Assembly: GCA_031289015.1 (NCBI GenBank)
Contig: JAITQG010000052.1
Location: 1-51,372 of the forward strand
DNA from: Lactobacillaceae bacterium
GTDB taxonomy: Bacteria > Bacillota > Bacilli > Lactobacillales > Lactobacillaceae
Direction of reading: 5' to 3'
Length of the DNA stretch: 51,372 nt
The position numbers were made by a program, and so were the translations under genes. Below are positions 1 to 51,372 of this stretch, piece after piece (the first letter of the stretch is position 1; each line of letters opens with the position of its first letter). The notes below the pieces were generated by a model. That model made no database searches. It had not been told where the DNA came from and was given only the letters and a program-made list of their open reading frames with translations.

Positions 1-1
1 G

Positions 2-118
2 TGTTGTGATGATGGCACTGAGGTCACACCTGTTCCCATACCGAACACAGAAGTTAAGCTCAGTAGCGCCGAAAGTAGTTGGAGGATCGCTTCCTGCGAG
101 GATAGGACATCGCAATGC
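2..118 (+). rRNA. rrf: 5S ribosomal RNA
   Basis: The sequence contains the conserved 5S core (CCCATACCGAACACAGAAG, then AAGCTC and the GTAGTTGG segment), and its two ends pair to form helix I. The length of about 117 nt is normal for Lactobacillales, so the gene looks complete although it sits at the window edge. A strong terminator follows, so this is the end of an rRNA operon whose 16S and 23S genes lie outside the window. Confidence 0.95.
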
Positions 119-124
119 AATATC

Positions 125-157
125 AAAAGGCTTGTCAGTAATGACAAGCCTTTTTTG
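125..157 (+). terminator. Terminator of the rRNA operon
   Basis: An 11-bp perfect stem (AAGGCTTGTCA / TGACAAGCCTT) with a 4-nt loop is followed by a T run, directly after the 5S gene. Confidence 0.93.
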
Positions 158-244
158 TGTTTGAAGTTAAAGTGAAACACCATGCTTTTGTGCTTGGATT
201 TAAAGAGCTATGATTGGTGTTTGAATTTAAAGTGAAATGCCACG
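157..244. repeat. Imperfect direct repeat, two 28-nt copies 60 bp apart
   Basis: Copies at 157-184 and 217-244 share 24 of 28 positions (core TTAAAGTGAAA). The second copy overlaps the 3' end of the minus-strand gene that ends at 227. No function is evident; it may be a small local duplication. Confidence 0.6.
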
Positions 245-691
245 ATATGTTTGCATATTTGAGGTGATAAACATTTGGGCTGGGACTTCAGCCAAATTAA
301 CTGAGATAATGATGCCATTTTTGGCTGCTTTGGTAACTAGGCCGTTATAGGTAGCGTGACTAATGGTTAGTTGAATCAGATCACCTTCATTAAAAGCGCC
401 AATTACTTTAATGTATTGGGTGGTTGTGTTTTCTGTATATGGGCCAACTAGCGTAACGTGTGACCACATTTTATTCGTTGGTGTGGTTTGTGTGGGCTTG
501 GTAACCGTGATAATGCGTGGTTGTGAATTTGCACTAACGTCCGGTAAATTTAAAGTGTTTGATAAATTAAAGATTGAGATGGCTGTGGTTGTAGTGATAA
601 TCCCTTTTAAGAGTGCTTGACTGATTTTAGTTAATAAAACATTATTTTTAGGTTGGATTTTTGATGGTGTTAAGATTTCTATATTTGACAT
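227..691 (-). CDS. Hypothetical secreted or membrane-anchored protein
   Basis: A 154-residue product with no family that I recognise. The start at 691 is chosen because GGAGG lies 8 nt upstream on the minus strand; a longer reading from 718 has no RBS. Residues about 20-45 form a hydrophobic stretch preceded by Lys residues, resembling a signal peptide or anchor, followed by a Thr/Pro/Gln-rich linker and a C-terminal domain of about 80 residues with alternating hydrophobic residues, suggesting beta strands. It is convergent with the 5S rRNA operon and divergent from comFA. Function unknown; extracellular location is inferred only from the N-terminus. Confidence 0.7.
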   Translation of the reverse strand: MSNIEILTPSKIQPKNNVLLTKISQALLKGIITTTTAISIFNLSNTLNLPDVSANSQPRIITVTKPTQTTPTNKMWSHVTLVGPYTENTTTQYIKVIGAFNEGDLIQLTISHATYNGLVTKAAKNGIIISVNLAEVPAQMFITSNMQTYRGISL

Positions 692-818
692 AGTATATAC
701 CTCCATATGTATAAGCATAATCGATGAAACTTTAGCCTGAATTAAAGGGAGAATAAAATAAGCTTAAGGCTAAACACTTGGAGGGGTTGAAGGCATCTTT
801 ATAATAGGAGGTGTTTTT

Positions 819-2087
819 ATGGCTGAATATTATGGACGTAAATGTTTGATGGCCAAAGTGCATGCTGTGCCTGAACATGTCACGCCAATGCCGGCAATTA
901 TTGATGGGGTTTGTCAGCGCTGTTTTTGTAAATTGCGGGGTGAATGGTGCTTACCTCACGGGGCAGTTTATTGTTGGCATTGTCATCAGTTAGGGCGGGT
1001 TTCTAGTTTAGATCAATTTTGGTGGCAGCCCGAACCACATGCGTTTATCGTTGAACAACATCCGTGTCAGTGGCGTGGTAATTTGTCGGTTGCTCAAACA
1101 CGGGTTGCAAATCAACTAGTGGAGAGTTATCAGGGGCATCAGTCACGGTTGGTTTATGCAGTAACGGGGGCGGGTAAAACTGAGATGTTGTATCCGCTAT
1201 TGAATATGGCGCTCAAAGACGGTAAACGGGTGGCTATTGTTTCGCCGCGTGTGGATGTCTTATTGGAAATTAGTCGGCGGATGCGTGAAGCTTTTGTTGT
1301 TTCATCTGTCTTACTTTATGGAGATAGCCCTGAGGTTTATCGGTATACACAATTGGTGTTTGCCACGACACATCAATTGTTACACTTTTGGCGGGCGTTT
1401 GATGTGCTTGTGGTTGATGAGGTGGATGCTTTTCCGTATGCTGAAAATCCAGTTTTGGCGAGAACGGTGACGGGTGCGCTGTTGGAAAGGGGGAGTGTCA
1501 TCTATTTAACTGCGACGCCTAGTCAACGCTTATTGCGAGCTTGTAGGCATGCTGAAATGCAGTTGTCAGTATTGCCGCGGCGCTTTCATGGATATTTATT
1601 GCCACAATTGACGATTAAAATCGCTACTAATTGGCGCAAGCAGTTACCGCATGCCTTGGTGAAAATTTTACGACAATATCAAACTAGCGGGCAACGCTTT
1701 TTATTGTTTGTGCCTGAAATTGCTGATTTGCCTATCATGAAAGCTTTAGTGGCTCCATATTGTTTGGTGGAAACTGTGCATGCGCAGACTAAAAATCGGC
1801 GGGCAATTGTGCAGGCCATGCGGGATGAAAAGGTTCAGGGGTTAATTACGACGACTATCTTAGAACGCGGTGTGACATTTGCTGGCATCGATGTGATTAT
1901 TATGGGGGCTGATGAGTCGACATTTTCAACGGCTGCAATCCTGCAAATGGCGGGGCGTTGTGGTCGGAGTAAAGAACGCCCGGGCGGCTTGGTAATGTGT
2001 ATTGTGACTGAGAAAAATGGGCAAGTTAAGCAGGCGTACCATGAAATTGCGTATTTAAATCGAATGGCGGTGAAGGATGCAGTGTGA
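819..2087 (+). CDS. comFA: ComFA, DNA-uptake helicase of the late competence machinery
   Basis: A 422-residue superfamily 2 ATPase believed to help pull single-stranded DNA through the ComEC channel during transformation. The N-terminus has CxxC pairs (C32/C35 and C52/C55) forming the family's zinc-binding module. A Walker A motif (AVTGAGKT, around residues 114-121), a DEVD Walker B (around 200), a YLTATPS motif III and an AGRCGRS motif VI follow in order. AGGAGG sits 7 nt before the ATG. The 3' end overlaps comFC by 11 bp, the usual comF operon layout. The 20 nt before the start resemble the leader of the cassette genes at 36-39 kb (see findings). Confidence 0.95.
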   Translation: MAEYYGRKCLMAKVHAVPEHVTPMPAIIDGVCQRCFCKLRGEWCLPHGAVYCWHCHQLGRVSSLDQFWWQPEPHAFIVEQHPCQWRGNLSVAQTRVANQLVESYQGHQSRLVYAVTGAGKTEMLYPLLNMALKDGKRVAIVSPRVDVLLEISRRMREAFVVSSVLLYGDSPEVYRYTQLVFATTHQLLHFWRAFDVLVVDEVDAFPYAENPVLARTVTGALLERGSVIYLTATPSQRLLRACRHAEMQLSVLPRRFHGYLLPQLTIKIATNWRKQLPHALVKILRQYQTSGQRFLLFVPEIADLPIMKALVAPYCLVETVHAQTKNRRAIVQAMRDEKVQGLITTTILERGVTFAGIDVIIMGADESTFSTAAILQMAGRCGRSKERPGGLVMCIVTEKNGQVKQAYHEIAYLNRMAVKDAV

Positions 2088-2739
2088 AAAATGCAATTGC
2101 CAAATTCGAGCTGGGTTTGCATTGCCTGAGTTGTTTTTCAAACCGGCAAGTCCGCCTGCTTTAATTTGTGCGGCATGTACAAGGCAATTCAAGGTGATTA
2201 GCGGCTTGGTTTGTCGTGGATGTGGTAAACCGCGGGTTGAGCTGTGTGCTGATTGTCAATTGTGGGCTGATCAGGGGTATCCGTTGTTAAATAATCAGGC
2301 TTTGTATGCATACGATGCTTCAATGAAATGGTTTTTTGAGGCGTATAAGTTTATGGGTGGGTATCATTTGCGCAATTTATTTGTTGCTGAAATTCAAGCT
2401 TGGGTTCAAGCACCGATTTTAGTGCCGATTCCAGTGACGGATACGACCCTGCAGACGCGGGGGTTTAATCAGACCTTGGGCTTGTTAGGAGAATTACCGG
2501 TGCATGAATATTTACGGTGCAAGGTTGTTGATAAGCCCATGCAGTCAAAGAAAACACGACAAGCTCGATTACAAAGTCCCCAACCCTTTGAATTAGCCGT
2601 GGATCAGACTTTGGTGGAACAAAAAGACATTGTTTTGTTTGATGATGTCTATACAACCGGACGCACATTGTATCATGCGGCTGAATGTTTATATGCGGCG
2701 GGTGCGAATAAAGTATCTTCAATGACGTTGAGTAGATGA
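2077..2739 (+). CDS. comFC: ComFC, phosphoribosyltransferase-like competence protein
   Basis: A 220-residue double-zinc-finger ComF family protein. The N-terminus has CxxC pairs (MQCEKC, ICAAC, CRGCGKP, CADC). The C-terminus carries the PRPP-binding signature VLFDDVYTTGRTL of type I phosphoribosyltransferases. It acts with ComFA in DNA uptake; the exact chemistry is not settled in the family. Its start codon lies inside the last codons of comFA, so the two are translationally coupled. No terminator separates them. Confidence 0.94.
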   Translation: MQCEKCNCQIRAGFALPELFFKPASPPALICAACTRQFKVISGLVCRGCGKPRVELCADCQLWADQGYPLLNNQALYAYDASMKWFFEAYKFMGGYHLRNLFVAEIQAWVQAPILVPIPVTDTTLQTRGFNQTLGLLGELPVHEYLRCKVVDKPMQSKKTRQARLQSPQPFELAVDQTLVEQKDIVLFDDVYTTGRTLYHAAECLYAAGANKVSSMTLSR

Positions 2740-2758
2740 TAATTGTATGAACAATGAG

Positions 2759-2795
2759 TGAAAACGTTTTCTGAGAGAAAAATTAATGTTACAAT
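2759..2795 (+). promoter_or_regulatory. hpf promoter with an overlapping cre (CcpA) site
   Basis: TGAAAACGTTTTCT at 2759-2772 matches the catabolite-responsive element consensus at all but the last base and is a perfect 12-bp palindrome inside. A -10 TACAAT lies at 2790-2795, 17 nt after a weak -35 (TTTTCT, 2767-2772) that overlaps the palindrome. CcpA bound here would block the promoter, implying hpf is repressed while glucose is available (inference). Confidence 0.7.
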
Positions 2796-2899
2796 AGAGT
2801 TACCAAAAGGACGTCACAAAGTTAACCATTGACGGACTCGGAAATGCTAATCTAATCGTGGGTTGTGCATTTTTTACTATTAGAACAGAGGTATAACAT

Positions 2900-3460
2900 A
2901 TGTTAGAATTTATCGTACGTGGTGAAAACCTAGAAGTTACTGAAGCCATTCGTGAGTATGTGGAAAAGCGTTTGACACGCTTGGAACACTACCTAAATGA
3001 TGATAACAAGTACACAGCACACGTGAACTTGAAGTCATACAAGGAAGGTACACATAAGATCGAAGTAACTATTCAATTGCCATACTTGTTGTTGCGTGCC
3101 GAATCTACGGAACAAGACTTGTATCAAGCTGTTGATTTCGTTTCAGAAAAGTTGGAACGGCAAATCCGTAAGCACAAGACTAAGGTTAACCGTAAGTCAC
3201 GTGAAAAGGGTTACAAGGGCATTGAGCAATTGGACTTCACGGCTGAAGTTGAAGCTGAACCAGACGAAGCTCCAGCAGTTGAAGTTGTGCGTACTAAGCA
3301 TTTGTCATTGAAGCCAATGGATGCTGAAGAAGCTGTTTTGCAAATGGAATTGTTGGGGCATGATTTCTTCGTCTTCCAAGACGCTGAAACTGATGCGGCT
3401 GCAATCGTTTACAAGCGAAATGATGGTAAGTATGCCATCATCGATACTGACGGCGAATAA
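2900..3460 (+). CDS. hpf: Long-form ribosome hibernation promoting factor
   Basis: A 186-residue HPF/YfiA protein. The N-terminal domain (residues 1-100, beginning MLEFIVRGENLEVTEAIREYVEKRL) has the S30AE fold that binds the 30S decoding region. After an acidic, Glu-rich linker (about 113-128), the C-terminal domain (about 131-186, VVRTKHLSLKPMDAEEAVLQ) is the dimerisation module of the long form that makes 100S disomes. A single-gene unit closed by a terminator at 3475. GAGG precedes the ATG by 8 nt. Confidence 0.96.
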   Translation: MLEFIVRGENLEVTEAIREYVEKRLTRLEHYLNDDNKYTAHVNLKSYKEGTHKIEVTIQLPYLLLRAESTEQDLYQAVDFVSEKLERQIRKHKTKVNRKSREKGYKGIEQLDFTAEVEAEPDEAPAVEVVRTKHLSLKPMDAEEAVLQMELLGHDFFVFQDAETDAAAIVYKRNDGKYAIIDTDGE

Positions 3461-3474
3461 TATAAATAATATTA

Positions 3475-3505
3475 AACGAGTTAGCAGTTTTGCTGGCTCG
3501 TTTTT
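3475..3505 (+). terminator. Terminator of hpf
   Basis: Stem AACGAGTTAGCA / TGCTGGCTCGTT with a short loop and a T run. The -10 (TATAAT, 3510-3515) of the next unit follows directly, so its -35 lies inside this hairpin. Confidence 0.88.
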
Positions 3506-3559
3506 CTAGTATAATAATAGCTATACGTTTAAAAATAATCAGCATAAATGGAGAAAATC

Positions 3560-4003
3560 ATGGCTAAAAAGCAATTTGGAAATCCGCGTGACTACGCAGT
3601 TAAGTTATCACAAATCATTCAAGATACGGAAAACGCTGGTGAAGGCGTGGCGCCATATTTTGAGAAGTTGCGTGATGCAATTGATGCAGATCAAGTCGCT
3701 GCATTACCAAAAACTGAATTTGAAGAAATTTCAGCTGAATTTGATGATGTCGTTGAAGTCTACAAAAATGCCGTCGCTGATATCAAAAACTTAAAGGCAC
3801 CAGTGCGCTTAATTGGGGTGCATGGAAACTTGGTCAATACATTTACGGCTTATTATGAAGCGACTGATGCCATGGCTAAATCATTAAATGTTGCCGAGCA
3901 AAGCATTGATATGACAGCTTTTGAAAAATCAGAGCATGACCAAGATACTTTAATGGAAGAATTCTTAAAGCAAGTTCGTCGTGTCATGACGTCGGTGATG
4001 TAA
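3560..4003 (+). CDS. Conserved-looking hypothetical helical protein upstream of tex
   Basis: A 147-residue protein I cannot assign. The start at 3560 is preferred because GGAG lies 7 nt upstream; an upstream ATG at 3548 lacks an RBS. The sequence is acidic and predicted to be almost entirely helical, with no membrane segment or Cys cluster. The stop codon is 3 nt before the tex start, so the two are co-transcribed and probably translationally coupled. The spacing suggests a role linked to Tex, but no direct evidence supports this. Confidence 0.8.
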   Translation: MAKKQFGNPRDYAVKLSQIIQDTENAGEGVAPYFEKLRDAIDADQVAALPKTEFEEISAEFDDVVEVYKNAVADIKNLKAPVRLIGVHGNLVNTFTAYYEATDAMAKSLNVAEQSIDMTAFEKSEHDQDTLMEEFLKQVRRVMTSVM

Positions 4004-4006
4004 ATC

Positions 4007-6211
4007 ATGGCTGATGAATTAAATTTACCAGTGGTTAACATTGTTGCCGCTGTTGCCAAAGAATTAGCGTTACCGCAAACCAAGGTTGCTGCGACCTCTG
4101 AATTATTAGCGGATGGCAATACGGTGCCCTTTATTTCACGGTATCGAAAAGAAGCCACCGGTGATTTAGATGAAGTTCAAATTCGCGACATTCAAGCGGT
4201 TACCAAGCGCTTAGAAGATTTACAAGCACGGAAGGTGACTGTACAAAAAGCCATTGTGGAACAAAAGGCTTGGAATCAAACGATCGCTAATAATTTGGCT
4301 GCCGCTGAAACGATGCAGGCAGTTGAAGATATTTATTTGCCATATAAGCAAAAGCGCCGGACCAAGGCTACCATTGCCAAAGAAGCTGGATTGATGCCAT
4401 TTGCGCAATTAATTCAAAAATTCCCCGCCGAGGATTTGCAGGCGGCGGCCGCTGAATTTATTAATCCTGACAAAGATTTAGTGACCGTGGCCGATGTCTT
4501 TGCTGGCGTCAACGAAATCTTTGCTGAAGTAATTGGTGAAAATAGTGGGTTACGTGATTGGGTGCGTAAATTTACCCATGATAATGGCCGGCTGGTTGCT
4601 AAACTCAAGCGTGGAGCTAAGGAAAAAGACGAACAAGGTGTGTTCCAACTTTACTATGAATTTAGCCAGACGATTAAAGAGGTCCGCAATCACCAAATTT
4701 TAGCCATCAATCGAGGCGAAAAAGCTGGCGTGTTGACGGCAGGGATTGAAGTTGATACCGATGCGATTGAGCGGTATCTAAAATTCCGCTTGGTTGGCTC
4801 TAAAGACGGGGCGGCGGCAGATGTCTTAGTCAATGCGGCCAAAGATGCTTACAAGCGCTTTATTGGGCCTGCCATTGAACGTGAAGTCCGCAATGAACTG
4901 ACGGAACGCGCCGCTGGTGAAGCCATTAAAGTGTTTGGTAAAAACTTGTATCACCTCTTGATGGGTGCGCCGTTACGTGGTCGCGTCGTTTTGGGCTTTG
5001 ACCCGGGGATTCGAACTGGCTCAAAGCTGGCGGTCGTGGATGAAAATGGTAAGTTTTTGGACAAAGTCGTGATTTATCCCCACAAAGCTGCAAAGTGGGA
5101 TCCAACGGGCGCCAAGAAGACGATCATTCAATTGGTTAAAAAGTATGGTGTAACCTTGGTTGCCATTGGAAATGGGACTGCTTCGCGTGAATCACAGGCC
5201 TTTATCGCTGAGATTATCAAAAATGATTTACCTGATTTACAATATGTGGTGGTAAATGAATCGGGAGCATCGGTCTATTCAGCATCAGATGTTGCCCGGC
5301 AAGAATTCCCTGATTTACACGTTGAGGAACGTTCGGCCATCTCGATTGCGCGCCGGATTCAAGATCCGATGGCTGAATTGATTAAAATCGATCCACAAGC
5401 AGTTGGGGTTGGGCAATATCAACATGATTTGCCGGGTAAAGAATTGACAGCTGAATTGGATGCGGTGCTGGAAACGGCCGTTAACCAAGTGGGGGTTAAT
5501 TTGAATACTGCTTCGCCACAATTGTTGGAGCATATTGCTGGATTAACAAAAACCACAGCGGCTAATATTGTGGCTTATCGCGATGAGAACGGTCAATTTA
5601 GTTCACGCGTGCAATTAAAGAAGGTGCCTAAATTAGGGCCGAAAGCGTATGAACAAGCGGCCGGGTTCTTGCGGATTCCAAACGGCAAAAATGCGTTGGA
5701 TAATACTGATATTCATCCCGAATCATATCCCGTTGCCCAAGCTTTGCTCAAAGAAACTGGGGTTCAACCTGGGAGTGAGGCAACGGCTGTATTGAATCCG
5801 TTGGTTAACGCACAAACTGCTGAGCGCTTGCAAGTTGGGTTGCCTACGCTAAAAGATGTCGTTGAATCATTGACACATCCTGGGCGTGATCAACGGGCTG
5901 GGGCACAAGGAGCCGTTTTGCGCTCTGATGTGTTGACGACTAAGGATTTAAAGCCGGGGATGCAATTACAAGGCACAGTGCGCAATGTCGTCGATTTTGG
6001 GGCGTTTGTGGATGTTGGTGTGCACGAAGATGGTTTGGTGCATATCAAAGAGATGAATGTGAAACAAACGCGCGATGGGAAGGGGCGGCGGATTGAAATT
6101 AATCCCCACGCAATTCTCTCAGTTGGTGATATCGTGACGGTTTGGGTGAAAGATGTTGATATTCAACGTTCGCGCATCGGGCTGACAATGGTCCCACCGA
6201 GTGCAAAATAG
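4007..6211 (+). CDS. tex: Tex, RNA-binding transcription accessory protein
   Basis: A 734-residue full-length Tex/Spt6-core protein. Domain order: N-terminal helical Tex domain, RuvC/YqgF-like domain beginning with GRVVLGFDPGIRTGSKLAVVD (around 325-345), helix-hairpin-helix motifs around 500-560 (VGVNLNTASPQLLEHIAGL; KVPKLGPKAYEQAAGFLRI) and a C-terminal S1 domain (GTVRNVVDFGAFVDVGVHED, about 655-730). It binds nucleic acids and is thought to interact with the transcription machinery. Strong terminator follows at 6221. Confidence 0.96.
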   Translation: MADELNLPVVNIVAAVAKELALPQTKVAATSELLADGNTVPFISRYRKEATGDLDEVQIRDIQAVTKRLEDLQARKVTVQKAIVEQKAWNQTIANNLAAAETMQAVEDIYLPYKQKRRTKATIAKEAGLMPFAQLIQKFPAEDLQAAAAEFINPDKDLVTVADVFAGVNEIFAEVIGENSGLRDWVRKFTHDNGRLVAKLKRGAKEKDEQGVFQLYYEFSQTIKEVRNHQILAINRGEKAGVLTAGIEVDTDAIERYLKFRLVGSKDGAAADVLVNAAKDAYKRFIGPAIEREVRNELTERAAGEAIKVFGKNLYHLLMGAPLRGRVVLGFDPGIRTGSKLAVVDENGKFLDKVVIYPHKAAKWDPTGAKKTIIQLVKKYGVTLVAIGNGTASRESQAFIAEIIKNDLPDLQYVVVNESGASVYSASDVARQEFPDLHVEERSAISIARRIQDPMAELIKIDPQAVGVGQYQHDLPGKELTAELDAVLETAVNQVGVNLNTASPQLLEHIAGLTKTTAANIVAYRDENGQFSSRVQLKKVPKLGPKAYEQAAGFLRIPNGKNALDNTDIHPESYPVAQALLKETGVQPGSEATAVLNPLVNAQTAERLQVGLPTLKDVVESLTHPGRDQRAGAQGAVLRSDVLTTKDLKPGMQLQGTVRNVVDFGAFVDVGVHEDGLVHIKEMNVKQTRDGKGRRIEINPHAILSVGDIVTVWVKDVDIQRSRIGLTMVPPSAK

Positions 6212-6220
6212 TATGCTAAA

Positions 6221-6258
6221 AAGGAGTTGCTACTATCAATCGATAAGTAGCTTCTTTT
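6221..6258 (+). terminator. Terminator of tex
   Basis: Inverted repeat with a GCTACT / AGTAGC core extended by AAGGAG / TTCTTT across a 2-nt bulge, followed by a T run. Confidence 0.8.
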
Positions 6259-6517
6259 TTGTATGTTAACGCTTTCAATCCTTGCTATATGTGAATTCTT
6301 TAACTTTAGCCATTTAAAATATTCACAATTTGGTCGCAGAATGACCTTACATTAGCGGTACTCTAAAACAGGTGACTTTTAAAAATCCCTGTGCTGAAAA
6401 ATGCACTTAGTTACCTGATCGTTAATAATTGTAGTTGATACTAATTCGTATCTAATTACGCGATCATTGAATTTAATACTTTATTCATTCGCAACATAAA
6501 TTGGAGGATACGATTGC
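6259..6517 (+). promoter_or_regulatory. pflB upstream regulatory region with cre-like site and inverted repeats
   Basis: TGTTAACGCTTTCA at 6264-6277 matches the cre consensus at 13 of 14 positions. Further downstream are two widely spaced half-sites GTGAAT (6291-6296) and ATTCAC (6321-6326), and an inverted repeat GATAC-N6-GTATC (6437-6452). No clear -35/-10 pair was identified. The length suggests several inputs (carbon source, redox or oxygen), as is usual for pfl genes, but which proteins bind is inferred. No gene was seen here. Confidence 0.55.
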
Positions 6518-8797
6518 ATGGCAACCACACTTAAGGACGTTGATATTTTTGCACAAGCTTGGAATGGCTTTACAGATGGTCAATGGCAAAACGAAATTAA
6601 CACCCGCGACTTTATTCAAAAGAACTACACTGAATACCGCGGTGACTCATCATTCTTGGCAGATCCTACTGCTGCGACTGATGAATTGATGGCTCAATTG
6701 AATGATTTGTTTGATATCGAACACGAGCACAACGGTGTTTTGAAGATGGATAACAACGTTCCAGCCACTTTGACTTCGCATAAAGCGGGTTATTTAAATC
6801 AAGATTTGGAAACAATTGTTGGAATTCAAACTGACGAACCTTTGAAGCAAGCATTCATGCCTTATGGTGGTGGACGTATGGCTGAAGGAGCGTTGACTTC
6901 TAATGGTTATGAAACTGATCCAGAAATGCACAAGATTTTCACTGATTGGCGCAAGACGCACAACCAAGGAGTCTTTGATGCATACACACCAGAAATGGTT
7001 GCTGCACGTAAGAACAAGATTTTGACTGGTTTGCCTGATGCCTATGGCCGTGGCCGCATCATCGGTGATTACCGTCGTATCGCTTTGTACGGTATTGATT
7101 TCTTGAGCAAGAACAAGATTCAAGACTGGAAGAACACTGGTACTGGTACGATGACTGATGAAGTTATCCGTTTGCGTGAAGAAATCGCTGAACAAAACAG
7201 GGCCTTGGGACAATTGAAGGAAATGGCTGCTTTGTATGGCTTTGATATTTCAAAGCCTGCTACAAATGCTAAAGAAGCGATCCAATGGTTGTACTTTGGT
7301 TACTTGGGTGCCGTTAAGACTCAAAACGGTGCTGCTATGTCAATTGGCCGGATCTCAGCCTTTTTGGACATCTATATCAACCGCGATTTAGAAGCTGGTT
7401 TGATTACTGAAACTGATGCCCAAGAAATGATCGACCACTTGGTAATGAAGTTGCGGATGGTGCGTTTCGCACGTACGCCAGAATACAACTCATTGTTCTC
7501 TGGTTACCCAATCTGGGCAACTTTGTCAGTAGCTGGAATGGCCTTTAACGGTAAGTCATTGGTTACTAAGACAGATTTCCGTTTGCTTCACACATTGAGC
7601 ACAATGGGTCCTTCACCAGAACCAAATATCACGGTTTTGTATGCTGATGCTCTTCCTGAAGGCTTCCGGACGTATGCAGCTGAAGTGGCTGAAGAATCAC
7701 ATGCTTTGCAATTTGAAAATGATTACCTCTTGCGTCAATACTGGGGATCAGATGATGTTTCGATCGCATGTTGTGTGTCTGCAACGGTAACTGGTAAGGA
7801 CATGCAATTCTTTGGGGCCCGTGCTAATTTGGCTAAGGCTTTGTTGTATGCTATCAATGGTGGTATCGACGAAGTTACTAAGGTACAAGTTGGGCCAAAG
7901 TTCCGCCTTATTGAAGGGGATACTTTGAACTATGACGAAGTTTGGTCAGCCTACAAGGATGTCATGGACTGGTTGGCAGGTATGTACGTAAATACTTTGA
8001 ACTTGATCCACTACATGCACGACAAGTATTGCTACGAAGCTGAACAATTAGCTTTGATGGATACGAACTTGAAGCGCACGTTTGCGACTGGTATCGCTGG
8101 GATTTCTCACGTTGCTGATTCATTGATGGCCATCAAGTATGCTAACGTACAAGTTATTCGTGATGAAAATGGTTTGGCTGTTGATTTCAAGCCACAAAAC
8201 GAATTCCCAACGTATGGTAATGACAACGAAGAAGCTGATGCAATGGCGAACCAAGTCTTGGATTACTTCATGTCACAAATCCGTCGTCAACACACTTATC
8301 GTGATTCAATGCCAACGACTTCATTGTTGACAATCACTTCAAACGTGGTTTACGGTAAGGCTACTGGTAGCTTGCCTGATGGACGTAAGTTGGGAGAACC
8401 ATTGTCACCTGGTGCCAACCCTTCATACCGTAACGGTGAATACTTGGGTGAAAACAACGGTTTGTTGGCTTCATTGAACTCAACTTCACGTTTGAACTAC
8501 AAGAACGCGCAAGATGGAATTTCAAACACGCAAACCATCAATCCAAGTGCTTTGGGTAAGAACCACGAAGAAATCGTTGGTAACTTGCGTAACGTCTTGG
8601 ACGGATACTTCTCACGTGGTGGTTACCACATGAACGTGAACGTCTTTGATAACAACTTGCTAAAGGATGCCCAAGCACATCCAGAAAAGTACCCTAACTT
8701 GACGATTCGTGTGTCTGGTTATGCGGTTAAGTTCCGTGATTTGACGGAAGAACAACAAAATGACGTTATGATGCGTACAGCACATAGCAGCTTGTAA
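6518..8797 (+). CDS. pflB: Pyruvate formate-lyase (formate C-acetyltransferase)
   Basis: A 759-residue glycyl-radical enzyme converting pyruvate and CoA to acetyl-CoA and formate without oxygen. The catalytic Cys-Cys pair is in [15 protein letters not shown], and the radical glycine is in RVSGYAVKF near the C-terminus. Length is normal for PFL. GGAGG lies 10 nt before the ATG. Codon use is strongly biased (many AAG, GTT, TTG), unlike neighbouring genes such as tex, which suggests high expression. Its activase follows after a terminator, an arrangement common in lactic acid bacteria. Confidence 0.97.
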
Positions 8798-8801
8798 GAT
8801 G

Positions 8802-8840
8802 AAAAAAGCGCTGCGATAATTACGTCGCACCGCTTTTTTT
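8802..8840 (+). terminator. Terminator of pflB, partial read-through into pflA likely
   Basis: AAAAAGCG-C-TGCGA pairs with TCGCA-C-CGCTTTTT and ends in a T run. It stands only 24 nt before the pflA start with no separate promoter evident, so it probably lowers pflA expression relative to pflB rather than fully ending transcription (inference). Confidence 0.85.
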
Positions 8841-8864
8841 AATCACTGTGAAGGGAGCTTGAAA

Positions 8865-9656
8865 ATGACCGAAACACAAATTTTAGCAACACCGGTTGGA
8901 TATATTCATTCAACTGAAAACTTTGCAACCTTTGATGGGCCGGGTGTGCGCTTTGCGATGTTCTTGCAAGGCTGTCGGATGCGCTGTCAATTCTGCCACA
9001 ATCCTGATACGTGGGATTTGCAAACTGAAGAGATGCGTGAAGCCACGGCTGATGAAATGTTAGCTGAAGCCGAACGCTATCGTAGTTACTGGGGTAAGGA
9101 TGGCGGCATCACGGTTTCTGGTGGTGAAGCGCTCTTGCAAGTTGATTTCTTAATTGATTTGTTCACTAAAGCCAAGGCGAAGGGGATTCACACGACGCTT
9201 GATACGGCTGGCCAACCATTTACCCGTCGTGAGCCATTTTTCTCAAAGCTCAATACTTTGTTGGCGGTTACGGACTTAGTTTTGTATGACGTGAAGCAAA
9301 TCAACAACGAACGGCATAAGAAAGAAACTGGCTGGAAGAACGACAATATTTTGGAGTTTGCGCGCTATCTCTCAGATATGCGTAAGCCAGTTTGGATTCG
9401 CCACGTGTTGGTACCAACGCTGAGTGACTTTGATGAAGATTTGATGCAACTGGATGTCTTTATTAAGTCATTGAATAATGTCGATCGTGTGGAAGTTTTG
9501 CCGTATCATACGATGGGGAAGTACAAGTGGGAGAAGCTTGGACGCGTTTATCCATTGGATGGCGTGGCTGAACCGACCCCTGAACGCGTGCAAAATGCAA
9601 ATGAATTATTGCATACAGCTGATTATACGAATTATAAAGTTCGTGAGCACTATTGA
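8865..9656 (+). CDS. pflA: Pyruvate formate-lyase activating enzyme (radical SAM)
   Basis: A 263-residue radical-SAM enzyme that installs the glycyl radical on PflB. The cluster motif CRMRCQFCHNPDTW (CxxxCxxC) and the GGITVSGGEALLQ SAM-binding segment are intact. The ATG at 8865 is chosen because GGGAG precedes it by 8 nt; a TTG two codons earlier overlaps the RBS. It follows pflB after a terminator, so it depends on read-through or an unseen promoter. Confidence 0.96.
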   Translation: MTETQILATPVGYIHSTENFATFDGPGVRFAMFLQGCRMRCQFCHNPDTWDLQTEEMREATADEMLAEAERYRSYWGKDGGITVSGGEALLQVDFLIDLFTKAKAKGIHTTLDTAGQPFTRREPFFSKLNTLLAVTDLVLYDVKQINNERHKKETGWKNDNILEFARYLSDMRKPVWIRHVLVPTLSDFDEDLMQLDVFIKSLNNVDRVEVLPYHTMGKYKWEKLGRVYPLDGVAEPTPERVQNANELLHTADYTNYKVREHY

Positions 9657-9716
9657 TTAGCTTGGTGTAGTTTGGTAATATTATCTATGTTGTGGAATTC
9701 CATGACATAGATGTAT

Positions 9717-9800
9717 GCGGACGTGGCGGAATTGGCAGACGCGCAGGACTAAGGATCCTGTGGTAGAAATATCGTGCGGGTTCGACCCCCGCCGTCCGCA
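9717..9800 (+). tRNA. tRNA-Leu, anticodon AAG
   Basis: An 84-nt class II tRNA with a 7-bp acceptor (GCGGACG / CGTCCGC), an anticodon stem CAGGA / TCCTG with loop CTAAGGA (anticodon AAG, reading CUU), a long variable arm and the GGTTCGACC T-loop. The CCA end is not encoded. Confidence 0.93.
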
Positions 9801-9921
9801 TCTAACTAGATGATAGAATAGATGAATCGAAGAAATTTGATTTGTCTTTTTTTTGTCCTCAATCAGAATCTAAAAAAGATTTGGCTGTGTTATAGTGGGT
9901 GTACAGAAAGGAGATATAATT

Positions 9922-10194
9922 GTGATTGTGCAAAATATATTTTCGCCGGCAAGTGCTCAACAAAACTTAATAAATATTTTGAAGCAAATTAATGAAGAAC
10001 ATACTCCAGTTAGAATCGTTTCGCCTGAGGCACCTGACATGGAAGCTGTTTTAATTAGTAAAACTGACTATGAAGCAATGTTGGAAACAATGGAGTTATT
10101 AGAGAATGGTGAACTACAAATAGCATTATTGAGGGGAAGTCATTTGGAAGGTACCGCTGATATTAGTCAGGGCGTTGATTGGGATGCAATTTAA
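9922..10194 (+). CDS. YefM/Phd-like antitoxin, no toxin partner visible
   Basis: A product of about 90 residues resembling the YefM/Phd/RelB antitoxin type: an N-terminal region (FSPASAQQNLINILKQINEEHTPVRIVS) followed by AVLISKTDYEAMLETMELL, the hallmark helix of the Phd/YefM N-terminal domain. The GTG at 9922 is chosen because AAGGAG lies 9 nt upstream. A terminator-like hairpin begins at the stop codon and no toxin (YoeB/Txe type) ORF follows, so it appears to be an orphan. Family assignment rests on the ISKTDYEAMLETMELL pattern only. Confidence 0.72.
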   Translation: MIVQNIFSPASAQQNLINILKQINEEHTPVRIVSPEAPDMEAVLISKTDYEAMLETMELLENGELQIALLRGSHLEGTADISQGVDWDAI

Positions 10195-10239
10195 ATATCG
10201 CGATTCAATTTAAAGAAATTGAAACAGCGGTATTTTTTT
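10194..10239 (+). terminator. Terminator after the antitoxin gene
   Basis: AATATCGC...TTCAATTT / AAATTGAA...GCGGTATT stem-loop followed by a T run, immediately after the stop codon. Confidence 0.82.
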
Positions 10240-10284
10240 GTTGGGATAGGGTACAATTAAGAAAAAAGAATTTGGAGCGGGCTT

Positions 10285-12522
10285 ATGAATCACGATGAAC
10301 ATCAACATATGGATCATGACACAATGCATGACGCATCTGACCACGCACACCATTGTGAGCACGAGAAGGCAGCTCAGACAACAAATGCGCCTGCACACCA
10401 TGACAAGGGCATGATGGATCATGGTGGGCATGACATGGCTGACATGGACCATAGTGGTCATGACCATTGTTCAATGATGGAACACAGTGGACACGACATG
10501 GCACACATGGAGCACAGTGGGCATGATATGGCACATATGGATCATAGTGGACACGACCATGGAGCCATGATGAACCACGGCGGCCATATGATGCATATGG
10601 GGAATATGAATCGCAAATTAATTGTGTCATTAATTTTGACGATTCCCCTAATTATTTTGACGCCTTTGATGGGGATGGAATTGCCCTTTACCGTCACTAA
10701 TTTACCGGGGCAAAATTGGCTGGTCTTATTAATTGGCACGATTGTCTTTGTTTATGGGGGCACGCCGTTCTTTAATGGCGCGCGGGGGGAATTGCAAAGC
10801 AAGCAACCCGCGATGATGACTTTAATCACGATGGGCATCACGGTGGCTTACGTATACAGCTTGTATGCCACCATTATGAACGCTATGCATCCCCATGCGA
10901 TGATCATGAATTTCTTTTGGGAACTGGCCACGTTGATTGACATCATGCTGATTGGCCACATTATCGAAATGAATGCTATCATGAAGGCAGGTTCGGCGCT
11001 CGATGCGTTGGCTAAATTAGTGCCCGATATCGCGCATATGCAAATGGAGACGATGGTCCATGATGTACCGGTTAGCGCCTTGCAAGCCGATGATAAGGTG
11101 TTGGTGAAAGAAAACGAACGAATTCCATTGGATGGAACAGTTTTGACGGGGATGCCGCATATCGATGAATCATTGCTGACGGGTGAATCACAACTGGTGA
11201 TGAAGCACGTGGGCGATGCAGTGGTCGGCGGGGCCTTAAATGGCAATAGTGCCTTTACGATGCTGGTGACTAAGCCAGCCGCACAAGGTTTCTTGTCACA
11301 AGTTCAAATGATGGTGCAACAAGCCCAAGCTAGCAAGTCACGGGCAGAAAATTTGGCTGATCAGGTCGCTGGGTGGTTGTTTTATGCCGCTTTGATTGCT
11401 GGCATCTTGTCATTTGGGATTTGGACTAGTATGCATGGTTTGGCCTATTCATTGCCAATTGCCGTCACGGTCTTTGTGATTGCTTGTCCGCATGCGTTGG
11501 GACTGGCAATTCCGTTAGTGGTGGCTCGCCAAACAGGGATCGGCGCCCAACATGGTTTGTTAATCCAAAACCGGACAGCTTTAGAAGCGGTTGGTAAAAT
11601 CAAATATGCGTTGATGGATAAAACAGGGACTTTAACGAATGGTGATTTCAAAGTACAACGCGTTGTTGGGACCAATGAAACTAATGAAGACACTGTATTG
11701 ACGCTGATGGCCGCTTTAGAAGCCGGTAGTTCACACCCATTAGCGACAGGGATTTTAGCCGCTGTCAAAGACCGGCAACTACAAGTGCCGGATGCCCAAC
11801 AAATCGAAGCAATTACTGGTGTCGGTATCGTTGGAAACATCGATGGCACACAATACAAAATTGTTAATCAACACTATTTGACCCAACACCAACTGACTTT
11901 TAATGTTGATGCAACTGGGCAAACCATCAGTTATTTAGTGGCTGATGAGTCCGTCTTGGGTGCCGTGATTCAAGGTGACACGATCAAACGGACCGCCAAA
12001 GCATATATCAAAGAATTACGTTCAAGGGGGATTCAACCCGTGATGTTAACGGGCGACAATCAATCGGTGGCCAAGCATGTGGCTGATGAAATTGGGATTA
12101 ATGATGTCCAAGCTAATTTACGCCCTGAAGATAAAGTTGCCTTAGTGCAAAAATATCAACAAAACGGGGCAGTGATGTTTATTGGCGATGGGGTTAATGA
12201 CGCACCAGCCTTAGCAACCGCGGATTTCGGGATTGCAATCGGGTCTGGGACGGACGTTGCGATTAGTGTAGCGGATGTGGTCTTGATTAAATCGAATCCG
12301 GCCGATGTGATTACGTTGTTGGAATTGGCCAAGCAAGCTAATCGAAAAATGACTGAAAACTTATGGTGGGGAGCTGGCTATAATGTCTTGGCAATTCCTT
12401 TGGCTGCTGGGGTGTTGATTCCGTTTGGGTTTAAACTTGATCCAATGGTAGGGGCGATTGTGATGTCGCTATCGACTATTATCGTGGCCTTAAATGCCAT
12501 GACGCTGCGGTTGAAAAAATAA
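10285..12522 (+). CDS. copB: CopB-type copper (or silver) exporting P-type ATPase with His-rich N-terminus
   Basis: A 745-residue P1B-3-type ATPase. Residues 1-110 are an extraordinary His/Met/Asp-rich tail with repeats of the form H-S-G-H-D-M-A-H-M, typical of CopB metal-binding regions. Then come eight predicted TM helices with the metal-site motif CPH (IACPHALGLAIP), the phosphorylation motif DKTGTLTNG, and the hinge GDGVNDAPALATADFGIAIG. The CPH motif rather than CPC distinguishes CopB from CopA. No CopY-type regulator or CopZ chaperone gene is adjacent. It stands alone, closed by a terminator at 12527. Confidence 0.94.
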   Translation: MNHDEHQHMDHDTMHDASDHAHHCEHEKAAQTTNAPAHHDKGMMDHGGHDMADMDHSGHDHCSMMEHSGHDMAHMEHSGHDMAHMDHSGHDHGAMMNHGGHMMHMGNMNRKLIVSLILTIPLIILTPLMGMELPFTVTNLPGQNWLVLLIGTIVFVYGGTPFFNGARGELQSKQPAMMTLITMGITVAYVYSLYATIMNAMHPHAMIMNFFWELATLIDIMLIGHIIEMNAIMKAGSALDALAKLVPDIAHMQMETMVHDVPVSALQADDKVLVKENERIPLDGTVLTGMPHIDESLLTGESQLVMKHVGDAVVGGALNGNSAFTMLVTKPAAQGFLSQVQMMVQQAQASKSRAENLADQVAGWLFYAALIAGILSFGIWTSMHGLAYSLPIAVTVFVIACPHALGLAIPLVVARQTGIGAQHGLLIQNRTALEAVGKIKYALMDKTGTLTNGDFKVQRVVGTNETNEDTVLTLMAALEAGSSHPLATGILAAVKDRQLQVPDAQQIEAITGVGIVGNIDGTQYKIVNQHYLTQHQLTFNVDATGQTISYLVADESVLGAVIQGDTIKRTAKAYIKELRSRGIQPVMLTGDNQSVAKHVADEIGINDVQANLRPEDKVALVQKYQQNGAVMFIGDGVNDAPALATADFGIAIGSGTDVAISVADVVLIKSNPADVITLLELAKQANRKMTENLWWGAGYNVLAIPLAAGVLIPFGFKLDPMVGAIVMSLSTIIVALNAMTLRLKK

Positions 12523-12526
12523 ATTT

Positions 12527-12564
12527 ACTAAAACGTATTCAGGTTTCCTGGATGCGTTTTTTAG
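12527..12564 (+). terminator. Terminator of copB
   Basis: ACTAAAACG-TATTC / GGATG-CGTTTTTTAGT stem with an internal T run. Confidence 0.82.
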
Positions 12565-12655
12565 TAGGGCAATTTTATTTGCGCCAATCCCCCAAAAAAT
12601 CAAAATATTGTGATACGATAATTTTAAATTCAGTCAGAAATATGGAGAAACGATT

Positions 12656-13819
12656 ATGGATTATAATCAACGTGCCTTAGAAGTACATAAAGCTTACCCA
12701 GGTAAGATTGCGATGGTCAGCACGGTGCAATGTGTTAATGCAGATGATTTGGCGACGGTCTACTCGCCAGGCGTTGCCCAACCATGCCGTGAAATTGCTG
12801 CTGATGAAAGCCAAGTTTATACATATACAAGTAAAAGTCATACTGTCGCCGTTGTCTCAGATGGGTCAGCCGTTTTGGGGTTGGGCAATATCGGCGCCCA
12901 GGCGAGCTTACCAGTCATGGAAGGCAAGGCAATTTTGTTTAAGGAATTTGGTGGGATTGACGCTGTGCCATTGGCGTTGGCAACCCAAGATTTAGCTGAA
13001 TTAGAACAAACGATTCTAAATCTGGCGCCGGCTTTTGGGGGCATTAACCTCGAGGATATTGGCTCACCAAAATGTTTTGAATTAGAAGCGCGGTTGGACG
13101 CTAAATTAGACATCCCAGTTTTTCATGATGATCAACACGGGACAGCGATCGTGGTGGCCGCGGGCTTGACGAATGCGCTCAAAGTGGTGGGCAAGCAATT
13201 CAAACAGATTAAAGTCGTTTTGAATGGCCCAGGTGCGGCTGGAACGGCGATCATCAAGATGCTCCAAGCGCTTGGGGTCAAAGACATTATCGCCGTTGAT
13301 GAGTTTGGGATTTTATATCCTGGGCGTGATAATTTAGCTGATCAAAAGATTATGCTGGCTGAAACGACTAATGCGCAACGCTTGCAAGGAGATTTAGCCT
13401 TGGCATTGGATGCTGCCGATGTGTTTATCGGCGTGTCGGTAAAAAATGTGGTGACGCCAGCCATGATTGCAAGTATGGCGACTGAGCCGATTGTTTTTGC
13501 GATGGCTAATCCTGATCCTGAAATCGCATATGAAATCGCGATGGCCAGTGGGGTAGCGGTGATGGCCACTGGGCGGTCAGATTATCCTAATCAAATCAAC
13601 AATGTCGTGGCCTTTCCAGGCATCTTTAAGGGGGCCTTGGCCGTGCAAGCCAAATCAATTACGACAGAGATGAAATTAGCTGCGGTCCAAGCGATTGCGG
13701 AAACAATTCCAGCTGAACAAATTTCAGCCACTAATATTATCCCATCCGCCTTTGATCCAAATGTTGCGACAAATGTTGCCCAAGCGGTGGGTGCTGCTTG
13801 GCGAAAAGGAGGCCACTAA
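12656..13819 (+). CDS. Malic enzyme family (NAD-malic enzyme or CitM-like oxaloacetate decarboxylase)
   Basis: A 387-residue short-form malic enzyme. Recognisable segments are VYSPGVAQPCREI, EDIGSPKCFELEARL, VFHDDQHGTAIVVAAGL (metal and substrate site) and the dinucleotide fold VLNGPGAAGTAI. Products are pyruvate and CO2 from malate or oxaloacetate. Length and sequence are close to both MaeA-like enzymes and the soluble oxaloacetate decarboxylase CitM of citrate-using lactic bacteria. No citrate lyase or malate/citrate transporter genes are next to it, so malate is favoured (inference). The stop overlaps the fumC start by one base (TAATG), so the pair is coupled. Confidence 0.9.
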   Translation: MDYNQRALEVHKAYPGKIAMVSTVQCVNADDLATVYSPGVAQPCREIAADESQVYTYTSKSHTVAVVSDGSAVLGLGNIGAQASLPVMEGKAILFKEFGGIDAVPLALATQDLAELEQTILNLAPAFGGINLEDIGSPKCFELEARLDAKLDIPVFHDDQHGTAIVVAAGLTNALKVVGKQFKQIKVVLNGPGAAGTAIIKMLQALGVKDIIAVDEFGILYPGRDNLADQKIMLAETTNAQRLQGDLALALDAADVFIGVSVKNVVTPAMIASMATEPIVFAMANPDPEIAYEIAMASGVAVMATGRSDYPNQINNVVAFPGIFKGALAVQAKSITTEMKLAAVQAIAETIPAEQISATNIIPSAFDPNVATNVAQAVGAAWRKGGH

Positions 13820-15189
13820 TGATGCTGAATGCGTATCGTGTTGAACTCGATTCGATGGGTGAAGTCAATGTCCCAATCACGGCTAAATGGGGCGCCCAAA
13901 CTGAACGTAGCCGGCAGAATTTCCAAATTGGGGACCAACACATGCCTCATGAATTAATTCAAGCGTTGGCGATGCTTAAGTTTGCGGCGGCCAAGGCCAA
14001 TCAAGCTAGTGGTAAACTTGCCGCTGATAAAGCCAAGGCGATCCAAACAGCTGCCCAAGCCATCATCGCCGGGCAGCATGCTGATCAATTCCCGCTTGTG
14101 ATTTGGCAAACGGGTTCTGGCACGCAGACAAATATGAATGTCAACGAAGTGATTGCCCATTTAACGCCACTCACGGCTGAGGTGCATCCCAATGACCATG
14201 TGAACATGAGTCAAAGTTCAAACGATGTCTTTCCAAGTGCGATCCACATTGCGGGGGTTTTGGCGATTGAAAACAAATTATTGCCCAGTTTGGCATCCAT
14301 CATTGCCCGCCTCCAACTGTTAGAAGCCGCTAATCATGACCAATTGAAACTGGGGCGGACGCATTTACAAGACGCCACCCCAATGCGCTTTAGCCAAGAA
14401 ATTTCTGGTTGGCGGAGTGCTTTGGAGCATACGGCCCAACAATTGGAATTGAGTTTATCTGAATTACGCCAGTTACCAATTGGCGGCACAGCAGTTGGGA
14501 CTGGCTTGAATGCCTCTGGAGCGTATACTGAGACTGTTTTAGCAACCCTTAGTGAACTAACGGGGACCCCATTTGTCGCAGATGCCAACAAATTTCATGG
14601 CCTGGCTAACAAAGACGCGCTTGTGTTTGTGCATGGCGCCTTAAAAGCGTTGGCTGGCAACGCCATGAAGATGGCCAATGATATTCGGTGGTTGGCGTCT
14701 GGCCCCCGGGCTGGCTTAGGTGAAATCACAATTCCTGCCAACGAACCAGGGAGTTCCATCATGCCTGGTAAAGTGAATCCCACGCAATGTGAGGCCCTAA
14801 CGATGGTTGCTGTCCAAGTGATGGGCAATGATGCCACAATCGGGTTTGCCGCCAGTCAAGGTAACTTTGAATTAAACACCTTTATGCCGGTGTTGGCGTA
14901 TAATTTCGTACAGTCAATTAATTTGTTGGCGGATGCGTTAACGTCATTTGAACAGCATTGTTTGATTGGCTTGCAACCAAATTCAGCGCGGATGCAAGAG
15001 TTTGTTGCCCAATCGTTGATGTTAGTGACGGCCTTGAATCAACATATTGGCTATGAAAAAGGGGCGCAAATTGCCAAGGCGGCCTATCATGAGGGGATCA
15101 CCCTAAAAGACGCGGCGCTCAGGTCGGGCTTTGTGACTGAACAACAATATGATACGTGGGTCAATCCAGCCGATATGGTTGACAATTAG
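13819..15189 (+). CDS. fumC: Fumarate hydratase class II
   Basis: A 456-residue class II fumarase of the aspartase/fumarase superfamily. The signature GSSIMPGKVNPTQCEA (about 310-325) is intact, together with the TGSGTQTNMNVNEV and GRTHLQDATPMRFSQE substrate-binding segments. The ATG at 13819 is chosen because GGAGG lies just upstream; ATG 13822 is an alternative. Being coupled to malic enzyme it could hydrate fumarate to malate, which is then decarboxylated to pyruvate, giving a short fumarate-to-pyruvate route (inference). Confidence 0.95.
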   Translation: MMLNAYRVELDSMGEVNVPITAKWGAQTERSRQNFQIGDQHMPHELIQALAMLKFAAAKANQASGKLAADKAKAIQTAAQAIIAGQHADQFPLVIWQTGSGTQTNMNVNEVIAHLTPLTAEVHPNDHVNMSQSSNDVFPSAIHIAGVLAIENKLLPSLASIIARLQLLEAANHDQLKLGRTHLQDATPMRFSQEISGWRSALEHTAQQLELSLSELRQLPIGGTAVGTGLNASGAYTETVLATLSELTGTPFVADANKFHGLANKDALVFVHGALKALAGNAMKMANDIRWLASGPRAGLGEITIPANEPGSSIMPGKVNPTQCEALTMVAVQVMGNDATIGFAASQGNFELNTFMPVLAYNFVQSINLLADALTSFEQHCLIGLQPNSARMQEFVAQSLMLVTALNQHIGYEKGAQIAKAAYHEGITLKDAALRSGFVTEQQYDTWVNPADMVDN

Positions 15190-15233
15190 GGCGGAATCGA
15201 CTATTATTATACAAGTGGTTTTATACTACTTAT

Positions 15234-15323
15234 GGAGAATTACCCAAGTCTGGCTGAAGGGAACGGTCTTGAAAACCGTCAGGTCGGGAAACCGGCGCGT
15301 GGGTTCGAATCCCACATTCTCCT
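15234..15323 (+). tRNA. tRNA-Ser, anticodon TGA
   Basis: A class II tRNA of about 90 nt: acceptor GGAGAAT / ATTCTCC, anticodon stem ACGGT / ACCGT with loop CTTGAAA (anticodon TGA, reading UCA), a long variable arm and T-loop GGTTCGAATCC. CCA not encoded. Confidence 0.93.
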
Positions 15324-15332
15324 TTTTATTAT

Positions 15333-15406
<74 letters not shown>

Positions 15407-15417
15407 TCAAGATTTGT

Positions 15418-15446
15418 AGCCGTTTTCTTAAGAAAACGGCTTTTTT
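15418..15446 (+). terminator. Terminator of the tRNA-Ser/tRNA-Met unit
   Basis: Near-perfect stem AGCCGTTTTC / GAAAACGGCT followed by a T run. Confidence 0.9.
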
Positions 15447-15519
15447 AGTGTATTTATTTGCACTAATCCCACAAACCGGTTACTTTGATATTATAAGATG
15501 AAAAATGAGAGGATAGTTT

Positions 15520-17097
15520 ATGCTAACAGTTCAGTTACGGTATTTGCGATATGCAATCGTGGCGTTTGTGATGGCGGTCTTGACCGCACTTGTCATGCCC
15601 GTTGTCATGGGTGGCAACGCCCTAATATCGTTGGATATTCCTTATTTAACCAAAATTATGCTCGCCATTCCGGCCTTATTACTGATTTGGCTTGATTTTG
15701 GCATGATTAAACAAGCCATCGTGCAACAAAAAGAAGAAGGGCTCACCACGCTTTGGCTCCCAATTGTGGGTCAATCAGTTTGGTTTGTTGTTTTGGTATG
15801 GTTATTATTTGCACCAGCCAAAGGTGTGTTTGTCCAAACGATGACGCTCCCAATCATGCTCTTGGGTTGGGCAGGCTTAATGGTCACCCTGGGGATTATG
15901 CAACGGCGTGAACGCGTGATTGCCTTGGACACACCGGGGATTACGTCGGCTAAACGGTTACAAATGATTGCCGTAGTTATTGCGATTTATGCCGCATTAT
16001 TTTATGGCTTAACCGTTAATTGGCAATCCGGCCTCACCGTAGCGGTGGCCGTATTTATCGTTTTTGATCCGCGTTGGCCTGCGATGTGGGCAGCCTGGCG
16101 CCGGTTTAATATTTTACGGGATTTGGCTGAACTAGGGATGACTTTTCAAAATCCGCATGTTTTAGACAATATTTCCAAGGTCACCGACATCGTCATTGAA
16201 AAGAATGGTATCTTGACGACTGGGGATGTTAATATTCGTTCAATCTCTAGTTTAGATGACCGCTATAGTGATTTTGATATTTTAGGCATCACCTCAGGCT
16301 TGCTACAAAATTTTGACAATCCGCTATCTGATGCGATTATGCAGTATGCACGTAATTATGGTGTATACCCAAGTGATGCTACTGAGCCCGAATTGGTGCC
16401 GTTGGTGGGGGTCAAAGGGGTGATTAATAACGAACCTTTCTCAATTGTTTCTGCCAATTATGCAGCTGCTAATTATGCCATCAATGACACGACTTTAGAG
16501 GCCTTGATTGATTTGGGTAATTCCGTTTCATATATTGTTGATGGGGTCCAAGTGGTGGGTATTTTGTCATTTGCCACGCACTATGACGTATCGCTGATGT
16601 CATTTGACCGTTTCTTTAATCAACGGGGCATTAAATTCCATGTCTTTTCTGCGGACACGCGCGGCTCAGTAGAAGGCCTCCAAAAGGTGATGAGTACGCT
16701 GGCAACGGTGGAAACTGATTTACCGGCGGATGATAAGTTGGCCAAGCAAGCTGAATTTTTGCAAACAGAAAATACTATTTTGGTTACCAATCAAGCGGTG
16801 CCAGAGGGTGTAACAGACGCTATGGTGATTTCAATTGGCGATAATTTGGAATTTGCTGATGTTAAAATGCCAAATATCGATATTTTGCATGAATTGTGGA
16901 ATACGGCAGACAGTTTGTCGCGCAATGATCATCGTGTGCTCAACTGGGCCACAATCTTATCAGTGGTCTTGATTTTATTAGCAGGTGGCATTGGGGTCTT
17001 TATTACTCCGTTGCTGTTTATCGCCCCAATTATTGCGGTGATTATTCGCTTGATTTTGTCGTTAACCTTAGCCCAAGTTGTTGCTACAGATGAATAA
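15520..17097 (+). CDS. Degenerate P-type ATPase homologue, probably not an ATPase
   Basis: A 525-residue membrane protein with predicted TM segments in pairs at about 10-35, 45-65, 80-100, 105-125, 148-185 and 470-520, and a cytoplasmic HAD-like part at about 225-465. The expected phosphorylation motif DKTGTLT is replaced by EKNGILTTG (around 225-233), losing the phosphorylated Asp and the first Thr. The hinge GDGxNDxPAL is replaced by VTNQAVPEGVTDAMVISIG. The layout is still that of a P-type ATPase core. It stands alone with AGAGGA 6 nt before the ATG. The long uninterrupted frame argues for a maintained function, perhaps a sensor or regulator, but that is inference. Confidence 0.72.
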   Translation: MLTVQLRYLRYAIVAFVMAVLTALVMPVVMGGNALISLDIPYLTKIMLAIPALLLIWLDFGMIKQAIVQQKEEGLTTLWLPIVGQSVWFVVLVWLLFAPAKGVFVQTMTLPIMLLGWAGLMVTLGIMQRRERVIALDTPGITSAKRLQMIAVVIAIYAALFYGLTVNWQSGLTVAVAVFIVFDPRWPAMWAAWRRFNILRDLAELGMTFQNPHVLDNISKVTDIVIEKNGILTTGDVNIRSISSLDDRYSDFDILGITSGLLQNFDNPLSDAIMQYARNYGVYPSDATEPELVPLVGVKGVINNEPFSIVSANYAAANYAINDTTLEALIDLGNSVSYIVDGVQVVGILSFATHYDVSLMSFDRFFNQRGIKFHVFSADTRGSVEGLQKVMSTLATVETDLPADDKLAKQAEFLQTENTILVTNQAVPEGVTDAMVISIGDNLEFADVKMPNIDILHELWNTADSLSRNDHRVLNWATILSVVLILLAGGIGVFITPLLFIAPIIAVIIRLILSLTLAQVVATDE

Positions 17098-17102
17098 ATG
17101 TT

Positions 17103-17130
17103 AAGAGTGTCTAACGGACGCTCTTTTTTT
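17103..17130 (+). terminator. Terminator of the P-type ATPase homologue
   Basis: AGAGTGTC / GACGCTCT stem with a 5-nt loop and T run. Confidence 0.88.
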
Positions 17131-17187
17131 ATGGATGAAAGCTTGATATGACGGCATTTTAATCGTTTTCATAAAACAGGTATATCG

Positions 17188-17216
17188 TTGACAGATTACG
17201 GATAAAAGCTTAATAT
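17188..17216 (+). promoter_or_regulatory. rny promoter
   Basis: Perfect -35 TTGACA (17188-17193), 17-nt spacer, -10 TAATAT (17211-17216). The untranslated leader is about 65 nt. Confidence 0.82.
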
Positions 17217-17288
17217 GAAACTTGTGTTAATAAGCGCAAAAAAACCTATAAGTTAAATATTATTTGACTTAATAGACGGGAGATACAG

Positions 17289-18854
17289 ATGAACACTGCA
17301 TTATTGATCATCCTCGTGTCGCTTGTCGCAATTGTAATTGGACTTGTTGTTGGATATAAAATTGCTACTGTTAAAATTAACAATGCACTCCAACTCGCAA
17401 ATAAAACAGCACAAGATATCGCGCATCAAGCGGAAGTCGACGCAGAGCATTTGAAGAAAACTGCTTTGGTCGAAGCGCGTGATGAAAGCCAACGTTACCA
17501 AGATCGCCTTGAAAATGAATTAACTGAGCGTCGTCGCGAAGTTAAGACACAAGAAGAGCGCTTGGTAAGTCGTGAATCTGTGCTGGATCGAAAGGATGAA
17601 TCTTTACAGAAACGTGAAGAAGTCATCGCTGATAAAGAAAAGAAACTTGATCAACAACGTCAAAGTGTTAACGATAAAGAGCAAAGCGCCGAAGCCTTAT
17701 TGGTTGAACGTGAAGCTAAACTGGTCGATGTCGCCCAGATGAGTCGTGACTCAGCACGTGAACAAATTTTGTCAGAAACGGCAAAGCAACTTGTTCAAGA
17801 ACGTGCCGTGATGATTAAAGAAAGTGAAGAACAAGCAGCTGCTGAAGCGGATAAGAAAGCCAAGAACTTGGTTGTCGAAGCCATTCAGCGGTCAGCAGCA
17901 GACATGGTGGCTGAAACCACCGTCTCTGTTGTTGCGTTGCCTAATGACGATATGAAGGGCCGAATTATTGGTCGTGAAGGTCGAAACATTCGGGCTATTG
18001 AAACTGTAACTGGAATTGATTTGATTATCGATGATACTCCTGAAGCGGTAGTCCTTAGTGGATTTGATCCAATTCGGCGAGAAATCGCGAAAAATGCTCT
18101 TGAAAAGTTAATTGCTGACGGCCGGATTCATCCCGCGCGGATTGAAGAAATGGTTGAAAAGTCACGCAAGGAAATGGATGAGCATATTCGTGAAGTCGGT
18201 GAACAAACCGTCTTTGACCTTGGGTTGCATAGTATGCACCCAGATTTGATCAAGACGATTGGACGCATGAATTACCGGACTAGTTATGGACAAAACGTAC
18301 TCGTTCACTCAGTAGAAGTTGCGAAACTAACTGGCATGTTGGCTGCCGAGTTAGGACAAGATGTTACCCTTGCCAAGCGCGCAGGATTATTACACGATAT
18401 TGGTAAAGCAATTGACCACGAAGTTGATGGCTCACACGTAGAATTGGGTGTCGAATTGGCAACCAAGTACAAAGAGAAATCAGTGGTTATCAATGCGATT
18501 GCCTCGCACCACGGGGATACTGAACCGGAATCAATTATCGCCGTCTTGGTGGCTGCAGCAGATTCAATCTCTGCTGCCCGTCCAGGCGCCCGGTCAGAAT
18601 CACTTGAAAATTACGTTCAACGACTCCAACAACTTGAAGCGATTGCAAATGGCTTCAATGGGGTTGAAAAGTCATTTGCGATCCAAGCGGGTCGTGAAGT
18701 GCGCGTAATGGTTGAACCAGCGGCGGTTTCTGATTTTGAGGCGCAAGTTTTGGCGCATGATATGAAGGAACAAATTGAACAAGACTTGGATTACCCTGGC
18801 CACATTAAGGTCACGGTGATTCGTGAATCGCGTTCAGTTGAATATGCTAAATAA
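17289..18854 (+). CDS. rny: Ribonuclease Y
   Basis: A 521-residue endoribonuclease that starts decay of many mRNAs at the membrane in Firmicutes. An N-terminal TM helix (residues about 4-24) is followed by a long coiled coil (about 30-200, rich in Glu, Lys, Arg), a KH domain with [15 protein letters not shown], and an HD domain with [13 protein letters not shown]. Length is normal. Single-gene unit with its own consensus promoter and terminator. Confidence 0.97.
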
Positions 18855-18870
18855 TAGAAGTTTTAACATT

Positions 18871-18909
18871 AAAACCACCCGCGTGATTTGTTCACGTGGG
18901 TGGTTTTTT
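18871..18909 (+). terminator. Terminator between convergent rny and the RpiR-type gene
   Basis: Stem ACCACCCGCGTGA / TCACGTGGGTGGT with a 4-5 nt loop and T run on the plus strand; the minus-strand tail is also T-rich, so it may serve both genes. Confidence 0.88.
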
Positions 18910-18921
18910 ATTTATTTTATA

Positions 18922-19773
18922 TTAGAAGATATTACTCATGTGCTGGCGAATCTTATCCCAGTTTTCAACACCTTCTTGAAAGTACATCAAGGTGTATAGG
19001 TGATAAATTGAATGGGTAATGAAGAGCTGTGACAGTATGGTCATACCACTGTCACGGAGCGGATAGAGTGGATTACCACTTAAGGTTTTTAAAATATATT
19101 TAGAATTGACAGCCAAGGTCGACTTGGTGTTACCAGTAATCCCCACAATTGTGAGATTTTGATCGTGGCATAACCTAATAATCGGATTGAATTTTGGATC
19201 TTCCCCGGATTTAGACATCGCAATTAACAGTTTATCGGTATTATGCAAAAGAAGTAGATTGTGGAGAAAATCGATGTCGTCGACCATTTCAACGTGTTTA
19301 CCAAATAATCTAAAAATATTTGCCAAGTCCATGGCTGCCCAATTTGAAAAACCGTTCGAATAAACGAAGAGTACTTTAGCGTCATGAATTAAATTCACGA
19401 TATTTTTCAAAGCCTCAGTGTCGCTAATATTAACCGACTCAGCGATGGTGTTGTTCCAACGGTGGGCCATTTTTTCAATGACCTCAATTTCATTTTCGGT
19501 CCCGGTGATATCTGAAAAGTTGAGTTTATTTTCGACAATCGCCTTTTCTTGGCGAATAATGTGATTACGAAAATCGGAATAGGTTTCAAATCCTAAACTT
19601 TTAACATAGCGAATAACTGTTGCTTCAGAAACCCCAATTTCTGCGGCGATAATTTTAGCGTTTTGATTAATCCCGTCACGAAAATGTTCAATCATGTAGC
19701 GGGCGACAATTTTTTGCTGGGGTGTTGCTGAATCTAGTGAATCTTCCAACATTATAGTAATTTGTTTTTGCAT
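18922..19773 (-). CDS. RpiR/MurR-family transcriptional regulator
   Basis: A 283-residue regulator. The N-terminal HTH (residues about 1-80, with EIGVSEATVIRYVKSLGFETYSDFR) and a C-terminal SIS sugar-phosphate-binding domain (about 115-260, VLFVYSNGFSNWAAMDLANIF and LLIAMSKSGEDPK) define the family. The start at 19773 is chosen from GAGGAGG about 9 nt upstream. A perfect 19-bp palindrome just upstream (19792-19810) is a likely own operator. The ligand cannot be deduced: no sugar-phosphate gene is adjacent; the divergent neighbour is a lipase. Confidence 0.92.
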   Translation of the reverse strand: MQKQITIMLEDSLDSATPQQKIVARYMIEHFRDGINQNAKIIAAEIGVSEATVIRYVKSLGFETYSDFRNHIIRQEKAIVENKLNFSDITGTENEIEVIEKMAHRWNNTIAESVNISDTEALKNIVNLIHDAKVLFVYSNGFSNWAAMDLANIFRLFGKHVEMVDDIDFLHNLLLLHNTDKLLIAMSKSGEDPKFNPIIRLCHDQNLTIVGITGNTKSTLAVNSKYILKTLSGNPLYPLRDSGMTILSQLFITHSIYHLYTLMYFQEGVENWDKIRQHMSNIF

Positions 19774-19791
19774 AATCAGACCCTCCTCAAA

Positions 19792-19810
19792 AATGATTTT
19801 GAAAATCATT
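19792..19810. promoter_or_regulatory. Palindromic operator candidate upstream of the RpiR-type gene
   Basis: AATGATTTT-G-AAAATCATT is a perfect 9+1+9 inverted repeat. It sits 19 bp upstream of the regulator's start codon, inside the region shared with the divergent lipase gene. Autoregulation is inferred from position. Confidence 0.6.
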
Positions 19811-19917
19811 CTTGCTTCAATATAACATGATTTATTGATTTAATATTGAACGGAACGCGGAGTATTAGGTTATAAGAGCACAATTAGTTTAAATTAGTTT
19901 CTCTGATATATCGGCCT

Positions 19918-19931
19918 TGTAAGCGCTTAAC
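19918..19931 (+). promoter_or_regulatory. cre-like site upstream of the lipase gene
   Basis: TGTAAGCGCTTAAC matches the cre consensus at 12 of 14 positions and contains the palindrome TAAGCGCTTA. It lies 112 nt before the lipase start. No strong -35/-10 pair was identified in 19811-20042. Confidence 0.5.
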
Positions 19932-20042
19932 GTAGAAAAATCAAAAATAAATGCGAAGAAAGTTTGCCTTTATGATGATTTTGTGTAGAAGATTATTCAT
20001 GTTGATTGAGACACACAAATAAAATATAAAGAGGTAATAATT

Positions 20043-21608
20043 ATGAAGAAGCAAATCGTAAAACGCGCAGGGCTCCTATTGATGGTGACAGCCGGTTTAG
20101 CTGCGGGGTCATCAAAGTTAATTTCAGATACGATTTCAAGCAACCACGATACGTTAAAGACAACTAGGCTATCGGTGCGTCCTGAAACAGCGTATGTGGC
20201 AAATGCATCAATCAATAAAACGACGGAATCATATATCGACGTGCCCCAAACGGCGTTGACAACCAATAACTATCCAACTGCTGAGGTTTATAATCCAGCA
20301 TTGGCCAAGATGGGGGCCGTATTGAGCCAGTCCTGCTACAGTAAAGACCTCAATGACGATGACAAGCCTGGTTATACTAATAAAGATTTGAAAATCCTTG
20401 GTTATGATGATATTCAACTATATAATTTTGATTTGAGCGCGAATGACAAATATAATTCAGCTACAAACATTGCATACACGATTGCCCATAAAACTGTTGA
20501 AATTGATGGCAAACAAGCCAATTCATTTATCGTAGTTATACGCGGGACGCCAGATAGTAAAGAATGGAACGGTGATTTTCGTTGGAGCCTTGGGGATGGT
20601 CAAGACTTGGCAAAATTTTGGGAAAACAACATATATACACTCGGGAAGAAAGTCTATGACACATTTGGCGAATACTGCTTGGCACATAGCGAAACCATTA
20701 GTCCAGAAACCGTCAACAAGTTGTTTATCACCGGTCACAGCCGTGGAGGTGGGACTTCTGAATGTTTAGGCTATCTGTTTGACAAAGATATTGAAGCAAA
20801 TCGGGGGTTGATGTCAGGACACAGTGTTATCAACGCCAATGCAACACCAATCAGTAAGAATGATGTATTAGTGTATGCAATTGCACCAACGCAAGCATAT
20901 CATCCAGGAATTGAGGAAAATACGGTAGATGATCAACCAGAAGTAAAGGCGTATAAGAATGGTGCCTACAATAATATTCACTCGATTGTAAATCCCTTAG
21001 ACTTCGTACCAACAAATCCAATCACTAAATGGGGCTATCAACATGTGGGCACGGTGCATACCTTGTTTAATCCCAAAACGGTGACCCCAGAAACGTACGG
21101 TGAATTTTTAAAGACGTACAAAAATGTCGGTTCACTGGGCGTTAACGATACGCGGGTGTTGTATTCAGCGGCTGATATCAATGCTGGGGTAGGCTTTGGG
21201 GATGGTTTCGAATATACCACATTAGCAGCGCGCCTCAAGCATGACGGCAGTGGGGTGCATGGCTTTGCGACATCGCTACATGACATTTGTCCAAACTTGA
21301 TTGATTTTACGACGCCTGAAGAAGTTGGGGTTCAAATCAGCGATAAGAAAAAAGTCAATGAATGGTTTTCAGCTGAAGAATTCTTCCATTCATATTCAAA
21401 TGCCTTCATTGGCGATCAACCCTTTGCGACACCTAAGTTAAAAAGAGTGGTTTCGGCGGTGGTATCAAATGTGGTGCAAACTTCTGAAAAAGCGCAGGCA
21501 TATAAAAAGGTGTTGAAGTATTTACCAACCTCACCTGATGGTCCAAATGTCGCCCATCATTTCTGCACAACCTATATCGCCTGGTTATTTGCAGCGAAGA
21601 CGAATTAA
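20043..21608 (+). CDS. Secreted lipase-like alpha/beta hydrolase
   Basis: A 521-residue exported protein. Residues 1-25 form a signal peptide (KKQIVKR then a hydrophobic core with an Ala-Gly-rich end). The nucleophile elbow is GHSRG (in LFITGHSRGGGTSE, about 235), and the oxyanion-side segment VVIRGTPDSKEWNGDFRW is typical of class 3 lipases and related Mbeg1-like hydrolases. The C-terminal third, after about 350, has no assignment. Substrate unknown. Own unit with terminator at 21614. Confidence 0.82.
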   Translation: MKKQIVKRAGLLLMVTAGLAAGSSKLISDTISSNHDTLKTTRLSVRPETAYVANASINKTTESYIDVPQTALTTNNYPTAEVYNPALAKMGAVLSQSCYSKDLNDDDKPGYTNKDLKILGYDDIQLYNFDLSANDKYNSATNIAYTIAHKTVEIDGKQANSFIVVIRGTPDSKEWNGDFRWSLGDGQDLAKFWENNIYTLGKKVYDTFGEYCLAHSETISPETVNKLFITGHSRGGGTSECLGYLFDKDIEANRGLMSGHSVINANATPISKNDVLVYAIAPTQAYHPGIEENTVDDQPEVKAYKNGAYNNIHSIVNPLDFVPTNPITKWGYQHVGTVHTLFNPKTVTPETYGEFLKTYKNVGSLGVNDTRVLYSAADINAGVGFGDGFEYTTLAARLKHDGSGVHGFATSLHDICPNLIDFTTPEEVGVQISDKKKVNEWFSAEEFFHSYSNAFIGDQPFATPKLKRVVSAVVSNVVQTSEKAQAYKKVLKYLPTSPDGPNVAHHFCTTYIAWLFAAKTN

Positions 21609-21613
21609 TTTGT

Positions 21614-21652
21614 AAAATCCACATTGTTTGAATAAACAATGTGGATTTTTTT
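21614..21652 (+). terminator. Terminator of the lipase gene
   Basis: Perfect 14-bp stem AAATCCACATTGTTT / AAACAATGTGGATTT with a 4-nt loop and T run. Confidence 0.93.
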
Positions 21653-21765
21653 GAATATTGACACAAAAATTTCGAATTCAACCACAAAAATTCAAATTTA
21701 CGTCATATCCAGCGTGAATTTTGTTTAAAATCCGAAAAAACGGCACAAGTGGTATGTTTTAAGAA

Positions 21766-21783
21766 ACTATTCGTAGTTTAGTC
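21766..21783. promoter_or_regulatory. Motif shared with the other secreted-protein gene (copy 1)
   Basis: ACTAT-TC-GTAGTTTAGTC, whose first part lies in the perfect inverted repeat AAACTA-TTCG-TAGTTT (21764-21779). An 18-nt match with 3 differences occurs at 25578-25595 before another secreted-protein gene. Confidence 0.5.
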
Positions 21784-21851
21784 CGAAATTAAGTTAATAT
21801 AAATATATTCACTTGTTGAAAAAAATTTATCCACATAGGAGCTTTAAGAAC

Positions 21852-22661
21852 ATGATTAAGAAGATTACTACTGTATTGGCATTGACTGCCGTTACTGCCG
21901 CAGCCGCTACGAGTTTAGTGGGGGTCAAAGCATCGGCGTGTGAAGGCCATTGGGAGTATAAGGAAACCGTCAAGGAAGTTACAGCTTTCAGCCATACTTC
22001 AGACGATTATTTCCACTTCAATCCAGCCAATGCGTATGCAACGACATTTGATTACATTTCAGGAATTGATAAGAATCAAAAGGGCGAAATTACGAACAAA
22101 AATCAATTTGGAAAGTACTACCAATTAAACTGCACAGCTACTGGTGCATCACGTGGGGAATGGACAGGTGTTTATCGCCCATACAACGTGCATGATGGCG
22201 CAGAATATAATATTCCAGTTTCACGATGGGTATCAATTAAGCAATTTGATGGTCCATTTATGAAAAACCTTGATGGCAATAATTACAACGAATTGCAATT
22301 GGTTGATGATTTGATCCAAAAGGGCACAATTAGTGCTGATGATTACGTTACCATCCGTCCATACACAAACACCACGCCAGCGCTTGCCAAAGATGGATAT
22401 ACTGCTGGTTGGGAGAAGGTGATTAATCACAAGTATGGTCAATATACTTGGGTGTCAACTTCAACATCATGGGATTGCAAGTCATGGTCATATAAGACAA
22501 AGGAAACTGGTCGGACAACGTACCCAGAATTCTACATCAAGACGGATAGTTCAAACTATCAATTACCAAATATCCACCCAGACACAGAAAATGCAATTGT
22601 AAAGAATTTCGCAACGGAAAAGGATTACTTGAACTTCTTCCCTAATCCGGATCATAAGTAG
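21852..22661 (+). CDS. Secreted protein of unknown function with Cys and Trp motifs
   Basis: A 269-residue exported protein that I do not recognise. A signal peptide (MIKKITTVLALTAVTAAAATSL, cleavage near the ASA before Cys) is followed by a mature part with Cys residues near ACEGHWEY, LNCTATG and WDCKSW, and two similar Trp-rich segments (GHWEYKETVKEVT near the start and CKSWSYKTKETGRTT late), suggesting an internal duplication. The start at 21852 is supported by AGGAGC upstream. Expression may share control with the gene at 25640 (see motif). Confidence 0.78.
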   Translation: MIKKITTVLALTAVTAAAATSLVGVKASACEGHWEYKETVKEVTAFSHTSDDYFHFNPANAYATTFDYISGIDKNQKGEITNKNQFGKYYQLNCTATGASRGEWTGVYRPYNVHDGAEYNIPVSRWVSIKQFDGPFMKNLDGNNYNELQLVDDLIQKGTISADDYVTIRPYTNTTPALAKDGYTAGWEKVINHKYGQYTWVSTSTSWDCKSWSYKTKETGRTTYPEFYIKTDSSNYQLPNIHPDTENAIVKNFATEKDYLNFFPNPDHK

Positions 22662-22807
22662 AGAGTGCTAAACATGGCGTTTTGCGTTCCGTCCTAACGT
22701 TGTTTTGATGCCTTGCGCTGAAAGCGTGAGGTGGCAAAAGGACGTTAGGTAAGGAATGCAGCCAGGTTGAACACGTTTATGAGAGAGTGCTAAACATGGC
22801 GTTTTGC
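22661..22807. repeat. 25-bp direct repeats flanking a 76-nt hairpin
   Basis: Identical 25-bp copies lie at 22661-22685 and 22783-22807 (core GTGCTAAACATGGCG). Between them 22684-22759 folds almost completely: GCGTTCC / GGAATGC, CCTAACGT / ACGTTAGG, TTTTG / CAAAA and CTTGCGC / GCGTGAG with loop TGAAA. It follows the stop codon of the secreted protein and precedes its terminator, so it is transcribed in the 3' UTR. Not a known element to me; a small mobile repeat or processed RNA structure is possible. Within 22662-22970 no gene was seen. Confidence 0.75.
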
Positions 22808-22810
22808 CAA

Positions 22811-22841
22811 AAAAGAGCTGACAGTAATGTCAGCTCTTTTT
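22811..22841 (+). terminator. Terminator of the secreted-protein unit
   Basis: Perfect 13-bp stem AAAAGAGCTGACA / TGTCAGCTCTTTT with a 4-nt loop and T run. Confidence 0.93.
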
Positions 22842-22970
22842 CAATGTATTCAAGTATACCGGAATTTGCTCATAAATTCATGAATAACCACTAAAATACT
22901 AGGGTAAGCATCCGTAAATCTTTGTTTTTACCTGACATACTAAGCATATAAATTAAAATTGAGAGGTTCT

Positions 22971-23636
22971 ATGCCCATGTTTAATTCACGACTAAATCAA
23001 TGGCCAATTGTGACGCTGTTATTCATCGCTATCAATGTATATATCTTCATGCACGGTTCAAACTTAGTTGGTAGTGATCCGTTTGGCACGCCAACCATTG
23101 CTCAAATTGAAGAATATAATCGGAATACAATTGGCAGCCAACCAAGTTTATTATTGGCATCGATGTTTCACACCATCGAACACGCGAGTTTCACCCATTT
23201 GGCGACCAATATGGTAGCCTTTCTCATCATTGGCGGGGTTGTTGAGACGTTCATGATTCGCTCACTCTACATTGTCTTCATCTTAGTTGCCATGTTAGTA
23301 ACTGGGGTCAATGTCCATGAAACTTCAAAAATGCTGACCGTTGGAGCATCAGGGATTGATTTTGCGATGATGACTTTGACCTTACCGGTGATGCTCATGG
23401 GGATTGTCATTTATAAAAAATTCCTACTCAGCATTCCACTAGTCATGTACATGGTGTTATTAATCTTTTGTGTGCAGGCGACACTGACAACTCCGAATAT
23501 TTCCAACGGTGGGCATTTTTCGGGAATGGTGTTTGGCTTGATCTTTGGCTGTTTCATGGTCTTGGGTCAGCTGGAATTGCGGTATAAAGTCAAAAACATC
23601 ATTATGCCTTTTTCGTCAAAAAATAAAGAAGAATAA
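22971..23636 (+). CDS. Rhomboid-family intramembrane serine protease
   Basis: A protein of about 221 residues with six predicted TM helices. The catalytic Ser is in VGASGIDFAM (GxSG motif) and the catalytic His in NGGHFSGMVFG, in the spacing normal for rhomboids. The HLATNMVAF segment matches the family's HLxxN motif. GAGAGG precedes two possible ATGs (22971 and 22977); either is plausible. It cleaves single-pass membrane proteins within the bilayer; substrate unknown. Confidence 0.87.
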   Translation: MPMFNSRLNQWPIVTLLFIAINVYIFMHGSNLVGSDPFGTPTIAQIEEYNRNTIGSQPSLLLASMFHTIEHASFTHLATNMVAFLIIGGVVETFMIRSLYIVFILVAMLVTGVNVHETSKMLTVGASGIDFAMMTLTLPVMLMGIVIYKKFLLSIPLVMYMVLLIFCVQATLTTPNISNGGHFSGMVFGLIFGCFMVLGQLELRYKVKNIIMPFSSKNKEE

Positions 23637-23693
23637 TTTTCAGTCAAGCAATGCGGTAAGATATAACTAGAAAGTTTTGGATGAGGTGTTTAA

Positions 23694-24842
23694 ATGAAAA
23701 TCGTAATTGCGCCAGATTCGTTTAAGGGGAGTTTGACTTCTAAAGATGCGACACAGGCGATTTACAAAGGGTTTAATAAAATAATGCCAGACGCTAGTTA
23801 TACGCTGATGCCAATGGCGGATGGTGGTGATGGAACCGTTGATGTTTTGGTTGCGACGCGGAATGGGACGCTACATTCGATGCAAGTCAAAGGCCCGTAT
23901 TTGGAACCGGTCGAAGCTAAATATGGCCTGAGTATTGACGGGGACAGTGCGGCGATTGAAGTTGCTGAAACGAGTGGTCTACAATACATTAATCCATCGA
24001 CGGTCGATCCGTTGGCGACAAATACATTTGGCTTTGGTGAATTGATTATTAAGTTGCTAGACCAAGGTATTAAGCGCATTTACATGGGCTTGGGGGGTTC
24101 AGCGACCAATGATGGTGGAATTGGCATGGCGGCCGCGTTGGGCGTTAAATTCTATGATGTTAGGCATCATGAATTGGAACCAATTCCCTATAATTTGCGG
24201 GATATTGAATTTGTGGATATTACTGGCATTGATCTGCGGATTGCCCAAACTGAAATGATTGTGATTTCAGACGTGGAAAATCCACTGCTCGGAGATAATG
24301 GCGCCACATTTGTCTATGGCCGGCAAAAAGGTTTGACCACTGAAAATCAATTAGTGCGCGCAGATTATGCGATGGAAAAATATGCGCAAGCCGTGGCTAA
24401 GGTTTGTGATCACCACAATCCTGATGAACCCGGCGCTGGGGCAGCTGGCGGCTTAGGCTTTGCATTGTTAGCCTTTACCAATGCGACCCGCCAGTCGGGG
24501 GCCGAATTTTTGATGCGCGTGTCTGGTTTCACACAGGCCGTTTCGGATGCTGATGTGGTGGTAGTTGGCGAAGGTTCTCTTGATAATCTCACGCACTTTG
24601 GCAAAAGCCCATTTGCCGTCGCCACCCAAGCCAAGCGGGTTAATCCGCAAGCCATGGTCGTGGGCTTGGCAGCTCACATTGGCGATGTCGAGGCCTTATA
24701 TGAAGCTGGTGTCGATGCGGTGTTTTCAATTTTACCAGGCGTGCAAACCTTGGAAGTCGCCATCGATAAAGCAAGCTACAATCTAGAAGCTACGGCAGAA
24801 AGTGTGGCGCGCTTAATTAAAGCCACGCATAAAGCAGATTAA
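23694..24842 (+). CDS. glxK: Glycerate kinase
   Basis: A 382-residue GlxK/GarK-family glycerate kinase phosphorylating glycerate with ATP. It begins KIVIAPDSFKGSLTSKDA, the family signature, and has ADGGDGTVDVL, GLGGSATNDGGIGMAAALG and PGAGAAGGLGFALLAF. GAGG is 7 nt before the ATG. It stands alone, so the source of glycerate is not shown. The product (2- or 3-phosphoglycerate) enters lower glycolysis. Confidence 0.94.
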   Translation: MKIVIAPDSFKGSLTSKDATQAIYKGFNKIMPDASYTLMPMADGGDGTVDVLVATRNGTLHSMQVKGPYLEPVEAKYGLSIDGDSAAIEVAETSGLQYINPSTVDPLATNTFGFGELIIKLLDQGIKRIYMGLGGSATNDGGIGMAAALGVKFYDVRHHELEPIPYNLRDIEFVDITGIDLRIAQTEMIVISDVENPLLGDNGATFVYGRQKGLTTENQLVRADYAMEKYAQAVAKVCDHHNPDEPGAGAAGGLGFALLAFTNATRQSGAEFLMRVSGFTQAVSDADVVVVGEGSLDNLTHFGKSPFAVATQAKRVNPQAMVVGLAAHIGDVEALYEAGVDAVFSILPGVQTLEVAIDKASYNLEATAESVARLIKATHKAD

Positions 24843-24965
24843 TGAAAAACTATGGACAGGGTCTAACATTTTTCATATTTATCAGTTATAATTTAGTTAT
24901 TCAAAATGCTAATGAGCCCATAACGGGATAAAATTTTTTATCCAACATTGAGACATTGCTTTATT

Positions 24966-25000
24966 AAGAGCTCCTCGCGCGCAAACTTGGAGCTCTTTTT
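24966..25000 (+). terminator. Terminator downstream of glycerate kinase
   Basis: AAGAGCTCC / GGAGCTCTT stem with a GC-rich loop and T run. The 120 nt between the stop codon and this hairpin hold a TATAAT-like sequence and a small palindrome (GGATAAAA / TTTTATCC) but no gene. Confidence 0.85.
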
Positions 25001-25012
25001 ATTTTGGCATGG

Positions 25013-25041
25013 TTGAAACAGAGGCAAAAATCCGCTATACT
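25013..25041 (+). promoter_or_regulatory. tmRNA promoter
   Basis: -35 TTGAAA (25013-25018), 17-nt spacer, -10 TATACT (25036-25041). Confidence 0.8.
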
Positions 25042-25055
25042 TAAACCACCGTATC

Positions 25056-25413
25056 GGGGTCGTTACGGAATCGACTAGCATTGTTTGAGCTAGTACTGCG
25101 CTTAGGGGTTGTGGCCCTATAATCCACTCAGACGAATTTAACTGCAAAAAATTCAAACAATATGGCGGTTGCTGCCTAAACACCAGCACGCCTAATTAAG
25201 TTTAGTTATGATTGCTAATTGAACTTAATCATCAAACTGTAATCTGCGGGTAACCCTCCCATCTGAAGTGGTTGCCAAGAGGATAATCAGATTAGCCGAA
25301 GTGATCGCCGTGTTGATTGGCGTGCATGAAGCGAAATTTAAATTAATCGACTATGAGCGAAGATGTGTTAGTGCCAAGATGGTAGGACAGGGGTTCAACT
25401 CCCCTCGGCTCCA
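25056..25413 (+). ncRNA. ssrA: tmRNA (SsrA)
   Basis: The 5' GGGGTCGTTACGGAATCGAC and the 3' GGTTCAACTCCCCTCGGCTCCA ends form the tRNA-like acceptor. The tag reading frame (resume codon GCA at 25144, stop 25177-25179) encodes AKNSNNMAVAA, ending in a protease-recognised AVAA. Pseudoknot-forming inverted repeats follow. It frees stalled ribosomes and tags the products for degradation. A perfect terminator follows. Confidence 0.95.
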
Positions 25414-25420
25414 TAAATGA

Positions 25421-25453
25421 AAGCTTAAGTGTAGTTTACACTTAAGCTTTTTT
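25421..25453 (+). terminator. Terminator of tmRNA
   Basis: Perfect stem AAGCTTAAGTGTA / TACACTTAAGCTT and T run. Confidence 0.92.
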
Positions 25454-25577
25454 AGTTTTAGCGATGCATAGCGGGCAAAAAAGTTTCGAATAGTGCAAAA
25501 AAAGTCTGATTTAGCGCATTTTTAAATGTTAAACCCCCTAAAATCGACAAAGTGGGGTTGAATTCGAAAATTACACT

Positions 25578-25604
25578 ACTATCAGTAGTTTAATCTATTA
25601 TAAT
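25578..25604 (+). promoter_or_regulatory. Shared motif (copy 2) and -10 of the secreted-protein gene
   Basis: ACTAT-CA-GTAGTTTAATC (25578-25595) includes the right arm of the inverted repeat ACTACT-ATC-AGTAGT. A -10 TATAAT lies at 25599-25604 with no good -35, so the palindrome occupies the -35 position as an activator site would. Confidence 0.5.
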
Positions 25605-25639
25605 AGACATATACTAATAAGGAAGCACAGGAAAATATA

Positions 25640-26107
25640 ATGTTTAAAAAAGTAGCAATGTTAGCTGTAACAGCGATGGCAGGATTTAGTTTTATTGGCA
25701 CACCACTTGTGAGCGCAAGTACGATGTATATTCGTGTTGCATTTGACGAAAAAAACAATGTGATTACGGTTAGTTCAATGGATAATGCAATGCGTTTTCT
25801 AGAAACACCTACCCTAGTTACAGAAGAAGAGCAAGCACCTGGTGTAGTAACGACAGAATCAATCTTGTACTCACGTTTAGAGCATACTCGGGTTGGAAAG
25901 AAGATTGCTGGCTGGAGTACTGACAAGGGAACGTATGTTGTTCAATATTCATTTGATGATATGTCAATTGTGAAGTTCCGGACTAAGGACAACACAAGTA
26001 TTACTAAGGTTTACTTGGATGATGCCTATATCGGAACGACTGATAATTACAAGTTCACACCAAATTTCCGTGTTGATTCTAACTTTACTGGTGAATGGGA
26101 TAACTAA
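25640..26107 (+). CDS. Small secreted protein of unknown function
   Basis: A 155-residue exported protein with no recognised family. A signal peptide (KKVAMLAVTAMAGFSFIGTPLVSAS) is followed by about 130 residues of predicted beta structure without Cys. AGGA precedes the ATG. Its upstream DNA shares a palindrome-containing motif with the secreted-protein gene at 21852, so the two may be co-regulated. Confidence 0.78.
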   Translation: MFKKVAMLAVTAMAGFSFIGTPLVSASTMYIRVAFDEKNNVITVSSMDNAMRFLETPTLVTEEEQAPGVVTTESILYSRLEHTRVGKKIAGWSTDKGTYVVQYSFDDMSIVKFRTKDNTSITKVYLDDAYIGTTDNYKFTPNFRVDSNFTGEWDN

Positions 26108-26126
26108 TTGAGAACTTAAATTAATG

Positions 26127-26158
26127 AAAGATTGAGGCTTGAAACCTCAATCTTTTTT
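26127..26158 (+). terminator. Terminator of the small secreted-protein gene
   Basis: AAAGATTGAGG / CCTCAATCTTT stem with T run. Confidence 0.9.
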
Positions 26159-26239
26159 CTGTGGAAATGCGCATTAAACCAGTATTCCAGCGTAAAAAAC
26201 AGTATAATGAATTTATAATATGTAAGAAGGTGGGGAAGT

Positions 26240-27280
26240 ATGTTTGACACAGTAAAAAATTGGTGGTGGCAAGAAAAAAGCCAACGGTACTTAGTCTTAG
26301 GATTGTTGATGGGATTAGTTTTTGTATTCCACAAATTTATGTCGCCAGTCCTCTTTATGTTGATCTTTTCGTATTTGGGAATTAGTGGGGCGCGATTATT
26401 ACAACGGTATCTCAAGTTGCCATATATCTTGGCAGTGATCATTTTTTACTTAGCCGTTATCGCGTTGTTTGTCACGATTGTTTCGTATTTGGCACCGATG
26501 TTTTATGAACAAGGTGAGTACTTGTACAAGGCCGTGATGCACAGCTTAAAGGATTATCCCCATGTAGAAACGTATGTGGCCGACTATTTGGACAAATATG
26601 ATATCGGCGCCAAAGTCGGTGAAGCTGCCCAAGTTTTGTTGCAAAATTCATTTGGGGTGTTGAAGGGTGTTTGGACCGCTGCCTCAGAAATTGTATTGTC
26701 ATTGTTCTTGAGTTTCATCTTTGCGTTGACCTTTAATTCAATGCGCAATTTTGGGAGCCAATTCTTGTTGTCGGATTTCCCAGGCTTCTTCAAGCAAATC
26801 TTCACGTTGACGCGTAAGTTTGCCTATATTTTGGGGCAAATCATCGAAGTCCAAATTATTATTGATTTGGTGAATACAGGGATTATGCTGGTGGGGTTCT
26901 CAATCTTTGGGATGCCATCGCCAGTCGTCTTGGGGATGATGGTCTTTGTCTTGGGCTTGGTACCAGTTGCCGGCGTGTTGATTTCAATGATTCCACTGAC
27001 GATTATTGCGTATTCGACTGGTGGACTGTGGCTGGCGCTTGAGATTTTGATCTTTATCTTGTTAGTGCATGCCTTTGAAGCGTACTTCTTGCATCCTAAG
27101 TTGATGTCATCACGTTCAGAATTACCAATTTTCATCACGTTGACGACGTTGATTTTCATGGAATCCTTAATCGGACCATGGGGCTTGATTATCGGGGTGC
27201 CGATTGTTTCGTTTTTCTTGGACGTGACCAACGTGCATTCGTTCTCGCATGGTAAGAGTGAGACCGTGGAATTAAAGTAA
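26240..27280 (+). CDS. AI-2E family membrane transporter
   Basis: A 346-residue protein of the AI-2E (PerM/YdiK/YtvI) family. Predicted TM segments lie near 18-60 and 65-90, and a cluster at about 150-330 includes the family motif region around PSPVVLGMMVFVLGLVPVAGVLISMIP. Family members are reported to export small molecules or act as Na+/H+ antiporters, so the substrate here is open. Single-gene unit. Confidence 0.86.
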   Translation: MFDTVKNWWWQEKSQRYLVLGLLMGLVFVFHKFMSPVLFMLIFSYLGISGARLLQRYLKLPYILAVIIFYLAVIALFVTIVSYLAPMFYEQGEYLYKAVMHSLKDYPHVETYVADYLDKYDIGAKVGEAAQVLLQNSFGVLKGVWTAASEIVLSLFLSFIFALTFNSMRNFGSQFLLSDFPGFFKQIFTLTRKFAYILGQIIEVQIIIDLVNTGIMLVGFSIFGMPSPVVLGMMVFVLGLVPVAGVLISMIPLTIIAYSTGGLWLALEILIFILLVHAFEAYFLHPKLMSSRSELPIFITLTTLIFMESLIGPWGLIIGVPIVSFFLDVTNVHSFSHGKSETVELK

Positions 27281-27292
27281 AGAGTTAGTTAG

Positions 27293-27322
27293 CTACCCCG
27301 TTGTTAAAGCGGGGTATTTTTT
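27293..27322 (+). terminator. Terminator of the AI-2E family gene
   Basis: TACCCCG / CGGGGTA stem with a T run. Confidence 0.88.
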
Positions 27323-27386
27323 GTGGTCCAAAATGATGGAAAAATGAAAGCTTAGGGCGTATACTATTTGTCAGTAACTTTTAACT

Positions 27387-27404
27387 GTTATCCCGTGAGA
27401 TAAC
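27387..27404 (+). promoter_or_regulatory. Hairpin just before the RBS of the NCS1 permease gene
   Basis: GTTATC-CCGTGA-GATAAC is a 6-bp hairpin ending 2 nt before AAGGAGG (27407-27412). It could influence translation, but I match it to no known riboswitch class. Confidence 0.4.
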
Positions 27405-27417
27405 TAAGGAGGATGAA

Positions 27418-28779
27418 ATGGAAAATAAGCAATTTGGTAAGGTGCACGCGATTCCGATGGAACAACGCGCCATGACGAAGTGGGACATGTTTGCCACGTG
27501 GGTTGGTGCCAATGCCAACAACGGAACTTGGTACATTGGTGGCGTGATTGCCGCTGCGGGGATGATGACGGCTTCAACCACCTTAATCATCACCGGGGTC
27601 TTGAGCTACGTCTTGTTGGCGTTAGCGGGCTACATGGGGTATAAGACGGGCTTGCCAGCCATGGCGTTGACGCGGGCTTCATTTGGCTTGCGGGGGTCAT
27701 TTGTCCCATCAATTATTAATTTGGTGCAATTCATTGGTTGGGCGGCCACAAACACCTTTATTGCCGCTATTTCGATTTCAGTTATTTTTAAAGATATTTT
27801 TGGTTGGGCCGCATATGGAACCAAGGGTGGCAATACTGGGTTGATTATCGGGATTGTCATCATGTCGATTTTGCACTTGATTAGTATTTCACTGGGTGAA
27901 AAGTCGGTGCGGATGATCGAACGGGTCGGCATCATTTTGGTGTTTGTCTTTGTAATTTGGGAAACGGTCGTCGTGTTGAAGACGGTTTCCTTGCATGATA
28001 TTATGGCTTGGCATGCTCCAAGTGGGGTGCACATGAGTTCTGGGGCGGTGGTTGACGTCTTGGCGGCCTTCAATCTAGCCTGGGTGACGGCAGCGTCTGA
28101 TTTCTCACGCTTCACGCCCAATAAAACAGCGGCGACGACCATGTCATTCTTAGGTGCTAATATCGGGCTGTTCTGGTTTGCGTTTGTTGGTTTGATTGCC
28201 ACGATTGCTACAGCGATTACGTTGAATAATTTTGATCCAAACAACTCTGATCCCTCAACCATTGCCTCAAAACTGGGATTGGGAATCTTGGCTTTGTTGG
28301 TCATCGTGATTACTTCGACGACAGCCAATGCGGTTAATTTGATGGCCGCTGGATCAGCATTGACGAATATGTTTCATAAGTTGAAGTTGACCCCAGCCTT
28401 GTGGATTGTGACGTTGGGGGCAACTTTGGTGTCATTGATTCCGATTGTGGTGAATTCATTCTTGGATACTTTCATCACCTTCTTGGATGCGATTGGGATG
28501 TTCTTAGGCCCTGAAATCGCCGTGTTCTTGGTTGATTTCTTCTTTGTGCGCAAGGGCGATTACCAACTGGCTGAATTCACTAAGGTCAAGGGTAAGTACT
28601 GGTATAACGGCGGAATTAATTGGATTGCCGTCATTACGTGGGCGCTTGGAGTCTTGATGTACTTTGGTGTTAAGCAAGTTGGCTTCATTGCTGATACAGT
28701 TGGGGCTACGTTTGTTTCAATGGCTTTGACTGGGGCGCTGTATTATGTTGCCGCGAAGGTCTTAAAGTTGGCTAAGTAA
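27418..28779 (+). CDS. NCS1-family pyrimidine permease (cytosine or hydroxymethylpyrimidine)
   Basis: A 453-residue protein with about 12 predicted TM helices. TKWDMFATWVGANANNGTWYIGG and GYKTGLPAMALTRASFGLRGSFVPS are typical of NCS1 transporters near CodB and CytX. Cytosine is the usual CodB substrate; CytX-like members carry the thiamine precursor hydroxymethylpyrimidine. Cytosine deaminase and thiD/tenA genes are 11 kb away, beyond the CRISPR region, which fits either substrate. GGAGG lies 5 nt before the ATG. Confidence 0.88.
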   Translation: MENKQFGKVHAIPMEQRAMTKWDMFATWVGANANNGTWYIGGVIAAAGMMTASTTLIITGVLSYVLLALAGYMGYKTGLPAMALTRASFGLRGSFVPSIINLVQFIGWAATNTFIAAISISVIFKDIFGWAAYGTKGGNTGLIIGIVIMSILHLISISLGEKSVRMIERVGIILVFVFVIWETVVVLKTVSLHDIMAWHAPSGVHMSSGAVVDVLAAFNLAWVTAASDFSRFTPNKTAATTMSFLGANIGLFWFAFVGLIATIATAITLNNFDPNNSDPSTIASKLGLGILALLVIVITSTTANAVNLMAAGSALTNMFHKLKLTPALWIVTLGATLVSLIPIVVNSFLDTFITFLDAIGMFLGPEIAVFLVDFFFVRKGDYQLAEFTKVKGKYWYNGGINWIAVITWALGVLMYFGVKQVGFIADTVGATFVSMALTGALYYVAAKVLKLAK

Positions 28780-28799
28780 TTAATCGAATCTATAAAGTG

Positions 28800-28834
28800 A
28801 GCTTGGTAATTTTGATAATTGCCAGGCTTTTTTT
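28800..28834 (+). terminator. Terminator of the permease gene
   Basis: AGCTTGGTAATT / AATTGCCAGGCT stem and T run. Confidence 0.87.
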
Positions 28835-28896
28835 AGCGTTTTTTAGATTTTGAGGCATCTTCTTAGTGTAGGGGGTAAAAAAGGTAGAAATAGCAA

Positions 28897-28925
28897 TTTA
28901 CACGTATAAATGCACGTGTTATGAT
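28897..28925 (+). promoter_or_regulatory. hicAB promoter with an operator in its spacer
   Basis: -35 TTTACA (28897-28902), 17-nt spacer, -10 TATGAT (28920-28925). The inverted repeat ACACG-N10-CGTGT (28900-28919) fills the spacer, the position expected for autorepression by HicB, whose C-terminus is a ribbon-helix-helix type (inference). Confidence 0.7.
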
Positions 28926-28945
28926 AAATGCATAAGGAGGCAGTT

Positions 28946-29143
28946 GTGGTTTAATACAAATATAAGTTCTTGGCAAAGTTGGCACGAAAAAACGGCTGGC
29001 GCGAAAATAGAGTGCGGGGCAGCCAGCATAGCTTTGAAAAAGAGGGAGTCAAAGAAGTTCTGACAATCCCACTGCATGGAAACAAAGCATTGCCCATTAG
29101 AACTGCTAAGAGTATTTTAAAACTAATTGAAGACACAAAATAA
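28946..29143 (+). pseudogene. hicA: hicA, toxin gene with a nonsense third codon
   Basis: Frame 28946-29143 reads as a HicA-like mRNA interferase: KFLAKLARKNGWRENRVRGS, then EVLTIPLHGNKALPIRTAKSILKLIEDTK. GTG at 28946 is 5 nt after AAGGAGG, but its third codon is TAA (28952-28954). No later ATG exists; only TTG codons (28970, 28979) far from an RBS could restart. The active-site stretch reads GSQHSF where HicA proteins usually have GSH. Most likely a dead toxin with an intact antitoxin gene 10 nt downstream. An error in the sequence is the alternative. Confidence 0.72.
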
Positions 29144-29153
29144 AAGGACAACC

Positions 29154-29558
29154 ATGACAATTAAAAATATGAAATATGTATATTATGCAACTTTATATGA
29201 TGATGGTGATGCGGTGGGCGTTAAATTCGTTGATTTTCCAAGCGTATTTACATTTGGGAATGATGAATTAGACGCGATTGATATGGCACAAGAAGCACTG
29301 GAGTTGTATCTATGGACAGCCGAGGACAAAGGAATCCCGATTCCAGCGTTTACGCATGCCAAGGATATCACTGAAAAAGCAGGTGAACGGTTAATTGCGA
29401 TCAAAGTCAACACGGCTTTAGTGCGAGAGCAAGAGGCCAACAAATTAGTCAAAAAAACGTTAACCATTCCGGCCTATGTGGATCGGATTGCACGTGAGGC
29501 CGGTATCAACTTTTCGCAAGCCTTGACAGAAGCGTTGAAGCAAAAATTGGTTATCTAA
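29154..29558 (+). CDS. hicB: HicB-family antitoxin
   Basis: A 134-residue antitoxin. The N-terminal HicB partial-RNase-H-like domain (YYATLYDDGDAVGVKFVDFPSVFTFG, then AIDMAQEALELYLW) is followed by a ribbon-helix-helix-like C-terminus (LTIPAYVDRIAREAGINFSQALTEALKQ). AAAGG precedes the ATG at 29154. Order toxin-antitoxin and 10-nt spacing are typical for hicAB. Likely also represses its own promoter. Confidence 0.9.
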   Translation: MTIKNMKYVYYATLYDDGDAVGVKFVDFPSVFTFGNDELDAIDMAQEALELYLWTAEDKGIPIPAFTHAKDITEKAGERLIAIKVNTALVREQEANKLVKKTLTIPAYVDRIAREAGINFSQALTEALKQKLVI

Positions 29559-29603
29559 TTTGTGGGCGATTGTGGAGCCAATGTATCTAAAGTTAACGGG
29601 ATT

Positions 29604-29630
29604 AGTCGGTGTAGTGCACCGGCTTTTTTT
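29604..29630 (+). terminator. Terminator of hicAB
   Basis: AGTCGGTG / CACCGGCT stem with a 5-nt loop and T run. Confidence 0.86.
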
Positions 29631-29648
29631 GATTTGTTCTTGGAAATT

Positions 29649-29675
29649 GTAACGGGTTGTGTATATAGCAATAAG
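29649..29675. repeat. Left copy of an imperfect direct repeat bracketing the CRISPR and cassette region
   Basis: GTAAC-N6-TGTATATAGCAATA-N-G, matched with the same spacing at 39411-39437 (22 of 27 positions). It lies just after hicB's terminator. The rest of 29559-29841 holds a -10-like TATAAT (29806-29811) for cas9 without a good -35, and no gene. Confidence 0.5.
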
Positions 29676-29841
29676 TATATAGTAAACGCATATTTTGGAT
29701 GGATTGTATTTATGTAACCTAGTTTATACGAAGGTAAGTTACTGGCGCTTTTTGTGTATTCGCATTTTAAACAGGCTGACAGATGCGCATTATTTAGTGG
29801 GGGTATATAATTTAAATAAACCAATGAAGGAAGTTAATGAT

Positions 29842-32800
29842 ATGGGATATAGTGTTGGATTAGATATTGGTACCGGCTCAGTTGGCTGGGCGGTCATCGG
29901 TGATGATTACAAATTGAAACGCGCCAAGGGTAAAAATCTCGTTGGGGTACGGCTGTTTGATTCAGCTAGTACCGCTGAAGAGCGTCGAGGTTATCGAACA
30001 ACCCGGCGCCGGTTATCGCGCCGTCGTTGGCGGTTGCGCTTATTGAATGAGATTTTTGCGCCTGAGCTGGCCAAAGTTGACGAGAATTTTTTGGCACGCC
30101 TAAAGTATTCATGGGTGAATCCCAATGATGAACAAAATTTAAAGGCCTTTCAAAAGGATGCCCAAGGGTTTAATGGGGCAGCTGTTTTTGGTACGCCTGC
30201 AGCCGATCAGGAATTCTATGCGGCGTATCCCACGATTTATCATTTGCGGAAGGCGTTGATGGATGATGATAAGCAACATGATTTGCGAGAAGTTTATCTT
30301 GCGTTGCACCATATCGTGAAGTATCGTGGTCATTTTTTGATTGATGGTGATGTGAATCCTGAGGCAACTTTTGATGTGGCTCAGTTTTGCGGCGCGTTAA
30401 CCGAGTTTGCTGAAGCTTGGGCTGATGATGAAACCCGTTTTGGCAAAATTGATGCTACTTTGTTCATGAACGAAATCATCAACAGTAAGACATCTAAATC
30501 TGAACGGGTTGAAAAGGCGTTGGCTGCAATCAGCGATAATAAGGCCGATAAGCAGTTGAAGGCGATTTTGACAGCCCTTGTGGGTAATCAAGCTAATTTA
30601 ATTAATATCTTTGAAAAGAACGCCAAAGAAATTGAAAAAGATGATCAAAAGCGTTTGAAGTTCAACTTTGGGGATGCCACAATTGATGAAAAATTAGCGG
30701 ATGTGGAAGCCTTATTGGAACCGGCTGAATATGAATTCGTTTTGGCGTTAAAAGTAGCTTATGACGGGTTAACGCTCAAAATGTTACTGGGGGATGATAA
30801 ATCAGTCAGTGCAGCCATGGTCCGGCGTTATGAGGAACACAAAGCTGATTGGGCATTTATCAAGAAATATATTCGTACTAAGGATAATGCTGGTGCTGGG
30901 ACTTATAAACAAGATGGTAAAATTGAGGGCATTAATTCTGCCTACTTAGCGTTACAGAGTGACGATGATGATGTACGGAAAAGTGCCAAGACTGTATTTG
31001 TGAAGGCGATTGAAGGTGCCAACATTAGTCTTAGTGATAAAACACGCCTTTTAAATAACCTTTTAAATAAGATTGAAGAAGATACTTTTTTGCCCCGTCA
31101 ACGAACAAAGGCTAACGGAACCATTCCTCATCAATTGCATTTGGCGGAGTTGGTAAAAATTATTCAACAACAAAGTAAGTACTATCCATTCCTAGCTGAA
31201 GTAGATCAAAATAACGTCAATAAACTGGCTGGGTTGGTCAATTTTAGAGTGCCTTATTACGTGGGCCCATTGGTAAGTCAAACAGTTACCGAGGCACAGT
31301 ATGATGGACTTGATAAGAACCATTGGATGACGCGCTTGTCAGATGAAGAAATTACACCATGGAATTTTGACGACGTGGTTGATAAGGACAAGTCGGCGGC
31401 TGATTTCATCAAACGATTAACTGGAACGGATACGTATTTGATTGGTGAGCCAACGTTGCCCCAAAATAGTTTGTTATATCAAAAGTATAATGTGTTGCAG
31501 GAGCTCAATAATGTGCGATTATCTGGTGCTTCAGGTAACGTGTATGATGACAAGCGGCGCCCGAGATTAACTGTCGCTGAGAAGCAAGATATTTTTGAAC
31601 ACGTGTTTAAAGTGTCTAGCAAGGTTTCGGCTAAACAAGTGGAAGACTACCTTGCCCAGAATTCACAAGGGCGCTATAAGCTTTCGGGATTAGCTGGAGT
31701 AGACAAGTTTAATAACGGGTTGACGAGCTATGTGTATTTGAGCAAAACTTTGGGCGCAAAAAAAGTTGATGCGCAATCAATTGATGACTTGGAAAAAATT
31801 ATTGAATTTCAAACAGTCTTTGAAGATAAGACGGTGTTGCGGCGTCAGCTAAATAATATTGAATGGCTGACAGATGCTGAACGCGATAAACTAGCTAATA
31901 AGCATTTCACTGGTTGGGGGCGACTTTCAAAGAAGTTTTTGACTGCAAAATCTATGACCATCAAATTAGCTGATGATATCAATCCAGCATCACATTCATT
32001 GATGGACGCTCTGTATGGTTCTGAAAAGAATTTGATGGAATTGTTGGCCAACAATACTGATGAGTATGGCTTTTACAACTGGGTTGAAGAGCAAAATCGT
32101 GCGGATGGAGAGGCTTCGTCAACGTATACCATGATTGATGAATTAGCTGGACCCAAAGATATCAAACGCGGGATTACGCAAACGTTTAGAATATTAGATG
32201 ACATCAAAAAAGCGTTAGGTGAAGCGCCAGAACGTGTGTATTTGGAGTTTGCGCGAGAAACGCAACAATCACGGCGAACTGATCCGCGTAGAAAGCGCTT
32301 GGATGATTTATATAGTAATGCTGGTCTGAAGGAACTTATGCAAAGAATCAGCCAGGGCCATGAGTACGATAATACGGCTCTACAATCAGACAGGATATAT
32401 CTCTACTTTGTTCAACAAGGGAAGGATATGTATACAGGGCAAGAGTTAGATATTAATAACTTGTCAAACTATGATATTGATCATATCATCCCTCAAGCCT
32501 ATACCAAGGACAATTCGCTAGATAATATTGTCTTAGTCAACAGTAAAGATAATCGGATGAAGTCAGATTCTGATGTATTCTTGACCAAGATTGATGGAGA
32601 GGTTAAAAAGTGGTGGAAGCAACTTTATGATGCATCATTTATCTCTAAAACCAAGTATAAGAGCCTAACGCAAACCCAATTCAAGATGAGTCATCCGGAG
32701 CGGTTTATCGCACGGTCATTAGTCGAAACGCGCCAAATTATTAAAAATGTTGCGAGTTTAATTAATTCGCATTTTGACGGTCAAACTAAAGCAGAAGCAA

Positions 32801-34005
32801 TTCGGGCGAATTTGACGGGTGATATGCGAAGTTACATTAACATCAAGAAGAATCGTGATATCAATGATTATCACCATGCGCATGATGCGTTGCTGGTGGC
32901 TACTGTTGGTGAGTTTATTGAAAAGCGCGGTTTCATGTCAGGTGGTAAGGTGTCGGATAATACTACCAATGAATATAACGTGTATGTAAAACAATGGATT
33001 GATAAGGCGCGTGCTAACACTGATTATGAACGAGTTAATCCATTTGGCTTTGTTGTTGGTGCGATGAAGAGTGCAACAATGGGTGGCCAATCTATCAAGG
33101 TCACTAATAAAGAAACCGGTGAAATTGTCTGGACACAAGACGATTTTGATTATTTGCTGAAAGTCTTGGACTACAAGAAAATGCTAGTCACAAGACGTGT
33201 CAAAGATCAAACGGGACAATTGTATAATGAGTCGCGGTATGGCGCCAAATTGATGGCTGGCAAGAAAACCGGGCTAGTCTTTGATAAGAACAAGTCAATT
33301 GAGTTGTACGGTGGCTTTGATAGTGCAAAACCGGCTTATGCGGCATTGATTAAAGAAGGTAAAAAATATAAACTCGTCAATGTCTTGCGCTCGTGGGTGC
33401 ACCAAGCTCAAGATGAAGGAAAACTCCTGGCACGGATTCAAGAAAATTATCCTAAAGCTGAGTTAATATTAAGCCATGTGCCATATGGTCAATTAGTTAC
33501 CAAGGATGGCGCCAAAGTCACAGTTTCATCGGCTACAGAATTGCACAATTTTGAGCAATTGTGGTTGGAGCGAGAAACTTATAATTTAATCAATGCCCTG
33601 TTGAATACGTCTGAAGAAAAGATTCAAGCTAAATTGGAAAAAGAATTTTCAACTGATGATGAAACTCTCGCATTTGAGCGGGCGTTTGATGAGATTATCA
33701 GTCAAGCTGGCCAACGATATCCATTGCATGTTAATGCTTTAGACAAAGTGCGTTTGAATAAAGATGTGTTTATGGGATTGGCCTATGCTGATAAGCAACA
33801 GACTTTGCAACGAATATTGCAAGGATTACATGCCAATGCAACGTCTGCTGATTTGAAAAAGATGAAAGCTTCTGGTGAATTTGGTCGGTTGAAGTTGAAG
33901 TGGTCTCCGAGTGATGATGATGAATTTATCTTCCAATCACCGTCAGGAATTTTCGAAACACGTAAAACTGTTAAGGAATTGTACGAACGGTCAAAGAATG
34001 TTTAA
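29842..34005 (+). CDS. cas9: Cas9, type II-A CRISPR effector nuclease
   Basis: A 1387-residue RNA-guided DNA endonuclease. RuvC-I is intact (GYSVGLDIGTGSVGWAV, catalytic D8), followed by the arginine-rich bridge helix (GYRTTRRRLSRRRWRLRLLNEIF). RuvC-II has YLEFARE (E802), HNH has YDIDHIIPQ (H881) with NRMKSD, and RuvC-III has HHAHDA (about residues 1010-1016). All catalytic residues are present, so the protein looks active. The start at 29842 is chosen because GAAGGAAG lies upstream and the alignment begins there; the frame stays open upstream but no earlier start is convincing. Adaptation genes follow in the usual order. Confidence 0.97.
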   Translation: MGYSVGLDIGTGSVGWAVIGDDYKLKRAKGKNLVGVRLFDSASTAEERRGYRTTRRRLSRRRWRLRLLNEIFAPELAKVDENFLARLKYSWVNPNDEQNLKAFQKDAQGFNGAAVFGTPAADQEFYAAYPTIYHLRKALMDDDKQHDLREVYLALHHIVKYRGHFLIDGDVNPEATFDVAQFCGALTEFAEAWADDETRFGKIDATLFMNEIINSKTSKSERVEKALAAISDNKADKQLKAILTALVGNQANLINIFEKNAKEIEKDDQKRLKFNFGDATIDEKLADVEALLEPAEYEFVLALKVAYDGLTLKMLLGDDKSVSAAMVRRYEEHKADWAFIKKYIRTKDNAGAGTYKQDGKIEGINSAYLALQSDDDDVRKSAKTVFVKAIEGANISLSDKTRLLNNLLNKIEEDTFLPRQRTKANGTIPHQLHLAELVKIIQQQSKYYPFLAEVDQNNVNKLAGLVNFRVPYYVGPLVSQTVTEAQYDGLDKNHWMTRLSDEEITPWNFDDVVDKDKSAADFIKRLTGTDTYLIGEPTLPQNSLLYQKYNVLQELNNVRLSGASGNVYDDKRRPRLTVAEKQDIFEHVFKVSSKVSAKQVEDYLAQNSQGRYKLSGLAGVDKFNNGLTSYVYLSKTLGAKKVDAQSIDDLEKIIEFQTVFEDKTVLRRQLNNIEWLTDAERDKLANKHFTGWGRLSKKFLTAKSMTIKLADDINPASHSLMDALYGSEKNLMELLANNTDEYGFYNWVEEQNRADGEASSTYTMIDELAGPKDIKRGITQTFRILDDIKKALGEAPERVYLEFARETQQSRRTDPRRKRLDDLYSNAGLKELMQRISQGHEYDNTALQSDRIYLYFVQQGKDMYTGQELDINNLSNYDIDHIIPQAYTKDNSLDNIVLVNSKDNRMKSDSDVFLTKIDGEVKKWWKQLYDASFISKTKYKSLTQTQFKMSHPERFIARSLVETRQIIKNVASLINSHFDGQTKAEAIRANLTGDMRSYINIKKNRDINDYHHAHDALLVATVGEFIEKRGFMSGGKVSDNTTNEYNVYVKQWIDKARANTDYERVNPFGFVVGAMKSATMGGQSIKVTNKETGEIVWTQDDFDYLLKVLDYKKMLVTRRVKDQTGQLYNESRYGAKLMAGKKTGLVFDKNKSIELYGGFDSAKPAYAALIKEGKKYKLVNVLRSWVHQAQDEGKLLARIQENYPKAELILSHVPYGQLVTKDGAKVTVSSATELHNFEQLWLERETYNLINALLNTSEEKIQAKLEKEFSTDDETLAFERAFDEIISQAGQRYPLHVNALDKVRLNKDVFMGLAYADKQQTLQRILQGLHANATSADLKKMKASGEFGRLKLKWSPSDDDEFIFQSPSGIFETRKTVKELYERSKNV

Positions 34006-34020
34006 TATTTTGCATATAGA

Positions 34021-34055
34021 AAAGCCAGAAGAACAAAATTCTTCTGGCTTTTTGT
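34021..34055. terminator. Bidirectional terminator between cas9 and the tracrRNA
   Basis: A 14-bp perfect stem AAAAGCCAGAAGAA / TTCTTCTGGCTTTT, loop CAAAA, with T runs on both strands. It ends cas9 transcription on the plus strand and forms the 3' hairpin of the tracrRNA on the minus strand. Confidence 0.92.
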
Positions 34056-34174
34056 ATTCTTCAAAGTAGGCATAAGCCATTTCTTGCGAATAGTTAAGCT
34101 TGGCCGAGGCCTTGCGTTACTTCAATGCTGTCTGTCAAACCAATGAAATAGACGTGTAGTATGACTAGTACTAC
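34021..34174 (-). ncRNA. tracrRNA, transcribed opposite to cas9
   Basis: On the minus strand 34154-34119 is an anti-repeat. It pairs with the CRISPR repeat through a 19-nt perfect upper stem, a bulge of 2 crRNA and 4 tracrRNA bases, and a 6-bp lower stem (GCUUCA with UGAAGU), the classic type II-A geometry. After it comes AACGCAAGGCC and a small GGC-CUCG-GCC nexus-like hairpin, further stem-loops, then the terminator hairpin at 34021. A TTGACA-18-TATAAT promoter lies upstream. It guides RNase III processing and Cas9 loading. Confidence 0.88.
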
Positions 34175-34180
34175 CTTTCA

Positions 34181-34210
34181 ATTATAAGTTGCAGATACGG
34201 AGGATGTCAA
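34181..34210 (-). promoter_or_regulatory. tracrRNA promoter overlapping the cas1 ribosome-binding region
   Basis: On the minus strand: perfect -35 TTGACA (34210-34205), 18-nt spacer, perfect -10 TATAAT (34186-34181). The -35 is 3 nt from the cas1 start codon and the spacer covers its GGAGG. Confidence 0.88.
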
Positions 34211-34212
34211 TT

Positions 34213-35088
34213 ATGAGTTTTAGAAATGTTTTAGTCACACAGCATAGTAAAATTTCTTATACGATGAATCACATTGTATTTCAAACGGAGGATGATATAC
34301 TTCAAATTCCAATTGATGATATCGATGTGTTACTAATCGGTACCACACGAGCAGCTATCACGTCATTTGCCATTATGGAATTGATTCAGCATCAAGTGAA
34401 AGTAATTTTCACTGACACAAAATCGATGCCAGTTGGCGAAATCAATGCATATGGAACCAACACTAATCGCAACAGAAACATTGAAAAACAGATTGCCTGG
34501 GAGCAGTCGGTAAAAGACCAACTGTGGCAGACGATTATGCAAGTCAAGATTGGTAACCAAGCCAAGATTATTGATTTGTTGATTGGGGATGCGCAGGGGG
34601 CAGATATCGCTGCATTAGTGGGCGAAGTTGAAGTGGGTGATCCAACCATTAGAGAAGCGGTAGCGGCCAGAATATATTTCACAAAATTATTTGGAATTGA
34701 TTTTGTACGGCAAAATGAAGATGATCCGATTAATATTTTGCTCAATTATGGTTATTCAATTCTCTTGGCAACGACCGCCAAAGAAATTGCTGCTTTGGGG
34801 TACTTGACTGAGTTGGGCATTCATCATAATAGTTACACCAACGAGTATAATCTGGCATCGGATTTGATGGAACCGTTTCGCCCGTTAATTGATCGCAAAG
34901 TCTATCAAATGGTGGATAAGAATTTAACACCTGCTAACAAAATGGATTTGCTAGGTGCATTAAACGACACGATTGGTTATAACGGACAAGATACAAGTAT
35001 CAGTAATGCCATCAGTAGCATGGTTAAAAATGTAGTTGGTTTCATGGCTGGCGAGCGTGATCAGTTTAACTTGGAGATTACACTATGA
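34213..35088 (+). CDS. cas1: Cas1, spacer-acquisition integrase
   Basis: A 291-residue type II-A Cas1. It begins MSFRNVLVTQHSKISYTMNH and contains the active-site region with Glu in the N-terminal/C-terminal interface (GDPTIREAVAARIYFTKLFG) and GIHHNSYTNEYNLASDLMEPFRPLID, with the conserved His and the Asp/Glu metal ligands. The ATG at 34213 is chosen over the upstream TTG at 34189 because GGAGG lies 9 nt before it. The stop overlaps the cas2 start (ATGA). Confidence 0.96.
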   Translation: MSFRNVLVTQHSKISYTMNHIVFQTEDDILQIPIDDIDVLLIGTTRAAITSFAIMELIQHQVKVIFTDTKSMPVGEINAYGTNTNRNRNIEKQIAWEQSVKDQLWQTIMQVKIGNQAKIIDLLIGDAQGADIAALVGEVEVGDPTIREAVAARIYFTKLFGIDFVRQNEDDPINILLNYGYSILLATTAKEIAALGYLTELGIHHNSYTNEYNLASDLMEPFRPLIDRKVYQMVDKNLTPANKMDLLGALNDTIGYNGQDTSISNAISSMVKNVVGFMAGERDQFNLEITL

Positions 35089-35405
35089 GGTATCGAGTTA
35101 TGCGAGTAATGATATTTTTTGATTTGCCGACCTTAACAGCCCAAGACCGGCGAAATTATCGGCAATTTCGTAAAGCATTAATCAACGAAGGGTTCTTAAT
35201 GATTCAGGAGTCTGTCTATGTCCGGGTGGCGGTCAGTCGGCAATCAGCTGAATTCATCGAACGGAGAATTGAACAAATCGCCCCAGATGATGGCTTGGTG
35301 CAATCACTGATTGTCACGGAAAAACAGTATACGGGCATGAAATTTTTGACCGGTAAAATGATTCAAGATGTGCGAAATTCGGACGCACGGGTGATAGTGA
35401 TATGA
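35085..35405 (+). CDS. cas2: Cas2, spacer-acquisition partner
   Basis: A 106-residue Cas2: MRYRVMRVMIFFDLPTLTAQDRRNYRQFRKALI, with the beta-strand Asp (FFDLP) at the dimer interface. It scaffolds the Cas1 integrase complex. Overlaps cas1 and csn2 by 4 nt on each side, so the three are translationally coupled. Confidence 0.95.
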   Translation: MRYRVMRVMIFFDLPTLTAQDRRNYRQFRKALINEGFLMIQESVYVRVAVSRQSAEFIERRIEQIAPDDGLVQSLIVTEKQYTGMKFLTGKMIQDVRNSDARVIVI

Positions 35406-36070
35406 CATATAAAATTACTAGTTACCCGCTGGCGCCATTTGAACTAGGAACGGGGCTGAATATCATAGCAATTTCTTCGGCGAAATTTTATTTTAATTTT
35501 TTGGCGAGTCTACAAGACGACGAGTCCGAGTTAGTGATTTCAAATAAGGACAAAATTATCCTTAAGAGTAAAGCAATCAGATATATTGGCGATTTGGGTG
35601 AGGTAGTTGATTTAGCAGCTATGTATGCCAAAGAGGCGGTGGCGACCGTACAAAAATTCATTTCAAACGAGGATTTAGAGCGGCTGATTAAACTAGAAAA
35701 TGAAGCGTCAGAAATCATTGATGGTGTGATATTAAACAATGTTTTGCCAATTTCTTTGTGTCGTGAATTTGATATAACAAGAACGTTAAAGTCGCGTAAG
35801 ATTAGCATTTCAACGCCCTTTTTCGACTCTGGATATGGTAAAATACAAGGTATAGTAGATGTGATTGCAGAGATGGGTGACTCCCATTTAGCTATATTTA
35901 CAAACGTTCATCAATATTTAACATCAGCTGAGATTGACTACTTAGCTGAAAATATCAGACTACAAGAAGTTAACGTATTATTCGTTGAGCGTGCCGATTA
36001 TCGGTTTGCAGTACCCGAAGCTACAATTTCATATTATGTGGATGATGATTTCATCCAATTCCCGGTTTGA
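35402..36070 (+). CDS. csn2: Csn2, type II-A adaptation protein
   Basis: A 222-residue member of the Csn2 family that forms tetrameric rings around DNA ends during spacer capture. The N-terminus (YKITSYPLAPFELGTGLNIIAISSAKFYF) and the C-terminal LFVERADYRF segment fit the family, and the position after cas2 is diagnostic. Only 31 bp separate its stop codon from the first CRISPR repeat. Csn2 sequences vary widely, so the subtype is not certain. Confidence 0.92.
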   Translation: MTYKITSYPLAPFELGTGLNIIAISSAKFYFNFLASLQDDESELVISNKDKIILKSKAIRYIGDLGEVVDLAAMYAKEAVATVQKFISNEDLERLIKLENEASEIIDGVILNNVLPISLCREFDITRTLKSRKISISTPFFDSGYGKIQGIVDVIAEMGDSHLAIFTNVHQYLTSAEIDYLAENIRLQEVNVLFVERADYRFAVPEATISYYVDDDFIQFPV

Positions 36071-36080
36071 GGTTTCAAAC
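36065..36080 (+). promoter_or_regulatory. Small inverted repeat in the very short CRISPR leader
   Basis: GTTTGA-GGTT-TCAAAC overlaps the csn2 stop codon, 22 bp before repeat 1. Type II-A leaders often end in a conserved ATTTGAG-like sequence directly at the repeat; here a similar GTTTGAG is further away. Confidence 0.35.
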
Positions 36081-36101
36081 TGTGAAATGTTGAACATGTC
36101 G

Positions 36102-36203
36102 GCTTCAGATGTCTGTCAAACCAATGAACCGGACGCCTCACGTAACTACTTCGTACGTGACGGGTACGCTTCAGATGTCTGTCAAACCAATGAACCGGAC
36201 GCC
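36102..36203 (+). CRISPR. Minimal type II-A CRISPR array, two identical 36-nt repeats and one 30-nt spacer
   Basis: Repeats lie at 36102-36137 and 36168-36203, identical over 36 nt and starting GCTTCAGATGTCTGTCAAAC. The single spacer (36138-36167) contains the inverted repeat TCACGTA-N9-TACGTGA. Repeat orientation agrees with the tracrRNA pairing, so the crRNA is read on the plus strand with the spacer 5' of the second repeat. Repeat and spacer sizes are standard for type II-A. Confidence 0.93.
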
Positions 36204-36256
36204 GATTGTTGCGAGTGCAAGCGTAGCGAGCATAAGCATACAATCCGCGGCGGTTC
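36192..36256 (+). repeat. Long hairpin formed by the end of the last CRISPR repeat and the trailing DNA
   Basis: GAACCG (36192-36197) pairs with CGGTTC (36251-36256), and GCCGATTGT (36201-36209) with ACAATCCGC (36240-36248) apart from one mismatch. The stem thus uses repeat 2 bases, unlike an ordinary spacer or trailer. Confidence 0.6.
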
Positions 36257-36257
36257 C

Positions 36258-36303
36258 AAAAAAGCCATTACCAAATCAGCTTGATGATTTGCTAATGGCT
36301 TTT
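36258..36303 (+). terminator. Terminator downstream of the CRISPR array
   Basis: AAAAGCCATTA / TAATGGCTTTT outer stem and CAAATCA / TGATTTG inner stem, with flanking T run. Ends the cas-CRISPR unit. Confidence 0.9.
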
Positions 36304-36361
36304 AATTTTGAGATATTGGGACGAATTTGGACCTGAATTTGTCGTATTTTAAAATAAAATA

Positions 36362-36410
36362 ATGAATTTTCAACAGAATGCGCATTTGATGGCATCTTCT
36401 TAATAGGAGG
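36362..36410 (+). promoter_or_regulatory. Cassette leader, copy 1
   Basis: A block conserved before each of the three cassettes: TGAATTTTCAACAGAATG, then a variable trinucleotide, then ATTTG and a GGCATCTTCTTAATAGGAGG end that includes the RBS. No -10 of standard form is inside it. Copies 2 and 3 are at about 37990-38038 and 38574-38622. Confidence 0.65.
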
Positions 36411-36421
36411 ATGATTTACAA

Positions 36422-36991
36422 ATGATCGAAAACTTTACGGAACAGGGTGTGCGACATGCGGCACTGAATATGGCATGGAGGGTTGTGTTTGCTTGGTGGT
36501 TTACTGTATTATTGTTAGTGGGTATTGGTGTTTGGTGGATTACGTCACGAGCCATGGCGACTGATTTTACGTCCGGAACGTGGATTGCTACTTGTTCAGC
36601 AAGTATGGCAACAATGATGTTACTATTCAATGTGAGTTGCCGTTATGTCGAATACAGAGTGGGTCGCGCGGAACGCATGCTTAAGAACACGCAAAAAATC
36701 AATGCTCGCTTAAATAGGTTACTCCGTGAAACTAGCAAAGGGGAGTTGCTTAATTCACGGGATGTGTTGCTTGAACTAATTGATATTGCTGAGGGTATTT
36801 ATTTTCAAGAAGTCGATTTGACACGGATTAACATGCAATATGCGGTGTTTATTCAACAATGGCTGATGGAAAATAAAGCACTGATCAAGTCGTTTGTTGA
36901 GCTTGAGCATTGTGATATCAGAGTTTTAATCTTGGTTGCGCATCAAATGAAAGGGGTGGGGGATGAAGAAGAAGAGTTATTCAAGGTTTGA
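36422..36991 (+). CDS. Cassette gene A, copy 1 (intact): two-TM membrane protein of unknown family
   Basis: A 189-residue protein I do not recognise. It begins MIENFTEQGVRHAALNMAW; two TM helices follow (about 19-43, rich in Trp/Val, and about 51-76), with a long soluble tail of predicted helices that includes RVGRAERMLKNTQKINARL, LLELIDIAEGIYFQEVD and an acidic end GDEEEELFKV. The tail is probably cytoplasmic. The ATG is 11 nt after AGGAGG. The last 29 nt overlap the small gene B. Two further copies (38049, 38634) are broken. Confidence 0.78.
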   Translation: MIENFTEQGVRHAALNMAWRVVFAWWFTVLLLVGIGVWWITSRAMATDFTSGTWIATCSASMATMMLLFNVSCRYVEYRVGRAERMLKNTQKINARLNRLLRETSKGELLNSRDVLLELIDIAEGIYFQEVDLTRINMQYAVFIQQWLMENKALIKSFVELEHCDIRVLILVAHQMKGVGDEEEELFKV

Positions 36992-37130
36992 TTTGTCTGA
37001 ATTTGAAGATATAATCGAAATTCAAATGAAATGGCCTGTATATAGTGGCAAACGACGCTCGTGGGAGAAATATGATTGGCCATTTTCACCAAAGCGGCCA
37101 TTGTGGAAGCGGATTTTTAATGTGTTTTAA
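36963..37130 (+). CDS. Cassette gene B, copy 1: 55-residue basic protein
   Basis: A product of 55 residues beginning MKKKSYSRFDLSEFEDII and ending SPKRPLWKRIFNVF. The C-terminal half (VYSGKRRSWEKYDWP...) is strongly conserved in the copies at 38361 and 39184. It is basic and Trp-rich with an amphipathic end, so it could contact membrane, nucleic acid or its partner protein. GGTGGGGG just before the ATG could act as an RBS. It starts inside gene A in another frame, which implies translational coupling. Confidence 0.8.
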   Translation: MKKKSYSRFDLSEFEDIIEIQMKWPVYSGKRRSWEKYDWPFSPKRPLWKRIFNVF

Positions 37131-37145
37131 TTAATTGTATATGCA

Positions 37146-37176
37146 GACGTTGATGATGTTTCATCAGCGTTTTTTT
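37146..37176 (+). terminator. Terminator of cassette 1
   Basis: ACGTTGATGA / TCATCAGCGT stem and T run. Related CGCTGAT-type terminators close cassettes 2 and 3. Confidence 0.87.
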
Positions 37177-37256
37177 GATTCCAAGGGTTATCACTTGCAT
37201 ATATATAATCACTTTTTGTAAAGGTAATGCATGTTTATAATTTAAGGAGAACGTAA

Positions 37257-37946
37257 ATGGCAGATAAAGTGAAGAAACCAATTTGGAAAAAGTGGTGGTT
37301 CTGGGGTGTTTTGGTAGTTTTGGTATTGGTCGTTGGCGTTGCTAATTCTGGTAAAGACACGACTAGTAAGCAAACAACTGATACGGCAGCAAAATAAAGC
37401 TCAACCATCAAGAGTTCAGCCAAGACTAGTTCAAAAGCTAGTTCAAAGGAAACACAACCACAGTATGTGAAAAATGGTTGGTCGTCAGAGGCTGAAATGA
37501 CAGCTGCAAAAAAAGAAATGGGAAAATGGACAAATCCCACTAAAGCTGAATATGACAAGTATTTAGCAAACCTATCGCCTGAAAAGAAAGCCACCAAAGG
37601 TCTTTCTGGTAATGAACTGGCGAATGTGAAGCAAGCCATTTCGTATGTTCAGACAACGCATTTGAGTCAACAAGGTTTGTATGCGCAATTGACCAGCGAA
37701 TATGGTTCAAAACTATCAGCTGATGAAGCTAATGCTGCGATTAATAAAATTGCCGATTTAATTGATTGGAATAAAGTCGCAGTTTATCAGGCTCAATCGT
37801 ATCGTGAAAGCGGTAATTTAACAGGGCAAGCTTTGATTGATCAATTGACATCAGAATATGGTGGCCAATTCCCAGCTGACCAAGCGCAATACGGTGTTGA
37901 TCATATTGATGACAAACTAAAAGGCAGCAATGATATTTGGAAATAG
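37257..37946 (+). pseudogene. Ltp-like superinfection-exclusion gene with an in-frame stop
   Basis: One reading frame of 229 codons broken by TAA at 37395-37397. Part 1 (46 residues) has a Lys-rich start and one hydrophobic anchor (WWFWGVLVVLVLVVGVA). Part 2 continues through a Ser/Lys linker into two repeats of the Ltp/host cell surface-exposed lipoprotein type: QLTSEYGSKLSADEANAAI and QLTSEYGGQFPADQAQYGV. Phage-encoded Ltp proteins block DNA injection by other phages. There is no lipobox. With the stop it would give a short anchor and no domain, unless read through; Met codons later in the frame (37467) have no RBS. Confidence 0.75.
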
Positions 37947-37960
37947 CACGGTACTAACTA

Positions 37961-37988
37961 AGATGTCCTTGAGGGGATGTCTTTTTTT
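37961..37988 (+). terminator. Terminator of the Ltp-like gene
   Basis: AGATGTCC / GGATGTCT with two wobble pairs, then a T run. Confidence 0.78.
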
Positions 37989-38048
37989 AATGAATTATCA
38001 ACAGAATGGTGATTTGGTGGCATCTTCTTAATGAGGAGGTGTTACAAA

Positions 38049-38386
38049 ATGATTGAACCATTTGTAGAGCGAGGTGTCCGAAATATTGCCCTGAAATCGG
38101 TCTGGTGGGTTGTTTTAAGCGGTGGGGTTACGGTATTATTATTAGTGGGGATTGGTGTTTGGTGGTTTACATCACGAGACATGTTGAATGTAGCTATTTT
38201 CAAGAAGTGGATATCACAATTGTCGCAGTTCAGTATTCTGACTTTATTAGTGTTTGGCTTAATAAGAATGTTGAGCAGATCAAAGCATTATCAAGGTTAG
38301 AAAGAATTGACATTCGAATTTTGATGCAAATTGTGTATCAGTTAGAAGAGGCGGGGGAGTATGAGAAAAAGATATTCAAGGTTTGA
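38049..38386 (+). pseudogene. Cassette gene A, copy 2, with internal deletion and frameshift
   Basis: The start (MIEPFVERGVRNIALKSVWW...) and first TM helix match copy 1 up to about residue 50. About 80 codons corresponding to the second TM helix and middle of copy 1 are absent, and the frame changes. The C-terminal part (YFQEVDITIVAVQYSDFI ... EYEKKIFKV) is in another frame and ends at 38386. No full protein is possible. Confidence 0.82.
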
Positions 38387-38525
38387 TATTTCACAGTTTG
38401 CCGATATTATTGAGGAACAATCACAAAAACCTCGATACGGTGGCAAACGGCGTTGGTGGGAAAAGCATGATATGCCATTTGATCCAATTCGCCCATTGTG
38501 GAAGCGGATTTTCAATGTATTTTGA
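38361..38525 (+). CDS. Cassette gene B, copy 2: 54-residue basic protein
   Basis: A 54-residue protein, MRKRYSRFDISQFADII at the start and DPIRPLWKRIFNVF at the end, with the GKRRWWEKHDMP core. Intact while its gene A partner is destroyed. GGGGGAG precedes the ATG. A terminator follows at 38540. Confidence 0.8.
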   Translation: MRKRYSRFDISQFADIIEEQSQKPRYGGKRRWWEKHDMPFDPIRPLWKRIFNVF

Positions 38526-38539
38526 TTAATTCAAATTGT

Positions 38540-38572
38540 AAGCGCTGATTGACCTGAATCGGCGCTTTTTTT
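38540..38572 (+). terminator. Terminator of cassette 2
   Basis: AAGCGCTGATT / AATCGGCGCTT stem and T run, immediately followed by the leader of cassette 3. Confidence 0.88.
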
Positions 38573-38633
38573 AATGAATTATCAACAGAATGGTCATTTG
38601 GTGGCATCTTCTTAGTAGGAGGATGATTGACCA

Positions 38634-39218
38634 ATGATAGAAAACTTTACGGAACAGGGTGTGCGCCATGCGGCACTAAACATGGCGTGGCGGGTTGTGT
38701 TTGCTTGGTAGTTTACTGTATTATTGTTAGTGGGGATTGGTGGATGGTACTGTGCTTGGCTTAACGTATTTGTGGGGTTCACGCCGGGGACGTGGATTGC
38801 GATTTGTTCGACATCGATGGCGACGTTGATGTTATTATTTAATATCAGTTGTCGATATATTGAATACCGCATTGGCCGAGCCGAACGCATATTACAAAAT
38901 ACCCAAAAGATTAATGAACGACTGAGCAAGCTGATGTGTGAAGCAATTGACGGGAAATTGCTTAAGCCACGATAAATTATAGTTGAATTGATTGCGATTG
39001 CGGATTGTATCAACTTTCAAGAAGTAGATTTGATGCTGATTAACTTGCAATATATCAAATTTATGGATTCCTGGTTGCTTAATAATTTGATGGTGCTCAG
39101 AGCGTTTGTTGAATTTGAGAAATGTGACCTTAGAGTTTTATTTTTATTTATGGTTGTCAAACAACTAGAAGAGGTGGGGGAGTATGAAAAAACAGCTATA
39201 TCCGCAGTTTTTGATTGA
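38634..39218 (+). pseudogene. Cassette gene A, copy 3, with two nonsense codons
   Basis: Nearly identical to copy 1 at the start (MIENFTEQGVRHAALNMAW), then TAG at 38709-38711 and TAA at 38973-38975 in one otherwise continuous frame. The end (GEYEKTAISAVFD) departs from copy 1, so a frameshift occurs near 39180. The second TM helix and the coiled tail are recognisable (FTPGTWIAICSTSMATLMLLFNI; GRAERILQNTQKINERL). Non-functional unless the stops are suppressed. Confidence 0.84.
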
Positions 39219-39351
39219 TGAGGGTGGAGATTTAATTGAACTTATGGAGCAAATACCCGTCTATTCTGGCAAACGCCGGTGGTGGGAAAAATATGATATG
39301 CCATATGATCCCAAACGGCCATTGTGGAAGCGGATATTCAATGTATTTTGA
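39184..39351 (+). CDS. Cassette gene B, copy 3: 55-residue basic protein
   Basis: A 55-residue protein starting MKKQLYPQFLIDEGGDLIEL and ending PKRPLWKRIFNVF, with GKRRWWEKYDMPYD. The N-terminal half has diverged more than the C-terminal half compared with copies 1 and 2. Intact, with GGTGGGGGAG before the ATG, although its gene A is broken. Confidence 0.8.
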   Translation: MKKQLYPQFLIDEGGDLIELMEQIPVYSGKRRWWEKYDMPYDPKRPLWKRIFNVF

Positions 39352-39360
39352 TTTTAACAG

Positions 39361-39391
39361 AGGCGCTGGGGTGATCAATCAGCGCTTTTTT
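39361..39391 (+). terminator. Terminator of cassette 3
   Basis: GCGCTG / CAGCGC stem and T run. Confidence 0.8.
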
Positions 39392-39410
39392 GATTGGCAT
39401 AAATAATTAT

Positions 39411-39437
39411 GTAACAAGATATGTATATAGCAATATG
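39411..39437. repeat. Right copy of the direct repeat bracketing the CRISPR and cassette region
   Basis: GTAAC-N6-TGTATATAGCAATA-N-G with the same spacing as 29649-29675. It comes 20 nt after the last cassette terminator. The stretch 39438-39540 has no gene. Confidence 0.5.
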
Positions 39438-39540
39438 TCTTTGTCAGAAAGGTGCGGTAGTTGGATCGTAATAGTGTAACACTAGTGGTTAATCAACTTA
39501 TAATATTATACGTATCATTAAACAATGTATTGAAAATATA

Positions 39541-39569
39541 CTGACAAACACTAAGTACTTTGCTACACT
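39541..39569 (+). promoter_or_regulatory. Promoter of the TPP-controlled operon
   Basis: -35 CTGACA (39541-39546), 17-nt spacer, -10 TACACT (39564-39569). Confidence 0.72.
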
Positions 39570-39585
39570 GAAAACATATTAATAC

Positions 39586-39670
39586 AGTCACTAGGGGAGC
39601 AATGTATTGCTGAGACGTTTAGGCGGACCCTTGGAACCTGTTGAGTTAACACTCGCGAAGGAAAGTGACG
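39586..39670 (+). promoter_or_regulatory. TPP (thiamine pyrophosphate) riboswitch
   Basis: The THI-box is plain: CTAGGGGAGC, GCTGAGA, ACCCTTGGAACCTG, GTTAACACTCGCGAAGGAAAGTG, with P1 GTCACT / AGTGAC. A terminator at 39695 follows, so high TPP should stop transcription before thiD. Confidence 0.95.
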
Positions 39671-39694
39671 GAATTGTTGAATGTAAAACTCATC

Positions 39695-39728
39695 GACTAA
39701 TCCGTGACTGCGGGTTAGTCTTTTTTTA
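39695..39728 (+). terminator. Riboswitch-controlled terminator
   Basis: GACTAATCC / GGGTTAGTC stem, T run, 24 nt before the thiD start. Expected expression-platform hairpin of the TPP riboswitch. Confidence 0.88.
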
Positions 39729-39751
39729 TTTTTTAAATGAGGTAACTAGAA

Positions 39752-40549
39752 ATGATTGAAGTACCCCAAGTTGTGACGATTGCTGGGATTGATTCGAGTG
39801 GTGGCGCTGGTGTCAATGCGGATTTGAAGACCTTTCATAATCAACACGTCTACGCAGCATCGATTATTGTGGGTTTAACGGCGCAAAATACGTATGGTGT
39901 GCAGGCTTTGGCACCCACGGATTTAGCCTTTTTAGATGAACAATTTAAGAGTGTGGCGGCTGATTTGTCCATCCAAGCCGCCAAAACCGGGGCATTATTT
40001 GATGCTGAACACGTGGTAAATGTTGCAACGAATTTAAAAAAATATGCGTTTGGCAAATTAGTCGTTGATCCAGTCATGGTCGCTAAGGGTGGTGCTAAGT
40101 TGCTGAGCGATGAGGCGATCGAGGCAGTTAGAACCAAATTATTGCCGTTAGCTTTTCTTGCGACACCGAATTTAGCTGAAGCCGCGGTGCTGGTGGGGCA
40201 TGAAATTAAAAATCAAGCTGAGATGGAAGCAGCGGCCTACGAAATTCAGGCGTTAGGTACGCAAAATGTTTTGATTAAGGGTGGCCATTTAGTGGATGAT
40301 GAGTCCACGCAAGTCAGTGATTTTATCCTGTTTGCTGATGGCACGAGTCGCTGGTTGCGTGCACCACGGATTGACACGGTGCGCACGCATGGGACTGGGG
40401 ATACCATCTCAGCTTATATCACGGCTAACTTAGCCAAGGGGCAGGAGCTTAAAGATATTATTGACGGCGCCAAGGAATTTATCACGGCGGCAATTGCACA
40501 GACGATTAACGTCGGGCATGGTCATGGGCCATTGAATCATTGGGTGTAA
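39752..40549 (+). CDS. thiD: Hydroxymethylpyrimidine/phosphomethylpyrimidine kinase
   Basis: A 265-residue ThiD, phosphorylating HMP and HMP-phosphate for thiamine synthesis. VVTIAGIDSSGGAGVNADLKTF, TGALFD, VVDPVMVAKGG and DTVRTHGTGDTISAYIT are the expected substrate, magnesium and anion-hole segments. GAGG precedes the ATG. The start is directly under the TPP riboswitch. Confidence 0.95.
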   Translation: MIEVPQVVTIAGIDSSGGAGVNADLKTFHNQHVYAASIIVGLTAQNTYGVQALAPTDLAFLDEQFKSVAADLSIQAAKTGALFDAEHVVNVATNLKKYAFGKLVVDPVMVAKGGAKLLSDEAIEAVRTKLLPLAFLATPNLAEAAVLVGHEIKNQAEMEAAAYEIQALGTQNVLIKGGHLVDDESTQVSDFILFADGTSRWLRAPRIDTVRTHGTGDTISAYITANLAKGQELKDIIDGAKEFITAAIAQTINVGHGHGPLNHWV

Positions 40550-40551
40550 CT

Positions 40552-41163
40552 ATGAAAACATATACGCAACGTTTATTTGAACACGCACAACCAATTTACC
40601 AAGCGATTTTGGCCGATCCATTCGTGAACGGCATCGGCCAAGGTGATTTGCCGCAGCACGCGCGCGATTACTATGTCGCCCAAGATCATTATTATTGTGA
40701 GCAGTTCATGGATTTGTTTGATCGGGTGGATGCGCTATTACCGGCTGATGTGAAGGCGCAAAAACCAGTCAGCACACAAGAAGATGTGGCACATCAAGCC
40801 TTGAAGCCGAGTGTGGCGTGGCAACAAGTGCAGCCAGATATGCACAATTTAGTTTATTTGGAACACATGAATCAAGCTATCCAAACAGATCCATTAGCTG
40901 GGATGTTGGCGTTGCAACCATGCACCGAATCATATCATTTGATTGGAACGCATTTGGCGCAACAAACGGCCCCACAAAATCCATTGCAGGGATGGATTGA
41001 TTATTATACGCATGATTTTTATCGTAATTTTAATCAATGGAGTACCCAAACGATTGATCAACTGGGTGGAAACCAAGACATTGATCCTCAGCATCTCGAG
41101 ATTTATTTGAAGTCATATCAATATGAATTAGAATTTTGGCAACAAGCGAGTCAACGAATCTAA
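40552..41163 (+). CDS. tenA: TenA/Thi-4 family aminopyrimidine aminohydrolase
   Basis: A 203-residue TenA family protein, hydrolysing aminomethylpyrimidine to HMP in thiamine salvage. HARDYYVAQDHYYCEQFM and PCTESYHLIGTHL contain the expected active-site positions, including the catalytic Cys. The ATG at 40552 is 2 nt after the thiD stop. No thiE or thiM gene is in the window, so the pathway's second half is elsewhere or the cell salvages precursors. Confidence 0.92.
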   Translation: MKTYTQRLFEHAQPIYQAILADPFVNGIGQGDLPQHARDYYVAQDHYYCEQFMDLFDRVDALLPADVKAQKPVSTQEDVAHQALKPSVAWQQVQPDMHNLVYLEHMNQAIQTDPLAGMLALQPCTESYHLIGTHLAQQTAPQNPLQGWIDYYTHDFYRNFNQWSTQTIDQLGGNQDIDPQHLEIYLKSYQYELEFWQQASQRI

Positions 41164-41226
41164 AGCCTGCAGGGACTCTGAGATGGTGCTATTATGGAAG
41201 TATCATTTACAGAGCGAGGATAGGAC

Positions 41227-42462
41227 ATGTTAATTCAACAAGTTTCCATTGAAAATAACCCAGAACTACAAGATATTCAAATTGTGGACGGCAAAATTAC
41301 CGGCATTGCAACGCATATTGAACCAGCTGCTGATGAAAAAATAATTGATGCCACGGGAAAATTAGTAATCCCACCCTTTGTTGATCCACACGTGCATTTG
41401 GATTCAACGCAAACGGCAGGTGATCCACGTTGGAATGAATCAGGGACTTTGTTTGACGGTATCCAAATTTGGTCAGAGCGGAAACAAACATTGACGCATG
41501 AAGATGTGAAAAAGCGGGCGATTCAAACGCTCAAAATCCAAGCAGCGCACGGCTTGCAATTTGTGCGTTCACACGTGGACGTCACGGATCCGAATTTAGT
41601 CGCTTTAAAGGCCTTGATTGAAGTCCGCGAAGAAGTTAAGCCGTGGATGGAATTGCAATTAGTCGCCTTTCCACAAGAGGGGATTTTGTCATTTCCACAT
41701 GGTAAAGAATTGATGGAAGAAGCGGCGAAACTCGGTGTAGATGCGTTGGGTGCGATTCCACACTTTGAATTCACGCGTGAGTACTCAGTTGAGTCGTTGC
41801 ACTTTGTCGTTGAATTGGCGCAAAAGTATAACCTTTTGATTGATGCGCATACAGATGAAATCGATGACCCAGCTTCACGTGGCTTGGAAACGTTGGCAAC
41901 CTTGGCGTTAGAAACGGGGCTTAAAGAAAAGGTGACGGCTTCACACACGACGGCGATGGGTTCATACAATGATGCTTACGTGTATAAGTTGATGCGGTTG
42001 TTGAAGATGGCCGACATTAATTTTGTTTCGAATCCATTGATTAATATGTATTTGGGTGGGCGTTTTGACACGTATCCAAAGCGCCGTGGGTTGACGCGTG
42101 TGAAGGAATTGGATGCGAATGGCATTAATGTCGCGTTTGGTGAAGATGACATTAAAGATCCTTGGTATCCAATGGGGAACGGCAATATGTTAGACTCATT
42201 GCATATGGGGTTGCATGCCACGCAGATGATGGGATATACCGAGATTTTGAATTCTTATCGGTTTATCACACATAATGGTGCGCGGACGATGCATGTTGAG
42301 GATCATTATGGAATTGAAGTGGGGAAACCGGCTTCGTTTTTGATTTTTAATGCTGATGATTTTTATAATACTTTGAATGAGCGGACTGAGTTGTTGTATT
42401 CGATTCACAATGGGGAGATTTTGGTGGCGACTACTCCGGCTGAGGTTCATATTAATATCTAG
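41227..42462 (+). CDS. codA: Cytosine deaminase family amidohydrolase
   Basis: A 411-residue amidohydrolase of the CodA type. Metal ligands are visible in DPHVHLD, DAHTDE and SHTTAMG, and the substrate loop in NGARTMHVEDHYGIEVGKPASFLIFNADD. It deaminates cytosine to uracil, or a related pyrimidine. Separated by 63 nt from tenA with a possible TATTAT, so it could have its own weak promoter or belong to the TPP operon. The NCS1 permease at 27418 is the natural partner. Confidence 0.9.
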   Translation: MLIQQVSIENNPELQDIQIVDGKITGIATHIEPAADEKIIDATGKLVIPPFVDPHVHLDSTQTAGDPRWNESGTLFDGIQIWSERKQTLTHEDVKKRAIQTLKIQAAHGLQFVRSHVDVTDPNLVALKALIEVREEVKPWMELQLVAFPQEGILSFPHGKELMEEAAKLGVDALGAIPHFEFTREYSVESLHFVVELAQKYNLLIDAHTDEIDDPASRGLETLATLALETGLKEKVTASHTTAMGSYNDAYVYKLMRLLKMADINFVSNPLINMYLGGRFDTYPKRRGLTRVKELDANGINVAFGEDDIKDPWYPMGNGNMLDSLHMGLHATQMMGYTEILNSYRFITHNGARTMHVEDHYGIEVGKPASFLIFNADDFYNTLNERTELLYSIHNGEILVATTPAEVHINI

Positions 42463-42468
42463 ATTTAT

Positions 42469-42505
42469 ACCATCTACACTTCTTATGGGTGTGGGTGGTT
42501 TTTTT
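42469..42505 (+). terminator. Terminator of codA
   Basis: ACCATCTACACT / GGGTGTGGGTGGT stem with wobble pairs and a T run. Confidence 0.8.
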
Positions 42506-42580
42506 GCCCTTTCAGGGCAAGGGATTTGGGGTTGGTGGTGGAAAATGGCTCCGCCATTTCCACCACCAACCCCAAATCCC
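42505..42580. repeat. G-rich inverted-repeat element downstream of codA
   Basis: A mini-hairpin TGCCCT-TTC-AGGGCA (42505-42519) is followed by a long hairpin with 28-29 nt arms (42521-42549 and 42553-42580) pairing with a single 1-nt bulge. The left arm is very G-rich (GGGATTTGGGGTTGGTGG). The element adjoins codA's terminator. A related mini-hairpin plus G-rich arm is at 51099-51133. Confidence 0.85.
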
Positions 42581-43043
42581 AACCTCCAGTCGCTTTAGCT
42601 CTTTCCGGTTACTAGAACTTCAGCTGTCCAGCATTATATTTAGTGGGTGGTATACGTAACTAGGCAATAAATAAAAAATCCGTTAACATCTAACCAACGA
42701 TGCTAACGACTACATGTTAAAACCTGTCCGGGCAAATAACATGGAGAATCATTATTAGTATACCTGAACTAAAACTAATAAAAAAGAATGAGGTAAATCA
42801 TACGAGGCAGGTGAACAAGAACTCAGCTCTGGTAATAAATATAGCTTCGCGCAATCACATTACCTACTGACGGTTACTAGAACTTAAATTTGGCAGCATG
42901 ATATATGCTTGTGGGCACAAGTTAGCATGAAAGGGCAAAGCACCCCACCCGAATTCCGAAAAACTGCACACCTTGGCTCGCGCAACATTTCTTATGAGTA
43001 ACGCAAGGATTATCGTATGAAAACGCTATATTATTAAAAGTGT

Positions 43044-43057
43044 TGAAAACGCTTACA
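43044..43057 (+). promoter_or_regulatory. cre (CcpA) site of the xylan side-chain operon
   Basis: TGAAAACGCTTACA is a full match to the cre consensus. A weaker related sequence TGAAAACGCTATAT lies 26 bp upstream (43018). Both precede the promoter, where CcpA could act on transcription. Confidence 0.8.
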
Positions 43058-43061
43058 AAAG

Positions 43062-43090
43062 TTTTTCACCAGAACTTAAACTAATATAAT
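43062..43090 (+). promoter_or_regulatory. Promoter of the xylan side-chain operon
   Basis: -10 TATAAT (43085-43090) with a poor -35 (TTTTTC, 43062-43067) at 17 nt, suggesting need for an activator or release from repression. GGAGG is 9 nt before the start codon at 43114. Confidence 0.6.
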
Positions 43091-43113
43091 CAACCCAGAG
43101 GAGGAAGTTCAGT

Positions 43114-45138
43114 ATGGATTTCGATCGTACTTGGCTTACCGAGACAACTGTCAAGGCAGTTGCTCAAAAAGTATTTTATTTTGATAATTTACCCACAGAA
43201 GACGCGGTCTCATTGCGTTTGCGTAAAGAAATCACGGAGTTTGTCAACGCCACTATTTCTACTGACAAGGCAACTGCTAACGTCATCATCAGCGTGGGTC
43301 AAACCAACTTTGATTCAGATGAAGCTTATCAATTAAGCGATGCAGCCGGGGTAATCACCATCGCTGGTAACACAACCAACGCTGCTTTGTATGGTTTCTA
43401 CGCATTGATTCGACGCTTGGCTAACAAGCAAGACTTGAACGTAACGTCTGCACCGGCCCAATCAATTCGCATGATCAACCATTGGGATCAAATCGACGGC
43501 ACAATCGAACGTGGCTATGCAGGAGAATCAATCTTCTTTGGTCAATACGGTAGCAACTCCAACCCTGATCGTAAGGAATTTGATTTGAAGGATGTCGCTG
43601 GTGATCCTTTCCGACGTGATTACGACCGCATTGAATTTTACGCCCGTATGTTGGCTTCAGCTGGGTTCAACTCAGTCTCATTGAACAACGTTAACGTGCG
43701 TGGGATTGCGACTGGCTTGATTGTTCAACCATTGTTGCAAGGTGTGGCTGATATCGCTAAGATTTTCTCGAGCTTTGGGATCAAGACGTTCTTGGCAATC
43801 AACTGGGCAGCTCCTAAGCGCATCGGTGGGTTGGAAACTTCTGATCCATTGGATGCCGGCGTGCAAGCTTTCTGGAAAGACACAGTGGCTGATTTGTACA
43901 AGGTTATCCCTGACTTCGGTGGCTTTGTCGTCAAGGCCGATTCTGAAGGTGAACCCGGACCCTACCAATACGGACGTGATCACGCGGATGGAGCTAACAT
44001 GTTGGCTGCCGCGATGGCTCCACACAATGGTTTGGTAATTTGGCGGACATTCGTTTACAACTCGCGTCAAGACTGGCGTGATCGTTCAACTGACCGGGCT
44101 CGTGCAGCTTCAGATAACTTTGCACCATTGGATGGCAAGTTTGCTGATAACGTCATCTTGCAAATCAAATTCGGGCCGATCGACTTCCAAACTATCGAAC
44201 CTTTGACACCGTTGTTTGGGGCTTTGAAGCATACCAATCAAATGATGGAATTCCAAGTGACGGCCGAATATTTGGGGCACCAAATCGACACTAACTACTC
44301 AGTGCCACAATGGAAATCAATGATTGAATTTGATACGCAATATACTGACGTAAAAAATTCTTTGGCTAAGCATGTGATTCGTGAAAACTCAATCGATGCC
44401 AAGAACTCTGGTTTCGTGGCCGTTGGTAACGTCGGCATGGATTACAACTGGACGGGGAACAAGTTGTCACAAGCTAACTTATACGGCTTTGGTCGAATTG
44501 GTTGGGATAACGACATTACCCCTGATGAAATCTTGCAAGAATGGATTGCCCAAGCCTTTGACGAAGCTGATGAACAAGCCCGTGAAATCGTGTTTAACAT
44601 CATGAGCACGTCAAATGAAACTTTCGCTAAGTACAATGCACCATTGGGAATTGGTTTCATGGTGATTCCAAATTCACATTATGGCGTTTCAGTTAATGGT
44701 TACGAATATGATCGTTGGGGAACTTATCATTTCGCTGATCGTAACGGCATTGGGGTTGACCGAACAGTTGCCACGGGAACTGGCTACACTGGGTTGTATT
44801 CTGAAAAGGTTGCAGCGATGTATGAAAATTTGGCTACAATGCCCGATGAAACGTTGCTATTCTTCCATCATGTACCATACACACATGTCTTGCATTCTGG
44901 TAAGACGGTGATCCAACACATCTATGATACGCACTTTGAAGGCTTTGACACAGTTGAAGAATACATCGTGGTATGGGATAAGTTGGAAGGTCAAATTGAT
45001 GCGATTACATTTGCTAATGTGCAAGAACGTTTGCAATTACAAAAGCAAAATGCGCTTGAATGGCGTGATCAAGTCAACACGTACTTCTTGCGGATGTCGG
45101 GAATTGCGGATGAAAAGGGTCGCACGATTTACGCTTAA
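43114..45138 (+). CDS. aguA: GH67 alpha-glucuronidase
   Basis: A 674-residue GH67 enzyme removing 4-O-methyl-glucuronic acid from the end of xylo-oligosaccharides. Family segments: GFVVKADSEGEPGPYQYGRDHADGAN (Glu of the active site), KFGPIDFQ (Asp) and MEFQVTAEYLGHQ (Glu). No signal peptide, so it works inside the cell on imported aldouronic acids. Codons are highly biased, matching strong expression. Confidence 0.94.
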   Translation: MDFDRTWLTETTVKAVAQKVFYFDNLPTEDAVSLRLRKEITEFVNATISTDKATANVIISVGQTNFDSDEAYQLSDAAGVITIAGNTTNAALYGFYALIRRLANKQDLNVTSAPAQSIRMINHWDQIDGTIERGYAGESIFFGQYGSNSNPDRKEFDLKDVAGDPFRRDYDRIEFYARMLASAGFNSVSLNNVNVRGIATGLIVQPLLQGVADIAKIFSSFGIKTFLAINWAAPKRIGGLETSDPLDAGVQAFWKDTVADLYKVIPDFGGFVVKADSEGEPGPYQYGRDHADGANMLAAAMAPHNGLVIWRTFVYNSRQDWRDRSTDRARAASDNFAPLDGKFADNVILQIKFGPIDFQTIEPLTPLFGALKHTNQMMEFQVTAEYLGHQIDTNYSVPQWKSMIEFDTQYTDVKNSLAKHVIRENSIDAKNSGFVAVGNVGMDYNWTGNKLSQANLYGFGRIGWDNDITPDEILQEWIAQAFDEADEQAREIVFNIMSTSNETFAKYNAPLGIGFMVIPNSHYGVSVNGYEYDRWGTYHFADRNGIGVDRTVATGTGYTGLYSEKVAAMYENLATMPDETLLFFHHVPYTHVLHSGKTVIQHIYDTHFEGFDTVEEYIVVWDKLEGQIDAITFANVQERLQLQKQNALEWRDQVNTYFLRMSGIADEKGRTIYA

Positions 45139-45195
45139 TAATTAGGCCAAACTTCAAAGTTAGGTGGGGAACCGCCAGACGTAGGGAGAAAACTG

Positions 45196-47319
45196 ATGAC
45201 TGAACAAATGAGTCATGTTGAGGCACGTCGCCAGGCCAGTGTGCTAGTCGACCAAATGACCTTGGCAGAAAAAATTAATCAAATTTCATGGAAGCAACCT
45301 GCCATCGACCGGCTCAATATTCCAGAGTATAACTACTGGAATGAAGCGTTACACGGTGTGGCACGTGCCGGTGTGGCAACGGTCTTTCCACAATCGATTG
45401 GTTTGGCGGCCATGTTTGATGATGCATTATTGCATGAAATTGCAGACGTGATTGCTACGGAAGGTCGCGCTAAGAACAATGTGTTTACAGCGTATGGCGA
45501 CCGAGATATTTACAAGGGGCTGACTTTTTGGTCACCTAACGTCAATATCTTCCGGGATCCGCGTTGGGGGCGCGGCCATGAAACGTATGGTGAAGATCCG
45601 TTCTTAACGTCAAAGCTGGGCGTGGCTTTCATCCAAGGGTTGCAAGGTCAAGCTAAGTATCTCAAGCTGGCTGCAACAGCCAAACATTTCGCGGTTCACT
45701 CAGGGCCTGAAGGAATTCGCCATGAGTTTGATGCCGTGGTCAATGATAAGGATTTGTATGAAACGTACTTGCCAGCCTTTGAAGCAGCCGTGAAAGAAGC
45801 GGATGTGGAAGGCATCATGACCGCTTATAACGCGATTAATGGCGTGCCGGCATCAGTGAACGAACGATTGTTGCAAGATATTTTGCATGGCGCTTGGCAA
45901 TTTGAGGGGCATGTCGTCTCTGATTATGCGGCACCTGAAGATGTCCATGAAAATCATAAATATACTAAGGATGCAGCCGAAACGATGGGCTTGGCGATTA
46001 AAGCTGGCTTGGATTTGGTGGCTGGTGGGATTGAGCAAAGTTTACATGAAGCGCTAGATCGTGAATTGTTGACTGAAGCAGATATCACACAAGCGGTGGT
46101 GTCATTGTATGCGACGCGGGTTCGCCTCGGGATGTTTGCTGATGATTGTGAGTATCAACAGATTCCCTTTGAAGCCAACGATGCGCCAGAACATGCGGAG
46201 TTGTCACAAAAGGCCGCTGAAAAAGCGATGGTCTTGTTGAAAAATAATGGGATTTTGCCATTGGACAAGAACGCGTTGAATTCAATTGCCGTGGTTGGCC
46301 CAAATGCGGATAGTGTCCGCCCATTGATTGGTAATTACTTTGGTACACCGTCAACTAAAACGACCATTTTACAAGGAATTCAAAAAGCGGTTAAACCTGA
46401 GACGCGCGTCTTTTACTCAATTGGGTGTGGGTTATTCCAACCGCATGCTGAATCTTGGCTCGCCAAGGAAGACGAACGTGAATCTGAAGCTGTGATTTCA
46501 GCGCAACATGCCGATGTGGTGGTGGCGGTGATGGGCTTGGATTCAACGATTGAAGGTGAACAAGGGGATGCTGGTAACTCACAAGGTGCCGGCGATAAAG
46601 AAAACCTTGATTTACCAGGGCGGCAAAAACAATTGCTGGAACGCTTATTAGCCACTGGTAAGCCCGTTATCGTCGTTTTGATGACAGGCAGTTCGATTAC
46701 GTTGAATGGCTTAGAAGACCATCCCAACTTAGCCGCGGTGATTAACGCTTGGTATCCAGGCGCACGTGGTGGGGATGCTTTGGCACGAATCTTGTTTGGT
46801 GAAGTGAGTCCGTCTGGTAAATTACCAATCACATTCTATAAGAATCTGGATGGATTGCCAGCGTTTACTGACTACAACATGACCAATCGGACGTATCGCT
46901 ACTATACTGGTACGCCACTCTATCCATTTGGGTATGGCTTGACGTATTCACAAGTCGAGATACGCGATCCACAAGTTAATGTCGATGTCGCCAAGCAAAG
47001 CGCAACGGTGACTGCGACAATCACAAATGTGGGGCAGGTTGCTACAGAAGAAGTCGTGCAACTTTACTTGCAAGATGCAACGCAAAATGCGCCAACTAAT
47101 CCGGCCTTAAAGGGCTTCAAACGGGTCGATTTGGCAGTGGGGGCAACGCAAACTGTTGAGTTTAACCTCGATGCCACAGCCTTTAGCGTGGTTGGTGATG
47201 ATGGTCAACGCAGTATTGTGTCAAAGCAATTCACGGCGTATGTCGGGGTAAGTCAACCCGACGCGCGTTCCGTTGAATTGATGCAACAAAGCCCTGTGCA
47301 AATCGAAATCGCATTTTAA
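45196..47319 (+). CDS. GH3 beta-xylosidase (or beta-glucosidase-like)
   Basis: A 707-residue GH3 enzyme. The nucleophile Asp is in GHVVSDYAAPEDVHE; the N-terminal domain also shows RDPRWGRGHETYGEDP. The C-terminal alpha/beta sandwich includes FGEVSPSGKLPITFY and the fibronectin-like PFGYGLTYS region. Context favours release of xylose from xylo-oligosaccharides, but GH3 specificity cannot be set from sequence alone. Cytoplasmic: no signal peptide. GGGAG precedes the ATG. Confidence 0.9.
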   Translation: MTEQMSHVEARRQASVLVDQMTLAEKINQISWKQPAIDRLNIPEYNYWNEALHGVARAGVATVFPQSIGLAAMFDDALLHEIADVIATEGRAKNNVFTAYGDRDIYKGLTFWSPNVNIFRDPRWGRGHETYGEDPFLTSKLGVAFIQGLQGQAKYLKLAATAKHFAVHSGPEGIRHEFDAVVNDKDLYETYLPAFEAAVKEADVEGIMTAYNAINGVPASVNERLLQDILHGAWQFEGHVVSDYAAPEDVHENHKYTKDAAETMGLAIKAGLDLVAGGIEQSLHEALDRELLTEADITQAVVSLYATRVRLGMFADDCEYQQIPFEANDAPEHAELSQKAAEKAMVLLKNNGILPLDKNALNSIAVVGPNADSVRPLIGNYFGTPSTKTTILQGIQKAVKPETRVFYSIGCGLFQPHAESWLAKEDERESEAVISAQHADVVVAVMGLDSTIEGEQGDAGNSQGAGDKENLDLPGRQKQLLERLLATGKPVIVVLMTGSSITLNGLEDHPNLAAVINAWYPGARGGDALARILFGEVSPSGKLPITFYKNLDGLPAFTDYNMTNRTYRYYTGTPLYPFGYGLTYSQVEIRDPQVNVDVAKQSATVTATITNVGQVATEEVVQLYLQDATQNAPTNPALKGFKRVDLAVGATQTVEFNLDATAFSVVGDDGQRSIVSKQFTAYVGVSQPDARSVELMQQSPVQIEIAF

Positions 47320-47338
47320 GTTGAAAGGAGCATCTAAA

Positions 47339-49189
47339 ATGGTTGAGAAATTACAATTAGCAACAATTTTTCAAAACGGGATGGTCTTACAACGCGATGT
47401 GGTAAGTCGCATTTGGGGGTATGCTACACCGGGTGTTCAAGTCGTGGCAACCTTGGATGAACAAGCGCCGGTAACCGCCACGACAGATGCTAATGGGACT
47501 TGGGAGATTCAATTGCCATTGCAAGCTGCGGGCGGTCCGCATCAGCTTGTCGTGCGAGCTGGGGAGGCAACGCTGATCATCACAGATATCTTGTTTGGTG
47601 ATGTATGGGTGTTAGCTGGCCAGTCGAATATGCAGTTATGGATGGGGCGGGTAAAAGCGCGCTTCCCTGACGAGCTTAAAACTGCCAACAACCCAGCAAT
47701 CCGCAGTTTCAAAATGCCACAAATTGCCAACTTCAATGCCGAACAAACCGACTTTCCAAGTGGCGAATGGGTCACGGCTACAGCGGAATACGTTGCTGAT
47801 ATTTCGGCCTTGGGGTACTTCTTTGCAATGAAGCTTAATGCTGATGAACAGGTGCCAATTGGCTTGTTGTATACTGCAATTGGCGGCACACCGATTGAAG
47901 CTTGGCTGGCAGATGAGCAGATTCAAAAGTTGCACGCACAAACATTTGATTACGCTCAATTACGCCAGCCTGGGTACATTGAGGAAGTTGAAGCAACCGA
48001 AGCAGCCCGTGATAATCAATATTGGGCGGAGTTAGATGCAGCTGATCAAGGCTTGCAAGCCAACTGGCAACTGGGGGCAGCGGATACGACGGCTTGGGCG
48101 CCAATTAGTTTGACGTCGGCATGGGATAGTCCGTTTAAGGATTCAGGGGTGACCTGGCTGCAAAAGACGTTCACCATGCCAGCTGAACTGATTGGTACCA
48201 ACGCGGAAATTCGGTTGGGCACGTTGACGGATGGCGATGAAGTCTACGTCAATGGTAAAAAAGTTGGCGAGACAGGCTACATGTTTCCCCCGCGCAATTA
48301 TCCGCTGGGCTTGATTGAAGCGGAGATGACGATCGTGATTCGCTTGAAGATTTGTTACGGCCAGGGAGGCTTTACCCGTGGTAAGCAACACGTCTTAGTT
48401 AATGATGCCAATGAAGTTGTGTATGATTTAGATCAACACGGTCCATGGCAGATGCAACGTGGGACGGGCGCGTATCCAGATAAACTGGAGCAAACCTTCT
48501 TTCAATATAAGCCATCCGGGTTGTTTAACGGTATGATTGCGCCGTTGCAAAACTTTGCGCTTAAAGGTTTCTTGTACTACCAAGGAGAGAGCAATGATGC
48601 GGCCCCTGATGGCTATGGGCAAAAGCTGACGAGTTTAATTACGGATTGGCGACAGCGCTTTAATCAAGGTGACTTGGCATGGATTAATGTGCAGCTACCG
48701 AATTTTGGCTTAACGCCTGAATTGGATTGGGTCAAAATTCGCGCGGAACAAATGCAGGTCCTCGACTTACCAAACACAGCCCTGGTGGTCACCATCGATG
48801 TTGGCGAATACAACGACTTACATCCCACGGATAAACAAACGGTGGGTGAACGCGTGGCATTAGCGGCTGAGAAAATTGCGTATGGGCGAGATGTCCAAGC
48901 AGCTGGACCACTGGCTACCAAGGCGCAAGTGGTTGGTGAAGACGTGGTGATTAGTTTTACGGCAGATACGGCTGCGTTGAAGCAAACGGCGGATATAACC
49001 GTGCAACTAGCTACAGATCAAGGAACGCTAGAAGCGGTTGCGCTGATTTATGGGCAAGAATTACGCATCAAAAAACCGGTAGATACACAAATTTATTCGG
49101 TAAGCTATGCATGGCAGGTTAATCCAACTGCTACGTTGTATGATGTATTCAATTTACCGGCTCCACCATTTAAATTAGGTATCGGGTAA
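47339..49189 (+). CDS. SGNH sialate O-acetylesterase-like / acetylxylan esterase
   Basis: A 616-residue esterase of the SASA/CE6-like type. The catalytic Ser is in VLAGQSNMQLW, another block is FLYYQGESNDA, and the Asp/His pair is in IDVGEYNDLHPTDKQ. A beta-sandwich insert (about 245-360) resembling a galactose-binding domain interrupts the hydrolase. Operon context points to deacetylation of xylo-oligosaccharides. ATG 47339 is used because AAAGGAGC precedes it; it starts 19 nt after the GH3 stop. No signal peptide. Confidence 0.87.
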   Translation: MVEKLQLATIFQNGMVLQRDVVSRIWGYATPGVQVVATLDEQAPVTATTDANGTWEIQLPLQAAGGPHQLVVRAGEATLIITDILFGDVWVLAGQSNMQLWMGRVKARFPDELKTANNPAIRSFKMPQIANFNAEQTDFPSGEWVTATAEYVADISALGYFFAMKLNADEQVPIGLLYTAIGGTPIEAWLADEQIQKLHAQTFDYAQLRQPGYIEEVEATEAARDNQYWAELDAADQGLQANWQLGAADTTAWAPISLTSAWDSPFKDSGVTWLQKTFTMPAELIGTNAEIRLGTLTDGDEVYVNGKKVGETGYMFPPRNYPLGLIEAEMTIVIRLKICYGQGGFTRGKQHVLVNDANEVVYDLDQHGPWQMQRGTGAYPDKLEQTFFQYKPSGLFNGMIAPLQNFALKGFLYYQGESNDAAPDGYGQKLTSLITDWRQRFNQGDLAWINVQLPNFGLTPELDWVKIRAEQMQVLDLPNTALVVTIDVGEYNDLHPTDKQTVGERVALAAEKIAYGRDVQAAGPLATKAQVVGEDVVISFTADTAALKQTADITVQLATDQGTLEAVALIYGQELRIKKPVDTQIYSVSYAWQVNPTATLYDVFNLPAPPFKLGIG

Positions 49190-49256
49190 AGCGAAACGCT
49201 ATTTATTTTATTGTTGTTATGTTGTTGAATTTATTTTCGAAAGGTTATTAGAAAAA

Positions 49257-51032
49257 ATGGCAGAAAAGAAAAAGGAAAATTTCTTTAAAGAACTGTTCAG
49301 TTTCAAGACTGACAAAGAAAAAGGAATTGTTGGAATTCACCGCGCATTGGGCGTTGGTGCATGGGATATGTTTAACTCAGGTTCAGGTGGCTTGATCGGG
49401 TCATGGTTACTTTACTTCCTGACTGCGTTTGGTGGCGTTAACCCTGGAATCGCGGCATTGTTGATTTCAGCGCGTTTGTTCATCGATATGATTTGGGCAC
49501 CCGTGGTTGCGGTGTTGTCAGACAACTTCTATCGTTTCGCATTGGGACGTAAGTTTGGTCGTCGTCGTTTCTTCTTGATCTTTAGTATTCCTACATCATT
49601 AGCCTTCGTGGCGATGTGGATTCCAATGGCTGCTGGTTGGTCATGGTTGTACTATTTGATTGCATTTATCGTGTTTGACATCTGTTTGGACTTAATCTTG
49701 ATTCCTTGGGAGACTTTGCCTGCCGAGATGACCGAAGATTACACGCAACGAAACAAGATGGGAACAGTGCGTATGTGGGCCGCTGGTTTGGCGCAACCAT
49801 TGATCGCGTTGGTACCTTCATTCTTCATGAAGATGTTGCCAGCTGAACCTGGTTATACGACATCACCTTACGCATTGTTTGCGACTGCATTGCTATGGGG
49901 CGTAATGGGAATTGTCTTGACAGTTGCCGTTTACTTCTCATCATGGGATCCAATCCACATTTCAGCAGAACGCCGTGAATTGATTTTGGCGCACTTGGCC
50001 GAACAACGTAAGACAGTGCAAAGCCCAGTGAAGATTATTGCTAATAACTTTGCTAACTTGGCATTGACTTTGCGAATCAAGACTTTCCGTAAGCACTTGG
50101 TTTTGTATTTCTCAACATTCGGTGTGATTGATTCATACACAACGATCTTCGTTATCTTTGCGTCTGTATCATTCTTGCCAACTTTGACAATCGATCCTGC
50201 TTTGGCTGGAGTTATCTTGGCCATTCCATTGTTGATTATGACATTTGCATGGTCACCAGTTAGTGCATGGTTGTTGAACCATCCTAAGGTCGGGGCTCAA
50301 AAGTTGTACTTGATCGGGTTTGGAACTGTTTTGTTCGCCTGTGCAACGTATGGTGTAACATTCTTCTCACGTGCTTCATTATCTTCAGGACAAGCTATGT
50401 TGGCGGTTGTTACGGCAAGTTGTATCTTTACAATCGGGCGTAACATCATGGGTGGTGTGCCTTGGGTTGTCTTCCCTATGATGGCCGACATTGATGAAGT
50501 TATCAGTCGTGAAAAGCGCGCCGGTGTCTTTGCTGGAGCCATGACGTTCGTGCGTAAGTTTACGAATGCCATCTTTAATATCATTATCGGTGCCGTAATG
50601 GGCTGGGCAGGATATAACCAACAAGTTTCACAATCAGCTGACAAGATTACTGCTTATGTTGCAAAGCATGGTGGGACAACTAAGGAAGCCTTTGAAAAAA
50701 TTGTTACTGATGAAAAGCTTGCAAACCAAATCCACAGCGCTGGGACTGGAATTGCATACTTGATGGTGTTCTTCGTTGGAGCTTTGGTTATCTGGGCAAT
50801 GTGGAATGCGGCTACATTTAAGTTGAATTCACATACGCACCAAGTTTTGATGACAGAAATCGAACGTTTCCGTGAAGTTGGGGTTTTGGACGAAGAAGCT
50901 ATTGAAGCTGCTAAGGCTCAAGTTGACCCTGAAACAAAGGAAGTTGTCGAAGCTTTGACTGGTTTGGAATATAGTCAATTCGCTTGGTCAGGTGACGTTG
51001 TGCATGGTAACGCTAAGAAGACTGACGCTTAA
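49257..51032 (+). CDS. GPH-family oligosaccharide:cation symporter (XylP-like)
   Basis: A 591-residue transporter of the glycoside-pentoside-hexuronide family, 12 TM helices. GVGAWDMFNSGSGGLIGSWLLYFLTAF, FGRRRFFLIFSIP and the large C-terminal hydrophilic extension (about 545-591, VLDEEAIEAAKAQVDPETKE) are typical. It would import xylosides or aldouronic acids with a cation. Last gene of the operon, with a terminator at 51055. The extension is not an EIIA domain as far as I can see. Confidence 0.9.
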   Translation: MAEKKKENFFKELFSFKTDKEKGIVGIHRALGVGAWDMFNSGSGGLIGSWLLYFLTAFGGVNPGIAALLISARLFIDMIWAPVVAVLSDNFYRFALGRKFGRRRFFLIFSIPTSLAFVAMWIPMAAGWSWLYYLIAFIVFDICLDLILIPWETLPAEMTEDYTQRNKMGTVRMWAAGLAQPLIALVPSFFMKMLPAEPGYTTSPYALFATALLWGVMGIVLTVAVYFSSWDPIHISAERRELILAHLAEQRKTVQSPVKIIANNFANLALTLRIKTFRKHLVLYFSTFGVIDSYTTIFVIFASVSFLPTLTIDPALAGVILAIPLLIMTFAWSPVSAWLLNHPKVGAQKLYLIGFGTVLFACATYGVTFFSRASLSSGQAMLAVVTASCIFTIGRNIMGGVPWVVFPMMADIDEVISREKRAGVFAGAMTFVRKFTNAIFNIIIGAVMGWAGYNQQVSQSADKITAYVAKHGGTTKEAFEKIVTDEKLANQIHSAGTGIAYLMVFFVGALVIWAMWNAATFKLNSHTHQVLMTEIERFREVGVLDEEAIEAAKAQVDPETKEVVEALTGLEYSQFAWSGDVVHGNAKKTDA

Positions 51033-51054
51033 GGTTTGTTTTCGAATAATAATT

Positions 51055-51088
51055 AGGTTGAACTGGGTTTCTGGTTTGGCCTTTTTTT
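51055..51088 (+). terminator. Terminator of the xylan side-chain operon
   Basis: AGGTTGAAC / GTTTGGCCT stem (with wobble pairs) and a T run. Confidence 0.8.
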
Positions 51089-51098
51089 GTGGTTTCTT

Positions 51099-51265
<167 letters not shown>

Positions 51266-51271
51266 TGGTGG

Positions 51272-51325
51272 GGAATTATGGGAATGACAGGAATTATGGG
51301 AGTGATGGGAATTATGGGGACGATG
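51272..51325. repeat. Tandem repeat of 18 nt, three copies
   Basis: Three consecutive units that start GGAATTATGGG: 51272-51289, 51290-51307 and 51308-51325, differing in the last 7 bases. They follow the G runs. No gene support; the glycine-rich reading frames here are a by-product. Confidence 0.7.
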
Positions 51326-51372
51326 GGGGTGGTGGCTGCTGCCGGAGGTTTGTTGCCGGTTGAAAAAATTTG

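Follow-up and report, generated by a model that had tools for sequence, protein, structure and literature searches.

The two-gene A-B cassettes of this Lactobacillaceae bacterium are very probably late-competence genes, since they share a promoter box with eight com genes and the genome contains a sigma factor gene of the kind expected to read it. Five A-B pairs are present, three of them in the window (the whole 51,372-nucleotide stretch of contig JAITQG010000052.1 that was analysed); A has decayed in two of the five. Because A-B carries the on-switch of the DNA-uptake genes, it probably works in competence rather than with the CRISPR defence beside which it was noticed. Few records of natural competence are known from this part of the lactic acid bacteria.

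Cassette anatomy and genomic surroundings

The features of the array are listed in Table 1. The first-pass annotation had described three tandem copies of a two-gene cassette. Three leaders, three B genes and three hairpins were indeed located, but they do not form a strict tandem array, since an Ltp-type gene (PF07553, E 5.4e-31, and phrog_4980, both on its 3' part) separates copies 1 and 2. Nor is gene A whole in each cassette. The array is partly decayed, with all three B genes open and A intact in copy 1 only. The product of this copy has an N-terminal helical hairpin that contains a hydrophobic segment, and its C-terminal part is helical too. In copy 2 the two matches cover residues 1-71 and 123-189, the intervening deletion being large, and copy 3, over 38634-39191, is interrupted by two stops. 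Other elements of the description were borne out: the near-identical leader of about 50 nt (50 nt in all three, with 78% and 98% identity to the reference copy in the other two), the overlap of B with the end of A, and a hairpin with T-run after each cassette.

Table 1. Cassette features and the comFA promoter box, in window coordinates
Feature	Position	Strand	Remarks
Promoter box of comFA, competence-type	763..803	+	training site; comFA = 819-2087
Promoter box, cassette 1, competence-type	36362..36402	+	score 41.2, matrix from eight com-gene promoters only
Gene A, copy 1	36422..36991	+	intact, 189 aa
Gene B, copy 1	36963..37130	+	55 aa; 29-nt overlap with A
Terminator hairpin and T-run, cassette 1	37145..37172	+	stretch fold -15.4 kcal/mol
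Ltp-type (superinfection exclusion) gene, outside cassette	37257..37946	+	one in-frame TAA; PF07553, phrog_4980
Promoter box, cassette 2, competence-type	37990..38030	+	score 38.3
Gene A, copy 2	38049..38386	+	decayed: internal deletion and frame change; two separate matches
Gene B, copy 2	38361..38525	+	open, 54 aa
Terminator hairpin, cassette 2	38540..38567	+	stretch fold -17.2
Promoter box, cassette 3, competence-type	38574..38614	+	score 39.0
Gene A, copy 3	38634..39218	+	decayed: one in-frame TAG, one in-frame TAA, no frameshift
Gene B, copy 3	39184..39351	+	open, 55 aa
Terminator hairpin, cassette 3	39359..39389	+	stretch fold -14.7

Two more intact A-B pairs lie on contigs C49 and C30, with no adjoining cas genes. 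A and B thus co-occur at all five places in the genome, B being open in every one and A broken at two. The C49 pair has a phage integrase about 1 kb away and an adjoining Phd-like gene; the surroundings of the C30 pair include a tRNA-Gly gene and, from reading of the translations, a deoC-like gene, and no defence neighbour was seen in its ORF list. The remaining three copies adjoin cas genes, with Cas9 among the neighbourhood genes, and a role in defence had been argued from this location. That argument is not supported: two of the five pairs are elsewhere, the PADLOC search of A1, B1, B2 and B3 was blank, and the leader is tied to competence genes. The CRISPR neighbourhood looks incidental.

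The promoter box and the sigma factor gene

The leader of the cassettes forms a promoter-like box of two blocks, TTTTCAACA-N14-WGGCATCTTCTTA. It is not specific to the cassette, as an equal box with equal spacing precedes dprA, comEA, comC, comFA, comGA, radC, cinA and coiA. A competence-type promoter can thus be read at 13 places in the genome, eight at com genes and five at A-B pairs. Across the 2.08 Mb genome, 19 sites fit the strict form, CR-N14-WGGCATYTTNWWW, and none fits the reversed pattern; five of the 19 precede A-B and seven precede dprA, comEA, comC, comFA, radC, cinA and coiA. The comGA box has the same spacing, its last base falling outside the strict pattern; comGA was first found through its family, and its site was inspected afterwards. 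Family assignments were above cut-off for DprA (TIGR00732), ComEA (TIGR00426), CoiA (PF06054), CinA (PF02464), RadC (PF04002) and comGA (NF041000), and comC has only a PF01478 match below cut-off (E 0.0053). The helicase gene comFA and the following comFC were named by reading.

Using a matrix built from the eight com sites only, the five A-B leaders scored 38.3-41.2, against a random maximum of 22.7 over 16 million positions. Six of these com sites had come from a search with the A-B leader, comFA and comGA having been looked up by gene, and training and test are therefore not fully independent. When left out in turn, dprA (11.9) and comFA (15.8) score weakly on their own; of 20 million random positions, 229 reach 11.4 and 48 reach 15. 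Box-like sites were also found at a HicAB-like pair (19.4) and a Fic gene (27.6), and the next-best window position after comFA and the HicAB-like site scored 11.4. Among 27 other genomes of the genus the strict box gave 1-6 matches each (reversed control 0-4), counts unlike those of a regulon, and conservation therefore provides no confirmation.

The box ends 17-20 nt upstream of gene A, and across genes its distance to the start codon varies from about 14 to 40 nt. Perhaps it is another regulatory element, an activator site or a 5' RNA element, as its end 14-20 nt before the start codon in several genes might suggest, but this is very unlikely, the fixed 14-nt gap and the variable distance being more in keeping with a promoter than with a signal for translation; even then, A-B would be co-regulated with competence.

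The sigma factor gene (C65:52665; TIGR02937, 46 bits against a cut-off of 42.9) matches general sigma models and not a competence-specific one. From the translations, its gene order is rlmB-sigma-rpmG-secE-nusG, which agrees with the sigH context given in PMC3364868, and the gene appears to be SigH/ComX-like. Among the closest known systems are the late competence regulons of Lactobacillus sakei SigH and pneumococcal ComX, the likeness being the box common to eight com genes and a sigma gene in sigH context. In L. sakei, overexpression of sigH raises comFA, comEA, comG, comC and dprA transcripts (PMC3364868), and the pneumococcal passages list comEA, coiA, radC, dprA, the prepilin peptidase gene and comGA among ComX-regulated genes (PMC6560143). 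There are also differences: the ComX consensus given in those passages, TMCGAATA, is not the box found here, and the box is too rare for a regulon in the 27 congeneric genomes. No counterpart of A-B was seen in the L. sakei table (PMC3364868) or among the named genes of the pneumococcal passages (PMC6560143), which also list unnamed hypothetical proteins.

Properties of proteins A and B

The first-pass remark that no family is known for either product stands. Searches of Pfam, NCBIfam, PHROGs, PADLOC, plasmids, phages, viral contigs and other Lactobacillaceae detected no relatives of A or B, and the pair was absent from 300 other Lactobacillaceae genomes. Matches in Pfam, NCBIfam and PHROGs were weak and none exceeded a curated cut-off: the best match of intact A was TIGR01620 of NCBIfam (E 0.006, 16 bits against a cut-off of 160), and the best in PHROGs, which has no cut-off, had E 0.038. 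A1, B1, B2 and B3 matched no PADLOC model up to E 1, structural matches were at chance level, and no homology linking A or B to any function was found in these searches.

A had been described as a two-TM protein with a helical tail. Its structure model (mean pLDDT 73.6) shows a hairpin of long helices and a helical tail, in agreement with this, but hydropathy analysis of A1 and A49 revealed one segment above threshold, the second hydrophobic segment falling below it. The window copies of B contain 54-55 residues and 3-4 tryptophans with a net charge of +2 to +6, the N-terminal half contributing 0 in B1, -3 in B3 and +2 in B2. The conserved C-terminus was confirmed: RPLWKRIFNVF ends B in all copies, these last 11 residues being invariant in five of five. 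The B model is helical only in part and of low confidence (pLDDT 69.3).

Among intact A pairs dN/dS is 0.23-0.26, and among B pairs 0.09-0.35. B pairs involving B2 or B3, seven in number, give 0.19-0.35 and the two computable pairs without them 0.16 and 0.09, a comparison of little power (55 codons, high dS); constraint may be relaxing on the B genes that follow a broken A.

Possible roles of the A-B pair

The best full explanation, and a probable one, is that each cassette forms a late-competence operon complete in itself, whose products act on the competent cell that makes them. A competence sigma factor of the SigH/ComX type would read the box, and the transcript would end at the hairpin after B. 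A would be a membrane protein, its helical hairpin holding two hydrophobic segments, one clear and the other weaker, followed by a helical and probably cytosolic part. B would be translated from a start within the 3' end of gene A, presumably by translational coupling, to give a small, probably cytosolic protein without evident export signal, whose conserved basic and aromatic C-terminus (GKRRxWEK ... RPLWKRIFNVF) is probably a docking site for A or for a conserved partner. Most likely the pair would act on the envelope or growth of the competent cell in the manner of ComM, the pneumococcal competence-induced membrane protein (PMC12214887). As a putative competence-induced membrane protein, A would resemble ComM in kind; comM sits among the early (ComE) genes in the passages of PMC6560143, while A has a partner and five copies. 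In broader terms, A-B is likely to be an accessory of the competent state that is linked to the membrane; the specific role of self-protection factor or growth brake in competent cells is tentative.

A further reading is doubtful: a new, species-restricted module of membrane protein and small partner that regulates or protects competent cells, with five copies under a lineage-specific promoter, in which A was lost twice and B kept, so that B may function on its own in competent cells. It is weakened by the somewhat higher dN/dS of the pairs involving B2 or B3.

The bacteriocin/immunity, toxin-antitoxin or defence roles proposed in the first-pass annotation are possible within competence, though no longer on the CRISPR-based argument. 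Were the pair a toxin-antitoxin or abortive defence system, with A as membrane toxin and B as antitoxin, induced in competent cells as a guard against phage or plasmid DNA entering them, B would outlive A because it is the antitoxin, in keeping with the open B and broken A genes; the box-like sites of the HicAB-like pair and the Fic gene, and the Cas9, Ltp and integrase genes near some copies, point the same way. The blank PADLOC search, the C30 copy lacking a defence neighbour and the possible loosening of B behind a broken A make this unlikely. Another improbable alternative is that A-B assists DNA uptake or DNA processing directly, perhaps by anchoring a cytosolic com protein. The box of A-B matches those of the uptake operons in score, and the modelled membrane and probably cytosolic layout would suit this role, but the pair is absent from 300 other Lactobacillaceae genomes, and five self-contained copies with two A genes broken suggest an accessory rather than a core role.

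Leaderless bacteriocins such as aureocin A53 and lacticin Q are small, cationic and tryptophan-bearing, and B is like them in these respects. Bacteriocin loci can also hold multiple diverged copies with decayed genes, as the A-B cassettes do. The peptides of the pneumococcal bacteriocin CibABC bear leader peptides; B has none that we could see by eye, and A precedes B. In the passages of PMC6560143, CibABC is a two-peptide bacteriocin with one immunity factor, and cibA, cibB, cibC and cbpD are ComX-regulated, so that competence control of killing has precedent and short co-regulated genes are common to CibABC and A-B. A competence-induced killing pair, with B as a leaderless cationic, tryptophan-rich bacteriocin and A as the membrane immunity or release protein, is nevertheless quite unlikely. 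The N-terminal half of B has no net charge in B1 and a negative one in B3, its model is only partly helical, its C-terminus is invariant, unlike a diversifying toxin, and no transporter was seen directly beside the cassettes in the ORF lists of the window, C49 and C30.

With the late-competence operon as the preferred reading, a cassette beside a CRISPR locus becomes a testable competence gene candidate. If A-B affects competent cells, it would offer a new handle on competence beyond DNA uptake in this group of bacteria.

Organization of the A-B cassettes

Each A-B cassette is a self-contained operon with a predicted competence-type promoter box. Upon inspection of the sequence, the leaders, B genes and terminators of the three cassettes in the window proved to be as the first-pass annotation had described: every B gene is open and has RPLWKRIFNVF at its C-terminus, and a hairpin followed by a T-run closes each cassette. 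Two of its statements required revision. Gene A is not whole in all copies, since copy 2 is matched in two separate pieces only (residues 1-71 and 123-189) and copy 3, at full length, is interrupted by one TAG and one TAA. Nor is the order strictly tandem, as an Ltp-domain gene with its own terminator hairpin sits between copies 1 and 2.

Two further, intact pairs are found on contigs C49 and C30 of the same genome. Together with the window copies, an open B thus follows A or its remains in five of five cases. The C49 pair has a phage integrase (PF00589) about 1 kb away and adjoins a Phd-like gene (E 0.0096, below the cut-off). The C30 pair lies near its contig's end, in a stretch with an aldo/keto reductase-like gene, a deoC-like gene (both named by reading) and tRNA-Gly. 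No cas genes were seen, by reading, in the C49 or C30 stretches. In the window, the type II-A CRISPR array at 36102-36203, adjoining cassette 1, consists of just two repeats and a single spacer, the latter with a short palindrome; between cas9 and cas1, a repeat-like stretch (24/36; 34121-34156) may mark the tracrRNA. Near the contig end, ORF 50992-51363 reads as long glycine runs in G-rich DNA and is possibly an assembly artefact.

Location of A-B cassettes and the intervening Ltp-type gene
Feature	Position	Strand	Remarks
Three A-B cassettes	window 36362-39389	+	
A copy 1	window 36422-36991	+	189 aa, intact
B copy 1	window 36963-37130	+	55 aa; 29-nt overlap with A
Ltp-domain gene (Ltp-type superinfection exclusion)	window 37257-37946		one in-frame TAA; between copies 1 and 2
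Intact A-B pair	C49:20906-21611		A/B overlap 20 nt
Intact A-B pair	C30:23273-23978		A/B overlap 17 nt

The leader box and its recognition

Allowing up to three mismatches, a search of the whole genome for the conserved core of the leader gave 11 matches versus none for the reversed pattern. Five were upstream of A-B, one each upstream of dprA, radC, cinA, a HicAB-like pair and a Fic gene, and the eleventh (C53) inside a gene. A second pattern (14 matches versus one in the control) brought in comEA, comC and coiA, together with further matches at C5 and within a gene of the window (11396), one each. Comparison of the sites revealed a second block at fixed distance, TTTTCAACA-N14-WGGCATCTTCTTA. 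This strict bipartite box occurs 19 times, against 0 in the control: five times before A-B, seven before comFA, dprA, comEA, comC, radC, cinA and coiA, and twice before the HicAB-like pair and Fic. The other five (C20, C28, C29, C36 and C38, the last 27 nt upstream of a 233-codon ORF) score -6.2 to 4.2 with the matrix described below and are regarded as chance matches. comFA, in the window, and comGA, found with PF00437, were examined by gene name, the former before the strict-pattern search; both have the box at equal spacing, the last base of the comGA box departing from the strict pattern.

A scoring matrix was trained on eight com sites alone (the seven genes just listed plus comGA), leaving out the A-B leaders. 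The latter scored 41.2, 38.3 and 39.0 (copies 1-3) and 40.7 and 39.2 (pairs outside the window), the training sites 28.1-40.7, or 11.9-29.5 when each was left out in turn, and the highest of 16 million random positions 22.7. The training set is partly dependent on the A-B leader, six of the eight sites having been first picked up through likeness to it; its independent part is the single functional class downstream and the box at comFA and comGA. On this sequence evidence the A-B leader is a predicted competence-type promoter box.

Besides the A-B leaders, only comFA (32.6, a training site) and a site at 28825-28865 (19.4, reached by 6 of 20 million random positions) exceed 12 in the window. 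The latter is upstream of the HicAB-like pair (28970-29558; PF07927, PF15919), in which HicA may be damaged, because by reading an in-frame TAA immediately precedes the first codon at which it could start, a TTG. The box at C45:2537-2565 (stretch L099; score 27.6) is 113 nt upstream of the Fic-domain gene (PF02661). Two similar small ORFs, L099:1102-1344 and L054:1960-2229, of 81 and 89 aa, are close to the Fic and coiA genes that carry a box; both have a hydrophobic start, they share QPPDSF and LLKKPPEL, and the former is without a Pfam match.

A sigma factor would recognise the box. Searching the genome with PF04542 returned, besides the main sigma gene, a weak match at C65:52665 (E 0.2), whose product is above the TIGR02937 cut-off (46 bits) and is weakly matched by SigH models. 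Its gene order, by reading, is rlmB-sigma-rpmG-secE-nusG, which PMC3364868 gives as the sigH context of L. sakei and B. subtilis, reporting also that com operons and dprA are up on sigH overexpression in L. sakei. Each of 27 other genomes of the genus has 1-6 strict boxes, versus 0-4 in the reversed control, and the best matrix score among 29 of their loci, chosen for strict matches, is 22.0, within a gene. On these low figures the box seems specific to this lineage, in agreement with the low interspecies identity of SigH-like proteins (PMC3364868). Neither this box nor this A-B pair was found in the literature searched, including the portions consulted of PMC3364868, PMC12214887 and PMC6560143.

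Proteins, constraint and proposed role

The predicted model of A (mean pLDDT 73.6) has helices at 2-44 and 51-105, then a tail of shorter helices. By hydropathy, all three intact A proteins have one clear segment, and a second rises above threshold in the C30 protein only, so that the two-TM layout ascribed to A earlier is likely but not certain. In the B model a long helix (11-23) is accompanied by two short helices, the rest being poorly defined (pLDDT 69.3, pTM 0.25).

Values of dN/dS, rough because dS exceeds 1 for most pairs, are 0.23-0.26 among the three intact A and 0.09-0.35 among B (9 of 10 pairs computable). The seven B pairs involving B2 or B3, both of which follow a broken A, range over 0.19-0.35, and the two others are at 0.16 and 0.09, a hint that constraint on B is looser once A is lost. 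Broken A copy 3 still gives 0.22-0.27 against intact A, so its loss is probably recent. Copies 1 and 3 share 88-92% identity from the leader through the first hydrophobic segment (36360-36540 and 38572-38752) and about 50-78% over the remaining in-register part of A, dS being 0.42 in the first 38 codons versus 2.18 in the next block; this suggests sequence exchange between them, ending after that segment. Seven consecutive codons within it are identical across the four A copies compared.

We propose that A would be located in the membrane, in contact with a B whose translation would be coupled to that of A. A killing pair seems rather improbable, a toxin-antitoxin or defence system in competent cells is comparably doubtful, and so is an accessory of uptake. 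The likeliest role of A-B in competent cells, tentatively, is that of a self-protection factor or growth brake; the pair would then act much as ComM does, relatedness to which is not claimed.
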